Shown: piece by piece, positions 1 to 64,000 of the stretch | Layout: every line of letters begins with the position of its first letter | How positions within the stretch are numbered: the stretch's first letter is position 1 | Assembly: GCA_021413845.1 (NCBI GenBank) | Contig: JAIOPP010000020.1 | Location: 1-64,000 of the forward strand | DNA from: Planctomycetia bacterium | GTDB lineage: Bacteria > Planctomycetota > Planctomycetia > Pirellulales > PNKZ01 | Reading direction: 5' to 3' | Length of the DNA: 64,000 nucleotides | Translations under genes and position numbers: made by a program | The notes under the pieces: generated by a model | Databases searched by the model: none | The model's input: only the letters and a program-made list of their open reading frames with translations | Told to the model about the DNA's origin: nothing

Positions 1-1452
<1,452 letters not shown>

Positions 1453-1500
1453 GAATCTGCTAATTAGTACGACTTGCTCACGCGACGAACCCCTATCTCG

Positions 1501-2619
1501 ATGACGACTTACCCGCTCAATAACACCGCTGAATCGCGCTTGCCTTATCGGTTAGCGACGGTGCTCGTGTGCGCGGTGTTTCCGTTGATTTGGGTCGGCG
1601 GGTTGGTCACGTCGTCGGATGCCGGAATGGCAGTGCCCGACTGGCCGAACACGTACGGCTATAATCTGTTTTTGTATCCGTGGCAGACCTGGTTCTTCGG
1701 TCCTTGGGACATCTTCGTCGAGCATGGGCATCGGCTCCTCGCCGCCGGAATCGGCATGCTGACGATCGCACTCGCGATCGTCGTTCGCCGCTACGACGCT
1801 CGCCCTTGGGTGGTTCGCCTCGCTTACTTCGCCGTGCCGCTCGTGATTCTGCAAGGAGTGCTCGGCGGGCTGCGCGTCGTGCTCGATAAGCAAACCTTGG
1901 CGATGCTGCATGCGTGCGTCGGCCCGCTGTTCTTCGCCTACTGCGTTGCACTACGGCATTACCTTACCCCGCGAGCCATCGACTTTGCGTCTGCGGAACC
2001 GACGACGAATCGTGATCCCGATCCACTTGCAATCAGAAGCCTGAGTCGGCTCTCCCGCTTAGCGATCGTCACGACGCTTCTGGCTTACGTGCAGCTTGTG
2101 CTTGGAGCACTCGTCCGGCATTCGCCCCACATGGCGACTTTCGTCACACCGTCGTTTTTCCGAGCCGCCGTGCTGTTTCATCTGTTCATGGCCGCGGTGC
2201 TGACCGTGCATATCGTGCAACTGGCGATTCGTTCCTACTCAGCGGCGGCCAAGTTCGGCGCGGTCGGTCTGCGTGGTCCGGCGTCGTGGTTGACAGGCAG
2301 CATCGTCGTGCAGTTATTGCTCGGCGCGGCGACGTGGGTCGTCAACTACGGCTTTCCCGAATGGGCCGCCCAGTCATCGATCGTGCCCGAATTCGTCGTC
2401 CGCACGCAAAGCTTCGCGCAACTTGTCATCACCACGGCGCATGTCGCCGTGGGATCGCTGATCTTGGCTATTTCTACGGCCCTGTCGCTCAGGGCTCACG
2501 ACGCGGTCGCGCGACGTTTATCGGCCTCGCCGGCGGCGGTCGCTCGGGCAGCATCGAACATCCGCACTTCCCTCGCACTCCTCTCCGGCGGCCTATTAAT
2601 GCGCGAGGGGGCGCTATGA
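1501..2619 (+). CDS. ctaA: heme A synthase (COX15/CtaA family)
   Basis: Oxidises the C8 methyl of heme O to a formyl group, giving heme A for the oxidase encoded next door. The protein has about 372 residues and eight predicted membrane helices in two pseudo-repeats. Histidines typical of the family are visible in EHGHRLLAA and LHACVG in the first half, and in FHLFMAAVLTVH and TAHVAVGS in the second. I chose the ATG at 1501; a TTG at 1474 in the same frame would only add nine polar residues. Its stop overlaps the ctaB start in an ATGA, so the two should be translationally coupled. Confidence 0.93.
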   Translation: MTTYPLNNTAESRLPYRLATVLVCAVFPLIWVGGLVTSSDAGMAVPDWPNTYGYNLFLYPWQTWFFGPWDIFVEHGHRLLAAGIGMLTIALAIVVRRYDARPWVVRLAYFAVPLVILQGVLGGLRVVLDKQTLAMLHACVGPLFFAYCVALRHYLTPRAIDFASAEPTTNRDPDPLAIRSLSRLSRLAIVTTLLAYVQLVLGALVRHSPHMATFVTPSFFRAAVLFHLFMAAVLTVHIVQLAIRSYSAAAKFGAVGLRGPASWLTGSIVVQLLLGAATWVVNYGFPEWAAQSSIVPEFVVRTQSFAQLVITTAHVAVGSLILAISTALSLRAHDAVARRLSASPAAVARAASNIRTSLALLSGGLLMREGAL

Positions 2620-3596
2620 GTTCGGGCGTATTGATCGGCGAGCGGACATCCGGCGGCGCAGCTTCGTGCGACGTCGCTTCGGGCAGTCCCGCGGCTTGCA
2701 TCGCGACCGCGGATCGCGCCGTCGTCAGCACCACCTTCGCCAGCCGGTGTGCCGACTACATCGAACTCACGAAGCCGCGCATCGCAGTGCTCGAGCTCGT
2801 TACCGTCGCCCTCTCGGCTTACGTTTCTCGTTGGGTATTTCCCGACACCGCAACGCTCGCCTATCTCCTCATCGGCACCGCGCTGACTGCGGCCGGAGCG
2901 GGTGCATGGAATCAATGGCTTGAGATCGCGACCGACGCTCGCATGCACCGCACTGCCGATCGTCCGCTCGTCGCCGGCCGGCTATCGCCGCGGCAAGTCG
3001 CCTGGTTCGGCACCTGGACGAGCATCGGCGGAGTCGGCTTATTGGCCGTCGCGGTAAACGCGCAGACGGCGCTCTTCGGCTTCCTCACTTGGTTTCTCTA
3101 CGTCGTCGTTTACACGCCGATGAAGCGGTCGACTCCGCTCAACACCGTCGTGGGCGCCGTTGCCGGAGCGATGCCGGTGTTGATGGGTTGCGCGGCCAAC
3201 GAAGGGCGATTCACGCTCTCGGTCGCGGCCCTCGCGATGATCGTCTTCCTCTGGCAGTTCCCGCACTTCATGGCGATCAGTTGGATCTACAAAGATCAAT
3301 ACGCTCGCGCAGGGCTACAGATGCTCTCCGTCGTCGACCCCTCAGGCCGGCGTTGCGGGGCGCAGGCCGTCGTGACGGCGCTGATCTTGATTCCCGTAAG
3401 TTTGTTGCCTGCGGTGATCGACTCGGCCGGATCGCTCTATTTCGCTTGGGCCTTGGCCTTAGGCCTCGCACAGTTAGGTTGCGCCGTTTGGTTCATGTTA
3501 TGTCTCGACGAACGCTCGGCGCGCGTGCTGTTGCGAGCGTCGTTGATTTATCTCCCTTCGTTGTTGCTGATGCTAATTTTAGGACCGTTTTCGTAA
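2616..3596 (+). CDS. ctaB: protoheme IX farnesyltransferase (heme O synthase)
   Basis: UbiA-superfamily membrane prenyltransferase that adds a farnesyl group to protoheme to form heme O, the substrate of CtaA. It has 326 residues. The prenyl-diphosphate/Mg site is seen in the Asn/Asp-rich loop NQWLEIATDARMHRT followed by ADRPL. A second conserved loop is WQFPHFMAISW followed by YKDQYARAG. The first ~45 residues are polar and variable, as is common in longer CtaB proteins. The start at 2616 overlaps the ctaA stop (ATGA) and has a GAGGGG purine stretch just upstream. The frame remains open further upstream, but that part is ctaA shadow. Confidence 0.94.
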   Translation: MSSGVLIGERTSGGAASCDVASGSPAACIATADRAVVSTTFASRCADYIELTKPRIAVLELVTVALSAYVSRWVFPDTATLAYLLIGTALTAAGAGAWNQWLEIATDARMHRTADRPLVAGRLSPRQVAWFGTWTSIGGVGLLAVAVNAQTALFGFLTWFLYVVVYTPMKRSTPLNTVVGAVAGAMPVLMGCAANEGRFTLSVAALAMIVFLWQFPHFMAISWIYKDQYARAGLQMLSVVDPSGRRCGAQAVVTALILIPVSLLPAVIDSAGSLYFAWALALGLAQLGCAVWFMLCLDERSARVLLRASLIYLPSLLLMLILGPFS

Positions 3597-3642
3597 TCGA
3601 GATTTAGAGATACGCAGATCGAGATACGCAGAGAACCCGGGG

Positions 3643-3664
3643 TATGCACCCCGGGCTATTGAAG
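3643..3664 (+). other. G/C palindrome between ctaB and ctaE
   Basis: The stretch contains CCCGGGGT and ACCCCGGG separated by four bases, giving a perfect 8-bp hairpin. It is not followed by a T-run, so it is not a classical intrinsic terminator. It may be a dispersed palindrome or an mRNA processing or stability element. Confidence 0.45.
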
Positions 3665-3701
3665 GAAGCCGGAGACGCGACATCGACTCATCGTTTCCTC
3701 G

Positions 3702-3739
3702 CTGACCCCTGACCACCGACCCCTGACCCCTTCCTCCCC
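3702..3739 (+). repeat. heptamer repeat leader, copy 1 (ctaE)
   Basis: Four consecutive 7-nt units, TGACCCC, TGACCAC, CGACCCC and TGACCCC, end in a pyrimidine tail (TTCCTCCCC) directly against the ctaE ATG. No purine-rich ribosome binding site is present. Similar units occur before the start codons at 29302 (minus strand) and 29527 (plus strand). Confidence 0.75.
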
Positions 3740-4723
3740 ATGTCTCACGAAGCCGCCGCACATGCCGCTCATTTGAAGCTTGTCTACCAGCCGGCTCTGC
3801 CGCTGCGCAACGGCAAGCTCTTTCTGTGGCTGTTCTTGTCGACCGAAATCATGTTCTTCGCCGCGTTGATCGGCATGTATATCGTGCTGCGCTTCGGTGC
3901 GAAGGTGTGGCCTGTGCCGCATGCCGTGCATCTCAGCGAGCCGATCGGGGCGTTCAACACGTTCGTGCTGATCTGCTCGTCGGTTTCGATCGTGCTTGCG
4001 CTCGAAGCGGCGAAGTCGAATCGCTCGGATGCCGCCAAGCTCTGGCTTGCGCTCACGCTCGGCCTGGGCTCGATCTTCCTCGGCATTAAGGGCTACGAAT
4101 ACTCCGCGAAGTTCGCGCACAACATCTATCCCGCGATGCCGCGCAGCCCGATCTACGAAAAGGCCGATCTCTATTTCGGCGGTGCGGTGAAGGCTCGCTC
4201 CGAAGCGATCCTCGACGGCATCACGCAAGAACGCAACGCGCTTGTAAAAGCGAACGAAGCGAAACTCGCGGCGACGGCCGAAGATGCGAAAGCCGGGCTC
4301 CAAACGCAACTCAACGAAGAAGCGAAAAAGCTCGAAGAGGGTTGGCAGGCAAAGGAAAAGATCGTCCAGCCTCTCTTATCGGAGAGCAAGTCGGACGAGC
4401 CGGCAGTGCTCTACGCACTCGCCGCGAAGATCATGCCGATGGCTGGAGCACACGATAAATCGCACCTGCACGGACTCAACGACGAGCACTCGTGGCTCAA
4501 GATGCCGATCGTCATCCCCGGCGGCAACATGTGGGCCAGCACCTACTTTACCCTCACCGGCTTTCATGCGATCCACGTCATCGTCGGCCTGATTTGCTTC
4601 ATCGTAATGATGCCGATGAAGTTCACGGCGGAGAATGCCGGGCTGATCGAAAACGTCGGCCTGTATTGGCACTTCGTCGACTTGGTTTGGATCTTCCTGT
4701 TTCCCGTGCTGTATTTGTTCTAA
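3740..4723 (+). CDS. ctaE: cytochrome c oxidase subunit III with large internal insertion
   Basis: Structural subunit of the heme-copper oxidase. It has 327 residues, against roughly 200-265 for most bacterial subunit III proteins. Three membrane helices lie at about residues 26-50, 70-90 and 101-118, and the conserved Glu is in [10 protein letters not shown]. Two more helices follow in [17 protein letters not shown] (about 270-290) and [20 protein letters not shown]. Between them, residues ~131-260 are a hydrophilic Lys/Glu/Ala-rich segment, probably coiled coil, where the family normally has a short loop. The ATG at 3740 follows the heptamer-repeat leader and has no Shine-Dalgarno sequence. 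Confidence 0.93.
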
Positions 4724-4799
4724 CTCGATTTCGTTTTCAAGCCCGTTCGGCGCACGCCGCAGAGTTCGTCGCGCCTCACGCTAACCTTTCGGTCATACC

Positions 4800-5312
4800 A
4801 TGTCGGATCACGGTCACTCCGCTCACGATCACACGAGCCCATCGGTCGCTCACGGCGCAGGCCACGACGCGCACGACGATCACGGCGGAATCGCAAAATA
4901 CATCCAGGTCTTCGTGATCCTCTGCGTCCTTACCGGCGCTTCGTTCTTCACCTACTCCGACTACTGGCCGTTCCACGCCTATCCGAGCGTCGGCTGGGCC
5001 TTCATGATGGCGGTGTCGTGCACGAAGGCGCTGTTGGTCATGCTGTTCTTCATGCACTTGAAATGGGAAGCCGACTGGAAATACGTCCTCACGATTCCGG
5101 CTTCGGTGATGTCCGTGTTCCTCGTCTTGGCTTTGGTTCCCGACATCGGACGTCGCGTCAACGGCTTTTATCCGTATTCGAATGAGCGGCTGGAATACGT
5201 GGCGACGCCGCACGACGTAGATGAGCTCGTGCAAGCCAGCATCAAGGCGCAAAAGGCTTTGCATCCGGAGTCCGGCCATTCGGCGGCTCCCGCACACGCC
5301 GGCGGTCACTAG
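4800..5312 (+). CDS. cytochrome c oxidase subunit IV-like protein, His-rich N-terminus
   Basis: Small membrane subunit of 170 residues that fits the prokaryotic COX4 family. There are three hydrophobic segments, with a core KALLVMLFFMHLKWEADWKY typical of the family. The first 30 residues hold about nine histidines together with Asp, and the C-terminus ends in a second His-containing tail; both could bind metal, though that is inference. It lies 76 bases after ctaE and 27 before the ABC genes, in the same direction, so it is probably part of the oxidase operon. Confidence 0.87.
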   Translation: MSDHGHSAHDHTSPSVAHGAGHDAHDDHGGIAKYIQVFVILCVLTGASFFTYSDYWPFHAYPSVGWAFMMAVSCTKALLVMLFFMHLKWEADWKYVLTIPASVMSVFLVLALVPDIGRRVNGFYPYSNERLEYVATPHDVDELVQASIKAQKALHPESGHSAAPAHAGGH

Positions 5313-5339
5313 ACGTGACGCCATGAGCGCGGTTTTATC

Positions 5340-6332
5340 ATGAACGAAACGGCGGCAGTGGAAATCGCCGAGGTGTCGCACCGTTACGGCCTGCGGCAAG
5401 CGCTCGACGCGGTGAGCTTCGACGTTCGGAGCGGTGAGATCTTCGCTTTGCTCGGGCCCAACGGCGGCGGTAAGACGACCCTTTTCCGCTTGCTTTCGAC
5501 GTTGATTCCGCTGCAAGCCGGCGCGATTCGCGTGCTTGGCGACGACGTTGCTAGCACCACCGATGCCGTGCGGCGCACAATCGGCATCGTGTTTCAAGCA
5601 CCGAGCCTCGATAAGAAACTGACCGTCTTCGAGAACCTGCGCCATCAAGGTCATCTCTACGCGCTCCGCGGGACCATGCTGGATGCTCGCATCGATGCGA
5701 TGCTCGCACGCTTGCGTTTAGAAGATCGACGCCACGACTTAGTCGAGACTCTGTCGGGCGGTCTGAGACGTCGCGTGGAACTTGCCAAAGGAATGCTCCA
5801 TGAGCCGCGCGTCTTGATTCTCGACGAGCCGAGCACGGGCCTCGATCCCGGAGCGCGAGCCGATCTTTGGGAATATCTTCGCCTCGTACGCAACGAACAG
5901 GGAACGACCGTCGTCCTCACGACGCACCTCCTTGAGGAAGCGGATAAGGCCGATCGGTTGGCGATTCTGGACCGCGGCAAACTCGTGGCTCTCGACACTC
6001 CGGACAAGTTGCGCGCGACCGTCGGCGGCGACTCGCTGACGATCGAGACGGACGAGCCCGAGCGCTTGATCGCGGGCCTTCAAGAGCGGTTCGGTTTCGC
6101 GGCGCGGAGGATCGACGACACGGTCCGGATCGAACAAGCCGACGGACACCGCTGGGTCGCGCAGGTGGTCGAAGCGTTTCCCGGCGCAGTGAAATCGGTC
6201 ACGCTCGGCAAGCCGACGCTGGAAGATGTGTTCATCAACCGAACCGGCCATCGCTTCTTGAGCGAAGACTTGCTCGCTTCTTCGGCCGTGAACGACGCTC
6301 GGTCGGGCAAGAAAAAGCAGGTGCGACGATGA
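5340..6332 (+). CDS. ABC transporter ATP-binding protein
   Basis: Cytoplasmic ATPase of an ABC-2 type exporter, 330 residues. Walker A is GPNGGGKTT, the signature is LSGGLRRRVELAKG, Walker B is VLILDEPSTGLDP, and the switch His is in LTTHLLEEADKADR. The C-terminal ~100 residues match the accessory region of the DrrA/NatA group, ending in the usual PTLEDVFINRTG. It overlaps the permease gene by ATGA. Its position between the oxidase subunits and a SCO1 protein suggests a role in oxidase maturation, comparable in layout to NosF in nitrous oxide reductase clusters; that role is inferred. Confidence 0.92.
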   Translation: MNETAAVEIAEVSHRYGLRQALDAVSFDVRSGEIFALLGPNGGGKTTLFRLLSTLIPLQAGAIRVLGDDVASTTDAVRRTIGIVFQAPSLDKKLTVFENLRHQGHLYALRGTMLDARIDAMLARLRLEDRRHDLVETLSGGLRRRVELAKGMLHEPRVLILDEPSTGLDPGARADLWEYLRLVRNEQGTTVVLTTHLLEEADKADRLAILDRGKLVALDTPDKLRATVGGDSLTIETDEPERLIAGLQERFGFAARRIDDTVRIEQADGHRWVAQVVEAFPGAVKSVTLGKPTLEDVFINRTGHRFLSEDLLASSAVNDARSGKKKQVRR

Positions 6333-7198
6333 GCCTTTCGCACCCCGCCGCGCGCGAGTCGGCCGCTCGATCGCGCAACACGCCGACGTCAGCTTCGTGG
6401 AGCGATCATGCGCTGGTCGTCGGCACGCTTTGCCGCCGGGAGTTGACGCGTTTCTTTCGGCAGCGCAACCGAGTGATCGGAGCGGTCGGACAACCGATCT
6501 TGTTTTGGATCTTATTCGGGGCAGGGCTCGGACCTTCATTCCGAATGCCGGGAACCGACGGCTCGGCCGTCAGCTACCGCGAATACTTTTTTCCGGGCAC
6601 GCTCTCGCTCATTCTTCTCTTCACAGCGATCTTCACGACGATCTCGATCATCGAAGATCGGCGCGAAGGATTCCTTCAATCGGTGCTCGTTGCGCCCATT
6701 AGTCGCTGGAGCATGGTGCTCGGCAAGTTGCTCGGTGGGACGTTGATCGCACTCGCGCAAGCGATGGTCTTCTTCTTGCTCGGGCTGACGCTCCGGCTGC
6801 ACTACTCGCCGACGATGGTGCTGGCCGTCGCGGCGTTCGGTTTTCTCTCCGCATTCACGCTGACGGCGCTCGGCTTCTTGATCGCCTGGCGCATGGATTC
6901 GACCCAAGGCTTTCATGCCGTGATGAGTGTCTTCCTCATGCCGATGTGGCTCCTGTCCGGGGCATTTTTTCCGGGCGAAGGGGTGTTAGGCTATGTGATG
7001 GCAGTGAACCCGATGACGTACATGACCGCGGGCCTTAGGCATCTGATGTATTGGAACGTCCCGGACAGCGCATCGCTGTTGCCGCCGCATTTGCCCTCGC
7101 TCTCGACTTGTTGGATCGTGACCACGGCGCTGGCTTGCGTGTTGTTCGCCTTGGCGACGCGCATGGCTCGCTCGCGCACGACCGGAGACTTGCTATGA
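6329..7198 (+). CDS. ABC-2 type transporter permease
   Basis: Membrane partner of the preceding ATPase, 289 residues with six predicted helices. The ABC-2 hallmark is a cytoplasmic/coupling segment STISIIEDRREGFLQSVLVA followed by PISRWSMVLGKLLGG, and a MPMWLLSGAFFPGEG motif near the fifth helix. The N-terminal ~35 residues are polar. It starts in an ATGA overlap with the ATPase gene and ends in an ATGA overlap with the SCO1 gene, so all three are probably made together. The substrate is unknown; a copper- or sulfur-related compound for the oxidase is possible. Confidence 0.9.
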   Translation: MSLSHPAARESAARSRNTPTSASWSDHALVVGTLCRRELTRFFRQRNRVIGAVGQPILFWILFGAGLGPSFRMPGTDGSAVSYREYFFPGTLSLILLFTAIFTTISIIEDRREGFLQSVLVAPISRWSMVLGKLLGGTLIALAQAMVFFLLGLTLRLHYSPTMVLAVAAFGFLSAFTLTALGFLIAWRMDSTQGFHAVMSVFLMPMWLLSGAFFPGEGVLGYVMAVNPMTYMTAGLRHLMYWNVPDSASLLPPHLPSLSTCWIVTTALACVLFALATRMARSRTTGDLL

Positions 7199-7890
7199 AC
7201 CATCTAGCCGTGAAGATTTGGCTTTCGGTCTTGCTGTTGGCGTCGAGCGTTTACGCCGGAATCTTCGTCGTACGGAATTGGCGCACGATCGATGAATCGC
7301 GCAACTCGCCGACGAACGACTTACACATCAAGCCGGCTCGCCCGCTAGCCGACTTTCGCTTCGTCGAGCGGAGCGGCAAGAAGATTCAACTCAATGAGCT
7401 CGAAGGAAAGATTTTCGTCGTCAACTTCTTTTGGGCCAACTGTCCGATGTCGTGCCTGCGGCTCAACCAAGCCGTGGCGGCGATCCAGCGAGAATTTAAG
7501 GACACGGACATTCAGTTCGTCAGCATCACGGTCGAGCCGACCGTGGACACTCCGGAACGGCTTAAGCAATATGCCGACAATCTGAATGCCCCGGCCGACA
7601 AATGGTGGTTTCTCAACGCTCCGCTCTCCGAGACGCAAGACCTCGGGACGGCGCTGAAGGTGAACGTCGCTCCGACGACCCATACCGATGCGCTCGTCGT
7701 CGTCGATCGAGCGGGCATCGTGCGCGGAGCCTACGACTTTCAGAATCCGGTGAAGCTTAGTAATTGCAAGCAAAAGCTGCGCGACCTACTCGTAGAACAG
7801 CCTGTCGGTTGGAAGCCGGGAGGCGCGACGAACGGAGAGGCCTCGGCGACGGCGACTCCTTCGGCGACCGCCGGCCCGAAAGGAACGTAA
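7195..7890 (+). CDS. SCO1/SenC-type copper chaperone
   Basis: Membrane-anchored thioredoxin-fold protein of 231 residues that delivers copper or reduces cysteines for the CuA site of oxidase subunit II. An N-terminal anchor helix (about residues 5-25) precedes the soluble domain. The copper-binding CxxxC is CPMSC in FFWANCPMSCLRLN, and the distal conserved histidine is in APTTHTDALVVVD. The last ~25 residues are a low-complexity Ala/Thr tail. I start it at 7195 because it overlaps the permease stop (ATGA) and places a normal signal-anchor at the N-terminus; the open frame continues further upstream as shadow. Confidence 0.92.
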   Translation: MNHLAVKIWLSVLLLASSVYAGIFVVRNWRTIDESRNSPTNDLHIKPARPLADFRFVERSGKKIQLNELEGKIFVVNFFWANCPMSCLRLNQAVAAIQREFKDTDIQFVSITVEPTVDTPERLKQYADNLNAPADKWWFLNAPLSETQDLGTALKVNVAPTTHTDALVVVDRAGIVRGAYDFQNPVKLSNCKQKLRDLLVEQPVGWKPGGATNGEASATATPSATAGPKGT

Positions 7891-7896
7891 GCGTCG

Positions 7897-8361
7897 ATGC
7901 TGTTTGCGGAGTTTACTTATCGTGATCTACCGACCGTTAATGCGGCGCTCAATGCGCTAGCCGGCATATTGCTCTTGGTCGGCTACGTGCTGATCAAGCG
8001 GAGATGCGAGACGGCCCATAAGTGGGTGATGGTTTCGGCGTTCGGCGTGAGCGTCGTGTTCTTAGGGTGCTACCTTTCGTATCACCAATTGCTCTATGCA
8101 CGCGAGGGAATTCGCGGTCGAGCGTTTGCAGGCCCGGAACACTTACGGCTTCCCTATCTCGTCATGCTGGTCTCGCACGTCGTGCTCGCCGCTGCGGTGC
8201 CGGTGCTCGCCCTAATCACGATTTATCGCGGATTTCGCGACGAGCGGGTAAAGCATCGGCGTATCGCCCGCTGGACGTTTCCGATTTGGATTTACGTCTC
8301 CGTGACCGGCGTGTTGGTTTACGCGGTGCTTTATCACATCTATCCGGTTGCGAGCGGTTGA
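7897..8361 (+). CDS. DUF420 membrane protein (CtaM/YozB-like)
   Basis: Integral membrane protein of 154 residues with four to five hydrophobic helices. It fits DUF420, the family of Bacillus YozB and Staphylococcus CtaM, which is needed for heme-copper oxidase activity. Family-type features include NALAGILLLVGYVLIKRR near the N-terminus, then HKWVMVSAFGVSVVFLGCYL followed by SYH, and a late RHRRIARWTFPIWIYVSVTG-like block. It starts six bases after the SCO1 stop, so it is in the same operon. Confidence 0.88.
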   Translation: MLFAEFTYRDLPTVNAALNALAGILLLVGYVLIKRRCETAHKWVMVSAFGVSVVFLGCYLSYHQLLYAREGIRGRAFAGPEHLRLPYLVMLVSHVVLAAAVPVLALITIYRGFRDERVKHRRIARWTFPIWIYVSVTGVLVYAVLYHIYPVASG

Positions 8362-8363
8362 CC

Positions 8364-8399
8364 TATAATTCTAGAGCCCGCGGTGCCCTCACCGCGGCT
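8364..8399 (+). promoter_or_regulatory. possible -10 box and leader hairpin
   Basis: A perfect TATAAT at 8364-8369 begins just after the DUF420 stop. It is followed at 8375-8399 by an imperfect hairpin built from AGCC/GGCT and GCGGTG/CACCGC around a short CCCT loop. I could not find a convincing -35 box at normal spacing, so an internal promoter for the next gene is only a possibility. Confidence 0.3.
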
Positions 8400-8443
8400 G
8401 AATGAACGGTCGCGATTTTAGTTCGTTTCGTGAAGCGAATCTT

Positions 8444-8764
8444 ATGATGAACCGCAATCGACTGCTGATCGTCGCGCTGGTGCTGGTCTCGACGATGGCT
8501 TGGTATGCCGCGGCGGAAGCGTGTCCGGGCTGCGCCGACGGCCAAGCGGGGCAGGGGCCCGAGCGGGGCAACATCGTGCGCGGCTATATGCTGAGCATCA
8601 TCTTCATGCTCTCGATGCCGTTCATCATCTTCGGGTCGTTCGGCGGCTATGTGTATCTGCATGTGCGCCGCACGCGATTGGCGGCCGAGGCCGAAGCGGC
8701 CGCGAAACCGCAAGCGAGCGACGGTGCTGTTGCCGTCGGACAAGTCTCCGTTGGACAGGCTTAG
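8444..8764 (+). CDS. small membrane protein with CPGC motif
   Basis: Unrecognised protein of about 106 residues. A signal peptide or signal anchor (MNRNRLLIVALVLVSTMAWY) is followed directly by ACPGCADGQAGQ, then a hydrophobic helix (MLSIIFMLSMPFIIFGSFGGY) and an Ala/Glu-rich cytoplasmic tail. The CxxC sits at the outer face of the membrane, where it could bind copper or act in thiol exchange. I prefer the ATG at 8444 over 8402 because it makes a clean signal sequence. It is the last plus-strand gene of the oxidase cluster, so an accessory role in oxidase assembly is a reasonable guess. Confidence 0.72.
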   Translation: MMNRNRLLIVALVLVSTMAWYAAAEACPGCADGQAGQGPERGNIVRGYMLSIIFMLSMPFIIFGSFGGYVYLHVRRTRLAAEAEAAAKPQASDGAVAVGQVSVGQA

Positions 8765-8793
8765 TAAGCAAAGTCGGCTTACTTGAGAGTCGC

Positions 8794-9174
8794 TTACTTC
8801 GGCTCCGGCGGCGGATCCATGTAGTGGTCCATCGCCAGCCACAGACTGCGTGCGTAGCGGAAATACCACAGCGGAAACGCGACGCAGAAGGCCGCGGTCG
8901 ACCAGAACAGCGTGTTGCTCTGGCCGTAGCCGAGAATCATCGCTCCGACATACGTCGCCGTGACGATGATCGCCGTCAGCCCGTAGTTGAAGTAGATCGA
9001 GCCGAGATAGAAGCCGGGCTCGCGGCGAAAATCGGTGTCGCACTTCGCGCAGCGGTCGTTCATCTTAAACCAACCGGCGAAGAGCTTCCCCTCGCCGCAA
9101 CGAGGACATCGCAGCCGCAAAGCTCGCAAGATGCGTCCGACGAGACCGAGGCGTTCCTGAGTTGTCGGTGGCAT
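8794..9174 (-). CDS. DUF983 membrane protein
   Basis: Small membrane protein of 126 residues. The N-terminal zinc-ribbon-like part has two CxxC pairs (LRCPRCGEGKLF and DRCAKCDTDF), followed by two membrane helices (YFNYGLTAIIVTATYVGAMI and STAAFCVAFPLWYF). This matches DUF983, which often occurs near cytochrome oxidase genes; its biochemical role is unknown to me. It is convergent with the CPGC gene (29 bases between stops) and divergent from the small gene at 9342. Confidence 0.85.
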   Translation of the reverse strand: MPPTTQERLGLVGRILRALRLRCPRCGEGKLFAGWFKMNDRCAKCDTDFRREPGFYLGSIYFNYGLTAIIVTATYVGAMILGYGQSNTLFWSTAAFCVAFPLWYFRYARSLWLAMDHYMDPPPEPK

Positions 9175-9341
9175 AGTGGTCGTTCGCTGAGTTGTGTAAG
9201 TCGCCGATGCCTCATCGTGAGCGGGTTCACCTATGACTTAAAGACGGTCGTCCGTCAACGACGGTTCACGGATTTCCTTTCGGTTTTCATCGGCTACAAT
9301 CGCTGTTAGATCCCTCGTTCGCACCTTCGACGTTGATCGCC

Positions 9342-9521
9342 ATGCGCACCCTCGGCCGATTCCTGCAAGTCGCCGCATTAGCCTTGCTGCCGTTATCTTT
9401 CCCGTTGCAACTCTTCGGCTGGATGGGCTCCAGTCTGAGCCCGATGTTGCTCTTAATGGTGGGAGCGCTCTGCTTGTTCTACATCGGGAGACTGATCGAA
9501 GGTTATACGCGCGGTGCCTGA
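9342..9521 (+). CDS. small two-helix membrane protein
   Basis: Protein of 59 residues starting MRTLGRFLQVAALALLPLS. It has two hydrophobic stretches separated by a short GWMGSSLSP loop and ends in LFYIGRLIEGYTRGA. The composition and the sharp alternation of hydrophobic helices with charged ends look like a genuine small membrane protein. I chose the ATG at 9342 over the in-frame TTG at 9333. Function unknown. Confidence 0.62.
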   Translation: MRTLGRFLQVAALALLPLSFPLQLFGWMGSSLSPMLLLMVGALCLFYIGRLIEGYTRGA

Positions 9522-9750
9522 CAGCCGGCGATGCCCTCAACCAATGAGCGAACCCGGCGCGTTTACCACATGCCGGGTTGAGCATGTCAGACGGAATCAA
9601 CCGTTAGTCAGGTTGTTTTCTTCCATTAAAGTCCGACTTTGCATATACTTACGCCGGCGGCAAGGCGGCACGACTCGCGAGACTCAGCCTTCAAGAGGCA
9701 GCGATCGGCATGTGCGTCGGTTCGCTCTTTTCGACGGCAGGTGTCCGCGT
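9522..9750. other. intergenic leader before the nine-gene run
   Basis: Contains an 8-bp inverted repeat AACCCGGC/GCCGGGTT (9551-9558 and 9572-9579) and a TATACT box at 9644-9649 lying downstream of T-rich sequence. The box could be the -10 of the promoter for the following large operon, but its -35 match is poor. No convincing gene is seen. Confidence 0.35.
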
Positions 9751-12120
9751 ATGGTCGACTTCGGCCGCATCTTGCTCCGGCTCGCCGCAATTATTGCGGT
9801 CTGGGGTGCGGTTACCGAACTTTCGACCCGCTGGGCCACGGCCCAACAACCCCGCTTCGAGCTCTCGGCCGACGTCGCGCTCGACGAAGCCGATGCCGTC
9901 GTCCGCGGCCATCTCGAACGAGTCAAGCGGCTCATCGCCGATCGGCAATGGGACGAAACGATCGAAACCTTGCGACAAGTTTCCGATCAACGGGGCGACA
10001 AAGTCATCGCCGTTACGCCGGGCTTCTACGTTCGGATTCGCGACTTCTGTCATCGCCGCTTCGCTTCGATGCCGGCCGAAGCGCTGGCGATTTATCGAGG
10101 CCAAGTAGACGGCCAGGCGAAGCAGTGGTTCGAAGACGGAGCCGAACGCCGCGACGAAGCGGCCTTGCGGCGGATCGTCGATCAATTTTATTGCAGCAGC
10201 TACGGCGACGAGGCCCTCTGGCTGCTCGGCGAAATGGCGTTGGAGCGCGGCGACTACGGAGCGGCCCGCGGCTATTGGGAGCAGCTTATCGAAACGCCGC
10301 CGGCCGTCATCGTCGACGGTTCGTTTCAAGAGCTGCGTAAAGATCGGTCGCTCTCGAAAGAAGATCTCGCGCTCATCGATCGCTACTATCGGCGGCGCGA
10401 AAGCTTAAAGCAGTACGAGCTGCATGCCCGCCGCGTGGTCGATCCGGATCTGATTCGCTTGGCCGGGCTGTTGCGCGTACGCGGAATCGTCGGCCCCCGG
10501 CTGGCATTCCCGTCGGCGAAGCAGTCGCCGGCCGAGGTCTTCGCGCGACTCATTCTTACTTCGATTCTCGAAGGCTCCAGCGATTGGGCCGACGCGGGCC
10601 TGCGCGACTTCGCAACGGTCTACCCCGACGCGCGGGGGCGCATCGGCGGGCGCGAGGTGAATTTCGCGGAGGCTCTGACTGCGCTCGCGGCGGAGAGTCG
10701 CGAATGGCCGCGCGACGATCGCTCGACCGATTGGCGCACCTTCGGCGGCAACCCGGCCCGTAACCGCATGGCATCTACGGCGCTCGACATCGGTCGGGTG
10801 AAGTGGCGCGCGCCGCTGACGCCGATCGTCATCGCCGACACCGACGAACCAACGCGACGCGTAGCGGAAGATCGGCGCTCGGCGTTGAGTTACCATCCGA
10901 TCGTCGTCGGCGGGAAAGTATTCATCGGCACGCCGTGGCAAATTCTCGGCTACGATCTTCCCACCGGCCAGCCGGCTTGGGGGACCGACTACGCGGTTTA
11001 TCGCAGTGAAAACACGACGATGGACGGCGGCTTCACTTCCCGCTCGACGATCGGTACGCCCCGTTTCACGCTCACCGCACATCGCAATCGCCTCTTCGCG
11101 CGGATGGGCAACACCGTCACGTCGTCTTCGACGGAGAACCCAGGCCGATCCGGCGGAGGCTATCTAATTTGCCTCGACTTGAACGGAGAGGGAAAGCAAC
11201 TCTGGGGCACCCCGCAGTATGCGGAAGAGCGCTGGTCTTTCGAAGGGACGCCTCTGGCCGACGACGAGCATGTGTACGTCGCGATGCGCAAGGGGGGCGT
11301 CCGGCCGCAAGCTCATGTCGCGTGTCTCGATGCCGCGACCGGCGCGATGTTGTGGCGCAGATTGATCTGCTCGGCCGAAACCCCTGCGCAGGGGCAACGA
11401 GATGAAATCACGCACAATCTTCTGACGCTCGTCGGCGATCATGTTTACTACAACACGAATCTCGGCGCGGTGGCGGCGCTGTCGAAACACAACGGCGAAG
11501 TCCGCTGGGTCACGCTTTATCCTCGCGCCGTCGACAACGATCCGAATCGCAGTACCACGCATTTCCATCGCGATCTTACCCCGTGCGTCTACGATCGAGG
11601 GACGCTGTTCGTCGCTCCTTCGGATAGTCGGCATATCTTAGCGATCGACGCGACCTCCGGCTTGTTGCTTTGGGAGACGACTCTCGCCGGCGACGTGGTA
11701 CACATGCTCGGCACCGGCGGCGACTATCTCTTCGCCACCGGCGACCACATGTGGCGCATCAATATCTTGTCGGGAAAAGTGGCGCATGAATGGCCCGAGG
11801 TTTCTCCCAAGGGCTACGGCCGGGGAGCACTCATACACGACCAAGCGATCTGGCCGACGCGCACGAAGCTCGAAGTCTTTTCGTTGAAAGCGATGGAACC
11901 TCTGCGCGAGATCGAACTCTCGACGCGCGATGCAACCGGCGGCAATCTCGTGCCCGCCGGCGACTACCTACTCATCGCCGGCGCAACCGAACTGGTTGCC
12001 TTCGATCGACACGGCGGCGTCCGAACGAAGTCGGACGATGCCGGAAGTTTCGTTCCCGAGCCGGTCTTAGGCGATCCCGATACCCGACCTCCCGCGACTT
12101 TCAAGCGAGTCATCGAATGA
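9751..12120 (+). CDS. exported PQQ-like beta-propeller protein
   Basis: Large protein of 789 residues. A signal peptide (hydrophobic LLRLAAIIAVWGAVTEL, then AQQ) is followed by an alpha-helical TPR-like part to about residue 320 with WDETIETLRQVSD-type helices. The rest is a beta-propeller of PQQ/PQQ-like repeats, visible in recurring motifs such as LDAATGAMLWRR, LSKHNGEVRWVT and IDATSGLLLWETTL. Such propellers bind proteins or polymers; the enzyme-type PQQ ligands are not evident. I start at 9751 because it gives the signal peptide. Its stop overlaps the MoxR start by ATGA, so it belongs to the MoxR operon. Confidence 0.85.
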   Translation: MVDFGRILLRLAAIIAVWGAVTELSTRWATAQQPRFELSADVALDEADAVVRGHLERVKRLIADRQWDETIETLRQVSDQRGDKVIAVTPGFYVRIRDFCHRRFASMPAEALAIYRGQVDGQAKQWFEDGAERRDEAALRRIVDQFYCSSYGDEALWLLGEMALERGDYGAARGYWEQLIETPPAVIVDGSFQELRKDRSLSKEDLALIDRYYRRRESLKQYELHARRVVDPDLIRLAGLLRVRGIVGPRLAFPSAKQSPAEVFARLILTSILEGSSDWADAGLRDFATVYPDARGRIGGREVNFAEALTALAAESREWPRDDRSTDWRTFGGNPARNRMASTALDIGRVKWRAPLTPIVIADTDEPTRRVAEDRRSALSYHPIVVGGKVFIGTPWQILGYDLPTGQPAWGTDYAVYRSENTTMDGGFTSRSTIGTPRFTLTAHRNRLFARMGNTVTSSSTENPGRSGGGYLICLDLNGEGKQLWGTPQYAEERWSFEGTPLADDEHVYVAMRKGGVRPQAHVACLDAATGAMLWRRLICSAETPAQGQRDEITHNLLTLVGDHVYYNTNLGAVAALSKHNGEVRWVTLYPRAVDNDPNRSTTHFHRDLTPCVYDRGTLFVAPSDSRHILAIDATSGLLLWETTLAGDVVHMLGTGGDYLFATGDHMWRINILSGKVAHEWPEVSPKGYGRGALIHDQAIWPTRTKLEVFSLKAMEPLREIELSTRDATGGNLVPAGDYLLIAGATELVAFDRHGGVRTKSDDAGSFVPEPVLGDPDTRPPATFKRVIE

Positions 12121-13175
12121 CGCTCCCCGAAGACGACGTGCAGGCGATTCACAAACTGAACCAGGCGTATCGCCGGATTTCGGATCAGCTGCAGAAAGTG
12201 ATCGTCGGCCAGCACCAAGTAATCGAAGAGTTGCTGATCGCGATGTTCGCGCGCGGCCATTGCTTGCTGGTCGGAGTTCCCGGCTTGGCGAAAACGCTTC
12301 TCATTCGCACTCTCGCCGACACGCTCACGCTGAAGTTCAGCCGCGTGCAATTCACTCCCGACTTGATGCCCGCCGACATTACCGGCACCGAAGTGATTCA
12401 AGAAGACAAACTTTCCGGCACGCGCGAGTTTAAGTTTCTTCCCGGACCGATCTTCGGCAACGTGATTCTCGCCGACGAAATCAACCGGACGCCGCCGAAG
12501 ACCCAAGCTGCGCTTCTCGAAGCGATGCAAGAACATCAAGTGACGGTCGGCGGCCGACGCTACAAGCTCGATCCGCCGTTCTTCGTCCTCGCGACGCAGA
12601 ACCCGATCGAGCAAGAAGGGACGTATCCGCTTCCGGAAGCGCAGCTCGATCGGTTCATGTTCAACACCTACGTCGACTATCCGGAAGAAGACGAAGAGCT
12701 CGAAATCATCAAGCGCACGACGACCGATACGCGTGTGGAGCTCACGCCGACGCTCGACGGAGAAGAAATCTTGGCGCTGCAGCAGATCGTGCGCCGCGTT
12801 CCTGCTCCCGAGCATGTGATGCGCTACGCGATGCAGTTCACGCGGCTCACGCGCAAAGAAAAAGGAGAAGTCCCGCAATTCGTGCGCGACTACGTGAGTT
12901 GGGGCGCCGGCCCGCGTGCGAGCCAGTATCTCGTGCTCGGCGCCAAAGCCCGCGCCGCTTTGCATGGCCGCTATGCCGCGACTTGCGACGACGTTCGCGC
13001 CGTTGCCCTTCCCGTGTTGCGGCATCGCATCATGACCAACTTCAACGCCGAAGCGGAAGGACTCCGCCCGGACGACATCGTGCAGCGACTTATCGACGTC
13101 ATTCCTTCGACCGACGACGGCGCGTTTACTCGTGGAAAACTACCGCAAATATTTGGATCCTCGGACGCTCGCTAA
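12117..13175 (+). CDS. MoxR family AAA+ ATPase
   Basis: Chaperone-like AAA+ ATPase of 352 residues. Walker A is GVPGLAKT, Walker B is NVILADEINR, and a sensor region ATQNPIEQEGTYPLPEAQLD follows, with the usual RASQYLVLGAKARAAL near the C-terminal lid. MoxR proteins act with VWA proteins in assembly or activation of enzymes and envelope complexes. It overlaps the propeller gene by four bases and the DUF58 gene by 44 bases, which indicates tight co-translation. The true start at 12117 is clear because upstream sequence in this frame belongs to the propeller gene's shadow. Confidence 0.95.
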   Translation: MTLPEDDVQAIHKLNQAYRRISDQLQKVIVGQHQVIEELLIAMFARGHCLLVGVPGLAKTLLIRTLADTLTLKFSRVQFTPDLMPADITGTEVIQEDKLSGTREFKFLPGPIFGNVILADEINRTPPKTQAALLEAMQEHQVTVGGRRYKLDPPFFVLATQNPIEQEGTYPLPEAQLDRFMFNTYVDYPEEDEELEIIKRTTTDTRVELTPTLDGEEILALQQIVRRVPAPEHVMRYAMQFTRLTRKEKGEVPQFVRDYVSWGAGPRASQYLVLGAKARAALHGRYAATCDDVRAVALPVLRHRIMTNFNAEAEGLRPDDIVQRLIDVIPSTDDGAFTRGKLPQIFGSSDAR

Positions 13176-14034
13176 GCTGCAAGGCTTGGAGTTGCGGGCC
13201 CGTTCGATCGTGGAAGGCTACGTGACGGGCGTGCATCGCAGCCCGTACCACGGCTTCTCCGTCGAATTCGCGGAACATCGCGAATACGTTCCGGGCGACG
13301 ACCTGCGCTATGTCGATTGGAAGGCGTTCGGCAAGACCGACCGCATTTATCTCAAGCAGTACGAAGAAGAAACGAATCTCGTTTGCTATCTCTTGCTCGA
13401 TGTCAGCGAGAGCATGACTTATAAGAGCGACGACGCGCCGATGTCGAAGCTCGACTATGCCCGGTGCGTTGCGGCGTCGTTGACGTATCTCGTCTTGCAG
13501 CAACAAGACGGCGTCGGGCTCACGACGTTCGATCGCGAAGTGCGTGCGCTGATCCGGCCGAGCAGCCATCCGACGCATCTCAAGCAAATGCTGCACGCGA
13601 TGGAGATCGCGCCGTCGACTCATAAGACGACGCTGGGCCCGATCTTTCACGAGCTTGCCGAGCGTTACAAGAAGCGCGGCGTCGTCGTCGTGTTGAGCGA
13701 CCTGTTCGACGACGTCAATTCGTTGCTCGCGGGACTCAAGCACTTTCGCCATCGTCGGCACGAAGTGATTTTGATGCACGTTCTCGATCCGGCCGAGCTC
13801 GACTTCCCGTTTCGCAATATGACGATGTTCAAAGGGCTCGAAGGCTTGCCGGAACTCCTCGTCGACCCGCTGAGCTTGCGCAAAGCATACCTCGCCGAAT
13901 TCGATGCTTTTACGAAAGCCGTTCGCAACGGCTGCCACGCGCGCAACATCGACTATCTTCAACTTCGAACCGACCAACCGCTCGATCTCGCGCTCAGTAA
14001 GTACCTCGCCAACCGCATGAATCGAATCAAGTAA
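13132..14034 (+). CDS. DUF58 (VWA-like) protein
   Basis: Protein of 300 residues that starts at GTG 13132, inside the MoxR gene. The DUF58 signature is seen in HRSPYHGFSVEFAEHREYVP followed by GDDLRYVDWKAFGKTD. A VWA-type MIDAS (DVSESM) begins a Rossmann-like domain at about residue 85. DUF58 proteins are the standard companions of MoxR ATPases. The 44-base overlap with moxR, if the GTG is right, is unusual; the next in-frame candidate starts would remove the conserved N-terminal YLDPRTLAKLQGLELRAR. Confidence 0.92.
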   Translation: MENYRKYLDPRTLAKLQGLELRARSIVEGYVTGVHRSPYHGFSVEFAEHREYVPGDDLRYVDWKAFGKTDRIYLKQYEEETNLVCYLLLDVSESMTYKSDDAPMSKLDYARCVAASLTYLVLQQQDGVGLTTFDREVRALIRPSSHPTHLKQMLHAMEIAPSTHKTTLGPIFHELAERYKKRGVVVVLSDLFDDVNSLLAGLKHFRHRRHEVILMHVLDPAELDFPFRNMTMFKGLEGLPELLVDPLSLRKAYLAEFDAFTKAVRNGCHARNIDYLQLRTDQPLDLALSKYLANRMNRIK

Positions 14035-14047
14035 TCGCCTTCGCTTT

Positions 14048-16465
14048 ATGATCACGGACTTATTCTCCTCGGGAATCACACCGCTCTTGGCCTTCGTCGC
14101 CAACCCGCTGATGCTGGGTTGGTTGGCGGCTGCCAGCGCGCCGTTGATCATCCATCTATTGAATAAGCGGAAGTATCGCGAAGCCCCTTGGGCAGCCATG
14201 CAATACTTGATGGCGGCGATCAAGAAGAATTCGCGCCGGCTGCAACTCGAGCAATGGCTGCTGCTGGCCGTGCGAACGTTGCTGATTCTGCTCGTCGTCG
14301 TCGCGGCAGCCGAACCGGGCTTTCGCAGTGCGGGCATGTTGGTCTCGTCCGGCGAGCGCGTGCATCGCGTGATCGTCGTCGACGGCTCGTTCTCGATGAA
14401 CTACAAGCCGACCGGTGAGCGCAGCTATTTCGAGCAAGCAAAGCAACTCGCCGAGCGGATCGTCGACCGCGGGCGTGAAGGAGACGGCTACAGTCTCGTG
14501 GTGCTCGGCACGCCGTCGCGCACCGTCGTCGCTACCCCTCTATTCCGCAAGGAAGACGTTCGCGCGATCATCTCCGACATCGTGCAACCAGACGGCGCCG
14601 GCAACCTAACGCAATGCCTCAACGAGCTCGATCGACTACTCGCCAAGGGGCGTGAGTCGCACCCGCAGATCAAGCGCCGCGAAGTTTACTTCATCACCGA
14701 CCTCGGCAAGCAAACGTGGGATCCGGCGGGCAACGAGCGATCGACCGATGCCATCGCGGAGTTTCGCACGCGTTGCGAGCGCTGGGGGGCGGAAACCGCG
14801 GCGGCCGTGATCGACGTCGGCCTCAACGATGCCGAAAATGCCGCGATCGTCGACTTCACGAGCGACGAGCCGTATGCCGTGGTCGGCCTGCCGTCGACGC
14901 TGCGTGCGGTCGTGAAGAATTTCGGCCGTTCTCCGCGGCAAGGGATCACGGCCATGCTGCATCTAGACGGCCGTAAGGTGGAAGAGAAACTGCTCAATGT
15001 CGAAGCCGGCGGCGAGACGACCGTGGTCTTCGACTTCCCGGCTTCTAATCCCGCGCGTGAACCCGGCAGCCGAGTCTACGAAGTCGAGATCTCTTCCGAC
15101 CGGCTGGAGATCGACAACCATCGCCGGCTCGTCTTGGAAACCAAGCCGCAACTACGCGTGCTTCTGTTGCACGAACCCGTCGTGTCGGACGAAGAAACGT
15201 ATGGACTCGAAAACTTAGAGACGGCCCTGCGATTGAAGCCGGGGGCGGAATCCGTCGCCGCATCTCCCGTGCGTGTCGATGTCGAAACCGACGACATTCT
15301 CCAGCGCCGAGAAATCGGCGAATACGATTGCGTTTTCCTCGTCGACTTGAAGCGGCTCGCCCCGGCTAGCGCAAGAATCCTTTACTCCTACGTGCGCGAA
15401 GGGGGCGGGCTCGTCACTTGGCTCGGCCCTCGTGCCGATGCTAAGAGTTACAACGATCTCCTTGCATCGGGCCCGGAGCGCATCTTACCTGCCAAGCTCG
15501 GGCCGATCGTCGCCGAGCCGCAATATAAACTCAATCCACTCAAGTACGCGCATCCGCTGATGGCCGAATTTCGCGGCCAAGACCAAGGCAACTTGCTGAA
15601 CACGCCGGTCTATAAATACTATCGTCTCGACGACGCCGGCAATCCGTTGACGCTCCGTGCCTTGGAATTCCTCAACAATGCGAAAGACCCGCTGATTGTG
15701 AGCGAACCGATCGGCGCAGGGCGATCGTTGATGGTCGCCGTGGCGCCTGTCGCGTCTTGGACGACGATGCCGCTGAGTCCCGGCTTCGTGCCGATCGTGC
15801 AAGAGTTGTTGGCGTATGCGTGCAGCGGACGGACTTCGCGCACGTTGCGCACCGTCGGCGAACCGCTTACCGGGTCGCTCCGTCGCACGACCGCTTCGGC
15901 GAAAGTCACGGTCTTGCCGCCGGCCGCCGATGAGGACCTATCGAGCGACGCGGCACGCTTGCCGGAGACGAAACCGGCCGCCGCGCCAACTCCGACGGCG
16001 ACGGCAACTGCCGATAAGGCGAACGCGAAGCCCACCGCTACCGCCGACGGCGAAAGAGATCGCACCATTTCGACCGCCGCGCGACGCCCTTCTTCGAACG
16101 GCATCGCCGCCGAAATCGTTTCGCAAGGTGAGTTCTTCCGCTGGACGTTTGCCGATACTTCGCAGAGCGGCATCTACACGGTTCGCATCAGCGGTTCGAC
16201 GGACTCGGTCGAACGCTATGCGGTCAACGTCGACGCGCGCGAAAGCGATCCGGCGAAGATGGCCCCCAATCGCTTGACCGATCAACCTTGGTCGGGCATC
16301 CGCTTCTCGTACGACACCGAGTTGCAAGACTTCGCCGAGCCGACGCAAACATTCGTCGCCTCGGTCGACGAGAATCCGATTCATCGCTGGTTGCTCATGA
16401 CGGCGCTGGCCGCGGCGATTGCCGAAACATGGCTCGCCGGTCGGATGGGGAGGCGCCGAATATGA
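14048..16465 (+). CDS. BatA-type membrane VWA protein
   Basis: Protein of 805 residues anchored by an N-terminal aerotolerance-regulator (BatA N-terminal) region: a helix near residues 18-38, the motif LLNKRKYREAPWAAMQYL, and a second helix LLLAVRTLLILLVVVAA. A VWA domain follows with MIDAS DGSFS, then a long extracytoplasmic part with a glutamine-amidotransferase-like segment, a low-complexity Ala/Thr/Pro linker, and a final membrane helix (WLLMTALAAAIAETWLAG). It is encoded 13 bases after the DUF58 gene and overlaps the next gene by ATGA. It probably presents a VWA domain in the envelope that works with the MoxR ATPase. Confidence 0.88.
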   Translation: MITDLFSSGITPLLAFVANPLMLGWLAAASAPLIIHLLNKRKYREAPWAAMQYLMAAIKKNSRRLQLEQWLLLAVRTLLILLVVVAAAEPGFRSAGMLVSSGERVHRVIVVDGSFSMNYKPTGERSYFEQAKQLAERIVDRGREGDGYSLVVLGTPSRTVVATPLFRKEDVRAIISDIVQPDGAGNLTQCLNELDRLLAKGRESHPQIKRREVYFITDLGKQTWDPAGNERSTDAIAEFRTRCERWGAETAAAVIDVGLNDAENAAIVDFTSDEPYAVVGLPSTLRAVVKNFGRSPRQGITAMLHLDGRKVEEKLLNVEAGGETTVVFDFPASNPAREPGSRVYEVEISSDRLEIDNHRRLVLETKPQLRVLLLHEPVVSDEETYGLENLETALRLKPGAESVAASPVRVDVETDDILQRREIGEYDCVFLVDLKRLAPASARILYSYVREGGGLVTWLGPRADAKSYNDLLASGPERILPAKLGPIVAEPQYKLNPLKYAHPLMAEFRGQDQGNLLNTPVYKYYRLDDAGNPLTLRALEFLNNAKDPLIVSEPIGAGRSLMVAVAPVASWTTMPLSPGFVPIVQELLAYACSGRTSRTLRTVGEPLTGSLRRTTASAKVTVLPPAADEDLSSDAARLPETKPAAAPTPTATATADKANAKPTATADGERDRTISTAARRPSSNGIAAEIVSQGEFFRWTFADTSQSGIYTVRISGSTDSVERYAVNVDARESDPAKMAPNRLTDQPWSGIRFSYDTELQDFAEPTQTFVASVDENPIHRWLLMTALAAAIAETWLAGRMGRRRI

Positions 16466-18906
16466 ACTTCGAGTGCCCGCTCTGGTTGCAGCAACTCGTC
16501 GGAATCTCGTCAGGCGCGGGAAACGAATCCGTATTAGCACGATTGGAATTGCTTCGCCCGCTCGGGTCGACGTTCACGCTGCTGATCGCCGCCGGGGCGG
16601 CGGCGGTCGTGTTTTATTGCTATTTCCAAGCGAAGGAAGCATCGCGCCCGTATCGTATTTTGCTCGCCGCGCTGCGGTTGTCGATCGTGGCGATCCTGAT
16701 CGCAATGATCGGCGAGCTCAGCATCACGCTCAAGCGGGCCGGACTGCCGAGCGTCGTCGTGCTGGTCGACGATTCCGAAAGCATGAACATTGTCGACCGC
16801 TACGCCGACGAGGCTTTCGCAAAGAAGCTGGCCGGTCGCATCGCGCGCTACCGCGAAAGTCGCCCATCGAGTCCCTCTGCGGCATCTGCCGGCGCAGCGC
16901 TCGGCGGCTCGTCGCGCCTCGATGCCGTTCGCGCGTTGCTCTTGGAAAACGAGGCGTCGTTCTTGCAGCGACTCGCGGATCGCAATTACCATTTGCGCGT
17001 GTTCGCCGTTTCCGATGCGGCTCATCAACTGCCGCTCGATGCCGGCGCACTCCGAAAAGCGCTCGAAGAAATGCAAGCCGGCGGCAAGACCACGCGACTC
17101 GGCGACGGGCTTCGCACGGCGCTCGAAGAGTTGCGAGGCCAACCGATCGCGGCAGTCGTGCTCTTTTCCGACGGTGTGAACACGGCCGGAGCCGACCTCG
17201 CCGAAACGGCTGCAACCGCCGCCGAACGAAACGTCGCTCTTCTCACGGTCGGGCTCGGCGAGACGAAGAAATCGGTCGACGTCGAACTCGCCGACTTAAA
17301 GACTCGCGAATACGTGATGGTCAACGATCTCGTCAGCTTCGATTTCACGCTCACCGGCCGAGGTAGCTCAGGAAAATCGGTCGACGTGACCTTGCGCGAA
17401 GCAGGCGACCCGACGACGCTCACGACCAAGACGGTTCGACTCGGCGAAGACGACGTCGGCCAAGCAGTGCGACTGACGCATCGTCCGACGAAGACCGGCA
17501 CGTTTCGCTTTATCGTCGAAGCGAAGCCGCTCGAAGGAGAAGCTTCGGCCGATGACAACCGTCTGGAAGCGACGATCGAAGTCCGCACCGACAAGGTCGA
17601 AGTATTGCTCGTGCAGTCGTATCCGAACTTCGAGTACCGGTATTTGAAACACATGCTCGGCCGCGACGAGACCGTGCATCTGACGTCGGTACTGCAAGAG
17701 GCCGATCAAGACTACCCACGAATCGACGCGAACGTGACGACGATCTTTCCAGTCACGCTCGACGAGTTGCTGAAGTACGATGTCGTCGTGTTCGGCGACG
17801 TCGATCCCGAATTTCTCGGCGCATCGGCTCTGGCTCACTTGCGTGATTTCGTTTTGGAGAAAGGCCGGGGCGTGATCTTCGCCGCCGGACCGCGCTACAT
17901 GCCGATGTCGTATCGCGGCACGGTATTGGCCGATCTATTGCCGATCGATTGGAATAAGACCTCTCTCCCGACACCGGAATCGCTCAGCAAGAAAGGGACG
18001 CTCGCTCGGCTCACGCCCGAGGCATACGAAGAGCCGATCTTCCAACTCGACGATACGAGCGAGCGGTCCAAGAGCGTCTGGACGACCCTTGCACCCATCT
18101 ATTGGATGCTCGAAACCGAGAAACGGAAATCGGCTCAAACGATGCTCGAAGCGACCGAAGGAAAATCGCGCGACGGCAATCCGCTGCCGCTCGTTCTTTT
18201 CCAACGTGCAGGCCGGGGCATGGTGTTGTTTCACACGACCGATGAAACCTGGCGGTGGCGCTGGCGCGTCGGCGATCTTTACTTCGCCCGTTATTGGGTG
18301 CAAGCGCTGCGTCAATTAGCCCTGGCGAAAGGGAGCGGTCGGCTCGCGACGCTCCGTGTCGGCAAAGATGAATACGAAGTCGGCAAGCCGGTGGCGTTGG
18401 AGATCCGCTTCCAAGACGAACGCCTCGTGCCGAGCGACGGCAACGTGAACGTCGTCATCGAGAGCGAAGGCCGGCCTGACCAAACCGTGAAGCTCACGCA
18501 ACGCCGCAACCTGCGCAACCTGTTCGAAGCTAGCGTGACGGGCATGGCGGAAGGAAAGTATCGCGCTCGCTTCTCAGGCGCGCTCAATACCGCCGCCGGC
18601 CTTGATGCCCGATCGACGTCGCCGCCGGTTCCGACGGACGATTTCACCGTGGCCTCGTTGCGTGCCGAGACGATGCCGATCGAAGCCGATCACGCATACC
18701 TAATCGCCGGTGCGGCGGCGGGCAAAGGGGCGTTTTTCCGTTACGACGATGCCGACAGGCTCTTCGATCGCTTACCGCGCGGAAGGTTGCTACCGACGGA
18801 ACCGCTGCCGCCGGTAGCGCTCTGGAATAAGTGGTTCGCTCTGCTGCTGTTCGTCGCCCTCGCGGTGGGCGAATGGCTGCTGCGCAAACGTCAGGGAATG
18901 ATATAA
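16462..18906 (+). CDS. second membrane VWA protein
   Basis: Protein of 814 residues with two N-terminal helices (FTLLIAAGAAAVVFYCYF and LRLSIVAILIAMIGEL). It continues with a VWA domain whose MIDAS is DDSES, an immunoglobulin-like middle, and a glutamine-amidotransferase-like domain (VVVFGDVDPEFLGASALAHL and GVIFAAGPRYMP). A C-terminal helix (FALLLFVALAVGEWLL) ends it. The layout parallels the preceding protein without being a close copy, so the two may form a pair in the membrane. The start at 16462 overlaps the previous stop (ATGA). Confidence 0.87.
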   Translation: MNFECPLWLQQLVGISSGAGNESVLARLELLRPLGSTFTLLIAAGAAAVVFYCYFQAKEASRPYRILLAALRLSIVAILIAMIGELSITLKRAGLPSVVVLVDDSESMNIVDRYADEAFAKKLAGRIARYRESRPSSPSAASAGAALGGSSRLDAVRALLLENEASFLQRLADRNYHLRVFAVSDAAHQLPLDAGALRKALEEMQAGGKTTRLGDGLRTALEELRGQPIAAVVLFSDGVNTAGADLAETAATAAERNVALLTVGLGETKKSVDVELADLKTREYVMVNDLVSFDFTLTGRGSSGKSVDVTLREAGDPTTLTTKTVRLGEDDVGQAVRLTHRPTKTGTFRFIVEAKPLEGEASADDNRLEATIEVRTDKVEVLLVQSYPNFEYRYLKHMLGRDETVHLTSVLQEADQDYPRIDANVTTIFPVTLDELLKYDVVVFGDVDPEFLGASALAHLRDFVLEKGRGVIFAAGPRYMPMSYRGTVLADLLPIDWNKTSLPTPESLSKKGTLARLTPEAYEEPIFQLDDTSERSKSVWTTLAPIYWMLETEKRKSAQTMLEATEGKSRDGNPLPLVLFQRAGRGMVLFHTTDETWRWRWRVGDLYFARYWVQALRQLALAKGSGRLATLRVGKDEYEVGKPVALEIRFQDERLVPSDGNVNVVIESEGRPDQTVKLTQRRNLRNLFEASVTGMAEGKYRARFSGALNTAAGLDARSTSPPVPTDDFTVASLRAETMPIEADHAYLIAGAAAGKGAFFRYDDADRLFDRLPRGRLLPTEPLPPVALWNKWFALLLFVALAVGEWLLRKRQGMI

Positions 18907-18929
18907 TCGGGGTCAAGGAGTGACGGGCC

Positions 18930-21900
18930 ATGCCTCATCCGCTCGACGTTAAAATCGGAGCGCTACGCCGCAAGGCGCGCAGCTTGCTGCTGTTGCACGG
19001 CTTGAGCTGCGCCGCGGCCGTGGCGGTCGGCGTCGTCGGGCTGGCCGCAGCAGGCGACTATCTACTCCGATACGAAGAGCCCGGCATCCGCTTCGCCTCG
19101 ACCGGCGCCGTCGTCGCGGTGATCATTTGGGCGATCCGGCGATTCTTGCTCCCGGCATATCAGGCCGAACTAAGCGACGTCTTTCTCGCTCGACAAGTCG
19201 AACGGAAGTTTCCGATCCTCCGTGAGCGCCTGGCCGGGTCCGTCGCATTCTTGCGCTCGAGCGACGACGACCCGAGCGCCGGAAGCGCCGAGTTGCGTCG
19301 CACGATGATCCACGAAACCACGCAAGATGCGATGCGCTTGCCGCTCGGTGAAGTGGTGCGCATCCGACCTATCGTCGCGGCGACATTCGCCGCGTGCGTC
19401 GTTTGCGCTGCGGCGATCGGCATCGTGGCCATACGCCCGCACACGGCGAGCATCGCCTGGAACCGATTGCTGATGCCGTGGGGTGGCGAGGCGTGGCCGC
19501 AAACGAACCATTTGAAGTTCGTCAACCCGACGCAGCGCGTAGCCTACGGACATCGCTTCCGGGCCGAAGCCATCGATGCCGACGGAGCCGAAGTCGACGG
19601 CGACGTAACGATTTTTTATCGTCGCGGCCCCGAGAACTCGGTGCCGGAGAAAGCCGTCATGCGCTTCGAGGCGGGCACCTGGTCGGCCGAGCGCGAGAAG
19701 GTGACTCAGGATTTCTCTTATCGTGCCATCGGCGGAGACGATCGCTCGATGCCGTGGATCGACGTGCAAGTCGTCGAGCCGCCGACCGTGCGCGAGGTCC
19801 GTTGGAAGGTGCACTATCCCGCCTATGCTCATTGGAAATCTCTCGACACCGGCGCACTTGCCGCCGAGCGTCCTTCGCTGACGAATCCGATTCCCGCCGG
19901 CTCGACGCTCGAACTCTGGGCTCGTTGCAACAAGCCGCTCGCCTCGGCTACGATTCGCTCCGACGGGGGGACAACCCTTAAAGGAACGATGGACGACGAC
20001 CGCCTCGGCTTCTCCCTGACGCTTGCGGCAGGCACCGCTTGGAGCGCCGTGAAGAGCGAATCGTTGCGATTCGAGCTCAGCGGCGACGACGGTTTTCCCG
20101 GCGGCGAAGACGCACGGCAAGATCTCGTCGTCGAGCCCGACCCGGCACCGTGGATCAAGCTGACGAAGCCGCAAGGAAGCCCCGAAGATCCTCGAGGCGA
20201 TATCTACATTACGCCGGCGGCGCAGGTCGGCGTCGGCGTGCAGGCCGGCGACGCCTTCGCGGTTCGCCCGCAAATTGCGCTGCGCGACATAGTGTTGCGC
20301 TACTCGCGCTCCGATCGCTCGGCCGAGGGAGATCAAACGATTTCCCTCTATGCCGGCCCAACCGTTTTTACGCCGCCCGAGAGCGATGCCCCGACCCACT
20401 TGAAGGAAGAAGAAGTTCGGACGATCGACTACCAATGGGATCTGAAGCCGTTGGATCTTAAGCCGGGTACATTCGTCACGCTCTTCGCGGCCGCGAGCGA
20501 CTATCGACCGCAAGAACGCATCTCCGATTCGCGTCGGCTGCGCGTCGTGGCGCCGGATGAATTCCTGGAGCGCATGAACGAGCGTCAGCGGGCGTTGCAT
20601 GCCGAGTTGAATCGTCTGCGGGCAAAACAAGACGCGGCGCACGCACACACGACCGAAGTCGCGCGACAGAGCCTGGAGAAGCCGACCGGCGATCCCAAGG
20701 TCGAAGAAGCGGCACGCCGAAATCTGACGCAAGCGCTCGATCTTCAGCGCGAGGTCGCCGCCGCGCTCGGCCTCGATCGAACGACCACCTCGCCCAACGA
20801 ACCGCCCGAGCGGAAGGGACCGGAGCGCAGCGAAGGGGTGCGCGGTCGTGTGGCCGCGATGCTTCAAGACTTGAAGGACAACCGCATCGACAACCGCGAG
20901 GTCGAGTCTCGCCTGTCGGATATAGCCGGCCAACTCGCGACGGTGGACAAAGAGACGAAGCCGCAAGAGATCGCCGACAAGTTGGCCGAGGCCTTGAAGA
21001 CCGATCGAACGAACGCCGGACAACGTAAAGAAGCGGCCGAAGCGCTCGGCGCCGCCGGCCTGCGCCAGCAAGGGCTTCTCGACGGACTCGACGCCATGCT
21101 GCGCAATCTCGCGCAATGGGACGACTACGGCAAGTTCCACGAAGAGCTTTCGCGGATCAAGCGAGACCAAGAGCAACTCGCCGCCGAAACGCTCGAGCAT
21201 CTCCAGAAGCAGTTGAAGAACGACGGGAAGCCGGGCGAAACGGCGCAGCAACGCAAGGAAACCGCGAACCGCAAACGAGACGAACTCGCCGGCCGGCAAG
21301 GGGCGCTCTCGCGACGATTCGAGCAACTGCAACAGAACATGAAACGCAACGCCGAGAGCGGCGCATCGCAAAAGAACGAATCGCTCGATCGTGCCGTCGA
21401 AGCGGCGGAGCAGGCCAACCCTTCCGGAGCGATGCGCGATGCCGGCCAAATGCTCCGCGACGATCAATCGGGCAAAGCTCCGGCGCGACAACAGGAAGCG
21501 CTCGCGAAGCTCGGCAAGGTGATGCAGGCTTTGTCGGCGCAAAAGATCGACGAACTGAATCGGCTCGTCTCGAAGCTTAAGAAAGCGGAAACCGATCTCG
21601 CTTCGGTCGCGCAGGAACAGAAAGGACTGAAGAGCAAGTTTCGCGATGCGCAGCAGGTCGCGAACGAAACCGAACGGAAGCAGGAACTTGAGCGACTCGC
21701 CAAAAAGCAGCGCGAACTCCAAGAGAAGAACGCGAAGCTGGCCGAAGAACTCAAGCGATTACGAGCCGAGCGCTCGGCCGCCCGCCTCGATCAAGGAGGC
21801 CGAAAGATGGAAGGTGCCGGCCAAGGGGCCGAGCAAGGAGACGCCGCTCAAGCGGAAGAACAATCGGCGTCGGCCGAGCGCGACTTGGAAAACGCGCAAC

Positions 21901-22721
21901 GCGAGCTTGCTCAAGAGCGCCGCAAGGCCGAGGCCGATCTCGCGCAAGAAGTCGCCGCGAAGATGGAAGACGACGTCAAAGCTTCGATCGCGCGACAGCG
22001 CAGAATCGTCGAAGAGATCGTGCGCTACGAAACGATGCGTCAAGCGGGAGGGCTCACGCGCGGCGCGCAAATCGGCTTGCTTGACCTAGCGGAAGAGCAA
22101 GAAACGCTCGAACGGGACACACGCGCCGCAGCCGAGCGGATGCGTTCTGCCGCGGCATTCAAGCTCGGACTTGAAAGCTCCGCCGGCGAAATGGCCCGAA
22201 CGGCCGAGATGGTGCGCGAACGCCGCACCGATGCCGCAACGCAACGAGCATCGCAAAACGCGATCCGGCGTTTGCAGCAATTGCTCGATGCCATCAAACC
22301 CCGAAGTCAGAAGAAGCAGGGAGGCGAAGGAGGAGGCGGGGGCCAAGGAGAAGGCGAGCAAGGAGGCGGCGGAGAAGAAGCGCCGACGTCGCTTGCCGAA
22401 ATCGTGCTCATCAAGTTGTTGCAAGAAGACGTCAACGCGCGAACGAAGGAACTCGATCAAGTCCGCAAGCGCGGAACGTTGACGCCGGAAGAGTCGCAAG
22501 AATTCAAACGACTCGGCGAAGAGCAGGGAAAGCTGGCGGAATTATTGTTGGACTTAGTGGGGGAGCCAAAACCGCAGGCCGATGAATCCGACGTCGACTT
22601 GAAAGACAGCGATTTGAAGGAGGGCGACTTGAAAGATCTCGATACCAAGAAGCCTGATATGAAAGAGCCGATGAAAAAGCCGGCGCGACGCACGGATGCT
22701 GCGCTAGGAGAAACGGAATGA
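18930..22721 (+). CDS. DUF4175-like giant coiled-coil membrane protein
   Basis: Protein of 1263 residues. Two N-terminal helices (about 17-45 and 52-72) and a third near 145-165 are followed by a beta-rich extracytoplasmic region to about residue 540. After that comes a very long Glu/Lys/Gln/Arg/Ala-rich coiled coil to the C-terminus, with Gly-rich linkers near residues 1128-1148 and a short tandem Asp-Leu-Lys repeat near the end. The N-terminal half resembles DUF4175. AAGGAG lies nine bases before the ATG. Its stop overlaps the next start by ATGA. It probably forms a scaffold in the envelope for the MoxR/VWA module. Confidence 0.8.
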   Translation: MPHPLDVKIGALRRKARSLLLLHGLSCAAAVAVGVVGLAAAGDYLLRYEEPGIRFASTGAVVAVIIWAIRRFLLPAYQAELSDVFLARQVERKFPILRERLAGSVAFLRSSDDDPSAGSAELRRTMIHETTQDAMRLPLGEVVRIRPIVAATFAACVVCAAAIGIVAIRPHTASIAWNRLLMPWGGEAWPQTNHLKFVNPTQRVAYGHRFRAEAIDADGAEVDGDVTIFYRRGPENSVPEKAVMRFEAGTWSAEREKVTQDFSYRAIGGDDRSMPWIDVQVVEPPTVREVRWKVHYPAYAHWKSLDTGALAAERPSLTNPIPAGSTLELWARCNKPLASATIRSDGGTTLKGTMDDDRLGFSLTLAAGTAWSAVKSESLRFELSGDDGFPGGEDARQDLVVEPDPAPWIKLTKPQGSPEDPRGDIYITPAAQVGVGVQAGDAFAVRPQIALRDIVLRYSRSDRSAEGDQTISLYAGPTVFTPPESDAPTHLKEEEVRTIDYQWDLKPLDLKPGTFVTLFAAASDYRPQERISDSRRLRVVAPDEFLERMNERQRALHAELNRLRAKQDAAHAHTTEVARQSLEKPTGDPKVEEAARRNLTQALDLQREVAAALGLDRTTTSPNEPPERKGPERSEGVRGRVAAMLQDLKDNRIDNREVESRLSDIAGQLATVDKETKPQEIADKLAEALKTDRTNAGQRKEAAEALGAAGLRQQGLLDGLDAMLRNLAQWDDYGKFHEELSRIKRDQEQLAAETLEHLQKQLKNDGKPGETAQQRKETANRKRDELAGRQGALSRRFEQLQQNMKRNAESGASQKNESLDRAVEAAEQANPSGAMRDAGQMLRDDQSGKAPARQQEALAKLGKVMQALSAQKIDELNRLVSKLKKAETDLASVAQEQKGLKSKFRDAQQVANETERKQELERLAKKQRELQEKNAKLAEELKRLRAERSAARLDQGGRKMEGAGQGAEQGDAAQAEEQSASAERDLENAQRELAQERRKAEADLAQEVAAKMEDDVKASIARQRRIVEEIVRYETMRQAGGLTRGAQIGLLDLAEEQETLERDTRAAAERMRSAAAFKLGLESSAGEMARTAEMVRERRTDAATQRASQNAIRRLQQLLDAIKPRSQKKQGGEGGGGGQGEGEQGGGGEEAPTSLAEIVLIKLLQEDVNARTKELDQVRKRGTLTPEESQEFKRLGEEQGKLAELLLDLVGEPKPQADESDVDLKDSDLKEGDLKDLDTKKPDMKEPMKKPARRTDAALGETE

Positions 22722-23683
22722 AAACCAATCGCAGCATCGCAATCTTAAGAACGTGGATTTTACGAACGTTGATCTTGCTCGTTCTCGCGACGACCGGCAC
22801 CTATGCCGGCGTCGTCGTAGCGGCGGAAGATTCCGCCGGCGCGAAGCCGGCTACGGGGAAAACCTCGTCGTCGGCGCTCGATGATGAACTATTCAAAGAC
22901 TTGAACGAGGGAGTACCTGCAGCGGAGAAGAAGCCCGCGTCTCCGAAAAAAGAGAAAGAGGCCGACAAGTCGCCGGCGCCGCAGCGCCCGGCCGCGGCAA
23001 AACCGCAAACGGAAGAAAAGCCGCAGCCGGAATCGAAGACGCAAGGGGGAGCGAAGACGCCCCCTGAAAAATCGCTAAACCCGCTGGATGAAGAACTACT
23101 AAAAGATCTCGGCGGAGATGCGGAGACGAAGCCGCAGCGCAAGCCGAACGACGAAGCCCACGGACAACCGAGCGGTAAGCCGGCAACCGGCGGCAACGCG
23201 GAAGAAAAAGAGTCGGACGATCCGCTCGTTCGTTTGAGTCGTCGCGTTCGGGATGCCGAGCAGCGCTTGCGTCGCACCGATTCCGGCGACCAAACGCAAG
23301 AGCTTCAGCGCGGCATCGTCGAGGACTTGGAAAAGCTGATCGCACGGATCGAGCAACAAAAGTCGCAGCAATCGAGTTCGAAGTCGAAAGGTCCGCCGAG
23401 CGGCCAAAAGCCGGGCCCGAAGAAGCCCGGCCCGCCCAAGCCGGGGGACAAACCGGGAGATAAGCCCTCCTCGAACCCGAGCGATAGCAGCGACGAGCTC
23501 ACGGCCAAGAAAGCCGAGCGCCCCGAAGCCGGAAAGCTCAAGGAGATGCTGGAGAAAATCTGGGGGCAACTCCCCGAGCGGGAACGCCAAGACGTGATGC
23601 AATCTTCGTTCGATGATTTTCCCACGAAGTATCAGTATTCGATCGAGCAATATTTTAAGACGCTGCTGCAACGCAAAGATTGA
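22718..23683 (+). CDS. exported Lys/Pro-rich protein of the MoxR/VWA run
   Basis: Protein of 321 residues. A signal peptide (hydrophobic TLILLVLATTGTYAGVVVAA) is followed by low-complexity Lys/Pro/Glu/Ala sequence containing two related acidic motifs, ALDDELFKDLNEG and PLDEELLKDLGGD, about 60 residues apart. Then come a short helical part, a Pro/Gly/Lys linker, and a compact C-terminal domain, LKEMLEKIWGQLPERERQDV and onwards to residue 321. The folded C-terminal part looks conserved in character, while the linkers do not. No known family was recognised. It is translationally coupled to the DUF4175-like gene. Confidence 0.75.
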   Translation: MKTNRSIAILRTWILRTLILLVLATTGTYAGVVVAAEDSAGAKPATGKTSSSALDDELFKDLNEGVPAAEKKPASPKKEKEADKSPAPQRPAAAKPQTEEKPQPESKTQGGAKTPPEKSLNPLDEELLKDLGGDAETKPQRKPNDEAHGQPSGKPATGGNAEEKESDDPLVRLSRRVRDAEQRLRRTDSGDQTQELQRGIVEDLEKLIARIEQQKSQQSSSKSKGPPSGQKPGPKKPGPPKPGDKPGDKPSSNPSDSSDELTAKKAERPEAGKLKEMLEKIWGQLPERERQDVMQSSFDDFPTKYQYSIEQYFKTLLQRKD

Positions 23684-23716
23684 ACTCTTGATTTCGCGGA
23701 CCTTTGAAGCCAAGAC

Positions 23717-24802
23717 ATGATGCCACCGATCGATCCACGAACCATTCCGGCGTTCGATAGACGCCGCTTTTTGCAAACGCTCTCGGCGGCGGCCGGCGCC
23801 GCTTGTGCCGGAATTGCGCCGCCGGCGGTGCGGGCCGCGGATGAGAACCCGGAACTTTCGGCCGAAGCGATGATGACGACCGAGGCGCAGCGCGCCATCG
23901 ACGCCGGCCTAGCGTTTCTCGCCTCACGGCAACAGACCGACGGGGCGTTCGGAGCGGGAGGCTATAGTCGCGACGTCGCCGTATCGGCGTTGGCGGGCAT
24001 GGCCTTCATGGCGGCCGGCAGCACGCCGAGTCGCGGTCCTTACGGCGAATGCGTCGAGCGTTCGATTCGCTATCTGATCGAAAACACGCAAGACTCCGGT
24101 TACATCAACGTGCCGGGCTCCGGGAGCCACGGCCCGATGTACGGCCACGGCTTCGCCACTTTGTTTCTCGCCGAAACCTACGGCATGACGCGCAACTCCG
24201 AGATTCGCGACAAGCTCTCGCGCGCTGTCAATCTCATTTGCAACACGCAGAACACGGACGGCGGTTGGCGCTACCAGCCGATCCGCAAAGAAGCCGACAT
24301 CTCGGTGACGATTTGCCAGATCATGGCCTTGCGAGCCGCGAAGAACGCCGGCATGTACGTCCCCGCCGACGTGATCGACAAGTGCATCGACTACGTCAAG
24401 AAGAGTCAAAACGCGGACGGCGGGTTCATGTATATGATCTCCGGCGGGCAGAGTGCGTTTCCGCGCTCGGCGGCGGGAGTCGTGGCGTTGTACAGCGCGG
24501 GAATCTACGAAGGGCCCGAGGTCGAGCGGGGCTTGTCCTACATCATGGACTACATGCCGCACGGTGCGGGCTTCAATCGCGAGAGCCACTACTTCTACGG
24601 CCACTACTACGCCGTGCAAGCGATGTGGATCAAAGGAGGAGACCATTGGAAGCGATGGTTCCCCGCCGTTCGCGACGAGCTCATTCAACGTCAACGCAAA
24701 GACGGCTCGTGGATGGATTCGATCTGTCAAGAATACGGCACGGCGATGGCCTGCATCATCATGCAAATCCCCAACAACTACCTGCCGATCTTTCAACGAT
24801 GA
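23717..24802 (+). CDS. Tat-exported prenyltransferase/squalene-cyclase-like repeat protein
   Basis: Protein of 361 residues with a twin-arginine-type signal (DRRRFLQTLSAAAGAACAG, cleaved near VRAAD). The mature part is an alpha/alpha toroid of the terpene cyclase/protein prenyltransferase kind, with QW-like repeats such as RQQTDGAFGAGGYSRDV, TQNTDGGWRYQP, SQNADGGFMY and QRKDGSWMD. The DxDD acid motif of squalene-hopene cyclase is not seen, so a cyclase activity is unlikely; a binding or inhibitor-type toroid is more plausible. It starts 33 bases after the preceding gene and overlaps the next by ATGA. Confidence 0.83.
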   Translation: MMPPIDPRTIPAFDRRRFLQTLSAAAGAACAGIAPPAVRAADENPELSAEAMMTTEAQRAIDAGLAFLASRQQTDGAFGAGGYSRDVAVSALAGMAFMAAGSTPSRGPYGECVERSIRYLIENTQDSGYINVPGSGSHGPMYGHGFATLFLAETYGMTRNSEIRDKLSRAVNLICNTQNTDGGWRYQPIRKEADISVTICQIMALRAAKNAGMYVPADVIDKCIDYVKKSQNADGGFMYMISGGQSAFPRSAAGVVALYSAGIYEGPEVERGLSYIMDYMPHGAGFNRESHYFYGHYYAVQAMWIKGGDHWKRWFPAVRDELIQRQRKDGSWMDSICQEYGTAMACIIMQIPNNYLPIFQR

Positions 24803-26124
24803 ACGCGAGTCACCAGCGAACATCATCCGGCCAAGCACCAGCAGGCCGAGCATCGTTTAAGAGCATGGCCGCTCTGATCGCCGTCGTTGCCAGCGGCGTC
24901 GTCGCGATCGAAGCGACACCGATATTCGCGCAAGCGAGCGTGAGGAATCCACCGGCGCCGACATACCCGCTGACCACGCTCGACCGCACGGCCGTCCCCG
25001 CCGAATGGCTCGGCGTCGATGATTCCGGCCGATTGGATTTCCGGACCGAGAACCTAGGAAAATCGAACTCTTCCACTGCGCCGGTTGTCGCTGCCGATAC
25101 GATCGTCGCACCGGAAGATTTCATTTCATGGGGCACGCCGCCGGAGCTCACCAGCGGGCTCTACATCGTGCTCATCGACGGTACGTTTCTCGCCGTCGAA
25201 ACGGTTGCGTGCGATTCCGAGAATCTACAAGCCAAGATATTTTCTCTCGATCGTACCATCCCACTCACGCAAGTGCGCGGCATCGTGTTTCAATCGTCGG
25301 GCTCTCAGGCGATGCGCGATCGGCTGTTCGATGCCGTCGTCGCGCCGCGCAAAGGAGACCGCGACCGCGTCTTCATGCTCACCGGCGACGAAACGACGGG
25401 CACCGTGAAATCGATCGGTTACCAAGGGGTGACGCTGGAGACGGCGCTCGGACCCGCGGTCGTCGACACGACGAAAGTCGCGTACTTGACCTTCAACCCG
25501 GCGCTGGCGGCACCGGTTCCTAAAGAACACTTGCGGATGCTAGTCGGCTTGAAGTCCGGCTCGTGGGTCGTATCGGAACCGGTGCGAAAAGGGCCCGACG
25601 GTCGTATACGCTTGCAACCGACGTCGATCGCCGGCGACACCACGTGGAACGTATCGCGTTCGGAGATCATCTACTTGCAAACGCTCGGCGGCAAGGCGCT
25701 CTACCTTTCGACGCTGGAGCCCGTCGGCTATCGACACGTCCCTTATCTCAGTCGTTCGTGGCCCTATCGCGTGGATCGGAGCGCGACCGGCGGAAATCTT
25801 CGAGTCGCCGAACGTCGCTACCTGCAAGGGCTCGGCATGCATTCCGCCTCGCGCATCAGCTACGCACTCGACGGTAAGTCGAACCGCTTCGCCGCCGCCG
25901 TCGCGATCGACGACGAAACCGATGGCCGGGGAAGCGTCACGTTTCGAGTCTTCGTCGACGGCGAAGAAAAATATCGGAGCCCGATCGTACGCGGCGGCAA
26001 CCGACCGCTGCCGATCGAAGTGCCGATCGCAGGCGGCAAGCAACTGAGCCTCGTCGTCGATTTCGCCGACTTCGCCGACGAGCAAGACCACGCCGATTGG
26101 CTCGATGCCCGATTGTTGCCGTAG
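24799..26124 (+). CDS. exported NPCBM/NEW2-like protein
   Basis: Protein of 441 residues with an N-terminal signal sequence (MAALIAVVASGVVAIEATPIFAQ). The middle is beta-rich (VLIDGTFLAVETVACDSENL, RGIVFQSSGSQ). The last ~150 residues look like an NPCBM/NEW2 carbohydrate-binding-like domain, including YLQGLGMHSASRISYALDGK and GSVTFRVFVDGEEKYRS. Such domains often bind sugars at the cell surface. It is the last gene of the nine-gene run and is followed by a REP-like palindrome. The start overlaps the previous stop by ATGA. Confidence 0.8.
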   Translation: MNASHQRTSSGQAPAGRASFKSMAALIAVVASGVVAIEATPIFAQASVRNPPAPTYPLTTLDRTAVPAEWLGVDDSGRLDFRTENLGKSNSSTAPVVAADTIVAPEDFISWGTPPELTSGLYIVLIDGTFLAVETVACDSENLQAKIFSLDRTIPLTQVRGIVFQSSGSQAMRDRLFDAVVAPRKGDRDRVFMLTGDETTGTVKSIGYQGVTLETALGPAVVDTTKVAYLTFNPALAAPVPKEHLRMLVGLKSGSWVVSEPVRKGPDGRIRLQPTSIAGDTTWNVSRSEIIYLQTLGGKALYLSTLEPVGYRHVPYLSRSWPYRVDRSATGGNLRVAERRYLQGLGMHSASRISYALDGKSNRFAAAVAIDDETDGRGSVTFRVFVDGEEKYRSPIVRGGNRPLPIEVPIAGGKQLSLVVDFADFADEQDHADWLDARLLP

Positions 26125-26142
26125 TACGACAAAATACGCTCC

Positions 26143-26231
26143 ATCAGCCGCAGGGCGTTAGCCCCCGGTTCGAGAGTGAAATCGATTGCGCTGCGTCACG
26201 TTCGACCGGACGCTAACGCGTTCCGGCTGAT
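26143..26231. repeat. REP/BIME-like inverted repeat
   Basis: Two 31-base arms (26143-26173 and 26201-26231) in inverted orientation agree at 23 of 31 positions and begin with ATCAGCCG on each strand. Each arm also holds its own small hairpin with a GTTA loop, GGGC-GTTA-GCCC on the left and ACGC-GTTA-GCGT on the right (read inward), so stem bases changed together. It lies between two convergent genes and could serve as their shared transcript end. Confidence 0.78.
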
Positions 26232-26267
26232 AGGTCTAGCGGCAACCGAACACTTCGCTTTGGGCAA

Positions 26268-27473
26268 CTATGCGCCGTACTTGCCCATGCGGCCGGCGTT
26301 CGACAGTGCGAGCAACATCAAATACTTCGCCTCGAACTGACCGAGTCCGCCGATGCGCGAGGCCCGCTCGCTGAACTCGGTCGCGTTGTCGAACCGGCAG
26401 CAATCGCTCACCAAGAGCGTCGGCACCGGATGCCAGCTATGACTCTTGAGGAAAGCCGGCGTGCTATGGTCGCCGGTGGCGATGAACACGGTCGGCTTGA
26501 GAGCCGTGATGCGCGGCACGGCCGAATCGAGTTCTTCGGTCTTCTTCACCTTCGCCGCGAAGTTGCCGTCTTCGCCGGTGCTGTCGGTGTATTTGAAGTG
26601 GATGAAGAAGAAGTCGTACTTGCTCCAGTTCTCTTCCAGAACTTTCATCTGATCTTCTAAAGTCTGGGCCTTACCGATAATGTCCATGCCGACGAGCCGT
26701 GCGAGCCCTTTGTACATCGGATAGACGGCGATCGCGGCGGCCTTGAGTCCGTACACTTCCTCGAACGACGGCAGGGCAGGCTTCGGTGAGAAGCCGCGCA
26801 GCGTGAGGCCGTTCGCCTTCGGTTGGCCGGCAAGCAGCTTATTGGCCTGCGCGACGAACTCGGCCGCGGCTTGGGCCGTCTTTTCGCTCGCGGCGTTCGC
26901 GGCCTTCGGCGCCAACGGTGGAACGCCGGTTACTTGCGGATCGGTATCGTGGACGTCGCCGCCGAGGCCCGGCCCACGCAAGACGACGACGAAGCGATGC
27001 TCTTTCACCGGCTCGACGAAGACCTCGATGCCCGGGATCTTTACTTCGCGCAACTTGATCGCCAACGGTGCGCTCTCTTCGCTGCTGATTCGGCCGGCGC
27101 GGCGATCGGTGATCTTACCGTCGGGCCCGAGCGTGCAGAAGTTGCCGCGGATCGCGACGTCGTTGGGGCCGAGTTCGAAGCCGATTCCGGTCGCCTCCAG
27201 TGCGCCGCGCCCGATGACATACGAGAGCGGATCGTAGCCGAAGAGACCGAGATGGCCTGGGCCGCTTCCCGGCGCGATGCCCGGCTTCACTGGAATGCTT
27301 CCCCCCTGAACTCCGCGAGCCGCGAGCGCGTCGAGGTTCGGGGTCTTCGCCGTTTCGAGCTCGGTCAGGCCGCCCGGCATTTGCGGCAAGCCGCCGAGCC
27401 CGTCGCCGACGAGCATCACGATCTTCGAGTCGTTTTTTACGTGCAAGCTGCGAGTGAGATCGTGCATGTCCAT
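26268..27473 (-). CDS. apgM: cofactor-independent phosphoglycerate mutase (archaeal type)
   Basis: Interconverts 3- and 2-phosphoglycerate in glycolysis. It has 401 residues, normal for the ApgM branch of the alkaline phosphatase superfamily. Metal and nucleophile motifs are VMLVGDGLGGLP, the serine region APGSGPGHLGLFGYDP, and the late metal-binding FIATGDHSTPAFLKSHSWHP. A start two codons downstream (ATG 27467) is also possible. The gene is divergent from the PGI-like gene at 27724 with about 250 bases between them. Confidence 0.93.
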   Translation of the reverse strand: MDMHDLTRSLHVKNDSKIVMLVGDGLGGLPQMPGGLTELETAKTPNLDALAARGVQGGSIPVKPGIAPGSGPGHLGLFGYDPLSYVIGRGALEATGIGFELGPNDVAIRGNFCTLGPDGKITDRRAGRISSEESAPLAIKLREVKIPGIEVFVEPVKEHRFVVVLRGPGLGGDVHDTDPQVTGVPPLAPKAANAASEKTAQAAAEFVAQANKLLAGQPKANGLTLRGFSPKPALPSFEEVYGLKAAAIAVYPMYKGLARLVGMDIIGKAQTLEDQMKVLEENWSKYDFFFIHFKYTDSTGEDGNFAAKVKKTEELDSAVPRITALKPTVFIATGDHSTPAFLKSHSWHPVPTLLVSDCCRFDNATEFSERASRIGGLGQFEAKYLMLLALSNAGRMGKYGA

Positions 27474-27723
27474 GGCGAATTTCTTTCCGTGCGGCGGAGC
27501 GGCTGGCTGGGTTGTTCCGAATCTCGGTCGGAGTTCTATTGTGTTAACAAAACGGCGCGAAACGACAAGGGGCGCGGCCGGAAGCCGGCGACGTTTTAAG
27601 CTCGTTTTCGGCTTTTCAACGGGACGGACGCCGGTTCGCGAAACCGCAAGCGAACCGCTGTTGTCGACTAGAGTTGGGGTATCGATTTCCGTTATTCGTC
27701 GAGAGACTTGTTTCTCCAGGTTT

Positions 27724-28920
27724 ATGCCACGTCGTCTTGCTTCACAATCGTTCGTCGCAGGAAAGTTGCCGGCTACGGCTGCGCGACCGCAGCTTGCCGC
27801 AGCCTGGGAATCGTTGGTGCGCGACGATGTGCTACGGCTCGCGCTCGATCATCCCGGCCGGTTGCTGAGCGACTACTTTCGACAACGGAAGCGCAGCTCG
27901 CTGGGAGATTCCGTTTCGCTGGCGAACCGACTCGGCGAGACGTGCGACACCGTGTTCGTCGTTGCCCAGCGTGAGGAGATCGCGAGCTGCGAAGCGCTCA
28001 TCGCCGCGGCGGCCCATCCGGCGCACAACTTACTGGCCGACAACCAACGAGGCGGACGGCCGAGAGTCGTGTTCATCGAGCCGGGCCTCGATACCGATTC
28101 GCTCCAAGGGGCCATCGATCTCGTACGCCGCGTCGGCGAAGGGCATGATTTGCACGAGCGTTGGGCCGTCGTGGTCATCGCTCCGGCCGACGGAGAAGAC
28201 CAAGCAGATCGAAACGACTTGCGGCAAGGAGCGGCACCGCTCATCGAGGTGCTGCGCGTCTCCGTCGGGGGAACGAACGAGCTCTCGGGCCGCCTGGTCG
28301 TGCTCGATGTGGGTCCGGAACAAGCGAGCGAATTAGTACCGGCGGGAGTTGCGTTTCATACGTTGACGCTGGAACAACGCACCTCGTTGCTCGATGGTCC
28401 GGCGTTGTTTCTTTCGGCGCTTGTCGGAGCCGATTCGATCTCACAACTCAAAGGGGCCGTTTGGTTTTGGGAAGCGGCCAAGTGCAAACTTTCGCACGAA
28501 AGCAACGTCGTAGCGCTGGCTGAATATCTTTCGCAGCCGAGTTGCCGCATCGCGGCTTGGCATCAGGCGGTCGAACGGCTTTGTCGGAGCTTGGCGGACG
28601 GAAATGAGGTGCAGGTTTCGCCGACTTATCTTCATGCGGCCCGTCGACAACTGAACGACGAGCCGGAGACTCCGACGTTGCACGTCTGGAGCGATGCGAT
28701 TCGCCGCGACCCTTTGAGTCGCGATCATTTGACTCGGCAATCGACCGACGACGCCGAACCGGCGTTCGTCGCCGACGCTTTACGAGCGGCGTACGCGCGC
28801 TGGACGCCCGCAGCGGAAATTCGAATCAGCCGGCTCAACGACATCGCGATCGGCGAATTGTGCCAATGGTTTTCAGCGGCTAAATTGCTCTTAAAGCTCG
28901 CGAATAAGAACGCCCCCTAG
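27724..28920 (+). CDS. phosphoglucose-isomerase-like protein, probably catalytically dead
   Basis: Protein of about 398 residues. Blocks such as HPAHNLLADNQRGGRPRVVF, followed by a late ISRLNDIAIGELCQWF, follow the order and spacing of planctomycete-type glucose-6-phosphate isomerase. However, the glycine-rich sugar-phosphate loop expected before HPAHN is replaced by VVAQREEIASCEAL. The SKSGGT(L)ET-type phosphate loop is replaced by IAPADGEDQADRN, and the C-terminal NPYGQPGVE-type region is missing. I infer a degenerate PGI paralogue kept for another role. The start at 27724 is a judgement; upstream in-frame sequence looks non-coding. Confidence 0.62.
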   Translation: MPRRLASQSFVAGKLPATAARPQLAAAWESLVRDDVLRLALDHPGRLLSDYFRQRKRSSLGDSVSLANRLGETCDTVFVVAQREEIASCEALIAAAAHPAHNLLADNQRGGRPRVVFIEPGLDTDSLQGAIDLVRRVGEGHDLHERWAVVVIAPADGEDQADRNDLRQGAAPLIEVLRVSVGGTNELSGRLVVLDVGPEQASELVPAGVAFHTLTLEQRTSLLDGPALFLSALVGADSISQLKGAVWFWEAAKCKLSHESNVVALAEYLSQPSCRIAAWHQAVERLCRSLADGNEVQVSPTYLHAARRQLNDEPETPTLHVWSDAIRRDPLSRDHLTRQSTDDAEPAFVADALRAAYARWTPAAEIRISRLNDIAIGELCQWFSAAKLLLKLANKNAP

Positions 28921-28972
28921 GCATAGGAACGGTCGCTACGGCAGTCGATCGTCGGGCCGCCAATGAAGGCGG

Positions 28973-29302
28973 CTATTCATCGCCGGCTTTTTTGGTAGGC
29001 ACGTTCACTTGAATCTCCTCGCCGACGACGCGGGTCTCGAAGCGGTCGACCCGCAGTTTCGGGTTGTCGACCCAGGCGCCATCGCACAAGCCGAAGCGCC
29101 ACGCATGCCACGGGCAACTCACGGCCCCTTCGTAGACTTCGCCGGCTCCGAGCGAAGCCCCCATGTGCGGGCAGAGATCGTCGATGGCGAAGTACTTTCC
29201 CTGGTCTTGAAACACGGCGATCAACCGGCCGTTGACGACCACGGTGATGCCGCGACCTTCCGGAATTCCGCCGACCTGGGCAACGGTAGTGAAATCGGAC
29301 AT
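28973..29302 (-). CDS. Rieske [2Fe-2S] ferredoxin-like protein
   Basis: Small soluble protein of 109 residues related to NirD and Rieske ferredoxins. The cluster ligands are CPHMG near residue 43 and CPWHAWRF about 17 residues later, the classical CxH...CxxH pair. It likely passes electrons to a partner oxygenase or reductase that is not encoded nearby. The start codon directly abuts the heptamer-repeat leader (copy 2), so there is no evident Shine-Dalgarno sequence. Confidence 0.92.
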   Translation of the reverse strand: MSDFTTVAQVGGIPEGRGITVVVNGRLIAVFQDQGKYFAIDDLCPHMGASLGAGEVYEGAVSCPWHAWRFGLCDGAWVDNPKLRVDRFETRVVGEEIQVNVPTKKAGDE

Positions 29303-29342
29303 GGGCGGGACAGTGGCCGGTTGTCAGTGGTCGGTGGTCAGT
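29303..29342 (-). repeat. heptamer repeat leader, copy 2 (Rieske gene)
   Basis: Read on the minus strand toward the Rieske ATG, the units are TGACCAC, CGACCAC, TGACAAC and CGGCCAC, then a pyrimidine-rich tail ending CCCGCCC against the start codon. This is the same 7-nt family as before ctaE, but more degenerate. Confidence 0.65.
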
Positions 29343-29488
29343 TGCAGAAGCGCAAAGTCGAAATAACCGTCGCCGCTTGCGATTTCGCGGATCCGCCGCT
29401 ATTTCACGACACGCAATTTACTTCGCCGACACACGGCGGTGAAGGGGTTGCGACGAATCGGCGGTTTGCGACAATGCGGCTCTACTCC

Positions 29489-29526
29489 GGCCCCTGATCC
29501 CCGACCCCTGACCCCTTCCTCTACCC
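29489..29526 (+). repeat. heptamer repeat leader, copy 3 (HpcH/HpaI gene)
   Basis: Units TGATCCC, CGACCCC and TGACCCC are followed by TTCCTCTACCC directly against the ATG at 29527. The terminal part is nearly identical to the ctaE leader at 3715-3735. Confidence 0.75.
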
Positions 29527-30324
29527 ATGCGCATCAATACCGTCAAACGTAAACTTCGCGAAGGGAAACCTTCTTTCGGCACTTGGCTTTCCCTCGGCGA
29601 TCTCGTCGCGACTCGCGTCCTCGCGCGCGCTGGGTACGATTGGCTAACGCTCGACATCGAACATGCCGCGATCGATTGGTCGCAAGCGGCGATGATCTTC
29701 GCGGCGGTCGCCGACGCCGGGGGTATTCCGCTGGCGCGCGTGCCGCAAGGGAGCCACGACTATATCAAGCGCGTGCTCGACGCCGGAGCGTGGGGTATCG
29801 TCGTGCCGATGGTCGATACGGTCGAGCAGGCACAGATCGCGATCCGCGCGGCGCATTACCCGCCGTTCGGCAACCGGAGCATCGGCGGCGGCATGCACTC
29901 GATGAACTTCAACACGACGGCCGACGAGTATTACAAGAAGTGGAACGACGAAGTCCTCGTCATTCTTCAAACAGAGAGCCCGACCGGCGTGAAGAACGCC
30001 GAAGCGATCTACTCGCTCGAAGGGGTCGATGCGATCTTCGTCGGGCCGAACGACCTCCGTTGGCAGATGAAGAAGATGGGCGAGCCGGACCCGACCGAGG
30101 CGGAATTCGAAGCGCTGCTCGACGAGGTCGTGCGGGTCGGAAAAAAGGTCGGCTGCCCGACCGGCATGCACACGATGGACCCGCAATCTGCCCTCAAGCG
30201 CTCGGCGCAAGGCATGCAGTTCATCGCCGTCGGAAGCGACCTGCGCTTCATGACGCAGCAGGCACAGGCGACGCTTAAGGCGCTCAATCCCGAGCAGTCG
30301 CAGAAGGAATTGGCGAAGTACTAG
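29527..30324 (+). CDS. HpcH/HpaI family aldolase
   Basis: Class II pyruvate aldolase of the HpcH/HpaI/citrate-lyase fold, 265 residues. Such enzymes cleave or make 2-keto-3-deoxy or 4-hydroxy-2-oxo acids using a divalent metal. Landmarks include LDIEHAAIDW, the metal-binding glutamate in QTESPTGVKNAEAI, and VDAIFVGPNDLRW. The substrate cannot be told from sequence; 2-dehydro-3-deoxyglucarate and 2,4-dihydroxyhept-2-enedioate types are both possible. It is divergent from the Rieske gene. Confidence 0.9.
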   Translation: MRINTVKRKLREGKPSFGTWLSLGDLVATRVLARAGYDWLTLDIEHAAIDWSQAAMIFAAVADAGGIPLARVPQGSHDYIKRVLDAGAWGIVVPMVDTVEQAQIAIRAAHYPPFGNRSIGGGMHSMNFNTTADEYYKKWNDEVLVILQTESPTGVKNAEAIYSLEGVDAIFVGPNDLRWQMKKMGEPDPTEAEFEALLDEVVRVGKKVGCPTGMHTMDPQSALKRSAQGMQFIAVGSDLRFMTQQAQATLKALNPEQSQKELAKY

Positions 30325-30422
30325 GTCGATCGGCGGGTGATGTCGGACTGGGATGTCGAGCGATCGCGAAATCGCAAGCGGGGTAACGGCCTGTGGAGCA
30401 GGGCGGTGTCCGTGCGCGCGGA

Positions 30423-31352
30423 CTAGGACGTGATCCCCTTCGTGAGTTCCATGAAGGCCGTTTCGAGGTTGATCTCTTCCGGCTTGAAGAGCTTGAGCCT
30501 GAAACCTGCGCCAACCAGCACGGTCGGCAACTCGGAATAGTCGACTACCTCGGCTTTGAGCACCGCCGTGATCTCGCCGTCCGGCCCTACGTCGACCTTA
30601 TCGACGGCGGGATACTCGCTCAATAGCTTGCAGGCTCGATCTGTTTCCGCGGCGACTTGGATCTTGAGCACGATGCTGCTGCGGACTTGACGCATCACAT
30701 CGGTGACGTCGGAATTCACCAGCAATTCACCGCGCTCGATGATCCCGACTTTGTTGCAGATGTCGGCCAATTCCGGCAGGATATGGCTGGAAACCATGAT
30801 GGTTTTTCCCATGCCGCGCAGCTCCTTCAAGAGCCCGCGAATCTCGATGCGGGCCCGCGGGTCGAGACCGCTAGCCGGTTCGTCGAGCAATAGCACTTGC
30901 GGGTCGTGCAACAAGACGCGAGCAAGGCCGAGACGCTGCGTCATACCGCGCGAAAGACTCGTCACGAACGCGTCCCGTTTATAGCCGAGGTCGACGAGCT
31001 CGAGCACATCGTCGCACACCTTGCGGCGCGCAGGCCCTTTGATGCGATAAGCGGCGGCGAAGAATTCCAGATACTCGATCACCTTCATGTCGTCGTACAC
31101 GCCGAAAAAGTCGGGCATGTAGCCGATCGCGCGCCGGATTTCCTTCGGATTGACGTAGATCGAATAACCGCAAACATACGCTTCGCCCCAGGTCGGGTTG
31201 AGCAACGTGGCGAGGATGCGCATCGTCGTCGTCTTGCCGGCGCCGTTGGGACCGATGAAGCCGAAAACATCTCCCTTGTCCAACTTAAGGTTGAGAGATT
31301 TTACGGCATGAAGCTCGCCGTATTTTTTCGTCAGGTCGCGCGTTTCGATCAT
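30423..31352 (-). CDS. ABC transporter ATP-binding protein
   Basis: ATPase of 309 residues for an ABC-2 type system. Walker A is GPNGAGKTT, the signature is LSRGMTQRLGLAR, Walker B is VLLLDEPASGLDP, and the switch is VSSHILPEL. The Gly-to-Arg change inside the LSGGM signature occurs in some related families and does not by itself mean loss of activity. I start at ATG 31352 (MIETRDLTKKYG), since the longer frame has no domain content before it. No ABC permease gene is adjacent; the upstream 745-residue membrane protein may take that role. Confidence 0.9.
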   Translation of the reverse strand: MIETRDLTKKYGELHAVKSLNLKLDKGDVFGFIGPNGAGKTTTMRILATLLNPTWGEAYVCGYSIYVNPKEIRRAIGYMPDFFGVYDDMKVIEYLEFFAAAYRIKGPARRKVCDDVLELVDLGYKRDAFVTSLSRGMTQRLGLARVLLHDPQVLLLDEPASGLDPRARIEIRGLLKELRGMGKTIMVSSHILPELADICNKVGIIERGELLVNSDVTDVMRQVRSSIVLKIQVAAETDRACKLLSEYPAVDKVDVGPDGEITAVLKAEVVDYSELPTVLVGAGFRLKLFKPEEINLETAFMELTKGITS

Positions 31353-31383
31353 GGCTTGCAACAGCGTTATAAGAGGGGGCGAA

Positions 31384-33621
31384 TTACGGAGCTTTCTCAA
31401 CCGGAACGACCAGCCGCACGAACACCCAACGACGATCGTCGCGGCGCACGGCCGGGGAGGCGTCGGTCGTCAGTTCAAGAATCGCACCGTCGTCGGGCGA
31501 CGAATCGACGAAGCCGACCAAGACGGCGCGCTTCAACTTCAAAAGATCGCTGAGATCGAGAAAACCGTGGTAGTTGTGATCGAGGTTGGCGTGGTCGCGA
31601 CCGCCGGCGGCATCGTAGAACATCATCTTGCGCAAGATCTGATCGACCTCTTGCGAGCCGGGGTCATGCGGCCGCGTGCGCACGCCGGGGTTCATCGTCG
31701 TCTTGGCGGCGGGCACGACCTCGGCCTGATGCAACACCGTCGATAAATCGCGGGCATTCAGCTTCGCTATCTCGCACGGATCGCCGACGGCAAGTTCTCC
31801 GACTTGATAGGCTTTGCTTCCGTAGCACAACAGCGCACTTCGCAAGGGGACCATCAGCGGGCTCTTCAACGTCCCGTTAAGAGAGCCATCGAGCTCCTCA
31901 CGCAATGCTCCCCCGAGCGACACCGCGCCACGGCCCTGCCATCGCCCGAGAAACATCTTGCTCGACCAGACTTGAATCGGAACTTGGGTGAGGCTTTCTA
32001 GATCGGGAGAGACCAGATAGGCGGAAGTGAACCATGAAGTTCCGCCTCCTTGTCCGTGCATGCCGCCGAGCCCGTTGCCGGAGAGGCCGAGCCACGAAGT
32101 CATCGAGCGGCCGGGCACGAGCCCGCCCGAGAGAAGCTTGGCGGGGGGCGCAACGCGAAGATCGTAGGTATCGCTCTTTGGGCTGAAGACGCCGGCAAAC
32201 GTGGTTCCGCGAATCGAACCGGAGGCGACATCGCAGTCGACTATATCGACTTGGCTGACGCGAAGCTCGCTTCCTTTCATCCAGATGGCGGCAAAATAGG
32301 CGGCGGCCGACGTAGCGACGACGATCGCCGGAAACGTAAACCAAGTCATTTCCGTACGACGAAAGACCTTGCGCACGATGAGGTAGTCGATCGGGCCGAT
32401 CAGCGCGATATATCCCAAGATCATGACCGCCAGCGCGAAAAACGAAATTACCGCGACCCCTTCGTATTGGTCGAGCGCGCTGCGCAACTGGCCGGACAAA
32501 TCGTTATAGCCGTAGGAGCGATGCTGTTGCGCACTGCCTTGATCGGTGTTCTCGTTCCCTATCGGCCCCAGGCGCATCGCGCGCGCCAAAAGGGCCGCAC
32601 GGCCCGACCAATCTTTCAATTGCGGATGTTCGAGATCGACGAACGAGACGGTCAGCACACCGAACCCGACGGCGCGGCGAACGATGAGCGGCAAATCGCC
32701 TTCCGTCAGCTCGACGACCTCGTCGCGGCCGACCGAACGCAACACACGAAGCTTGTCTTGCGAGGGAATCGAAGCGACCGGCTTGTTGCCGCCGGCGTAT
32801 TCTTCCAGCGCCGCAGTGCGTGGCAAGGGGACCGCTTCCGACACTTGAACGGACGCCAGCTTTTGCCAAGCAGGCGATCCGAATAGGAGCCGCGCGTCGT
32901 TGCCGGCGACGATCGTCACCTTACCGCCGAACTCCAACCATTCGCGCAACGCCCCGATCTGCGCGCCGTCCGGCGTGAGCGAAGCGTAGCGTTGCACATC
33001 GTCGGCAGCGAGCAGCACGACATCGACGCCGTCGTAGCCGTAAGACTTTCCGGGAAGCTCGGCGACGTCGTTGAAATGAGCCGACGCAAGGTCCGAAACG
33101 CCGAAGCGTCCGGCCACTTCATCGAACGCCGAAGAACGACCGACGCAGATCGCTAGGCGCTCGCCGGGGGGCAACGGGGGTTGGAACCCGGGCCGCAGAT
33201 CTTCTTGGCTATTCACCTCTTCACGCAGCACGGATCGCCCTTCGACGAGCAGCGTAAGAGTCATCGTCGGCATGCTGTTGCCGAAGCGCACGTACATCGT
33301 CACGGCTGTCGGCTTGCCTGCCGACAATTGCAAAGGAGCCGAAGCATAGATGCTCGGCACGTCGTCGCCGTCCGAGGTTTCCAATTGCAGCACGGCCGTC
33401 GAGGGAGCGGTCCCTGCGGCGAGCCCCCCTTGCAACGCAACGCGAACGGGCGTCCAGCAACCGAGTTTATAAAGTTTGTCGTATCCGACATGCAGGTCGA
33501 CGATACGGGGCTTCGAGTCGAGCGTTTGCGCGCGAGCCGGAATGCCGGACGAGAAGCACGCCAGGGCCGCGATGATCGCAATCGCCGCCGGCATCTTCGA
33601 CGAAAGGGCCGAACTCGACAT
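31384..33621 (-). CDS. large exported membrane protein, putative ABC partner
   Basis: Protein of 745 residues. The signal peptide (AAIAIIAALACFSSGIPARA) is followed by an extracytoplasmic beta-rich region and a glutamine-amidotransferase-like stretch (VDVVLLAADDVQRYASL and EFGGKVTIVAGNDARLL). Then two closely spaced membrane helices, VISFFALAVMILGYIALIGP and WFTFPAIVVATSAAAYFAA, flank the polar DYLIVRKVFRRTE. The C-terminal ~200 residues are again outside. No enzyme family was recognised. It ends 31 bases before the ABC ATPase gene, and its start overlaps the MazG-like stop (ATGA), so all belong to one minus-strand operon. Confidence 0.75.
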   Translation of the reverse strand: MSSSALSSKMPAAIAIIAALACFSSGIPARAQTLDSKPRIVDLHVGYDKLYKLGCWTPVRVALQGGLAAGTAPSTAVLQLETSDGDDVPSIYASAPLQLSAGKPTAVTMYVRFGNSMPTMTLTLLVEGRSVLREEVNSQEDLRPGFQPPLPPGERLAICVGRSSAFDEVAGRFGVSDLASAHFNDVAELPGKSYGYDGVDVVLLAADDVQRYASLTPDGAQIGALREWLEFGGKVTIVAGNDARLLFGSPAWQKLASVQVSEAVPLPRTAALEEYAGGNKPVASIPSQDKLRVLRSVGRDEVVELTEGDLPLIVRRAVGFGVLTVSFVDLEHPQLKDWSGRAALLARAMRLGPIGNENTDQGSAQQHRSYGYNDLSGQLRSALDQYEGVAVISFFALAVMILGYIALIGPIDYLIVRKVFRRTEMTWFTFPAIVVATSAAAYFAAIWMKGSELRVSQVDIVDCDVASGSIRGTTFAGVFSPKSDTYDLRVAPPAKLLSGGLVPGRSMTSWLGLSGNGLGGMHGQGGGTSWFTSAYLVSPDLESLTQVPIQVWSSKMFLGRWQGRGAVSLGGALREELDGSLNGTLKSPLMVPLRSALLCYGSKAYQVGELAVGDPCEIAKLNARDLSTVLHQAEVVPAAKTTMNPGVRTRPHDPGSQEVDQILRKMMFYDAAGGRDHANLDHNYHGFLDLSDLLKLKRAVLVGFVDSSPDDGAILELTTDASPAVRRDDRRWVFVRLVVPVEKAP

Positions 33622-33980
33622 CACGGCTTCTCCGCGTTGTCGCAGGTGCAGATGAAAAGCCGGCAGCCGGGACAGCCCGAGCCGTATTTGAGCATAACCG
33701 CCTCGTTGAGATCGACGCCTGCGACGTTGGCGATCGTGGTGAGCCACGCGATGACGTCGGCGAATTCGCCGAGCCGTTCTTCGTGCGTGCCGTTGCGTAG
33801 GCAACTCGCAAGTTCGCCGATCTCTTCCATCAGCCACATAAACGTGCCGTCGATGCCGCGGGCCCGGTCCTTCTCGAAGTACATCTCGCGAATCAATTGC
33901 TGGAATTCACGGAACGAAATACCGCTCGTCGAGGGCGAACTCGGAGGAGGGGAGTCGGCATTCTTCGGACTATCGTTCAC
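33621..33980 (-). CDS. MazG-like nucleotide pyrophosphohydrolase
   Basis: Protein of 119 residues of the all-alpha MazG/dUTPase-like NTP pyrophosphohydrolase superfamily. The metal-binding pattern is present as EEIGELA and, about 20 residues later, EFADVIAWL, giving EExxE and ExxD. The C-terminus carries a Cys cluster, GCPGCRLFICTC, that could bind a metal. The GTG at 33980 overlaps the stop of the upstream TPR gene (GTGA), which supports it over longer frames. Confidence 0.8.
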   Translation of the reverse strand: MNDSPKNADSPPPSSPSTSGISFREFQQLIREMYFEKDRARGIDGTFMWLMEEIGELASCLRNGTHEERLGEFADVIAWLTTIANVAGVDLNEAVMLKYGSGCPGCRLFICTCDNAEKP

Positions 33981-36874
33981 GGTTTGAGTTCCGCATGTTC
34001 CGGATCGAGTTGTTTCAGCGTCTTCGCGGCGCGAGCAACGATATCGGCTTTGCCGCTCCGCTTGGCGGCTGCGAGCATGCCGGCCCACAGCTCGATGTTG
34101 TCGGCCTCCAGTGTAACGGCTGCATCGTATTCAACAATCGCCGCCGCATCGTCTTTCAGCCCGACAAGCGATTCGGCGGCCAGACGGTGCGCGACGACGT
34201 CGAGCACGTCGCAATGCAACGCTTCTTCGCTCCAACGTCGCGCGGCGGCGTAGTCCGAGCGTGCGAGTGCAAGCTGGGCGAGCTTCTTGCGGATCGTCCC
34301 GTCGTCGGCATCGGCGAGCGCCAGTTGCTCTAAAGCCGGCGCGAGCTTCGCCTCGTTCTTAGTTACTAAATATGTCTTGGCGAGAGCTTTCTTCCATTTC
34401 GCTTCATAAGCAAATTTTTCGGCACCCAAAGCGTAAAGGTTTTCCGCTTCGTCGTGCCGGCCCGCCTTAAACGCCAACGACGCTAAGAGCGACAACAACT
34501 CCGGGTTCGGCGCGGCCCGATCGAGTGCGTCGGCGAGCAACTTCTCGGCCTCTTCTTCATCGCCGACGACCAGCCGCACCCGCGCGGCCACGAATGCCGC
34601 CCGCTGGTTCTTCGGCTCTTTTTCTAATACCGTTTCCGCCAACTTACGAGCCTTTGCGAATTCTTCCCGTGCGAAGTAGGCAGCGGCCAGCTTCGAGGCC
34701 GCTTCGTTGTCGTCCGGCCGATTTTGATGGGCTTTGACCAACTCCGAAAACTTCATCTCATCCTGCGGAGCGGAACTCGACAACCCCTTCGCGATATTTC
34801 TAATGTAATCCAAATATCCCGCTTCGAATTTCGCTTGGTCGACGTCGAACGAGCGCTTCAAAGCAGCCCGTGTGTCGAGGTTGTCGCGATAGGCCGCGAG
34901 CATTTTCGCCAACGCATCGTCACCGTAGGTCTTGAGCATGTACTGGGCATAAAGCTGTGCCTGACAATAGGCCATTTGCCAATCGAGACTACTCTTCGGG
35001 CGCACGAAGCCGATGTTGATCGTGTCGAGATTGAAGAGGTCGCCTTGCGGAACGCGCTCCGCCAAAAGTTTGTTCCACACTTCCGAACGAGGATATCCTT
35101 CACTCTCGACCGCCAGCGCTTCCGTATACCAATGCGGAATGTTGAATCGGCTCTGCTGCAGGTTGAGCACATGGACGAACTCGTGCTTCAAGACCCGAGC
35201 CCAGTTGAACTTCTCGGGCATGTCGTTGGGTGAAGCGAGCGCCACCATCTTCCCGGCGCACGCGCCGACCGTGCCGACGAACGGCAGTCCGACCATACGC
35301 GCGCTGAACCAGCCGTGGCCGCCGGTATTGCGCGATCGATTGAATATCTCGAACAGCGACTTTCCTTCCGGCTCGAAGCCGTATTTCTTGCAAAGCTCGG
35401 GATACACCTGCTCTTCAAGATACTTCGACGCGTACTTCGCCAGCATCTCGTCGTGTCCACGATCGAACTTGATGACGAAATGCTTCGTCTCGATGACAGT
35501 ATATTCATCCAGCACTTCGAGCACCTTCCGCATATTCTTCACCCGTACGTTGAACGGGTCGATTGCGAACGATTCGTCGAGCAGACGCTTCGCTTCGACT
35601 TCCTCGCCGAGCCGCATGCACATCAGCCCTAACTCGCCGCGGGCCGTCGTAAGTTGCGGCAACTTCGCGACCGCGGTGCGGAAGTATTCGGCGGCGGCCG
35701 GATAGCGGCGGAGCGCATCGAGCCCTTGCGCGAGAGCGAAGTAAAACTCACCGGCATGCGGATTAAGAGCTTCGACTTCCGCGACGATCTTCTTAAAACG
35801 ATCCGACTTCTGCGCCGCATCGCTCCAACCATCGACGACGGCATAGGCGGCGGCGAGCCGGCCGAGCGTTTCTTCCGCACGCGGATTGAGCTTGAGCGCA
35901 CCTTCCAATAGCTGCGCAGCCTCGGCCGCTTCGTAGTTCGCCATGTGAATATCGGCGGCGGCCCAATGGGCGGCGAGCAAACGAGGGTTGATCGCCAGCG
36001 CACGCTCGACGGCCCGCTTCGCCGTCGCGAGATCGAAGTTCTGCAGCGCCAACTTTGCTTGCGCCGCATAAATCTCCGCGGCCTTCGGATTCAGCGCGAG
36101 CGCCGCCTTGAACTCTTTGCTTGCCTCGGCTTCGTTGTACTTCTCTAAGAACAGTAAGCCAGCCTCGTAATGAGCGGGCCAATAGCCTTTATCGAGTTCC
36201 ACGGCCGATGGAAAAAGCTCGTTGACTAAGAACGTGAACTGATCGCTCAGTCGATTCCAACGGGCATACTGCGCAGCTCCCAGGCCGATCAGACGCAGAT
36301 CGTCGGGATCGGTAAAGGTTTCCGTGGCGTTGTAGTCATCGATGAACTGCTGGTAGGCGACTCCGGTCTCGGTGAGCCGGCCAGCAGTGCGATGGAGCTC
36401 GGCTTGAATCCACCGCGCGAGCCGGTTCTTGTCGTCGGCGGTGAGCGCGCTTTTCAGATGCTTCTCGGCATCGTCATACTTGCCGGAGTCGAAAGCGATG
36501 CGAGCGAGTTCGGCTTCCAGTTGTGCCTGGGCTGCAAATTGCTTCGGCGGGAGCTTCGCCAGAGCTTGCCGAAGCAAGTCGCCCGCCTCAGCCTGCTTTC
36601 CTTCGGCTGCGAAACAGCGGGCCAACCCCAGAGCCGACTCGAACGGTGATTTTTCTTTTGTCGCTTCGTATGCCTCGCTCGACTCGGCGTACTTGCCCGA
36701 GAGAAACAATCGGCGAGCTTCGACCAAAGCCTTCCTCGGGCCCTCCTGCTTCGCTTCGGCTGCGGGAGCGGCAGGGTCCGCGGCTTCGAGAACATACGGA
36801 ACGCCGAGGACGCTCGCCAGCATCAGCGTCGACAGGAGTAGAGCGAAAGGCTTGCGATGTCGACGGAAAGGCAT
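33977..36874 (-). CDS. exported TPR protein with gluzincin-type metalloprotease domain
   Basis: Protein of 965 residues. A signal peptide (FALLLSTLMLASVLGVPYVL, then EAAD) leads into TPR repeats from about residue 35 to 450, e.g. RRLFLSGKYAESSEAYE and ALAINPRLLAAHWAAADIHM. A central domain has HEFVH at residues 564-568 and a downstream Glu at about 585 in HWYTEALAVESEG, the zinc-binding layout of gluzincin (peptidase MA-like) proteases. A second TPR block fills the C-terminus. The ATG at 36874 gives the signal peptide. It is the first gene of the minus-strand operon that continues with the MazG-like gene. Confidence 0.85.
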   Translation of the reverse strand: MPFRRHRKPFALLLSTLMLASVLGVPYVLEAADPAAPAAEAKQEGPRKALVEARRLFLSGKYAESSEAYEATKEKSPFESALGLARCFAAEGKQAEAGDLLRQALAKLPPKQFAAQAQLEAELARIAFDSGKYDDAEKHLKSALTADDKNRLARWIQAELHRTAGRLTETGVAYQQFIDDYNATETFTDPDDLRLIGLGAAQYARWNRLSDQFTFLVNELFPSAVELDKGYWPAHYEAGLLFLEKYNEAEASKEFKAALALNPKAAEIYAAQAKLALQNFDLATAKRAVERALAINPRLLAAHWAAADIHMANYEAAEAAQLLEGALKLNPRAEETLGRLAAAYAVVDGWSDAAQKSDRFKKIVAEVEALNPHAGEFYFALAQGLDALRRYPAAAEYFRTAVAKLPQLTTARGELGLMCMRLGEEVEAKRLLDESFAIDPFNVRVKNMRKVLEVLDEYTVIETKHFVIKFDRGHDEMLAKYASKYLEEQVYPELCKKYGFEPEGKSLFEIFNRSRNTGGHGWFSARMVGLPFVGTVGACAGKMVALASPNDMPEKFNWARVLKHEFVHVLNLQQSRFNIPHWYTEALAVESEGYPRSEVWNKLLAERVPQGDLFNLDTINIGFVRPKSSLDWQMAYCQAQLYAQYMLKTYGDDALAKMLAAYRDNLDTRAALKRSFDVDQAKFEAGYLDYIRNIAKGLSSSAPQDEMKFSELVKAHQNRPDDNEAASKLAAAYFAREEFAKARKLAETVLEKEPKNQRAAFVAARVRLVVGDEEEAEKLLADALDRAAPNPELLSLLASLAFKAGRHDEAENLYALGAEKFAYEAKWKKALAKTYLVTKNEAKLAPALEQLALADADDGTIRKKLAQLALARSDYAAARRWSEEALHCDVLDVVAHRLAAESLVGLKDDAAAIVEYDAAVTLEADNIELWAGMLAAAKRSGKADIVARAAKTLKQLDPEHAELKP

Positions 36875-36986
36875 AGTGCGTTTCGATCCCGGAAAAAATG
36901 CCGTTGCCAAGCCCAATGTTAACGCTATCGGAAGCTCCGAGAAGGCACAAGCAAAACCTGCTTTTCGCGATCGTTTTCCGGCACCG

Positions 36987-37838
36987 TTAATGCTCGTCGA
37001 GAATCCAGCGCACCACTTCGGCGAGGCCGTCTTCATCGTGATGCGGAGCAATTCGATCTGCGGCGGCCTTTAACTCGTCGACGGCGTTGCCCATCGCCAC
37101 GCCGAGTCCCGAGCCGACGAGCATCGGCAGATCGTTGACGTCGTCGCCGACGGCGCAGATCTCATCGTCGGCGATGTCCCAATCGTCGGCCACGTGTCGC
37201 ACGCCGCTCCATTTGGTCGCTCCGGCCGGCGCGATCTCGCACATAAAGCCTTGGTAGCGCGGACTCCGAATGACGTGCGTATACAACTTGTCGGGAAGCT
37301 TGCGCTGCAACTCGGCGTCGAGCGCAAACATTTCGCTGCGCGTCCCCATCGCGAAGCCGGCGAAGATCCCGTCCGGTGGGTTCGCCATGAGGTCGTGTTG
37401 CTCACGCTCGCTTCCTGCATTGACGGCATAATACTCCGCTAGCGCCGGCCCAACCCCCACGACCTTCGGGCAATAATAGTCGAACCCTTCGGCATAGGTG
37501 TCGGCATAGAGCACGGCATCGAATCCGCGCTCGGACGTGGTCGCCAGCACGTCGAGCAGATCCGAGCGTTCCAGATGCGCGCGAAACAAAGTTCGATGAT
37601 CGAGTGGGTCTTTGATCAGCGCGCCGGAAGCGGTGACGATCGGCGCGCGAATCCCCAGCGGAGCGGCGAAGGGGAGGGCACGGCTATAGCGGCGGCCCGT
37701 CGCCAGTACGATTTTCACCCCCGCCGCGGCGGCTTCTTGCAGAGCGGCGCGAACGACCGGCGTCAGCTCATCTCGGCTGTTGACGAGCGTTCCATCGATA
37801 TCGACGGCGAGCAGACGGTAGCGTAGCGGTCGGGCCAT
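36987..37838 (-). CDS. Cof-type HAD phosphatase
   Basis: Cytoplasmic HAD-superfamily hydrolase of 283 residues, Cof/YidA-like subfamily IIB. Motif I is DIDGTL, motif II is near VTASG, and the late motif is GDDVNDLPML. A cap domain sits between. Such enzymes dephosphorylate sugar phosphates and similar small metabolites; the substrate is not predictable. Divergent from the STN-like gene at 38118. Confidence 0.9.
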   Translation of the reverse strand: MARPLRYRLLAVDIDGTLVNSRDELTPVVRAALQEAAAAGVKIVLATGRRYSRALPFAAPLGIRAPIVTASGALIKDPLDHRTLFRAHLERSDLLDVLATTSERGFDAVLYADTYAEGFDYYCPKVVGVGPALAEYYAVNAGSEREQHDLMANPPDGIFAGFAMGTRSEMFALDAELQRKLPDKLYTHVIRSPRYQGFMCEIAPAGATKWSGVRHVADDWDIADDEICAVGDDVNDLPMLVGSGLGVAMGNAVDELKAAADRIAPHHDEDGLAEVVRWILDEH

Positions 37839-37968
37839 GAAAGCAAAACGAATGGGGAATACGGCTCATCGAGGCGATCCATGGTCGCCGTAGCTTCCAT
37901 TCTTCCTCGTCGCCGGTCGGGCCACAACCGCAACGAGGATCGGTCGACGGTAAAGAGACGAAATTTGA

Positions 37969-37998
37969 TTGCTTTTCGGTTTGCACGACTTCTAGAAT
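37969..37998 (+). promoter_or_regulatory. possible sigma-70 promoter
   Basis: TTGCTT (37969-37974) and TAGAAT (37993-37998) are separated by 18 bases, upstream of the plus-strand gene at 38118. The -35 match is only partial. Confidence 0.33.
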
Positions 37999-38117
37999 AC
38001 CCCTTAGGTGGCTCATTTTCACTTCTTCGCAGCCGCCGAGATCCATCGCGATCGATTCACGTTCGTGACCCGCTGCCTCGCAATCGTTGCAGCAACCGCT
38101 TATTGGGGAGACTCATC

Positions 38118-38780
38118 ATGCAGAAGCACTTTATGAACCGTTGGGCGTTCGCCTGCGCCGCCGCACTCGCTATCGGCGGCTTTGCCGTCGCCGCGGATAC
38201 GAAAACGGAAACGCCGAAAGAACCGCCGAAGAACGTTCGCGTGGCGATCGAAGACATGGCCGCGCATATCGAAGAACAATTGGCCTCGAAGACCGAGGCA
38301 GCTTACATAGACACACAGCTCAGCGACATCGTCCAAGACTTGGAAAAACGCCACAACCTCAGCATCGCGATCGATGCCGAGGCGCTCTCTTCCGAAGGAA
38401 AGGGGCCCGACACCGGAGCAACTCTTCGCGTGCAAGACGTTTCGCTGACGTCGGTCTTGAATCGCTTGCTCAAGCCGCATGGATTGTCGTGGGCCGTCGT
38501 CGATGAAGGAATTCTCATCACTTCTCCGGCGGGCGAAGAAAAGCACCTCATCACGACGGTTTACTCCGTCGCCGACTTAGCCGGATCCGAAGATACGGTC
38601 GACTACGATGAGTTGACGACGATGATCACCGGTTCGGTCGATCCCGATTCGTGGCGCGAGGCGGGAGGAGGGGTCGGCACGATCGCGAGAATCTCCGCCA
38701 AGAAGGCGCTCGTGATTACACAAACCTATACGAACCACCGTGCGATCGCTTCGATCTTGCGGCAATTGAGCGAAAAATAA
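38118..38780 (+). CDS. exported secretin/TonB short N-terminal (STN)-like protein
   Basis: Protein of 220 residues. A signal peptide (AFACAAALAIGGFAVAAD) is followed by a region resembling the STN/secretin N-domain, with the pattern LSDIVQDLEKRHNLSIAIDA and VSLTSVLNRLLKPHGLSWAV followed by VDEGILITS. The C-terminal part (VDYDELTTMITGSVDPDSW, ISAKKALVITQTYTNHRAI) resembles further secretin-type N-domain elements, but no secretin channel is attached. It is therefore a free-standing periplasmic protein. The ATG at 38118 follows GGGGAG by eight bases. Function unknown. Confidence 0.75.
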   Translation: MQKHFMNRWAFACAAALAIGGFAVAADTKTETPKEPPKNVRVAIEDMAAHIEEQLASKTEAAYIDTQLSDIVQDLEKRHNLSIAIDAEALSSEGKGPDTGATLRVQDVSLTSVLNRLLKPHGLSWAVVDEGILITSPAGEEKHLITTVYSVADLAGSEDTVDYDELTTMITGSVDPDSWREAGGGVGTIARISAKKALVITQTYTNHRAIASILRQLSEK

Positions 38781-38881
38781 GACCCCTTGCGCGAGAGACG
38801 AAGCAGCAGGAACTGCGAAATCGCAGGCGATAGACGATGCCGGTCGGCGCGACGATCGCTTGCGAGCGAGTATCCGCGACC

Positions 38882-40714
38882 CTAAACGGCGGTCGCCATC
38901 TCTTTGAGTTGCAGGGTGGCGCGCTGCTGTTCTTTCTCTAAGAACGTTCGCCCCTTCTTCACGTTGATATGGTCCCACGGTAGGCGATCCATCAACGGGT
39001 AAGGGCGGTGCAGCGTCACGTTCGGATCGAGGCCGAGTTCGCGCATCGCCGTCCACCAGCGCTCGGCGTCGAAATGCTCGTACCAACTCTCGAGCCGGGC
39101 CCCGCTGCGCCAAGCTCGCTCGATCACATCGCCGATGCGCCGATCGCCGCGGCTGAGCACTCCTTCGAGCATGCTCACTTCGACGTCGGTGCATTTCAAC
39201 TTCACGGCTTTCACGTTTTGCCGTTGCCGCAAATACTTGTGCGCCCAGGCGAAGTATTCGCGCGTCTGCATGCCGTTCCATTGATAAGGGGTGTGCGCCT
39301 TGGGAACGAAATTCGACACGCTCACCGTGACCGGCGCGTTGCGGCCGTTTACCTCGCGGCCGATCCTGGAGATCGTCTCCCCCATGTCGATGATGCCGTC
39401 GAGATCGATCTGCCTTTCCCCGGGCAGCCCGATCAAGAAGTAAAGTTTTACATGCGTGTAACCGTTGGCGAATGCCGAACGACAACCTTCGAATAGGTCT
39501 TCGTTCTTGATCTTCTTGCGAATCTGTTCGCGCATGTCGTCGCGAGCTACCTCGGGAGCAAGCGTAAGCCCGCGATTGTCTCCTTCGATCAAGGTCGTGA
39601 GCGCCTTCAGTTGCTCGTTCACGCGTAAGCTCGGCAGCGCGATGCGAACTCCGAGCGGCACGAACGTCTCATGCATTCGACGAACGAGTTGCTCGAAGTA
39701 GGGATAGTCGCTACTGGAAAGCGAAAGGAGCGAGACCTGATCGATGCCCGTGTTGCGGTACATCGTCAGGGCCGATTCGACGATATTCTCGACGCTGCGA
39801 ATTCGCAGCGGCCGTTTGATGACCGTGCTCTGGCAGAAACGGCATTGCCAGGGGCAACCGCGCATGATTTCCACCGCAATCCGATCATGCACGCACTCGG
39901 CATACGGCACGATCGGCGCCAGGGGCAACACGGCGTTTTCCAAATCGCCGATCACGGATGGCTCGATCGTCGCTCGGGCTTCGCCGCGCGTCGGGCGCAG
40001 AGATTGAAACGTGCCGTCGTCGGCATAGCGAGCTTCGTAAAATCGAGGAACGTATGCGAACGGCAAACGGGCGGCTACCAAGGCCAACGCTTCTTCGCGC
40101 TGCAACTGACCGAGCGAACCGGATGCAGGAGGGGCACCGCCGAGAACCTCATCGCAAGCATCAAGCCAAGCGTCGCACGCCATCGGCAGTGAAGGCTCGC
40201 CGTCACCGGTGATGAAGAGATCGATGAACGGAGCCAGCGGCTCGGGATTTTGCGTGCAAGGGCCGCCGGCGATGACGAGCGGATGTGCGAGGGTTCGCGA
40301 TTCGCCACGGAGCGGGATGCCGCCGAGGTCGAGCATCGTCAGAATTCCGGCGTAGCTGATCTCGTACTGAAGCGAAAAGCCGACGACGTCGAACTCGGCC
40401 AGCGGCGTGAATGTTTCGAGCGAGTAAAGAGGCAGCCCTTCGGCGCGCAGCCGTTCCTCCATGTCGAGCATCGGAGCATAGCTCCGTTCGCAGGCCCAAT
40501 CGTCGCGCTGGTTCATCAGCGTGTAGAGCACCTGCATCCCTTGGTTGCTCATCCCGATCGTGTATAAATCCGGGAATGCTAGGCAAAGCTTGCCGCGTAC
40601 CGTGCGATGATCTTTCGCCACGCTGTTGAGTTCGCCGCCGGCGTAAGCGATCGGGTTCTGAACCCGAGTCAAAACGCGACGATCGACGAGTTCTTTGAGC
40701 GCGTGGTTGAACAT
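38882..40714 (-). CDS. TIGR03960-like radical SAM protein
   Basis: Iron-sulfur SAM enzyme of 610 residues. The N-terminal ~240 residues have a cobalamin-binding-like fold region (GFSLQYEISYAGILTMLDLG, VIAGGPCTQNPEPLAPF). The radical SAM core follows with CPWQCRFC, the CxxxCxxC 4Fe-4S motif, and VSVSNFVPKAHTPYQW near its end. The overall pattern matches the TIGR03960 group. In many bacteria that protein is fused to or next to a TIGR03936/DUF2344 partner; none is seen here. The reaction is unknown. Divergent from the gene at 40899. Confidence 0.88.
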   Translation of the reverse strand: MFNHALKELVDRRVLTRVQNPIAYAGGELNSVAKDHRTVRGKLCLAFPDLYTIGMSNQGMQVLYTLMNQRDDWACERSYAPMLDMEERLRAEGLPLYSLETFTPLAEFDVVGFSLQYEISYAGILTMLDLGGIPLRGESRTLAHPLVIAGGPCTQNPEPLAPFIDLFITGDGEPSLPMACDAWLDACDEVLGGAPPASGSLGQLQREEALALVAARLPFAYVPRFYEARYADDGTFQSLRPTRGEARATIEPSVIGDLENAVLPLAPIVPYAECVHDRIAVEIMRGCPWQCRFCQSTVIKRPLRIRSVENIVESALTMYRNTGIDQVSLLSLSSSDYPYFEQLVRRMHETFVPLGVRIALPSLRVNEQLKALTTLIEGDNRGLTLAPEVARDDMREQIRKKIKNEDLFEGCRSAFANGYTHVKLYFLIGLPGERQIDLDGIIDMGETISRIGREVNGRNAPVTVSVSNFVPKAHTPYQWNGMQTREYFAWAHKYLRQRQNVKAVKLKCTDVEVSMLEGVLSRGDRRIGDVIERAWRSGARLESWYEHFDAERWWTAMRELGLDPNVTLHRPYPLMDRLPWDHINVKKGRTFLEKEQQRATLQLKEMATAV

Positions 40715-40898
40715 CCCATCTGCTTTCGGCCGGCGGACCTATCGAAAACCCAAGGCGTAGTTACAAGGCATAAGTATCGCAAAACGTCGTCGGCGGCAGT
40801 AGAGGAATTGTCGGCTGCCGCGAGGCGATATGCTATGCTGCCGTGGCTCGTTCGGTTTCACGCATAGCCCAATCGACGCATAGCACGGAGCGGCGTTC

Positions 40899-42161
40899 AT
40901 GTGTTCCTCCTCAGTATGGATCTTGAGATTTCTCGCACTACTTTCGGCTTGTTCAAGCCTCGGCAGCCATACGATGCTGCACGCGCAAACAAGCACGTCG
41001 GACTTTAAGATTCAGCGCGATCGGATGGTGCGCGACGAAGTAGCCGGTGCCGGAGTCAAGAACGAACGGGTACTCGATGCGATTCGCAGTACGCAACGGC
41101 ACGAGTTCGTCAACTTCCGCGATCGGGCGATGGCTTACTACGACATGGCGCTGCCGATCGGCGAAGGGCAAACGATCTCGCCGCCGTTCATCGTGGCCTA
41201 CATGACCGAGCAACTCGATCCGCAACCGACAGATAAGGTGCTCGAGATCGGCACCGGCAGCGGCTACCAAGCGGCGGTGCTTAGTCCGCTGGTAAAAGAA
41301 GTCTACACGATCGAAATCGTGGAGCCGCTAGGGCGGCAAGCGGCACGCGTGCTGCAGAAGTTGCAATACAAGAACGTGTTCACGAAGATCGGCGACGGCT
41401 TTCAAGGCTGGCCCGAAAAAGCTCCGTTCGACAAGATCATCATCACTTGCTCTCCCGAAAAAGTACCGCAACCGATCGTGGATCAACTGCGTGAGGGAGG
41501 GCGAATCATCGTGCCGCTCGGTCAACGCTATCAGCAGATGTTTTATCTGTTCGTCAAGAAAGACGGCAAACTCGTCAGCGAAGCGTTGCGGCCGACGCTG
41601 TTCGTGCCGATGACCGGCAAAGCCGAGGCGCAGCGCGAAGTGAAGCCCGATGCGCTGCACCCGACGTTGGTCAACGGCAGCTTCGAGACTTCGTATTTGG
41701 AAAACGAAAAAGAAGTGCCGCAGAATTGGCACTATGTTCGACAAGCGACCCTCGTGGCCGATGAAAAAGAGGCCCCGCAAGGGAAGCAATTCATCGTCTT
41801 CAAGAATGCGGAGCCGGGCCGAGGTTCGCAAGCACTGCAAGGTTTCGCAGTCGACGGCAAGCAGGTTCACACGATCGAACTGAGCTTTCAAGTTCGCGGA
41901 ACCGACTTGCGTCCCGGCACGCGCCGCGATGAAATGCCTCTGGCGACGGTGACGTTTTACGATGAACGCCAAGACACAGTCGGCGAACGAGCGGTCGGCC
42001 CGTGGCGCGGGTCGTTCAAATGGCAACAAGAAACGACGGAGCTCGACGTGCCGCTGCGCGCGAAGACGGCGATCGTCCGCATCGGGCTACTAGGTGCGCT
42101 CGGCGAGATCGCCTTCGACGGGGTGCAGGTACGCGCCGTCGAAGGAAAGAAGAAAAAGTAA
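40899..42161 (+). CDS. pcm: exported protein-L-isoaspartate O-methyltransferase with C-terminal beta domain
   Basis: Protein of 420 residues. A hydrophobic leader (WILRFLALLSACSSLGSHTM) ends in LHAQT, which looks like a signal peptide. Residues ~45-235 form the PIMT domain with LPIGEGQTISPPFIVAYMTE, the SAM-binding VLEIGTGSGYQAAVLSPLVK, and GGRIIVPLGQRYQ. This enzyme methylates isoaspartyl residues for protein repair. From about residue 250, a beta-sandwich-like domain (NGSFETSYLENEKEVPQNWH) resembling carbohydrate-binding modules follows. An exported SAM enzyme is unexpected. GGAG lies eight bases before the ATG. Confidence 0.87.
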   Translation: MCSSSVWILRFLALLSACSSLGSHTMLHAQTSTSDFKIQRDRMVRDEVAGAGVKNERVLDAIRSTQRHEFVNFRDRAMAYYDMALPIGEGQTISPPFIVAYMTEQLDPQPTDKVLEIGTGSGYQAAVLSPLVKEVYTIEIVEPLGRQAARVLQKLQYKNVFTKIGDGFQGWPEKAPFDKIIITCSPEKVPQPIVDQLREGGRIIVPLGQRYQQMFYLFVKKDGKLVSEALRPTLFVPMTGKAEAQREVKPDALHPTLVNGSFETSYLENEKEVPQNWHYVRQATLVADEKEAPQGKQFIVFKNAEPGRGSQALQGFAVDGKQVHTIELSFQVRGTDLRPGTRRDEMPLATVTFYDERQDTVGERAVGPWRGSFKWQQETTELDVPLRAKTAIVRIGLLGALGEIAFDGVQVRAVEGKKKK

Positions 42162-42234
42162 GCGGGAACGACGTCAGGCGGCGAGATTTAGAAACCGCCG
42201 CGCCGTGGCACGCTTGCGGTTTCGCGAGCCCCCC

Positions 42235-42705
42235 TTACTTACACTCTTTCTCAATAAACGCCGCGGCCCGCTTTTGCATCTCCTCGGCAGGCACCTCTTC
42301 GATGTGCGTGGCGATCGTCCAGACATGGCCGAACGGATCGGTGAGCGTAGCCGATCGGTCGCCGTAGAATTGGTTCTGCAAAGGTTTTTTGATTTTCGCT
42401 CCGGCAGCGATCGCCGCCTCGACCTGAGCGTCGACGTTCTCGACGTAGAACATCATTGAGACCGGCGTCCCTCCGAGCGATTCGGGACCGCGAAAGCCCA
42501 TATCGGGAAACTCATCGGCGAGCATGATTACCCCCTCGCCGATCTTCAATTCGGCATGACCGATCATCTCGCCGGGGCCGGCGATCCGCATTATTTCCTG
42601 CGCACCGAAAGCACGCTTGTAAAACTCGATCGCCTTTCCCGCCTCACGAACGATTAGGTAAGGAGTGACGCCGCGAAAGCCTGCGGGCACCGGAAGAGCT
42701 TTCAT
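42235..42705 (-). CDS. VOC family protein (PhnB/glyoxalase-like)
   Basis: Vicinal-oxygen-chelate fold protein of 156 residues with the PhnB-like pattern: VTPYLIVREAGKAIEFYKRA at the N-terminus, GGTPVSMMFYVENVDAQVEA in the middle, and DPFGHVWTIATHIEEV near the end. Members include dioxygenases, glyoxalases and antibiotic-binding proteins; the substrate is unknown. It stands alone, convergent with the methyltransferase gene. Confidence 0.87.
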   Translation of the reverse strand: MKALPVPAGFRGVTPYLIVREAGKAIEFYKRAFGAQEIMRIAGPGEMIGHAELKIGEGVIMLADEFPDMGFRGPESLGGTPVSMMFYVENVDAQVEAAIAAGAKIKKPLQNQFYGDRSATLTDPFGHVWTIATHIEEVPAEEMQKRAAAFIEKECK

Positions 42706-42865
42706 AACTTCAATTCCTTAAGCGGAAGTTGCCTGGAAGCGACGGCATCGCTCTCCATTCGTCGACCAGGGCCTCGCGCTGCGAGCACGACCGGTTCGAC
42801 CGGTCAAAGTAATGATTGGTGCATGCCGGCGTCAATGAAAGTCGATTCACTTCGGTCGATGGTCG

Positions 42866-42897
42866 CGGTGCCGGCAACGCATTGCTTGCCGGCACCG
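42866..42897. other. perfect 12-bp hairpin
   Basis: CGGTGCCGGCAA pairs with TTGCCGGCACCG across an 8-base loop. No T-run follows on either strand, so it is not a standard intrinsic terminator. It lies upstream of the VOC gene (minus strand). Confidence 0.5.
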
Positions 42898-43587
42898 AAA
42901 AAACAATTTCTCGCCTACTGTTAGTTTCCGAGAACGAACGACGAATCGCACCCGTAGTCTCAAAGAGTTGGAGCGGTCCAAAGTTCATTTCGCCAAAGTG
43001 TCCGGCATGGTGGGGGGTGCGCTAACGAAGAGGGCTGAATCGAAGAACGACTTCAAAGCCTTGAAGAAGATGCCGGACCTGGCAACATAGGCAATCTACA
43101 CGAGGAGATTTTTGGTTCGATTTCAATGTCGTAAGTTCCGCAGCAGTCATTTCTTGCCAATCTAGGTAGTTGGCAAAGAGAGGTGCGAAAATCATGTTAG
43201 AATTCGTTGGATTTTCCCCGCCTCGATGGAGATAATTCGATGGCTTACGGGGATGATGAACCGCGATGCCGTGGCTCACTGCAGGAGGCCTTAACAAAGC
43301 TTATGCCTCTGCTACACGCGCCTTGCAACATGTCGGCCCCCAGATTCCGTCCTTCGATCGGTTCGACGACTTTTAAGTTCGGCCTGTTTGATCGGGCCCA
43401 TTGAGTTTGCGGACCGTTGAGTTCGGCAGTTTGCAAGTTTTAGAGCGGTTCTCACAGTTAGATGTTTCCTGTTACGGCGCTCCGCTAGCGGACGCCTCAC
43501 CGAGTGAACTAACCCCGATTTGAATCACTAACCTGTCCGGCCGGTCCGGCGTCGCGGCTTCGTGTCTTGCGCGTGTTCCGGTTCGTA

Positions 43588-43620
43588 GCTCGCGGTCACA
43601 ATTACCGCGGGCCTTTTTTT
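43588..43620 (+). terminator. intrinsic terminator in sigma-factor leader
   Basis: A 9-bp stem (GCTCGCGGT with ACCGCGGGC, one T-G wobble) around a CACAATT loop is followed by C and seven T residues (43614-43620). It ends 31 bases before the TTG start of the sigma-factor gene, on the same strand. It could end an upstream small RNA or attenuate sigma-factor transcription. Confidence 0.65.
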
Positions 43621-43651
43621 GCCGACAAACTGAATTTTTGAGGAGTAGGCT

Positions 43652-45211
43652 TTGTACGACGCACTGTTAGACGACTTGGATGACGAAGAAACGCCGAGCG
43701 CGGATGAAGCGGCGGAATTAGTCGACAAGGACGAGGCGGTAGACGAGCTTACGGAGGAGGAAGATCTTCCTTCCGAAGAACTCGAAACCGAGCCTGATTT
43801 AAAGTCGGACGATGCCCTTCTGGCGACCGACGACAACGAATCGTGGTCCGACGACCCGGTTCGGATGTATCTGACGCAAATGGGTGAAATCCCGTTGCTC
43901 ACGCGTCAGCAAGAAATCGCGTTGGCGAAGCAGATCGAAATCACGCGGGCCCGCTTCCGTCGGAAGTTGCTTGAGTGCGATTTCGTGATTCAAGACGCGG
44001 TTCGCATTCTGCAACGGGTCCACAACGGCGAGTTGCCGTTCGATCGGACCGTGCAAGTCTCGGTGACCGATCACTTGGAAAAAGAGCAGATCATGGGGCG
44101 CTTCCCGCACAACCTGCGGACGCTCCAAGTGTTGCTCAAGCGGAATCGCAAAGACTACCAAACGGCCGCCGCAAAAAGCTCGAAGTCTTCGGAGCGCCGC
44201 GCCGCTTGGTGCCGCCTCGGGCGTCAGCGTCGCCGTGCGGTGCGCTTAGTCGAAGAGCTTGGCTTGCGCACGCAACGGATCGAACAAAAGATCCGCACAT
44301 TGGAAGAGTTCAGCCGTCGAGTCGATGAGCTCAAAGCGAAGATTCTCGCCAACAAGGCTGCGAAGGGCTCGGTCGACGAACGCCATAAGCTCGTCTCCGA
44401 CTTTCGTAAGATTCTCGTCGCCTGCCAAGAAACTCCGACGAGCTTGCGAAAGCGCGTCGCGTATCTCAAGGCGACCTACACGGAATACCAACGCGCCAAG
44501 CGAGGTCTTTCGGAAGGCAACTTGCGGCTCGTCGTCTCGATCGCCAAAAAGTATCGCAACCGCGGTTTGAGCTTCTTGGATCTGATCCAAGAAGGAAACG
44601 CCGGTTTGATGCGGGCCGTCGACAAGTTCGAGTATCGCCGCGGATTCAAATTCTGCACGTACGCTACGTGGTGGATTCGCCAAGCGATCACGCGAGCCGT
44701 CGCCGACCAAAGCCGGACGATTCGTATTCCGGTTCACATGGTCGAGACGATGTCGAAGGTGCGCAACGTCTCGCGGAAGTTGCTGCAAGAGCTCGGTCGC
44801 GAGCCGACGATCGAAGAAACGGCTCGTGCGGCCGGTGTGCCGACGGAAGAAGCTCGCCGCGTATTGGCGATGAGCCGCTTCCCGATCTCGCTCGATCGTC
44901 CGGTAGGCAACAGCGAAGACAGCCACTTCGGCGACTTGCTCCCCGACGGCACGGTCGAAAGCCCGGCCATCGGCGCCGCGCAGGAAATGCTCCGCACGCG
45001 GATCAACAAGGTGCTGAAGTCGCTGAGCTACCGCGAACGCGAAATCATTAAGCTCCGCTACGGTCTCGGCGACGGCTACAGCTACACGCTTGAAGAAGTC
45101 GGCCACATCTTCAAAGTGACCCGCGAACGCATTCGCCAGATCGAAGCGAAGGCCGTGCGTAAGTTGCAACAACCGAGCCGAGCCGCGGAGCTTTCGGGCT
45201 TCCTCGACTAA
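43652..45211 (+). CDS. rpoD: RNA polymerase sigma-70 factor, primary type
   Basis: Sigma factor of 519 residues. A very acidic N-terminus (about 65 residues) leads to region 1.2 ([20 protein letters not shown]), then a basic, partly coiled non-conserved insertion to about residue 280. Region 2 follows with [20 protein letters not shown], the -10-recognising [17 protein letters not shown] and IRIPVHM; region 3, and region 4.2 ([20 protein letters not shown]) complete it. The layout is that of RpoD/SigA, though planctomycetes can carry several such paralogues. The start is TTG at 43652, chosen because AGGAG lies at 43641-43645 with six bases spacing. Confidence 0.92.
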
Positions 45212-45241
45212 GCATAGCAAAGCTCGTAATAACGAAGACTC

Positions 45242-45282
45242 AAGCGGGCCGCGGAGCGAATGCTCCGCGGCCCGCTTTGTTT
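45242..45282 (+). terminator. strong intrinsic terminator after the sigma-factor gene
   Basis: A perfect 16-bp stem (45242-45257 paired with 45262-45277) has a GAAT loop and is followed by TGTTT. It is symmetrical enough to work in both directions. Confidence 0.85.
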
Positions 45283-45323
45283 CGGAGCTTTGAAGCCCAC
45301 TTGCTCGAACGAAACAGCCGTAG

Positions 45324-45350
45324 GTGACAACCACATGCCGATGCTACAAT
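45324..45350 (+). promoter_or_regulatory. putative promoter of the toxin-antitoxin pair
   Basis: GTGACA (45324-45329, five of six matches to the -35 consensus) and TACAAT (45345-45350, five of six) are separated by 15 bases, slightly short. A start site about seven bases after the -10 would fall at or next to the antitoxin ATG at 45357, implying a leaderless transcript. Confidence 0.45.
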
Positions 45351-45356
45351 GATGGC

Positions 45357-45611
45357 ATGACTCCTAAGATCACGAGCGAACAACGCGAAGCCCTCAAACA
45401 AGACGGTGGCTACCCGGTGCCGGTCGAAGACGACCAGACGCATCAGTTGTATTTTCTGATCGACAAAGCGACGCTTGATACGCTGCGGCAAGATGCCGAT
45501 CGCGAGGCGATCCGGCAAGGGATTTCGGACATGGAAGCGGGCCGGGTTCTCACACTTGAGGAACTCGACGCCCGCATTCAGTCGAAGCTTCGTCGGTCGC
45601 AAACGGCATGA
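45357..45611 (+). CDS. antitoxin of a ParE/RelE-type toxin-antitoxin pair
   Basis: Small protein of 84 residues immediately upstream of a RelE/ParE-like toxin and overlapping it by ATGA. Its C-terminal half (REAIRQGISDMEAGRVLTLE followed by ELDARIQSKL) has the helical, charged layout of a toxin-wrapping tail. The N-terminal part, with VPVEDDQTHQLYFLIDK, is not an obvious ribbon-helix-helix domain. I start at ATG 45357; the upstream in-frame extension would run through the likely promoter. It should neutralise the toxin and may repress its own promoter. Confidence 0.75.
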   Translation: MTPKITSEQREALKQDGGYPVPVEDDQTHQLYFLIDKATLDTLRQDADREAIRQGISDMEAGRVLTLEELDARIQSKLRRSQTA

Positions 45612-45931
45612 CGTACACCGTCGTCGTCACCGAGCAGGCCGCTCGCGAGATGGAGGATGCCGCGACGTGGTGGGCACGTGAGCGCTCCGTCGAACAGGCT
45701 GAACGCTGGTACGCCGGCATACGTTCTGCCGTTTCCATGCTGACGGAGATGCCTGAGCGTTGTCCCTTGGCGGCAGAGCATGTCGACTTCCGTTATGCAT
45801 TGCGAGAATTGTATTACGGCCTCGGATCGCGGCCGACGCATCGTGCGGTCTTCACGATCGTGAAACAGACAGTGATCGTGCTCGCGGTACGCCACTTTGC
45901 ACAAGACACCCTGCGCGCCGGCGACATCTAA
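45608..45931 (+). CDS. RelE/ParE superfamily toxin
   Basis: Protein of 107 residues with the compact RelE/ParE fold signature: VVVTEQAAREMEDAATWW at the N-terminus, RYALRELYYGLGSRPTHRAV in the middle, and the terminal strand TVIVLAVRHFAQD. ParE-type toxins poison gyrase and RelE-type toxins cut mRNA; sequence alone does not settle which. It is translationally coupled to the antitoxin gene. Confidence 0.85.
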   Translation: MTYTVVVTEQAAREMEDAATWWARERSVEQAERWYAGIRSAVSMLTEMPERCPLAAEHVDFRYALRELYYGLGSRPTHRAVFTIVKQTVIVLAVRHFAQDTLRAGDI

Positions 45932-45950
45932 ACCCGGTGATGCCTAAGCC

Positions 45951-46748
45951 ATGACGCCGCTCCCGCCCGTCATCACGCTCACCACCGATTTCGGTGCCGA
46001 TAGCCCTTACGTGGCACAGATGAAGGGCGTCATTTTGTCGCTCAACCCTGCGGCGAGGATCGTCGACGTTACGCACTCCGTTCCGCCGCAAGATATTCGC
46101 CAGGGAGCGTGGACGCTTGCGGAAGTTGCCCCGTTTTGGCCGCCGGGCACGATCCACATCGCCGTCGTCGACCCCGGCGTGGGAACCGATCGCGAGCTCG
46201 TTTGCGCGGCGATCGGCGAGGCGTGGTACCTTGCCCCCGACAATGGGTTACTCAGTCGCTTGGCGATGGCGCGGCCCCCCTCTACAATCATCGCGTTGGA
46301 AAGCCGGCAGTTCCGGCTTTCACCTGTTTCGAATACGTTTCACGGTCGCGATATTCTGGCACCTGCCGCTGCGCATCTGAGTCTTGGGCTCGATCCGCAT
46401 CGCCTCGGCCCGACGCTCGACCGCTTGATGGAAATCCCTTGGGCCGAGGTCAGCTTCATGCCGGGTAAGATCAAAGGGACCGTCCGCTCGATCGACTCGT
46501 TCGGCAACCTCATTACCGACGTCGCCGCCGACAAGCTCACCGACGTGCCGACCGAGCCCGACCGCGTGCGCATCCGTTGCGACGAGCATGAGACGCAAGG
46601 CCTGTTCAAGACATATGCCGATCAACCTCCGATGACGCTCGTGGCCGTGATCGGTTCGAGCGGCTACCTCGAACTGGCGATCGTCGGCGATAGCGCGGCC
46701 ATCATGCTCGGCGTCCGTGCCGGGGCGCCGATCAGCGTCGAATGGTAA
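45951..46748 (+). CDS. SAM hydrolase (DUF62, SAM hydroxide adenosyltransferase)
   Basis: Protein of 265 residues in the fluorinase/DUF62 family, which splits S-adenosylmethionine with water into adenosine and methionine. Landmarks are ITLTTDFGADSPYVAQMKGV at the N-terminus, VVDPGVGTDRE, LAPDNGLLS and FHGRDILAPAAAHL; the Asp/Arg/His set typical of the hydrolase is present in these blocks. It ends seven bases before bioA, which uses SAM as amino donor, so the pair may be linked to SAM use. Confidence 0.91.
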   Translation: MTPLPPVITLTTDFGADSPYVAQMKGVILSLNPAARIVDVTHSVPPQDIRQGAWTLAEVAPFWPPGTIHIAVVDPGVGTDRELVCAAIGEAWYLAPDNGLLSRLAMARPPSTIIALESRQFRLSPVSNTFHGRDILAPAAAHLSLGLDPHRLGPTLDRLMEIPWAEVSFMPGKIKGTVRSIDSFGNLITDVAADKLTDVPTEPDRVRIRCDEHETQGLFKTYADQPPMTLVAVIGSSGYLELAIVGDSAAIMLGVRAGAPISVEW

Positions 46749-46755
46749 TCGGGCC

Positions 46756-48135
46756 ATGCTAGAAGGCCTCTCTTCGGACCCGACGCGGAAGCCCTCGCGC
46801 GACGATCTGCTCCGTTGGGATCGCGAACACTTTTGGCATCCGTTCACGCAGATGGCCGAATACGAGCCGTTGGTGATCGAGCGTGCCGAAGGCTGCACGC
46901 TTTACGATCTCGACGGCCGCGCCTATCTCGACGGCGTGAGCAGCCTCTGGTGCAACGTCCACGGCCATCGTCACCCGAAACTCGATGCCGCGATTCGAAC
47001 ACAGCTCGACCAAGTCGCCCATACGACGGCTCTCGGAGCTTCCCATGTTCCGGGCATCCTGCTCGCCAAGCGGCTCGTCGATCTTGCTCCGGCGGGCTTG
47101 CGGCATGTCTTTTTTTCCGATGCCGGGGCGACGGCCGTCGAGGCGGCTTTGAAGATGGCGTTTCAATACTGGCGTCAACGACGCGATCCCAAGCCGGAGA
47201 AAACCTGCTTCATCGCGTTTACCGATGCTTACCATGGCGACACGCTGGGGAGCGTCAGCGTCGGCGGCGTAGCCCGATTTCATGCGATGTTCGAGCCGCT
47301 CTTGTTCGAGACGCTTCGGCTGCCGGCTCCACGCACCTATCGGCTGCCCGAGGGAATCAAGCCGGAAGAGGCGTGCGACCATTATCTGGCGCAGGTCGAA
47401 GAGTTGCTCGAGCGTGAACACCATCGCACGGCGGCGCTGATCGTCGAGCCGCTGGTACAGTGTGCCGCCGGGATGCTTATGCATCCGGCCGGCTTTCTAC
47501 GCGGGCTGCGAGACCTTACCCGTCGCTTCGACGTATTGCTGATCGCCGATGAAGTGGCCGTGGGCTGCGGGCGCACCGGAAAGATGTTCGCCTGCGAACA
47601 TGAAGCGGTCGTGCCCGACTTATTGTGCCTCGCCAAAGGTCTGACCGGCGGTTACCTGCCGCTGGCCGCGACGATGGCTACCGATGAGATTTGGGAAGCG
47701 TTTCTGGGTAAATCGCAAGACTCGCGCCAGTTTTATCACGGCCATACTTATTGCGGCAACCCGCTCGGAGCGGCCGTCGCTCTCGCCTCGCTCGATTTGT
47801 TTATCGAAGAGCGCGTATTCGAGCAGTTGCCGGAAAAGATCTCCCGCATCGGATTGCATCTGGAACGGATCGGCCAAAGCCCTCACGTCGGCAATGTGCG
47901 CCAACGCGGCATGATCGGTGCGATCGAATTAGTTCGCGATCGGACGACGCAGGAGCCCTATGCATGGGAAGAACGACGCGGCATGGCGGCCTGCCTGGAA
48001 GCTCGACGGCATGGCGTGCTACTCCGACCGTTGGGAGATGTCATCGTCGTCATGCCCCCTCTGGCGATGAAGCTGGGAGAGATAGATCGACTCATGATCG
48101 CGATCGAGCAAGGAATCGCCGTCGCGACCGCATGA
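46756..48135 (+). CDS. bioA: adenosylmethionine-8-amino-7-oxononanoate aminotransferase
   Basis: PLP enzyme of 459 residues in biotin synthesis that converts KAPA to DAPA with SAM as amino donor. Visible features are HFWHPFTQMAEY and GVSSLWCNVHGHRHP at the N-terminus, VFFSDAGATAVEAALKMAFQ, the cofactor Asp region IADEVAVGCGRTGKMFAC, and the PLP lysine in LCLAKGLTGGYLPLA. FYHGHTYCGNPLG is also typical. No other biotin genes are nearby. The ATG at 46756 avoids overlap with the SAM hydrolase. Confidence 0.94.
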   Translation: MLEGLSSDPTRKPSRDDLLRWDREHFWHPFTQMAEYEPLVIERAEGCTLYDLDGRAYLDGVSSLWCNVHGHRHPKLDAAIRTQLDQVAHTTALGASHVPGILLAKRLVDLAPAGLRHVFFSDAGATAVEAALKMAFQYWRQRRDPKPEKTCFIAFTDAYHGDTLGSVSVGGVARFHAMFEPLLFETLRLPAPRTYRLPEGIKPEEACDHYLAQVEELLEREHHRTAALIVEPLVQCAAGMLMHPAGFLRGLRDLTRRFDVLLIADEVAVGCGRTGKMFACEHEAVVPDLLCLAKGLTGGYLPLAATMATDEIWEAFLGKSQDSRQFYHGHTYCGNPLGAAVALASLDLFIEERVFEQLPEKISRIGLHLERIGQSPHVGNVRQRGMIGAIELVRDRTTQEPYAWEERRGMAACLEARRHGVLLRPLGDVIVVMPPLAMKLGEIDRLMIAIEQGIAVATA

Positions 48136-48351
48136 GCAATTGGTTAGGTTCCCGAACGACCTTGTGTCCATCGGCCGAAGCTGCGATACGATTCCGCCTC
48201 TCAGATCGATGCTTGACAGTGCAAGCAGCCCGCGGAAAATCCCCGCGAGTTTCGGAAAATCGAACCTGGGCCGGCTGCGGTGCGTACCGTAGAATGCGAG
48301 CAATCGCAAATGGAGTCGGTTTTCATGCGGTGAGTGCGGGAGTGGGGAGCG

Positions 48352-49020
48352 ATGGCGCGACGGACGCGAATCTTATTCGTCGGTGACTCGGTTACGGCGG
48401 GCTACGGCCTGGCCGGTGCCGCTTCGTTCGTCCAATTGACGACGGACCGCCTCACCGAGCGCGGCCTGCTGGTGGAGACTTGCACCGACGGTTTAGATGG
48501 TGCCGATAGCCGCTACTTGCTTCGCCGCTTCGATCGGATGGTCACGGGGCACGATCCCGATTGGGTCGTGCTTGCGATCGGGCTGAACGATGCTCGCCCG
48601 CCGCAAAGCCGCACTCCTTGCGAACCCGCTGATTTCGCCGGCAACCTGCTCGAACTCATCGACCGGATTCTTTCGATAGGTGCGCGGCCGGTGCTTGTCG
48701 TTCCGAATCCACGCTGGGACGGCGGAGCTCCGAAGTCCGCGGCCGAAGACCTAATGCAATCGTATGCCGCGGTCGTGCGAAGCATCGCCGAAGCGCTGAT
48801 GCTGCCGATCGTCGATCTGCATCATGCCTTCATGCACGAGCCCGACGGCATGACGATGATTCCCGACGGCGTGCATCCCGACGCTCGGGGGCATGAGTTG
48901 ATGGCCGATCTCACGACCGAAGAGCTATTGTCGTTGCTCGGTGCTCCGATGTCGCAATCCGCGGTCGCTTCTCAGCGACCTTTCGACGCGAGCTATTCGC
49001 GCGACCCTCGCCGTAACTAA
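48352..49020 (+). CDS. SGNH/GDSL hydrolase
   Basis: Esterase-type hydrolase of 222 residues. Block I with the catalytic Ser is FVGDSVTAGYG, block III has VLAIGLNDARPP, and block V with the Asp/His pair is IPDGVHPDARGHELMA. No signal peptide is visible, so it is probably cytoplasmic. The ATG at 48352 has a GGGGAG sequence two to seven bases upstream. The substrate is unknown. Confidence 0.88.
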   Translation: MARRTRILFVGDSVTAGYGLAGAASFVQLTTDRLTERGLLVETCTDGLDGADSRYLLRRFDRMVTGHDPDWVVLAIGLNDARPPQSRTPCEPADFAGNLLELIDRILSIGARPVLVVPNPRWDGGAPKSAAEDLMQSYAAVVRSIAEALMLPIVDLHHAFMHEPDGMTMIPDGVHPDARGHELMADLTTEELLSLLGAPMSQSAVASQRPFDASYSRDPRRN

Positions 49021-49033
49021 CGTCGCGAGTCTC

Positions 49034-50059
49034 TTACTGCGCGGCGCTCTTCGAACCATGCGGCGAGCCGCTAATGAGTTGCCCTTCCGGCAGCGGTCGG
49101 CCCGCGACGGTGAAGCCTCGCCGATAAAGATGCTCGCGTACGAGGCGATAATTCTCGAAGCTGTCGGGATACGCCCAGAGCGTGATCGTGTAGCGGCGCG
49201 GATCGAGATCGGCGAGCGCGTTCTGGAAATCGGAATTCTTCCGCATCGCGTCGGCCAGGGTCTCTCCCATGTCGTTGCCGACGGGCAGAAGCGCGAACTC
49301 GGTCGTCCGCACGATCGAGCCGCCGGGCGTCATGCTGTTGCCGTTTACTTGCCCGGCGACATCGACGCGCTCCAGCGTATAGCGCATCCGGAACCCACCG
49401 ATCGGCCCGACCGATTCGGTGATCTCCGTCTGATCGCGTAACTTGCTGAGTTTGCTTTGCATTTCCCGCTTGAGCTCATCGATCAATTGATCGAGCGGAA
49501 CCAACGTGATGCGTCCCCCTTTGATTTGGAAGTGCGCTTCGCGTCCGTACACGGTGCGACTGATCGGCGTCGGATACGTGCGGATCTTGATGACGTCTTT
49601 CGTCGGTGCGTAGACCAGCGCGTTGATTTCCGCTTCCAGTTGCGCCAGCCGAGATTGATCGATCAACACCGCTTGTTGCACTTCGAAAGTTTCTCGCGTT
49701 TCCGAGGCGAGCTTCGCTTTCTCTTCATCGAGAGCGGTTTCTTTCGACTTCACGGCAAAGGCCAAAGCGGCCCGCTCATCGTAGCGCTGCGATGCCAAGG
49801 CGTTGAGTTGCTTGGCGTTCTCGACGAGCTCGAGCGAATCTCGTTCTAGCTGCGCGGCTTGCAGGGTAAGAGCTTCGGCTTGGGCAGTTGCTTGGGTGTC
49901 GTCGACGACCGGGGCAGGGGCTTCGACGGCATTCTTCACCCGCAAGCCGACGACCATCACCAAGATAATGAGAATGCCGACCATGTTGGCGATGACGTCG
50001 AGAAACGAATCGCTGCCGAAGGATTCGGTCGCATCGACGGGAGGTGGTCTTTTCGACAT
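49034..50059 (-). CDS. ExbD/TolR-like protein, Asp-containing
   Basis: Protein of 341 residues with one N-terminal membrane helix at about residues 19-40. Its sequence SFLDVIANMVGILIILVMVV mirrors the ExbD/TolR helix, with Asp21 at the place of the proton-carrying aspartate. After that comes a coiled coil of about 110 residues and a C-terminal alpha/beta domain (residues ~150-335) with EFALLPVGNDMGETLADAMR and YTITLWAYPDSFENYRLVRE. The last part could bind envelope components. AGAGGG lies nine bases before the ATG. It is the third gene of the ExbB-like operon. Confidence 0.72.
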   Translation of the reverse strand: MSKRPPPVDATESFGSDSFLDVIANMVGILIILVMVVGLRVKNAVEAPAPVVDDTQATAQAEALTLQAAQLERDSLELVENAKQLNALASQRYDERAALAFAVKSKETALDEEKAKLASETRETFEVQQAVLIDQSRLAQLEAEINALVYAPTKDVIKIRTYPTPISRTVYGREAHFQIKGGRITLVPLDQLIDELKREMQSKLSKLRDQTEITESVGPIGGFRMRYTLERVDVAGQVNGNSMTPGGSIVRTTEFALLPVGNDMGETLADAMRKNSDFQNALADLDPRRYTITLWAYPDSFENYRLVREHLYRRGFTVAGRPLPEGQLISGSPHGSKSAAQ

Positions 50060-50119
50060 CGCTGTTACCCTCTTGATACCTGCTACGGATCGAAGCCGAG
50101 TTCTCGACTAAACGTCCGA

Positions 50120-52402
50120 CTACCGACGTCCCGTGGAAACCGGTTGCGCCACGGAGATTTGCTTCCCCGAGACTTCCAATCCGCTGCCGTCGAGCAATTG
50201 CTTTAATTCGTTGAAGCGCGCCGCACCGTCGGGGGCGACGTGAACGACCAGCTTCGGCTTCCAATACATCCCGCGTCCGGCGATGCCCCAGGTCGTCACT
50301 TGATCCCAAACCGTGGAGACGAGCGTATCGATGGAGTCCTCAGTCGGACCTTCCATCAAGATTTGCTTGTCGGGAATCCCCTTGTCGGAGAAGAGCGTCA
50401 GTTGATTACCCGAGCAATAAATCTGGATCGGGCGCGTGAGTGGAGTCGAGCGGCGTGCTTCTTCCGGCAGACCCCAATCTTTGCCTCGTTTGCGAGCCAT
50501 GCTTTCCACATACTCGCCGGGCCCGGTCTGCTGTTGCGGCGGCGACATGTTCACCGATACGTTCTGAGGCGCTGAAGGATCTCCCATCGCACCGCTTCCG
50601 CTACCGCCTGCTTGCCCCGGTGTTCCAGGGCTTCCTCCCCCGGCGTTCGACGAAGCTCCATCGCCTGGTTGGCCCGCGCTGGTTCCGGCAACACCGCTCG
50701 ACGCATTCGATCCCGAGCCCGATGCTCCGGCAGCGCCGCTTGGTCCGGAGTCGCCACCGCCGGCGACCGATCCATCGGGAGAGCCGCCGGCTCCGTTGCC
50801 CGATTGCGAGTCGCCGGTCGAGCGCGTACTGGAGTAACCGTTCGACGGAGCGGCGGCAGCCGAAGTATTCCCTGTTGCGCCAAACTGATTCGAGGGCGCT
50901 CCGGAGGTCATGCCGTCGCCGGTTCCTTGAGGGCCGCCGACGTATTGCGATGCTCCCGCGCTGCCGGGCTGACCATTACCTGGCTGACTGTTACCACCTG
51001 GAGAACCGAGCCCGGGGCCGCCGAGATTCGGGCCGCCTGAATTCGTCGCACCGGTGGGTAATACTTCCGTCGCAGGAACTCCGTTTCCGATTCCGCCGTT
51101 TCCATAACGATTGTCCGATGCGCCGCCGGTGAGGGTCGGCGATGCCGCAACGAGACCGCCCGCCGAGTTTCCGGGACCCGTGCCGTCGAGACCTTGGCCG
51201 ATTCCCGGAGGAACGCTAGGAGTACCGGAACTGCTGTTTCCTCCGACGCCGGTGCCACGGCCATCGTTTCCGTTAATCGAAGCGAAGGGTGCGCCACCGG
51301 GTTGATTGGCGGAGTATCCGCCGCTTAAACCGTTGCCGCCACCGCCACCTGCCCGCGGACCACGATCGGCCGAATAGCGTCCGCCGCCTCGAGTCCCGTA
51401 GCGTTCGCCGCCGTCGCCACCATCGACTTGAACGACACCGCCGCCGGAAGGGGAGACCCGAAACGTGGCCTTAGGATTTTTGCCACGTAGGCTCGGCGCC
51501 GCGCGAGCGAGCATAACCTGACGTAGCCGAGCTTCTTCGACCGCTTTGGTCAGCATTTGCGACAAGAGCGGATCGGATGGGGGAAATTCAAGCGGCCAAT
51601 TCTCATCGATCAATTCGTAGCCGAACTCCCCTTCCCAACTGCTCATGCCGGCGCGGGCCGCGTAGTACGATCCGATGCCGCTCGGCCGAACCAGCAGCAA
51701 AGGATAAGGCTGCTCTCCTTCGCGATAGCTTTCGCCGCGCGTGAGATACTCGCTTACCAAGCGGACCGCGACGGCGAGAGGATTCGAGGGGCCGAGCGAA
51801 CCGCCGAAATCGGCTTCCGAGAATTTGATTCCTTCCGGCTGCAACACGATGGCATCGCCGCGACACTCGATATAAATGGGACGGCGGCGGGTACCGTTTT
51901 CACCGTCGTAGGGAACCACGGCAAACGCTTGCGGCTTCCGGCCGACCGCTTTCTCGGCGGCCAGCTTCCGTTCGGCTTCGGCGATCTTGCGGCGCAGTTC
52001 TGCCAGATCGGCCGCGACGCTACCACGGCCGGCGGCATCGCCCGAGGCCTGCGTTTTCAACAGGTCTTCCGCGGCCTCGAGATCGGCGAGTTGCTTCTTC
52101 AAGCGCGAAGCGTGCTCTTCCAGATGGCTGAGTTGCGCGCGGTCGCCGGCGACGTCGGCGAGCGTTTTCTCGCGCGACTTCGTCAATTGATCGATCTTCC
52201 ACTGCAGGTCTTCCTCGCGGCGACGAATCGCTTCGAGGTCGACCTTCGGCTTCGCCGCTTCGGCCATGGCCGCTTCGGCTTGAGCCTTCGACTGACTCGC
52301 AATAAGCATCAGCAAGAGGACGAGCGCGCCCATCGTGCACAGCAATACGGCGAGAAAGGGGAAGAGCGAGACTCCGGTGTTGGCGCTCGGAGGGCGTCTC
52401 AT
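50120..52402 (-). CDS. second ExbD-like protein with Gly/Ser-rich linker, no helix Asp
   Basis: Protein of 760 residues. One membrane helix (about 11-37, LFPFLAVLLCTMGALVLLLM) aligns with the ExbD-type helix of the next gene, but has Ala18 where that protein has Asp. A coiled coil (about 45-160) and an alpha/beta domain (to ~300; PIYIECRGDAIVLQPEG) follow. A Gly/Ser/Asn/Thr-rich low-complexity region fills about 315-620. A second globular domain, similar in style to the first (PIQIYCSGNQLTLFSDKG and VVHVAPDGAARFNELKQLL), ends the protein. It overlaps the ExbB-like stop by ATGA. Confidence 0.72.
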   Translation of the reverse strand: MRRPPSANTGVSLFPFLAVLLCTMGALVLLLMLIASQSKAQAEAAMAEAAKPKVDLEAIRRREEDLQWKIDQLTKSREKTLADVAGDRAQLSHLEEHASRLKKQLADLEAAEDLLKTQASGDAAGRGSVAADLAELRRKIAEAERKLAAEKAVGRKPQAFAVVPYDGENGTRRRPIYIECRGDAIVLQPEGIKFSEADFGGSLGPSNPLAVAVRLVSEYLTRGESYREGEQPYPLLLVRPSGIGSYYAARAGMSSWEGEFGYELIDENWPLEFPPSDPLLSQMLTKAVEEARLRQVMLARAAPSLRGKNPKATFRVSPSGGGVVQVDGGDGGERYGTRGGGRYSADRGPRAGGGGGNGLSGGYSANQPGGAPFASINGNDGRGTGVGGNSSSGTPSVPPGIGQGLDGTGPGNSAGGLVAASPTLTGGASDNRYGNGGIGNGVPATEVLPTGATNSGGPNLGGPGLGSPGGNSQPGNGQPGSAGASQYVGGPQGTGDGMTSGAPSNQFGATGNTSAAAAPSNGYSSTRSTGDSQSGNGAGGSPDGSVAGGGDSGPSGAAGASGSGSNASSGVAGTSAGQPGDGASSNAGGGSPGTPGQAGGSGSGAMGDPSAPQNVSVNMSPPQQQTGPGEYVESMARKRGKDWGLPEEARRSTPLTRPIQIYCSGNQLTLFSDKGIPDKQILMEGPTEDSIDTLVSTVWDQVTTWGIAGRGMYWKPKLVVHVAPDGAARFNELKQLLDGSGLEVSGKQISVAQPVSTGRR

Positions 52403-53712
52403 GCAGCCTTACTCACGCTCGAGGAGTTTACGGGCAGAGAATACGAACCGGCAGGCGTGCTGATCCGTTCGAGCCGGGCATTCAAAAGATTGACCGCGCC
52501 CGTCAGGTTCATGAGCGTCTCTTGCAAGTGCTGCGACGCAGAGAGGGTCGTCAGGTTGCGCGAGAGAGCATCTTCCAATTGACGAACCTGTCCGGCACCG
52601 TTCACGATTTGCAACAGCGAATCGGCTTGGCGACGAAGCTCCAATTGTTGCGAGGCGTTGCTCGCAGCGCACGCCTCGAGGGCATGCTGCACCTGAAGCC
52701 AATGCTTTCGGTTCTGCTCGGCAGAGCCGTCTTCGATCGCCGTCATGTGCTTGCGATGCGTTTCCATGCTCCGGGCAAGCGCCTTGCCGAAGGCTTCTTC
52801 CAATTGCTCGCGCCCGGCGGAAGTGACCGATTCCCAACGCTCGTTAGATACGCTGATCGTGTGGTTCCAAATTTCGGCCTGACGTTCGACCGTGCGCTCG
52901 ACGGAACTGATGACCGCCTCGGCCATGCGGCGAACGCCGTTGAGCTGCGGATCTTGCTCGCTGCCGGCCGGTGGGAAGCGGGGCGTGAGCATATCGTTGG
53001 CGCGGTTATCGACGTCGGACAATAAGCGAGCTTCTTGTTTGTCGATAAAGAACTGCCCGAACATCAGCACCATCGAAAGCGCCAGCGCGAGGGCCGTCGT
53101 ATCGAATGCGACACCGAGGCCCGACGTGACGATGGGAAGCGAGTTTTCCAGCAGCTTCGGGTCGAGGCCGGCGATCGCGATCGTGATCCCGATGACCGTG
53201 CCGAGGAAGCCGAGAATCGGAATGGCCCAGATGATGATGCGAACCATCGCATACGACGAATGCGCGCGGCCGGCATCGACGTCGGAATAAAATCGAAGAT
53301 CGTCTTGCAGATCGTCGGCCGAGCTTTTGCGACAGATCGCATCGAGCGTTTCGCGTAAGCGTCGAGGGAGATACGATTCGCGCGTCGAGGCGGGAAGGGC
53401 CTCGAGTTGCGTCAGCAAAGTGCGTGCTTCGACTTCGCAATCGCCGACCGGAACCGTTTCCTCGAACTTGACCTTGCCGATGTTCGCACGCTGCTCTGCG
53501 ATATCGCCGGCTCGCAAGATGAGCTGCGCGAGCCCGATGAAGAACATGATCGTTTCGCAGTATTCGACCCAGTGACCGGCGAAGTAGCGACTGAAGAAAA
53601 CATCGCTTAGCACGCCCGTATGGATGAGCGTGAAAAACCCGAGCGAGGCGAGCGAGCCCCACAGGATCGACGAACGAACGACGGCGAGGGCAAAACGATT
53701 GATTCGGCTCAC
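52399..53712 (-). CDS. MotA/TolQ/ExbB-type proton channel protein with long tail
   Basis: Inner-membrane channel protein of 437 residues. Four hydrophobic helices lie near residues 10-31, 49-68, 155-182 and 193-222. The hallmark third helix is AIPILGFLGTVIGITIAIAG, with Thr172 at the pore position, and the fourth is SGLGVAFDTTALALALSMVL, with Thr205/206. About 200 residues of helical, partly coiled C-terminal tail follow. I chose GTG at 53712 because AGGAGG lies seven bases upstream; longer starts at TTG 53760 or ATG 53748 place this motif inside the gene. It should use the proton gradient to drive the two ExbD-like partners. Confidence 0.88.
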   Translation of the reverse strand: MSRINRFALAVVRSSILWGSLASLGFFTLIHTGVLSDVFFSRYFAGHWVEYCETIMFFIGLAQLILRAGDIAEQRANIGKVKFEETVPVGDCEVEARTLLTQLEALPASTRESYLPRRLRETLDAICRKSSADDLQDDLRFYSDVDAGRAHSSYAMVRIIIWAIPILGFLGTVIGITIAIAGLDPKLLENSLPIVTSGLGVAFDTTALALALSMVLMFGQFFIDKQEARLLSDVDNRANDMLTPRFPPAGSEQDPQLNGVRRMAEAVISSVERTVERQAEIWNHTISVSNERWESVTSAGREQLEEAFGKALARSMETHRKHMTAIEDGSAEQNRKHWLQVQHALEACAASNASQQLELRRQADSLLQIVNGAGQVRQLEDALSRNLTTLSASQHLQETLMNLTGAVNLLNARLERISTPAGSYSLPVNSSSVSKAA

Positions 53713-53960
53713 GGCAATTCCTCCTGACACACTTCCGCCGGCAGTCATCGCTGCCGGCAAGATGCGGACTTAAACGCGCAAAACGACCGCGCAAACGAAG
53801 CTTCGCGGCGACGTCGTTAGAATCGGCACGACCCGCAGCGTTTATGAAGCGAAGTTTGCGGCTTACGACAAATTGAGGATTTGGGTCGAGCTTGATGTCG
53901 TGCCGGCAAGCCCAGCGTTCGGCAACCTCGCCGCATACGGAAAAGAGCACGTGATCGTTC

Positions 53961-54129
53961 AACCACTGCGAAAGTTCCGTACGTTACTAAGCCGATAGAG
54001 CTTGTCAGTGAACCTGCGCAACCGATTCATCATCGAGGTGCGAGCGTGGCACGCATGCACAACGTTTGAGAATGCCCTGGGAGGGGAAAAGCAGTCCGGT
54101 GCGCCGCGAGGCCCCGGACTGTTTTTTTT
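53961..54129 (+). ncRNA. candidate small RNA ending in an intrinsic terminator
   Basis: A plus-strand terminator (CAGTCCGG/CCGGACTG, 54092-54121, then eight T residues) has no protein gene in front of it. Upstream lies a 10-pair hairpin at 54038-54060 with one mismatch (GTGC and GCGT paired with ACGC and GCAC). The 5' end is a guess. A 67-codon frame starting at TTG 54002 overlaps it, but it runs through the terminator and has no domain, so I favour RNA. Confidence 0.4.
54092..54129 (+). terminator. intrinsic terminator
   Basis: An 8-bp stem (54092-54099 with 54114-54121) is followed by eight consecutive T residues (54122-54129). It acts on plus-strand transcription. Confidence 0.75.
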
Positions 54130-54144
54130 GCGCTCCATCAACGA

Positions 54145-54175
54145 AAGCAGCCGGCGTTCTTTGCGCCGGCTGCTT
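54145..54175 (-). terminator. hairpin, possible terminator of the Gly/Tyr-rich gene
   Basis: A perfect 12-bp stem (AAGCAGCCGGCG with CGCCGGCTGCTT) has a 7-base loop. It lies about 70 bases past the stop of the minus-strand gene at 54242. The T-tract after it is short. Confidence 0.5.
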
Positions 54176-54241
54176 CGCATTTCTTGGTGCCGCCTAGCAG
54201 CTTAACACTGCTCGACGCCGGTGATCGATCTTAATTACCGC

Positions 54242-54565
54242 CTAGCGGCAATGGTGATGGTGGTGGTGACCGTAGCCGCCGCCGCGGTAGTAGCTACCGT
54301 AGGGAACGCCGCCGCCGCCGAATCCGTACGGGCTACCGTAGAAACTGCTGCTACGGTAATAGCTGCCGTAGCCACCACCATAGCCGCCGCCTCCATAACC
54401 ACCACCGTAACCACCGTAGCCGCCATACGGCGAACCGTAGTAGCCGGGGCTTCCGCTATACAAACTGATTCCGAATCCTTGAGCGTTCGCGGATTGCGGA
54501 GCCGCAACTAAACAAGCTCCGATCAACACCGCAGGCACTACCAACATTTTCAATAAACGGGACAT
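54242..54565 (-). CDS. exported Gly/Tyr-rich protein with native hexahistidine end
   Basis: Protein of 107 residues. A signal peptide (MLVVPAVLIGACLVAAPQ, cleaved near ANAQ) is followed by a mature part made almost only of Gly, Tyr, Ser and Pro (GGYGGYGGGYGGGGYGGG type) and ending in GHHHHHHCR. Such sequences are structural or adhesive; the histidines could bind metal. The ATG at 54565 has AGGAGA nearby, and the longer frame upstream has no signal peptide. The opposite strand is open too, only because of the repetitive composition. Confidence 0.78.
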   Translation of the reverse strand: MSRLLKMLVVPAVLIGACLVAAPQSANAQGFGISLYSGSPGYYGSPYGGYGGYGGGYGGGGYGGGYGSYYRSSSFYGSPYGFGGGGVPYGSYYRGGGYGHHHHHHCR

Positions 54566-54868
54566 TGCATCTCTCCTAAGCTTTTCGCGACGACTTCGGC
54601 GCCGCGGCCGGCCAGCGTGCGAGTCCAACTCCCTAACACACGCGTGCTGTTTTTTCTTGTTCGGCCGTATCTTACGGACCTGAAAAGGGCTTAGCGTTGG
54701 CCCGAAAGAGCAAATGCAGAGTGCGTGCCGAAAGAGAGCGGCACGGGCCGGCATGAAGCCACAACCGATTTTGCAGATTGAGCTTACGATCGATTAGAGA
54801 TTATCGATCGATCAAACGCGGCGATGAGATCCGCATGAATCACAGTCGCGAGATCGCGTCAGTTGTCG
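54566..54868. other. intergenic region with inverted repeats
   Basis: About 300 bases between two minus-strand genes. It holds CGATCGAT/ATCGATCG with an 8-base spacer (54787-54810) and CGTGCCG/CGGCACG (54724-54745). These could be operators or transcript ends; no gene is seen. Confidence 0.45.
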
Positions 54869-55276
54869 TCACTTCGAAGGCGCATACGTGGCGAAGCAAT
54901 TCGGCGTTTCCCACAGAATCGACTCCACGATCGGGAAGCCTTGGCTCTTCGTGAAGTCGAAAATGAGCTTCGCGATGTTTTCGGCCGTCGGGTTACTGTC
55001 GAGCAGATAGATCGGCTCACCGATCGCGCGCAGCGTTTCGACCGCGGGATCGTCGCGATGCAGCAACATCCGATGATCGAGATTCACATCGATCCAGTTG
55101 CTCACGACCTTCTTGATGTCGGAGAAATCGAGCACCATCCCCCGGTTGTCGAGCGATTCGGCTTCGATCGCGATGATGGCTCGGCCGTTGTGGCCGTGCA
55201 GATACTTGCACTTGCCGTCGTAGTTCATCAACCGGTGGCCGTAGCAGAAATCGATTTGGCGAGTAACGCGAAACAT
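54869..55276 (-). CDS. queD: 6-carboxy-tetrahydropterin synthase (QueD/PTPS family)
   Basis: Enzyme of 135 residues that makes 6-carboxy-5,6,7,8-tetrahydropterin from dihydroneopterin triphosphate, the first committed step to queuosine and archaeosine bases. The zinc histidines are in CYGHRL and LHGHNG, and the catalytic cysteine is in GKCKYLHGHNG. The C-terminal Glu is in VESILWETPNCFA. The ATG at 55276 matches the usual family N-terminus; the open frame upstream is shadow. It lies 116 bases after queC in the same direction. Confidence 0.93.
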   Translation of the reverse strand: MFRVTRQIDFCYGHRLMNYDGKCKYLHGHNGRAIIAIEAESLDNRGMVLDFSDIKKVVSNWIDVNLDHRMLLHRDDPAVETLRAIGEPIYLLDSNPTAENIAKLIFDFTKSQGFPIVESILWETPNCFATYAPSK

Positions 55277-55392
55277 ACGACCGGAACTCCGAGAGTGGGC
55301 GAGACGATGAACCCGAATTGTAGCAAAACCACGCGACGATCGCGGCGTTGCGAGAATGCATGCCGACCGAATCGAAAGCGGCCGTGCTTCCG

Positions 55393-56070
55393 CTAACGAG
55401 CGGTCGCGGCGTAAGTCGTCGGATCGTCGATCCCGACCGAAGCGAAAGCTTGGCGTCGTTCGGCACACTTATTACAGCCGCCGCAATGGAATTCACCGAC
55501 CGGCGCGATGCAAGAGAAGGTCAGATCCAACGGAAACGACCGGCCGAGTTGCATGACTTCGCTTTTATGCAGCGGAGCGAAAGGGCGCGAAAGCAGCAAA
55601 TTTCCTGCGGTTGCGACGTTTAATACCGCTTGAAATCCCTCGAAGAATTCCGGCGTCGCATCGCTGAACGGATTCGACCCCAGCGGTGCCATCGCGAGCT
55701 CGTCGACACCGTTGAGGCTGCACCAGAGCGCGGCCTTGATGAGCAGCAAGGCGTTGCGACCAGGTAGATACACGGCGTCGTCCGAGGTCGAGCCGTCGGG
55801 CACCCCACGCCCCGTCACGCTCCAATGGTCGTGATAGACGTCCGTTAGAGGCATCTCCAGCACGACGAGCGGCCGCAGCTTTTCGCCGGCGAAATGTGCC
55901 AGCAGCCGCGTGAGAGCGGCAAGCTCGTGCCGTTCCCAAAAGAGCCCGGCCCGGATGTAGAACGGCTGTACCTCACGCCCCTTCTCCAACAGGTCGCCGA
56001 GCAAGATAGCGCTATCAAGACCGCCGCTTACGAGCAGCCCAACAACCGGCGATCGAGAGCGAGAAATCAT
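55393..56070 (-). CDS. queC: 7-cyano-7-deazaguanine synthase
   Basis: ATP-dependent enzyme of 225 residues that turns 7-carboxy-7-deazaguanine into preQ0 for queuosine tRNA modification. The PP-loop is LLVSGGLDSAILL near residue 12. The zinc site is CIAPVGEFHCGGCNKCAERR in the C-terminal third. The middle has VYLPGRNALLLIKAALW. It forms a queC-queD pair; queE is not in the window. Confidence 0.93.
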   Translation of the reverse strand: MISRSRSPVVGLLVSGGLDSAILLGDLLEKGREVQPFYIRAGLFWERHELAALTRLLAHFAGEKLRPLVVLEMPLTDVYHDHWSVTGRGVPDGSTSDDAVYLPGRNALLLIKAALWCSLNGVDELAMAPLGSNPFSDATPEFFEGFQAVLNVATAGNLLLSRPFAPLHKSEVMQLGRSFPLDLTFSCIAPVGEFHCGGCNKCAERRQAFASVGIDDPTTYAATAR

Positions 56071-56470
56071 GCAGACACCCGGAGCAAGCGTAAGTGGAAC
56101 CGGAGAGGGGGCGGAGCAAGCAGCCGATCCTTCGGGTTTACTCGATTGTAGATGCCGAACCGAAGATGAGTAGTAGCTCTCTCGTTCTCACACTTCCAAG
56201 CGACATCGGCCTCTTAACTTGGCTCGCAAGCTGGCCTTGCCGGAAAAGGGGGCCAAAACTAGAGTAGCCGCCCCTCTGGATAGTCGACGGTTAACAGCGG
56301 TTTTCGAGGTCGCACGGGTAGCCTGTAGGGGCTGTACCCGTTAGACGCTAAAACCGTCTGCCGAAAACACTTAAACGGTCGAATTATCTTGAATTGGGTA
56401 AGAGGGCTTTTAGAATGAACAAGCGTAAGGGCTCCAATTCCCCTTATCGTCACAGCTTTTAGGTTACAAT
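56071..56470. other. divergent intergenic region
   Basis: 400 bases between queC (minus) and the gene at 56471 (plus). It contains an imperfect hairpin near 56317-56344 (ACGGGT with ACCCGT, inner AGCC with GGCT) and the promoter listed at 56389. No gene is recognised. Confidence 0.5.
56389..56416 (+). promoter_or_regulatory. sigma-70-type promoter
   Basis: TTGAAT (56389-56394) and TAGAAT (56411-56416) are separated by 16 bases. A transcript would start near 56423, giving about 48 bases of leader before the ATG at 56471. Confidence 0.55.
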
Positions 56471-56818
56471 ATGAAAGCTGCGGTAATTGGGGCGTTGCTT
56501 GGCACCGTTCTTACGGTAGTGGTCGTAGGGGTTATGCCGGTTGGGACGCCGGTTCGTGCTGAAAACAGCGCGGGCTGGCATCCGGGATCGGCATCGGATC
56601 TCGTCACGTCGATGGCGACCGTGGCGGAGAATCGTCAACTCGTAACGGTCATCGATCCGAAGACGCGTGTGCTCGCCGTCTATTTAATCGATGGCACGAC
56701 GGGCGAGGTATCATTGAAGAGCGTTCGCGCTTTCCAGTGGGATTTGCAGTTAGCGGAATTCAACGGAACGAGTCCTCTACCAAGAGAGATTCGCTCCTTG
56801 GTCGAACAACACAGATAG
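56471..56818 (+). CDS. small exported protein of unknown function
   Basis: Protein of 115 residues. A signal peptide (AAVIGALLGTVLTVVVVGVM) is followed by a compact domain, MATVAENRQLVTVIDPKTRV and onwards through VYLIDGTTGEVSLKSVRAFQ to WDLQLAEFNG. The mix of predicted beta strands and short helices suggests a small soluble fold. I do not recognise the family. It is followed 83 bases later by the HTH membrane protein gene, in the same direction. Confidence 0.75.
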   Translation: MKAAVIGALLGTVLTVVVVGVMPVGTPVRAENSAGWHPGSASDLVTSMATVAENRQLVTVIDPKTRVLAVYLIDGTTGEVSLKSVRAFQWDLQLAEFNGTSPLPREIRSLVEQHR

Positions 56819-56901
56819 CTCCGAGAGGCGGTTGATCCGCGCTCGGAGCCCAACAGCGGTGCCGTGCGAAGGATTGCAGGCTACGGAGTTTATTTTCGTC
56901 T

Positions 56902-58062
56902 ATGGCCAAGCTCATTACGCAAGAAGAAGCGGCGCAATTGCTCGGGGTCTCCTCGGCCGACGTCAGCGATATGCGGCAGCAGCAGCAACTTTACGGCGTC
57001 CGCGACGGCGGTGCCTGGAAGTTTAAGCAAGAAGACGTCGAACGCTTAATTGAAGAGCGTGCCGCCGGCACAGCGGCCTCGGGCATCGATCTTCCGGTCG
57101 ATCTCGACCTGGACGGCCCAGGCAGCCAGATCGTTTTGAGCGAGTTCGAGCTCGGCGACTCCGGTCCCGGTTCGAGCACCGTGATCGGTTCGTCGAAGAA
57201 ACCGAACAGCGATCTCGACATCGTCGACTCCGGCCTGAATCTTAACGATTCCGGACCGATCGTTCCCATGGCTATGAAGCCCGCACCGAAGCCGAAGGCT
57301 CCCGAAGCGGACGACGCCAGCGTGTTCGGATCGGGCAGCGGCTTAGATCTTCTCGCGAGCGATGTACGCTTGGCCGACCCGAATAGCTCGAACGTCCTTT
57401 CCGGTTCCTCGGACGTTGGGCCGGCCGCCGGTCGCACGATGTTGACCGCCGAATTAGTCGACAAGCCGCTCGACTCCTCCATCAAGCTCACGCTCCGTGA
57501 TACCGAAAGCGTGTTCGGCGATCCCGGTAGCGATGTGACTCGTAATCTCGGCGGCAGCGGCATCAACCTGCTCGACCCTAAAGACAGCGGCATGCTGCTC
57601 GACGATCTCGACCTGTCGGGTGCGAGCGGCATCTCCCGCATCGGCGGCGACACCGAGCTAAAAGGGGACGACGACTTCCTGTTGACCCCGCTTTCCGAAC
57701 AAACCGACGACACGACCGATAGCGGTTCGCAAGTCATCGCGCTCGACGGCGACTTCGGCGACGACGCAACCGCCACGTTGCTCGCGGGTGAAGTTCCCGG
57801 CTTGAGCGCCGTTCTCGAAGGCGAAGGATTCGGCGGAGGAGGATTCTCTCGCGCCGGAAATGCAGCTATGGCCGGGCCAAGCTTCGGCTCGGTGCCCGAC
57901 ACGCGCTTCGGCATCGGCTCCGTGGCGACGCTAGGCCTTTGCTCGATCGTCATGACGCTCACCGGCATCATGATGTACGACATCATTCGCAACATGTGGA
58001 GTTTCGATAAGCCGCTCCCCGTCGACAGCACGCTGATGGACATGATTTTAGGACGACGCTGA
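56902..58062 (+). CDS. excisionase-like HTH protein with C-terminal membrane anchor
   Basis: Protein of 386 residues. The N-terminal ~50 residues form an excisionase/MerR-like helix-turn-helix (LITQEEAAQLLGVSSADVSD and DGGAWKFKQEDVERLIEE). A long acidic, Ser/Gly/Asp-rich, probably disordered middle contains repeated DSG motifs. A single hydrophobic helix near the C-terminus (VATLGLCSIVMTLTGIMMY) is followed by ~30 residues. Together this looks like a membrane-tethered DNA-binding protein; the HTH could also serve as a protein-interaction domain. It lies between two envelope-protein genes. Confidence 0.75.
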   Translation: MAKLITQEEAAQLLGVSSADVSDMRQQQQLYGVRDGGAWKFKQEDVERLIEERAAGTAASGIDLPVDLDLDGPGSQIVLSEFELGDSGPGSSTVIGSSKKPNSDLDIVDSGLNLNDSGPIVPMAMKPAPKPKAPEADDASVFGSGSGLDLLASDVRLADPNSSNVLSGSSDVGPAAGRTMLTAELVDKPLDSSIKLTLRDTESVFGDPGSDVTRNLGGSGINLLDPKDSGMLLDDLDLSGASGISRIGGDTELKGDDDFLLTPLSEQTDDTTDSGSQVIALDGDFGDDATATLLAGEVPGLSAVLEGEGFGGGGFSRAGNAAMAGPSFGSVPDTRFGIGSVATLGLCSIVMTLTGIMMYDIIRNMWSFDKPLPVDSTLMDMILGRR

Positions 58063-58183
58063 TCTACGGCACGATGAGAATGGCGCGGTGAGAACAAGGA
58101 TGAACCTGCGGCGTGAAAACGGCGCCGGTTGAAGGGGCTCCGATCAAGGACGATCGGGCTCGTAGTTCGAAAGGAATCGAACG

Positions 58184-59062
58184 ATGAAGAACTTGCCGTT
58201 ACTTTCGAAACCGATCTACGAGCGCGTCGCATTCGGCCCGCGGCGCTTGCTTCCGACGGCGATCATCTCTGCGCTTTGCGTTTGCGGCTGCGCGTACGTT
58301 CCTAAGACGCAGTACAACGCCTGCGAAACGCAAGCTCGCATTCTTAACGAACAATCGAAGGCGCAACTCGCTGAAATCTCCAATCTCAAGACCCACAATC
58401 GGAAGCTGGAAGATCAACTTCTTCAAACCGAGAAAGAGCTTGCGGCCTCACAAGTTCGCTCCGACTCCGATCGCAAACGCGTAACGAACTTTCAGGTCGA
58501 ACGCGAAAAGGTGCAGGAACAAGTCGACGGTCTGGTGCGCGGCGCGAAACTGACGGGCATCGTTCCGGTCCGCGACGACGACGTCGAGCGTCTCGCCAAG
58601 CGTTTCCCACTCCTACGCTTCGACGCCCCGACCGGCGCCTACAAGCTCGACGCCGATCTCATGTTCGACGGACCTGCGTCGCGAATCGCCGGTGAATCGG
58701 AAAAGCTGCTCACCGAGTTCGCACAGCTTTGCACGCAGCCCGAAGCCCGCGATTTGCGGATCATGATCGTCGGCCGTTCGAGCAGCGCCGCCCCTCAAAC
58801 CGCTTCCGTGCCTGCCGGCAGTTCCGCCGCAGTCGATGGTCATCGCTTAAGCGCCGAGCGAGCTTTGGCCGTGGCAGATTTCCTTCGCAAGGTGGGGCTC
58901 CGTCCGGATCAGATCGGCGTGAGCGGATTGCGCAGCACCGTCGACTCGTCCGGTTCCGCAGTGTCCGGCAAGGGTTCTTCGCAACGGGTCGAAATATTCG
59001 TCATGGGTAAAAAGACGCCGATCGTCGGCTGGGACGAATCTCTCGGCGTCGATCGCCGCTAG
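58184..59062 (+). CDS. OmpA-like peptidoglycan-associated (lipo)protein
   Basis: Protein of 292 residues. A hydrophobic leader (LLPTAIISALCVCGCAYV) with Cys at the likely processing point suggests a lipoprotein, though the lipobox is not canonical. A coiled coil (about 45-115) leads to an OmpA C-terminal domain, visible in HRLSAERALAVADFLRKVGL and SQRVEIFVMGK. Such domains bind peptidoglycan. It is 121 bases downstream of the HTH membrane protein gene and may be co-transcribed with it. Confidence 0.83.
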   Translation: MKNLPLLSKPIYERVAFGPRRLLPTAIISALCVCGCAYVPKTQYNACETQARILNEQSKAQLAEISNLKTHNRKLEDQLLQTEKELAASQVRSDSDRKRVTNFQVEREKVQEQVDGLVRGAKLTGIVPVRDDDVERLAKRFPLLRFDAPTGAYKLDADLMFDGPASRIAGESEKLLTEFAQLCTQPEARDLRIMIVGRSSSAAPQTASVPAGSSAAVDGHRLSAERALAVADFLRKVGLRPDQIGVSGLRSTVDSSGSAVSGKGSSQRVEIFVMGKKTPIVGWDESLGVDRR

Positions 59063-59407
59063 CCGAACCGCTTGCGCGCATCCCGGCCATCGCCGGCCCA
59101 CCCCTTCGACGGCCGCCACGCTTCGGCATCTTCCGGCCGTTAGCCGCTGTACGAACCCGAGTACGGCGCTCTATAATGACGGGCACGAAAGCCTAGCGGC
59201 TGATGTCGTTTTCCCGATCGAAATCGTTCGGAGAAACCGAAGTTTCATGGTCCGCTAACGCCATCTCTTACGACGCCGTCGCCGACCCCCTTTTCGCTTG
59301 AAACACCGACGGCTTTTCGTAGCGAGAATCCCTCCCGCCTTCCGCTTGCCCACCGAACGATCGCCGTATTTAGGTCGCCGCCCCATCGACCGGCTTAGGA
59401 GCCGCGT
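59063..59407. other. intergenic region with possible -10 box
   Basis: 345 bases with no recognisable gene. A perfect TATAAT lies at 59172-59177 on the plus strand, but its -35 region is poor. It may carry the promoter for the gene at 59408. Confidence 0.35.
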
Positions 59408-60589
59408 GTGAATTTTCTCGTCGTACCGTACCATCGCTATTCCAGGCCGCTGGCCGTCGGGCTTCTCTGCGCATCCTGCTTCGTCGGATGTAACAAAGCA
59501 GACGATGTCGAGACCTATACCGTTACGCGCGAGTTCGAACAGGAACGACGCCAACTCGTATTCCCTCAGGGAACGAAGCATGAGTCGACCGCCCCGACCC
59601 CTGCAGAGCCGGGCCGACTGATCGGTGTGCTTCTGCCGCACGATGGTCAGATGTGGTTCTTCAAGATGCTCGGCCCCGATGAAGCGGTGAAGCGTCACGT
59701 CGAACAAGTGAAGGCGTTCGTCGCGGCGGTGAAGTTCGAGGGGAACAAGCCTGTTTGGTCGGCTCCGAAAGAATGGTCGGAACAGCCGGGCAACGCGATG
59801 TCGTACGCGACGTTCGTGGTCGACGCCGCTCTCCCCACCATCAAGCTCGTCGTTTCGGAATTTCCGGGCGAGCAAGATTTGGCCGACAACGTGAATCGCT
59901 GGCGCGGCCAACTCAAGCTTCCGCCCCTCGGTGCGGAAGAAGCACGCAAAGCGGCCATTCCTCTGACGACCGCGGCCGGTCCTGCCCTATGGGTCGAACT
60001 CACCGGCATACTCTCCGCTTCCTCCGGGATGCCGCCGTTTGCCGGCGGAGGCAAAGTCGCCGGCCCTATCGATCCAGGCAACGGCACGCTTCCCGCCGGA
60101 CACCCGCCGGTCGATCCCGCCGCGAACATGCCCAAGCCAGCCGGAGGCCCGGCGGCCGCCGGTGCCGAGGGCCCGGTGAAGTACGAACTCCCGACGGGCT
60201 GGACCCCGTCGCCGCCGAGCAACTTCAATATCGCGGCCTTCAGCGTCGTCGAGGGTGCCGAGAAGCTTCGCATCACGGTGAGCGAAGCGCAGGGCGACCT
60301 ACTCTCGAACGTGAATCGTTGGCGTGTCGACCAACTCCAATTGCCGCCGCTCGACGAAGAACAACTCAAGACCGCGACGACGAAGATGAAGGTCTCCGGT
60401 CTCGATGCCGACGTCGTCGAGTTGATCGCTCCGGCCGGCAACGGCCCGCAACGGGCTATTTTCGGCGTGATCGCTAAGAAGTCGCCGACGAGTTCTTATT
60501 TCATCAAGCTCATGGGAGACGCGCCGCTCGCACAACGCGAACGAGAGCGGTTCATGAAGTTTGTCGCTTCCATCCGATTCGATCGATAA
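59408..60589 (+). CDS. lipoprotein with duplicated domain
   Basis: Protein of 393 residues starting with GTG. A leader with lipobox FVGC (LLCASCFVGCNK) marks it as a lipoprotein. Two similar domains are visible: residues ~100-200 and ~245-330 share NVNRWRGQLKLPPL and NVNRWRVDQLQLPPL, each preceded by an acidic strand (IKLVVSEFPGEQDL and LRITVSEAQGDLL). A Gly/Pro/Ala-rich linker joins them. No enzyme family was recognised. It ends 15 bases before the cytochrome c maturation gene, so a shared operon is likely. Confidence 0.78.
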   Translation: MNFLVVPYHRYSRPLAVGLLCASCFVGCNKADDVETYTVTREFEQERRQLVFPQGTKHESTAPTPAEPGRLIGVLLPHDGQMWFFKMLGPDEAVKRHVEQVKAFVAAVKFEGNKPVWSAPKEWSEQPGNAMSYATFVVDAALPTIKLVVSEFPGEQDLADNVNRWRGQLKLPPLGAEEARKAAIPLTTAAGPALWVELTGILSASSGMPPFAGGGKVAGPIDPGNGTLPAGHPPVDPAANMPKPAGGPAAAGAEGPVKYELPTGWTPSPPSNFNIAAFSVVEGAEKLRITVSEAQGDLLSNVNRWRVDQLQLPPLDEEQLKTATTKMKVSGLDADVVELIAPAGNGPQRAIFGVIAKKSPTSSYFIKLMGDAPLAQRERERFMKFVASIRFDR

Positions 60590-60604
60590 CGCGGAGTGCG
60601 TGCG

Positions 60605-63600
60605 ATGGCCCTGGATCTTTCTTACAAGCAACCTGCGACCGACACGGCCGAGCGCGTGCGCACTCGAGCGTCGACCGGCCCGTGGTCGACGGTCCGCGCG
60701 GTGCTCATGCCGCTCGCCTCGATTAAGTTCACGATCGTGCTGTTTGCGCTCTCGATCTTTCTGGTGTTCACCGGAACGCTCGCGCAGACCAAAGAAGACG
60801 TTTGGCAGGTGATTCATCATTGGTTTCGGGTCGATCCGCGCTATCTCTTCACCGACGCGTTCCCTTGGATCAATCCCCGCGAATTGTTCGTGCGCATTCC
60901 GCTCGACATCTTCTGCATCGATATGTTCTGGGGAGATAACCCGCCGCAAACCAACTTAGGCCTCTGGTTTCCTCGGGGCTGGTTCATCGGCATGCTGATG
61001 TTCGTCAACTTGTTGGCGGCGCACACCGTGCGCTTCTCGATTCAAGCCAAGGGAACCCGCTTGTTCGCCGGCCTCGGCGTGATCGCGCTCGGCTGCTTTG
61101 CGACTTGGCTCGCGATCGAAAGCGGATCCAGCGACGACGGCATTCTCGAAGGAGCCGTCATCGAGTGGGAAACGCTTTGGAAGCTGATGCTGCTCGCGCT
61201 CACGGCGACCACGTTCGCCGCAGGAGCCGCCTTCTTTCTTCTGCAACGACATCGAACGGTCGAACGCTGGGCTGCAGCGACGACAGCCGTCGTTTGCGGC
61301 GGCGTGCTCGCCTATGCGCTCGTTCAGGGTGAGATGCTGATCTATCCCGATGCGATGCGGATTCTTTGGCAACTCATCAAGGCCACCGGTGCCGGGTTGA
61401 TTCTGCTCGCGGGTTGTTGGATGGTTTTCAAGAAGCGTGCGGGCATCGTGCTGCTTCACGGCGGCATCGGCTTGATGTTCCTCCACGAGTTCGTCGTCGG
61501 CATGTGGCACAAAGAAGGGCAAATGCCCATCTTCGAAGGAACACGCAGCAATTGGGTGCAAGACATCCGCACGGTTGAGCTCGCTCTGATCGAAGAGGGC
61601 CCGACGGACGACAAAGTCACCGTCGTTCCGCAACGTTTGCTCGAGCAAAAGGGAACCGTGACGAGCGAGCGCCTCAAGGAATTGCCGTTCGAGATTCGGA
61701 TCGTCGAATACTTCAAGAACTCGAAGTTTCGCACGAAGGGGCCGTTCGAGAAGACGCTCGCCACGGCCGGGCTCGGCACCGAGATGACGATCGACGAGCG
61801 CCCGATCGTGACCGGGACGGATGCCGGAAAAGAGACCAACCTTCCGGCGATCTTCGTGGAGTTCATCTCCAAATCGGCCGACCATAAATCTCTCGGCACC
61901 TACTTAGTGGGCATCGAGTTTTGGCTCGTCGATTGGCAACTCGGCGTCCTCCCGCCGCAAACCGTCGAGGTCGACGGCAAGAACTACCTCATCGAGCTTC
62001 GCCACCAGCGCACCTATAAGCCGTACGTCATCGAGGCCAAAGAAGTCAAGCAAGACCGCTATCTCGGCGGTGAAAAGACGAAGAGTTATTCATCGCTCGT
62101 GCATGTCATCGACAAAGAACGGGACATCGATCGGGGCGAGTTGATCCGCATGAACAGCCCGATGCGGTTCGCCGGCGAGACGTTCTACCAGAGCGGCTAT
62201 AGCGAAGCGGGTCGTAAACTGACGACGTTGTCGGTCGTGGAAAACTCCGGCTGGATGTTGCCGTATGTTTCGTGCATGATCGTCGCCGTCGGCATGTTGG
62301 CGCAGTTCGGCATCGTGCTGCTCCGCTTTCTCTCGCGACAACAAAAGCCGGGCGACGAACTCAAGGCTCCCGCTGATGCTCGCTCGAAGATCGCGGCGCC
62401 GAAATCGGAACGAGAAGAACCGGCGACCCGCAAGCAGAAAGGCAAAGCCGCTTTTTCCGCGCCGCCGCCGATGGCCCACGAAGAGAAGTCCTCGTTCCGC
62501 AGCCGCTACGGCATCGCCATCGCCGTGTTGCTGCTGGTCTCGTTGTTCGAAGCCAACCTGATCCGGCCACCGAAGCCGGACGACCGAGGGATGGACCTCG
62601 CGGCCTTCGGTCGCTTGCCGGTCGGCTACGAATCGCGAGTAAAGCCGCTCGATGCCTTAGCGCGCAACTCTCTGGTCGACCTGCTGAATAAGCAATCGTT
62701 TAAGTTCGACTACGCGGATCGCAAGGCGAAATCGAACTCGGCAGTCCGCTGGTTGCTCGACGTCGCCGTAGGAAAAAGGGAAACCGAAGACTACCAAGTT
62801 TTCCGTATCGACAATGAAGACCTCGTGAAGGCGCTAGGGCTTACGCCGGTGCCGAACATGAGCTATTCGTGGAAACAAATCTTGGAGAAAACACGCCCAG
62901 CCGCGAGTTCTCCGACCGGCGAAGAGCTTCCTGAACTGTTGGTTCAGGCCGGGCAGGCGCGGGAAAAAGCGGACGCCAACAAGAAGCTCGATGCCTCCGA
63001 GCGCGAAGTCGTGAAGTTGTACCAGCGGATGATGTTGTATAAGGCGATCGAGGCCGCGTTCGACGACGCCGGAAGTCGAATTCAAAACAAGAAAGATCCG
63101 GCGGGAGAAGACCCAAGCATCGCTTGGTCGTCGCTGCTGTTGGAGCTCTTGCAGGTCACGAAGAAGTCGGCGGAATTGGAACAGACGGCCAAGCAGCCGC
63201 CGATGGCCGTTCCGTTGAAAGACGGCTCGTGGATCACGGTCGTAGATGCCTCGCTGCTTCGTTACTTCAACACTTCGGATCACGCAACCGATATCGCCGC
63301 CGTGGAACGGCAACTCGGCGCCATGCCGGATCGCTGGAAACTCCTTTTGAACGATCTCGATCTTCAGACCCGACAAGCTCGGGGCAACACCGCCGAACTC
63401 GCCGAGATCGAATCGAAGCGACGACAAATTCGGAGCATGCAAACGGCGACGGGCAAGCTGGCGAAGCTCTTTGCGCTGCGCAACGATCCTCAGAAGCAAC
63501 TCGGCCCGGCGGGGGAAAAGTTCCTGGATATTCTCGATGCCTATCGGAAAGGTGATGCCCCGGCATTCAACGCCGACGTCGCCGCCTATCGAGAACTGAT

Positions 63601-64000
63601 CCAACAAAATCCACCGAATGAATACGATCTGAAACGCCGCGACTGGGAGGCCTTCCTGCTGCGGAGCGAGCCGTTTTTCTGGAACACGGCGATGTATCTC
63701 ATCGCGTTCTGCTTCGCCGCCGCGGCTTGGCTCGGCTATCGCAAGCCGCTGAACCGAATCTCGTTTTGGATCGTCGCCGCGACGTTCGTCGTGCATACCG
63801 CCGCGTTGATCTTGCGGATCTACGTCACCGAGCGGCCGCCGGTTACCAATCTTTACTCTTCGGCCGTCTTCATCGGATGGGCCGCGGTGTTGCTCGGTTT
63901 GATTCTCGAAGCCGTTTACAAGAACGGCTTCGGCAACGTCGTGTCGTCGCTTGCCGGTTTGGGATCTCTCTTGATCGCGTGGCTTCTCTCGCGTCAAGGA
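60605..64000 (+). CDS. fused ResB-CcsA cytochrome c maturation protein (3' truncated)
   Basis: The frame runs open from ATG 60605 to the end of the window, 1132 codons. The N-terminal part is ResB/Ccs1-like (PLASIKFTIVLFALSIFLVF followed by TGTLAQ), with several membrane helices and a long outer domain (LSVVENSGWMLPYVSCMIVA near its end). A ~400-residue mostly soluble segment follows. Membrane helices then resume with CcsA-type sequence (RPPVTNLYSSAVFIGW), and the gene is cut at the edge before the usual heme-handling WWD region would be expected. System II attaches heme to c-type cytochromes outside the membrane. Confidence 0.88.
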   Translation, partial: MALDLSYKQPATDTAERVRTRASTGPWSTVRAVLMPLASIKFTIVLFALSIFLVFTGTLAQTKEDVWQVIHHWFRVDPRYLFTDAFPWINPRELFVRIPLDIFCIDMFWGDNPPQTNLGLWFPRGWFIGMLMFVNLLAAHTVRFSIQAKGTRLFAGLGVIALGCFATWLAIESGSSDDGILEGAVIEWETLWKLMLLALTATTFAAGAAFFLLQRHRTVERWAAATTAVVCGGVLAYALVQGEMLIYPDAMRILWQLIKATGAGLILLAGCWMVFKKRAGIVLLHGGIGLMFLHEFVVGMWHKEGQMPIFEGTRSNWVQDIRTVELALIEEGPTDDKVTVVPQRLLEQKGTVTSERLKELPFEIRIVEYFKNSKFRTKGPFEKTLATAGLGTEMTIDERPIVTGTDAGKETNLPAIFVEFISKSADHKSLGTYLVGIEFWLVDWQLGVLPPQTVEVDGKNYLIELRHQRTYKPYVIEAKEVKQDRYLGGEKTKSYSSLVHVIDKERDIDRGELIRMNSPMRFAGETFYQSGYSEAGRKLTTLSVVENSGWMLPYVSCMIVAVGMLAQFGIVLLRFLSRQQKPGDELKAPADARSKIAAPKSEREEPATRKQKGKAAFSAPPPMAHEEKSSFRSRYGIAIAVLLLVSLFEANLIRPPKPDDRGMDLAAFGRLPVGYESRVKPLDALARNSLVDLLNKQSFKFDYADRKAKSNSAVRWLLDVAVGKRETEDYQVFRIDNEDLVKALGLTPVPNMSYSWKQILEKTRPAASSPTGEELPELLVQAGQAREKADANKKLDASEREVVKLYQRMMLYKAIEAAFDDAGSRIQNKKDPAGEDPSIAWSSLLLELLQVTKKSAELEQTAKQPPMAVPLKDGSWITVVDASLLRYFNTSDHATDIAAVERQLGAMPDRWKLLLNDLDLQTRQARGNTAELAEIESKRRQIRSMQTATGKLAKLFALRNDPQKQLGPAGEKFLDILDAYRKGDAPAFNADVAAYRELIQQNPPNEYDLKRRDWEAFLLRSEPFFWNTAMYLIAFCFAAAAWLGYRKPLNRISFWIVAATFVVHTAALILRIYVTERPPVTNLYSSAVFIGWAAVLLGLILEAVYKNGFGNVVSSLAGLGSLLIAWLLSRQG

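Follow-up and report, generated by a model that had tools for sequence, protein, structure and literature searches.

The minus strand of the window (the whole 64-kb stretch of DNA that was analysed) carries an operon, a set of three open reading frames that specify a channel protein, an "A-partner" and a "D-partner". They lie where the earlier note had placed them, between positions 49034 and 53712:

52399..53712, minus strand: channel gene, MotA/ExbB/TolQ-family subunit (437 aa; type I, with Gly175 and Asp204; PF01618)
50120..52402, minus strand: A-partner gene (760 aa; AlphaFold model mb285b0492438)
49034..50059, minus strand: D-partner gene (341 aa; AlphaFold model ma7356b695a05; 36 relatives aligned)

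The channel gene starts with GTG, is preceded by AGGAGG (a good ribosome site), and overlaps the A-partner gene in the sequence ATGA. These three genes alone are widely kept from locus to locus (the channel cluster has members at 48 loci, the A-partner at 46 and the D-partner at 36; the next-best gene reaches 12), so that their association in an operon goes far beyond chance. Each genome that was examined closely has one full-length A-partner, one D-partner and one working channel.

The neighbouring genes of the window specify a sigma factor, a ParE-like toxin, a SAM hydroxide adenosyltransferase, a class III aminotransferase, a GDSL hydrolase, QueC and QueD, and none of them hints at a role for the operon. 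No TonB, Tol or flagellar gene was found by Pfam among the neighbours, just as the earlier note had it; ordinary ExbB/ExbD sets, and MotA/MotB-like genes adjoining flagellar genes, are located elsewhere in the same genome. The idea of a co-conserved outer-membrane partner came to nothing at the level of gene neighbourhood: no such gene is conserved beside the operon across loci. (Observations on the surroundings: the queD and queC homologues, at 54869-56070, share the operon's strand, where they precede it, and are found near it at about 11 loci; the gene of the ParE-like toxin (PF05016), at 45324-45931, is preceded by a small gene for a possible antitoxin; and 54242-54754 encodes a small protein, rich in Gly and Tyr, that is hydrophobic near its N-terminus and closes with six consecutive histidines; it has no family match.)

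The channel protein matches the MotA_ExbB model PF01618 with E 6.9e-11 (42.4 bits; the cut-off is 22.9). It has four hydrophobic segments, predicted to span the membrane, and a long cytoplasmic C-terminal tail; a search of solved structures with it returned weak TolQ matches only. Alignment to E. coli ExbB over the pore helices (hhalign) locates two segments that figure prominently in what follows:

53188..53199, minus strand: TM3 pore segment T172-V-I-G175 (T172 corresponds to E. coli ExbB Thr148; type II channels have His in place of G175)
53098..53103, minus strand: TM4 pore segment D204-T205 (type II channels have Asn in place of D204; the next residue, T206, corresponds to ExbB Thr181)

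Position 175 is thus three residues from T172, and position 204 is two residues from T206.

The N-terminal helix of the D-partner reads DSFLDVIANMVGILIILV, with Asp21 at the proton-carrier place; that of the A-partner reads LFPFLAVLLCTMGALVLLL, with Ala18 there. The two residues are as the earlier note had written them, and profiles of the two helices align with Ala18 placed on Asp21 (hhalign probability 88, P 2.8e-6). The features of the two partners are:

49997..49999, minus strand: Asp21 codon of the D-partner, presumed proton carrier (Asp in 133/133 distinct D-partners)
52349..52351, minus strand: Ala18 codon (GCC) of the A-partner, proton-carrier position (Ala in 109/126 distinct A-partners)
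51611..51880, minus strand: A-partner domain 1, residues 175-264 (alpha/beta, homologous to domain 2)
50159..50446, minus strand: A-partner domain 2, residues 653-748 (alpha/beta, possibly an ExbD-periplasmic-like fold)

Asp is also present in every D-partner that was added after the 133-sequence set was assembled, and the conservation that the earlier note wished to see checked is, on the D side, complete; on the A side it is not, the 17 other A-partners of the 126 having Ser, Thr or Asp at position 18, and some relatives having Asp or Glu. (A second acid of the D-partner, Asp17, encoded at 50009-50011 of the window, precedes Asp21 by one helical turn; it is invariant in a 37-row alignment, and a small set of further relatives has Asn in its place.)

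In its AlphaFold model (pLDDT 86) the D-partner consists of a transmembrane helix (residues 17-46), a coiled coil (54-149) and a C-terminal alpha/beta domain; that of the A-partner has a transmembrane helix (16-49), a coiled coil (56-154) and two alpha/beta domains that are repeats of each other (hhalign P 2.8e-6), separated by approximately 300 Gly-rich, disordered residues. Neither partner matches the ExbD/TolR model PF02472 at E 1, nor by hhalign, and solved structures searched with both partner profiles gave coiled-coil matches only. In the model of A-partner domain 2, residues 656-748 superimpose on the ExbD periplasmic domain of E. coli (8p9r_A) with Z 6.0 and rmsd 2.8 over 71/74 residues (VIA-align), a middling Z, slightly exceeded by folds such as ribosomal S11 and Pelota; the match is suggestive of kinship with the ExbD periplasmic fold, not proof of it. 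(The top Foldseek match of the A-partner, ribosomal protein S11, with E 2.2e-3, is read as a common alpha/beta arrangement and was set aside.) The outer domains had been called unlike ExbD; this holds for sequence, in which no link is found, and is probably at least partly wrong for the fold of domain 2. The corresponding search with the D-partner brought up nothing clear (best Z 5.7, with Pelota and actin-like folds); ExbD is absent from its list, which decides nothing for or against.

How widespread is this operon? The channel was matched in 58/58 genomes of the order in a first search, and the D-partner was found in 15/16 sampled genomes of family f21, a second group within the same class. 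Outside the class, a phylum-wide sample gave distant paralogues and weak matches only. The relatives that bear names are Pirellulales and other planctomycetes. (One contig, L125, is titled Candidatus Nealsonbacteria and has the operon in its typical planctomycete form; that assembly is probably mislabelled or contaminated.) No paper on this motor family was found in the openly licensed literature, and a paper on the essential genes of Planctopirus limnophila does not, at least in its main text, name ExbB, TolQ or MotA (PMC10632474).

The channels are of two types. Type I has Gly175 and usually Asp204, and type II has His175/Asn204; in going from I to II, TM3 changes Gly175 to His, Ile176 to Phe and Thr177 to Gly, and TM4 changes Asp204 to Asn and Ala207 to Thr. 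In the channel tree, type II makes up a single, fully supported clade. The A-partner's proton-site residue tracks this division: it is neutral in 108/108 type I systems (106 Ala, 1 Ser, 1 Thr) and acid in 19/20 type II systems (18 Asp, 1 Glu; the remaining one has Ser), the raw counts leaning towards type I, since the name-bearing collection favoured the closest relatives, and the tree-based tests being the better measure. Genomes with partners away from the channel gene were searched whole, and it was there that further acid A-partners surfaced: the A-partner has Asp in five of them (G007, G024, G034, G049, G055), Glu in one (G050) and Ser in one (G042), and all seven have the divergent channel. 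(The Glu and Ser cases, partners L286 and L284 respectively, are the odd ones among type II systems; their channels are L081 and L086.)

A type II channel gene lies apart from the partner genes in most type II lineages, a statement that relies on channel genes situated well inside contigs because the genomes are partly drafts. Simple co-inheritance of linked genes consequently fails to explain the match between channel and partner. The trees make the same point in another way. The A-partner tree, built without the proton-site column, and the D-partner tree both follow host families, and acid A-partners do not group together: the Ala form of G018 clusters with the Asp forms of its own family (G034, G055), and the Ala form of G026 with the Glu form of its own family (G050). 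Partner trees that follow families, together with a single clade of type II channels, imply that channels were replaced and that the A-partner was changed in place. On the A-partner tree, channel type and A-partner residue each change 8 times. On the best tree, counting on the A-partner's own tree, the switch to type II and acid occurred about 8 times and the reverse never. Independent pairs number 8 on the best tree and 4 on well-supported branches, with 0 discordant (on the supported branches alone there are too few for a sign test to reach 0.05); comparison of the dependent with the independent model of Pagel yields a likelihood ratio of 51.9-53.5 under two root assumptions (p ~1e-10).

The relationship also withstood a forecast. 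Type II channels were sought in 397 genomes of the order, and the prediction that they would be accompanied by acid A-partners was recorded before the partners of the newly found channels were inspected. It held in 9/9 new type II genomes, all with Asp: G347, G357, G592 and six of family f7. (These six belong to a previously unused genus; one other member of the new set is in family f15.) A tenth genome, the weak hit G418, has a channel that is type I and an A-partner with Ala. The proton-site residue of the A-partner is thus, as judged from these comparisons, under selection from the channel. (A side observation on genus g291 of family f7 (G431, G439, G443, G447, G491, G499; L330-L335, L340-L345): a decayed type I channel gene, its pore motifs gone and its tail kept, separates the partner genes from the new type II gene and looks like a channel taken out of use.)

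Several matters complicate the pairing rule. The notion that Asp204 simply substitutes for the missing partner Asp is weakened by seven type I systems in which Asp204 is replaced by Ala, Gly or Asn. The residue is therefore no strict requirement, and compensation of charge fails as a simple rule; Asp204 may nevertheless take part in type I function. In addition, there are paralogous three-gene cassettes (L090-L093, L217-L220), some with channels that have a zinc-ribbon-like start, in which the A-partner residue is Ser seven times and Asp once (L091) and the D-partner residue is always Asp. L091, a distant zinc-ribbon paralogue with Asp in both partners and a type I-like channel, counts against the rule, as does the Ser of the type II genome G042.

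What might such an assembly be? The reading that appears rather likely is a proton-driven motor of the ExbB/ExbD-TolQ/TolR-MotA/MotB kind whose two axle helices are two different proteins. One A-helix and one D-helix would lie side by side in the pore as a heterodimer. The Asp that binds the proton would come from the D-partner; the A-partner of type I systems, with Ala at the proton site, would be the passive half of the axle, and protons would pass on the single partner Asp only. The A-partner would also bear the larger periplasmic "arm", composed of a domain present twice, in at least one copy perhaps ExbD-like, and a flexible Gly-rich joint, and motion would be handed to the periplasm or the outer membrane. 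The channel would set the A-partner residue: neutral for type I, acid for type II with its His175 and Asn204. That the A-partner residue tracks channel type in about 8 switches argues for an A-helix that faces the pore and would otherwise be hard to explain. From such sequence patterns we infer a heterodimer with both helices inside the channel, a single working carboxylate in the standard form, a 5:1:1 stoichiometry and asymmetric motion.

The Asp/Ala pair that had drawn attention to this locus turns out to be the conserved standard state of the whole class. Relatives with acid in both partners, which the earlier note had named as refuting its idea, do exist, and they carry the type II channel; because their channel is a different one, the idea is refined rather than refuted. 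A broader formulation commands somewhat less assurance, although the balance still tips in its favour: class-wide 5:1:1 rotary motors that normally have one axle Asp, with about 8 switches to two carriers upon replacement of the ring, the number of carriers being tuned to the ring. The pattern suggests that such motors can be made to run on one proton carrier or on two. The best guess for their cellular task is an envelope function common to the class.

Must the A-helix be in the pore at all? The D-partner alone might provide a homodimeric, two-Asp axle, with the A-partner an accessory membrane protein outside the ring; 5:2 motors of known structure do have a dimeric axle made of a single protein (PMC9389320), and the much larger A-partner could be a separate arm. 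It is an unlikely arrangement: the A-helix is homologous to the D-helix and is changed exactly at the proton site, and if the helix lay outside the pore, it would be hard to see why that residue should follow channel type in about 8 lineages. Alternation of one channel between two homodimeric motors, made with the D-partner or with the A-partner, has been considered for AglRQ/AglRS of Myxococcus, where AglQ and AglS are both predicted to have Asp and where hetero- versus homodimer is unsettled (PMC9389320). Transferred to the planctomycetes, it would leave an A-homodimer in a type I channel with zero partner carboxylates, yet Ala is kept across the class, and this proposal is very doubtful. 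The co-variation of channel and A-partner is badly explained by either scheme.

We give the lowest credence to the proposition that the Ala/Asp split is a lineage marker devoid of mechanical meaning, with acid A-partners merely co-descending with type II channels. It is true that type II channels are a single clade and that some of the sampled genomes are close relatives; against this, acid A-partners are scattered on the partner trees, channel and partner genes are often unlinked, and the association survives both the tree-based test and the advance forecast.

If the heterodimeric motor is the correct reading, its interest lies in a ready-made experiment: a motor family in which one helix is naturally without Asp, and sister systems with two Asp, bear on whether two carriers are needed, and the same natural contrast bears on the fit of ring to axle, on direction and on step size. 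Since each channel replacement goes with one altered residue in the partner, it can also be predicted which mutants ought to function.

Known systems resemble this one in part. Like MotA/MotB stators, it has four predicted transmembrane segments in the channel subunit and a single-helix partner with Asp; unlike them, it has no OmpA-like peptidoglycan domain and no flagellar genes nearby. (Heterodimers are not mentioned in a recent survey that covers MotAB together with its relatives outside the flagellum (PMC12505986).) Zorya ZorA/ZorB likewise has a channel protein whose cytoplasmic tail is long and coiled, and the ZorA2 model is matched weakly (E 7.5e-9), but Pfam finds no ZorB-like OmpA peptidoglycan domain in the partners and no adjoining ZorC/D/E among the neighbours, and the operon is present in every sampled genome of the order, unlike a mobile defence system. 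Identity with Zorya was rejected: the channel is a weak match only and the other Zorya genes are absent. With ExbB/ExbD and TolQ/TolR the operon shares the PF01618 channel with its pore threonines (T172 and T206, corresponding to ExbB T148 and T181), a D-partner with a single N-terminal helix and an Asp near its start in a P/S-x-L-D-V setting, and perhaps, in the A-partner, a domain of ExbD-like fold. It differs from them in having two unlike partners, both missed by the ExbD Pfam model, one of which has Ala18 in its N-terminal helix (16-49) and no Asp near the start; in its long coiled coils, Gly-rich stretch and doubled domains; and in the absence of TonB, TolA, TolB and Pal from the planctomycete locus.

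The nearest system in plan is AglRQS, the gliding motor of Myxococcus xanthus, in which a MotA/TolQ homologue and two unlike TolR-like partners are encoded in one cluster (PMC3169522). AglQ and AglS are both predicted to have Asp, where the planctomycete A-partner has Ala, and whether they form a heterodimer is not known (PMC9389320); neither an Ala partner nor a switch of channel type was found described for AglRQS. The literature that was found describes motors of this kind with a two-Asp axle of equal helices. What those papers describe is two equal axle helices, each with its Asp; what is new here against them is a partner with Ala and a switch that is linked to the channel.
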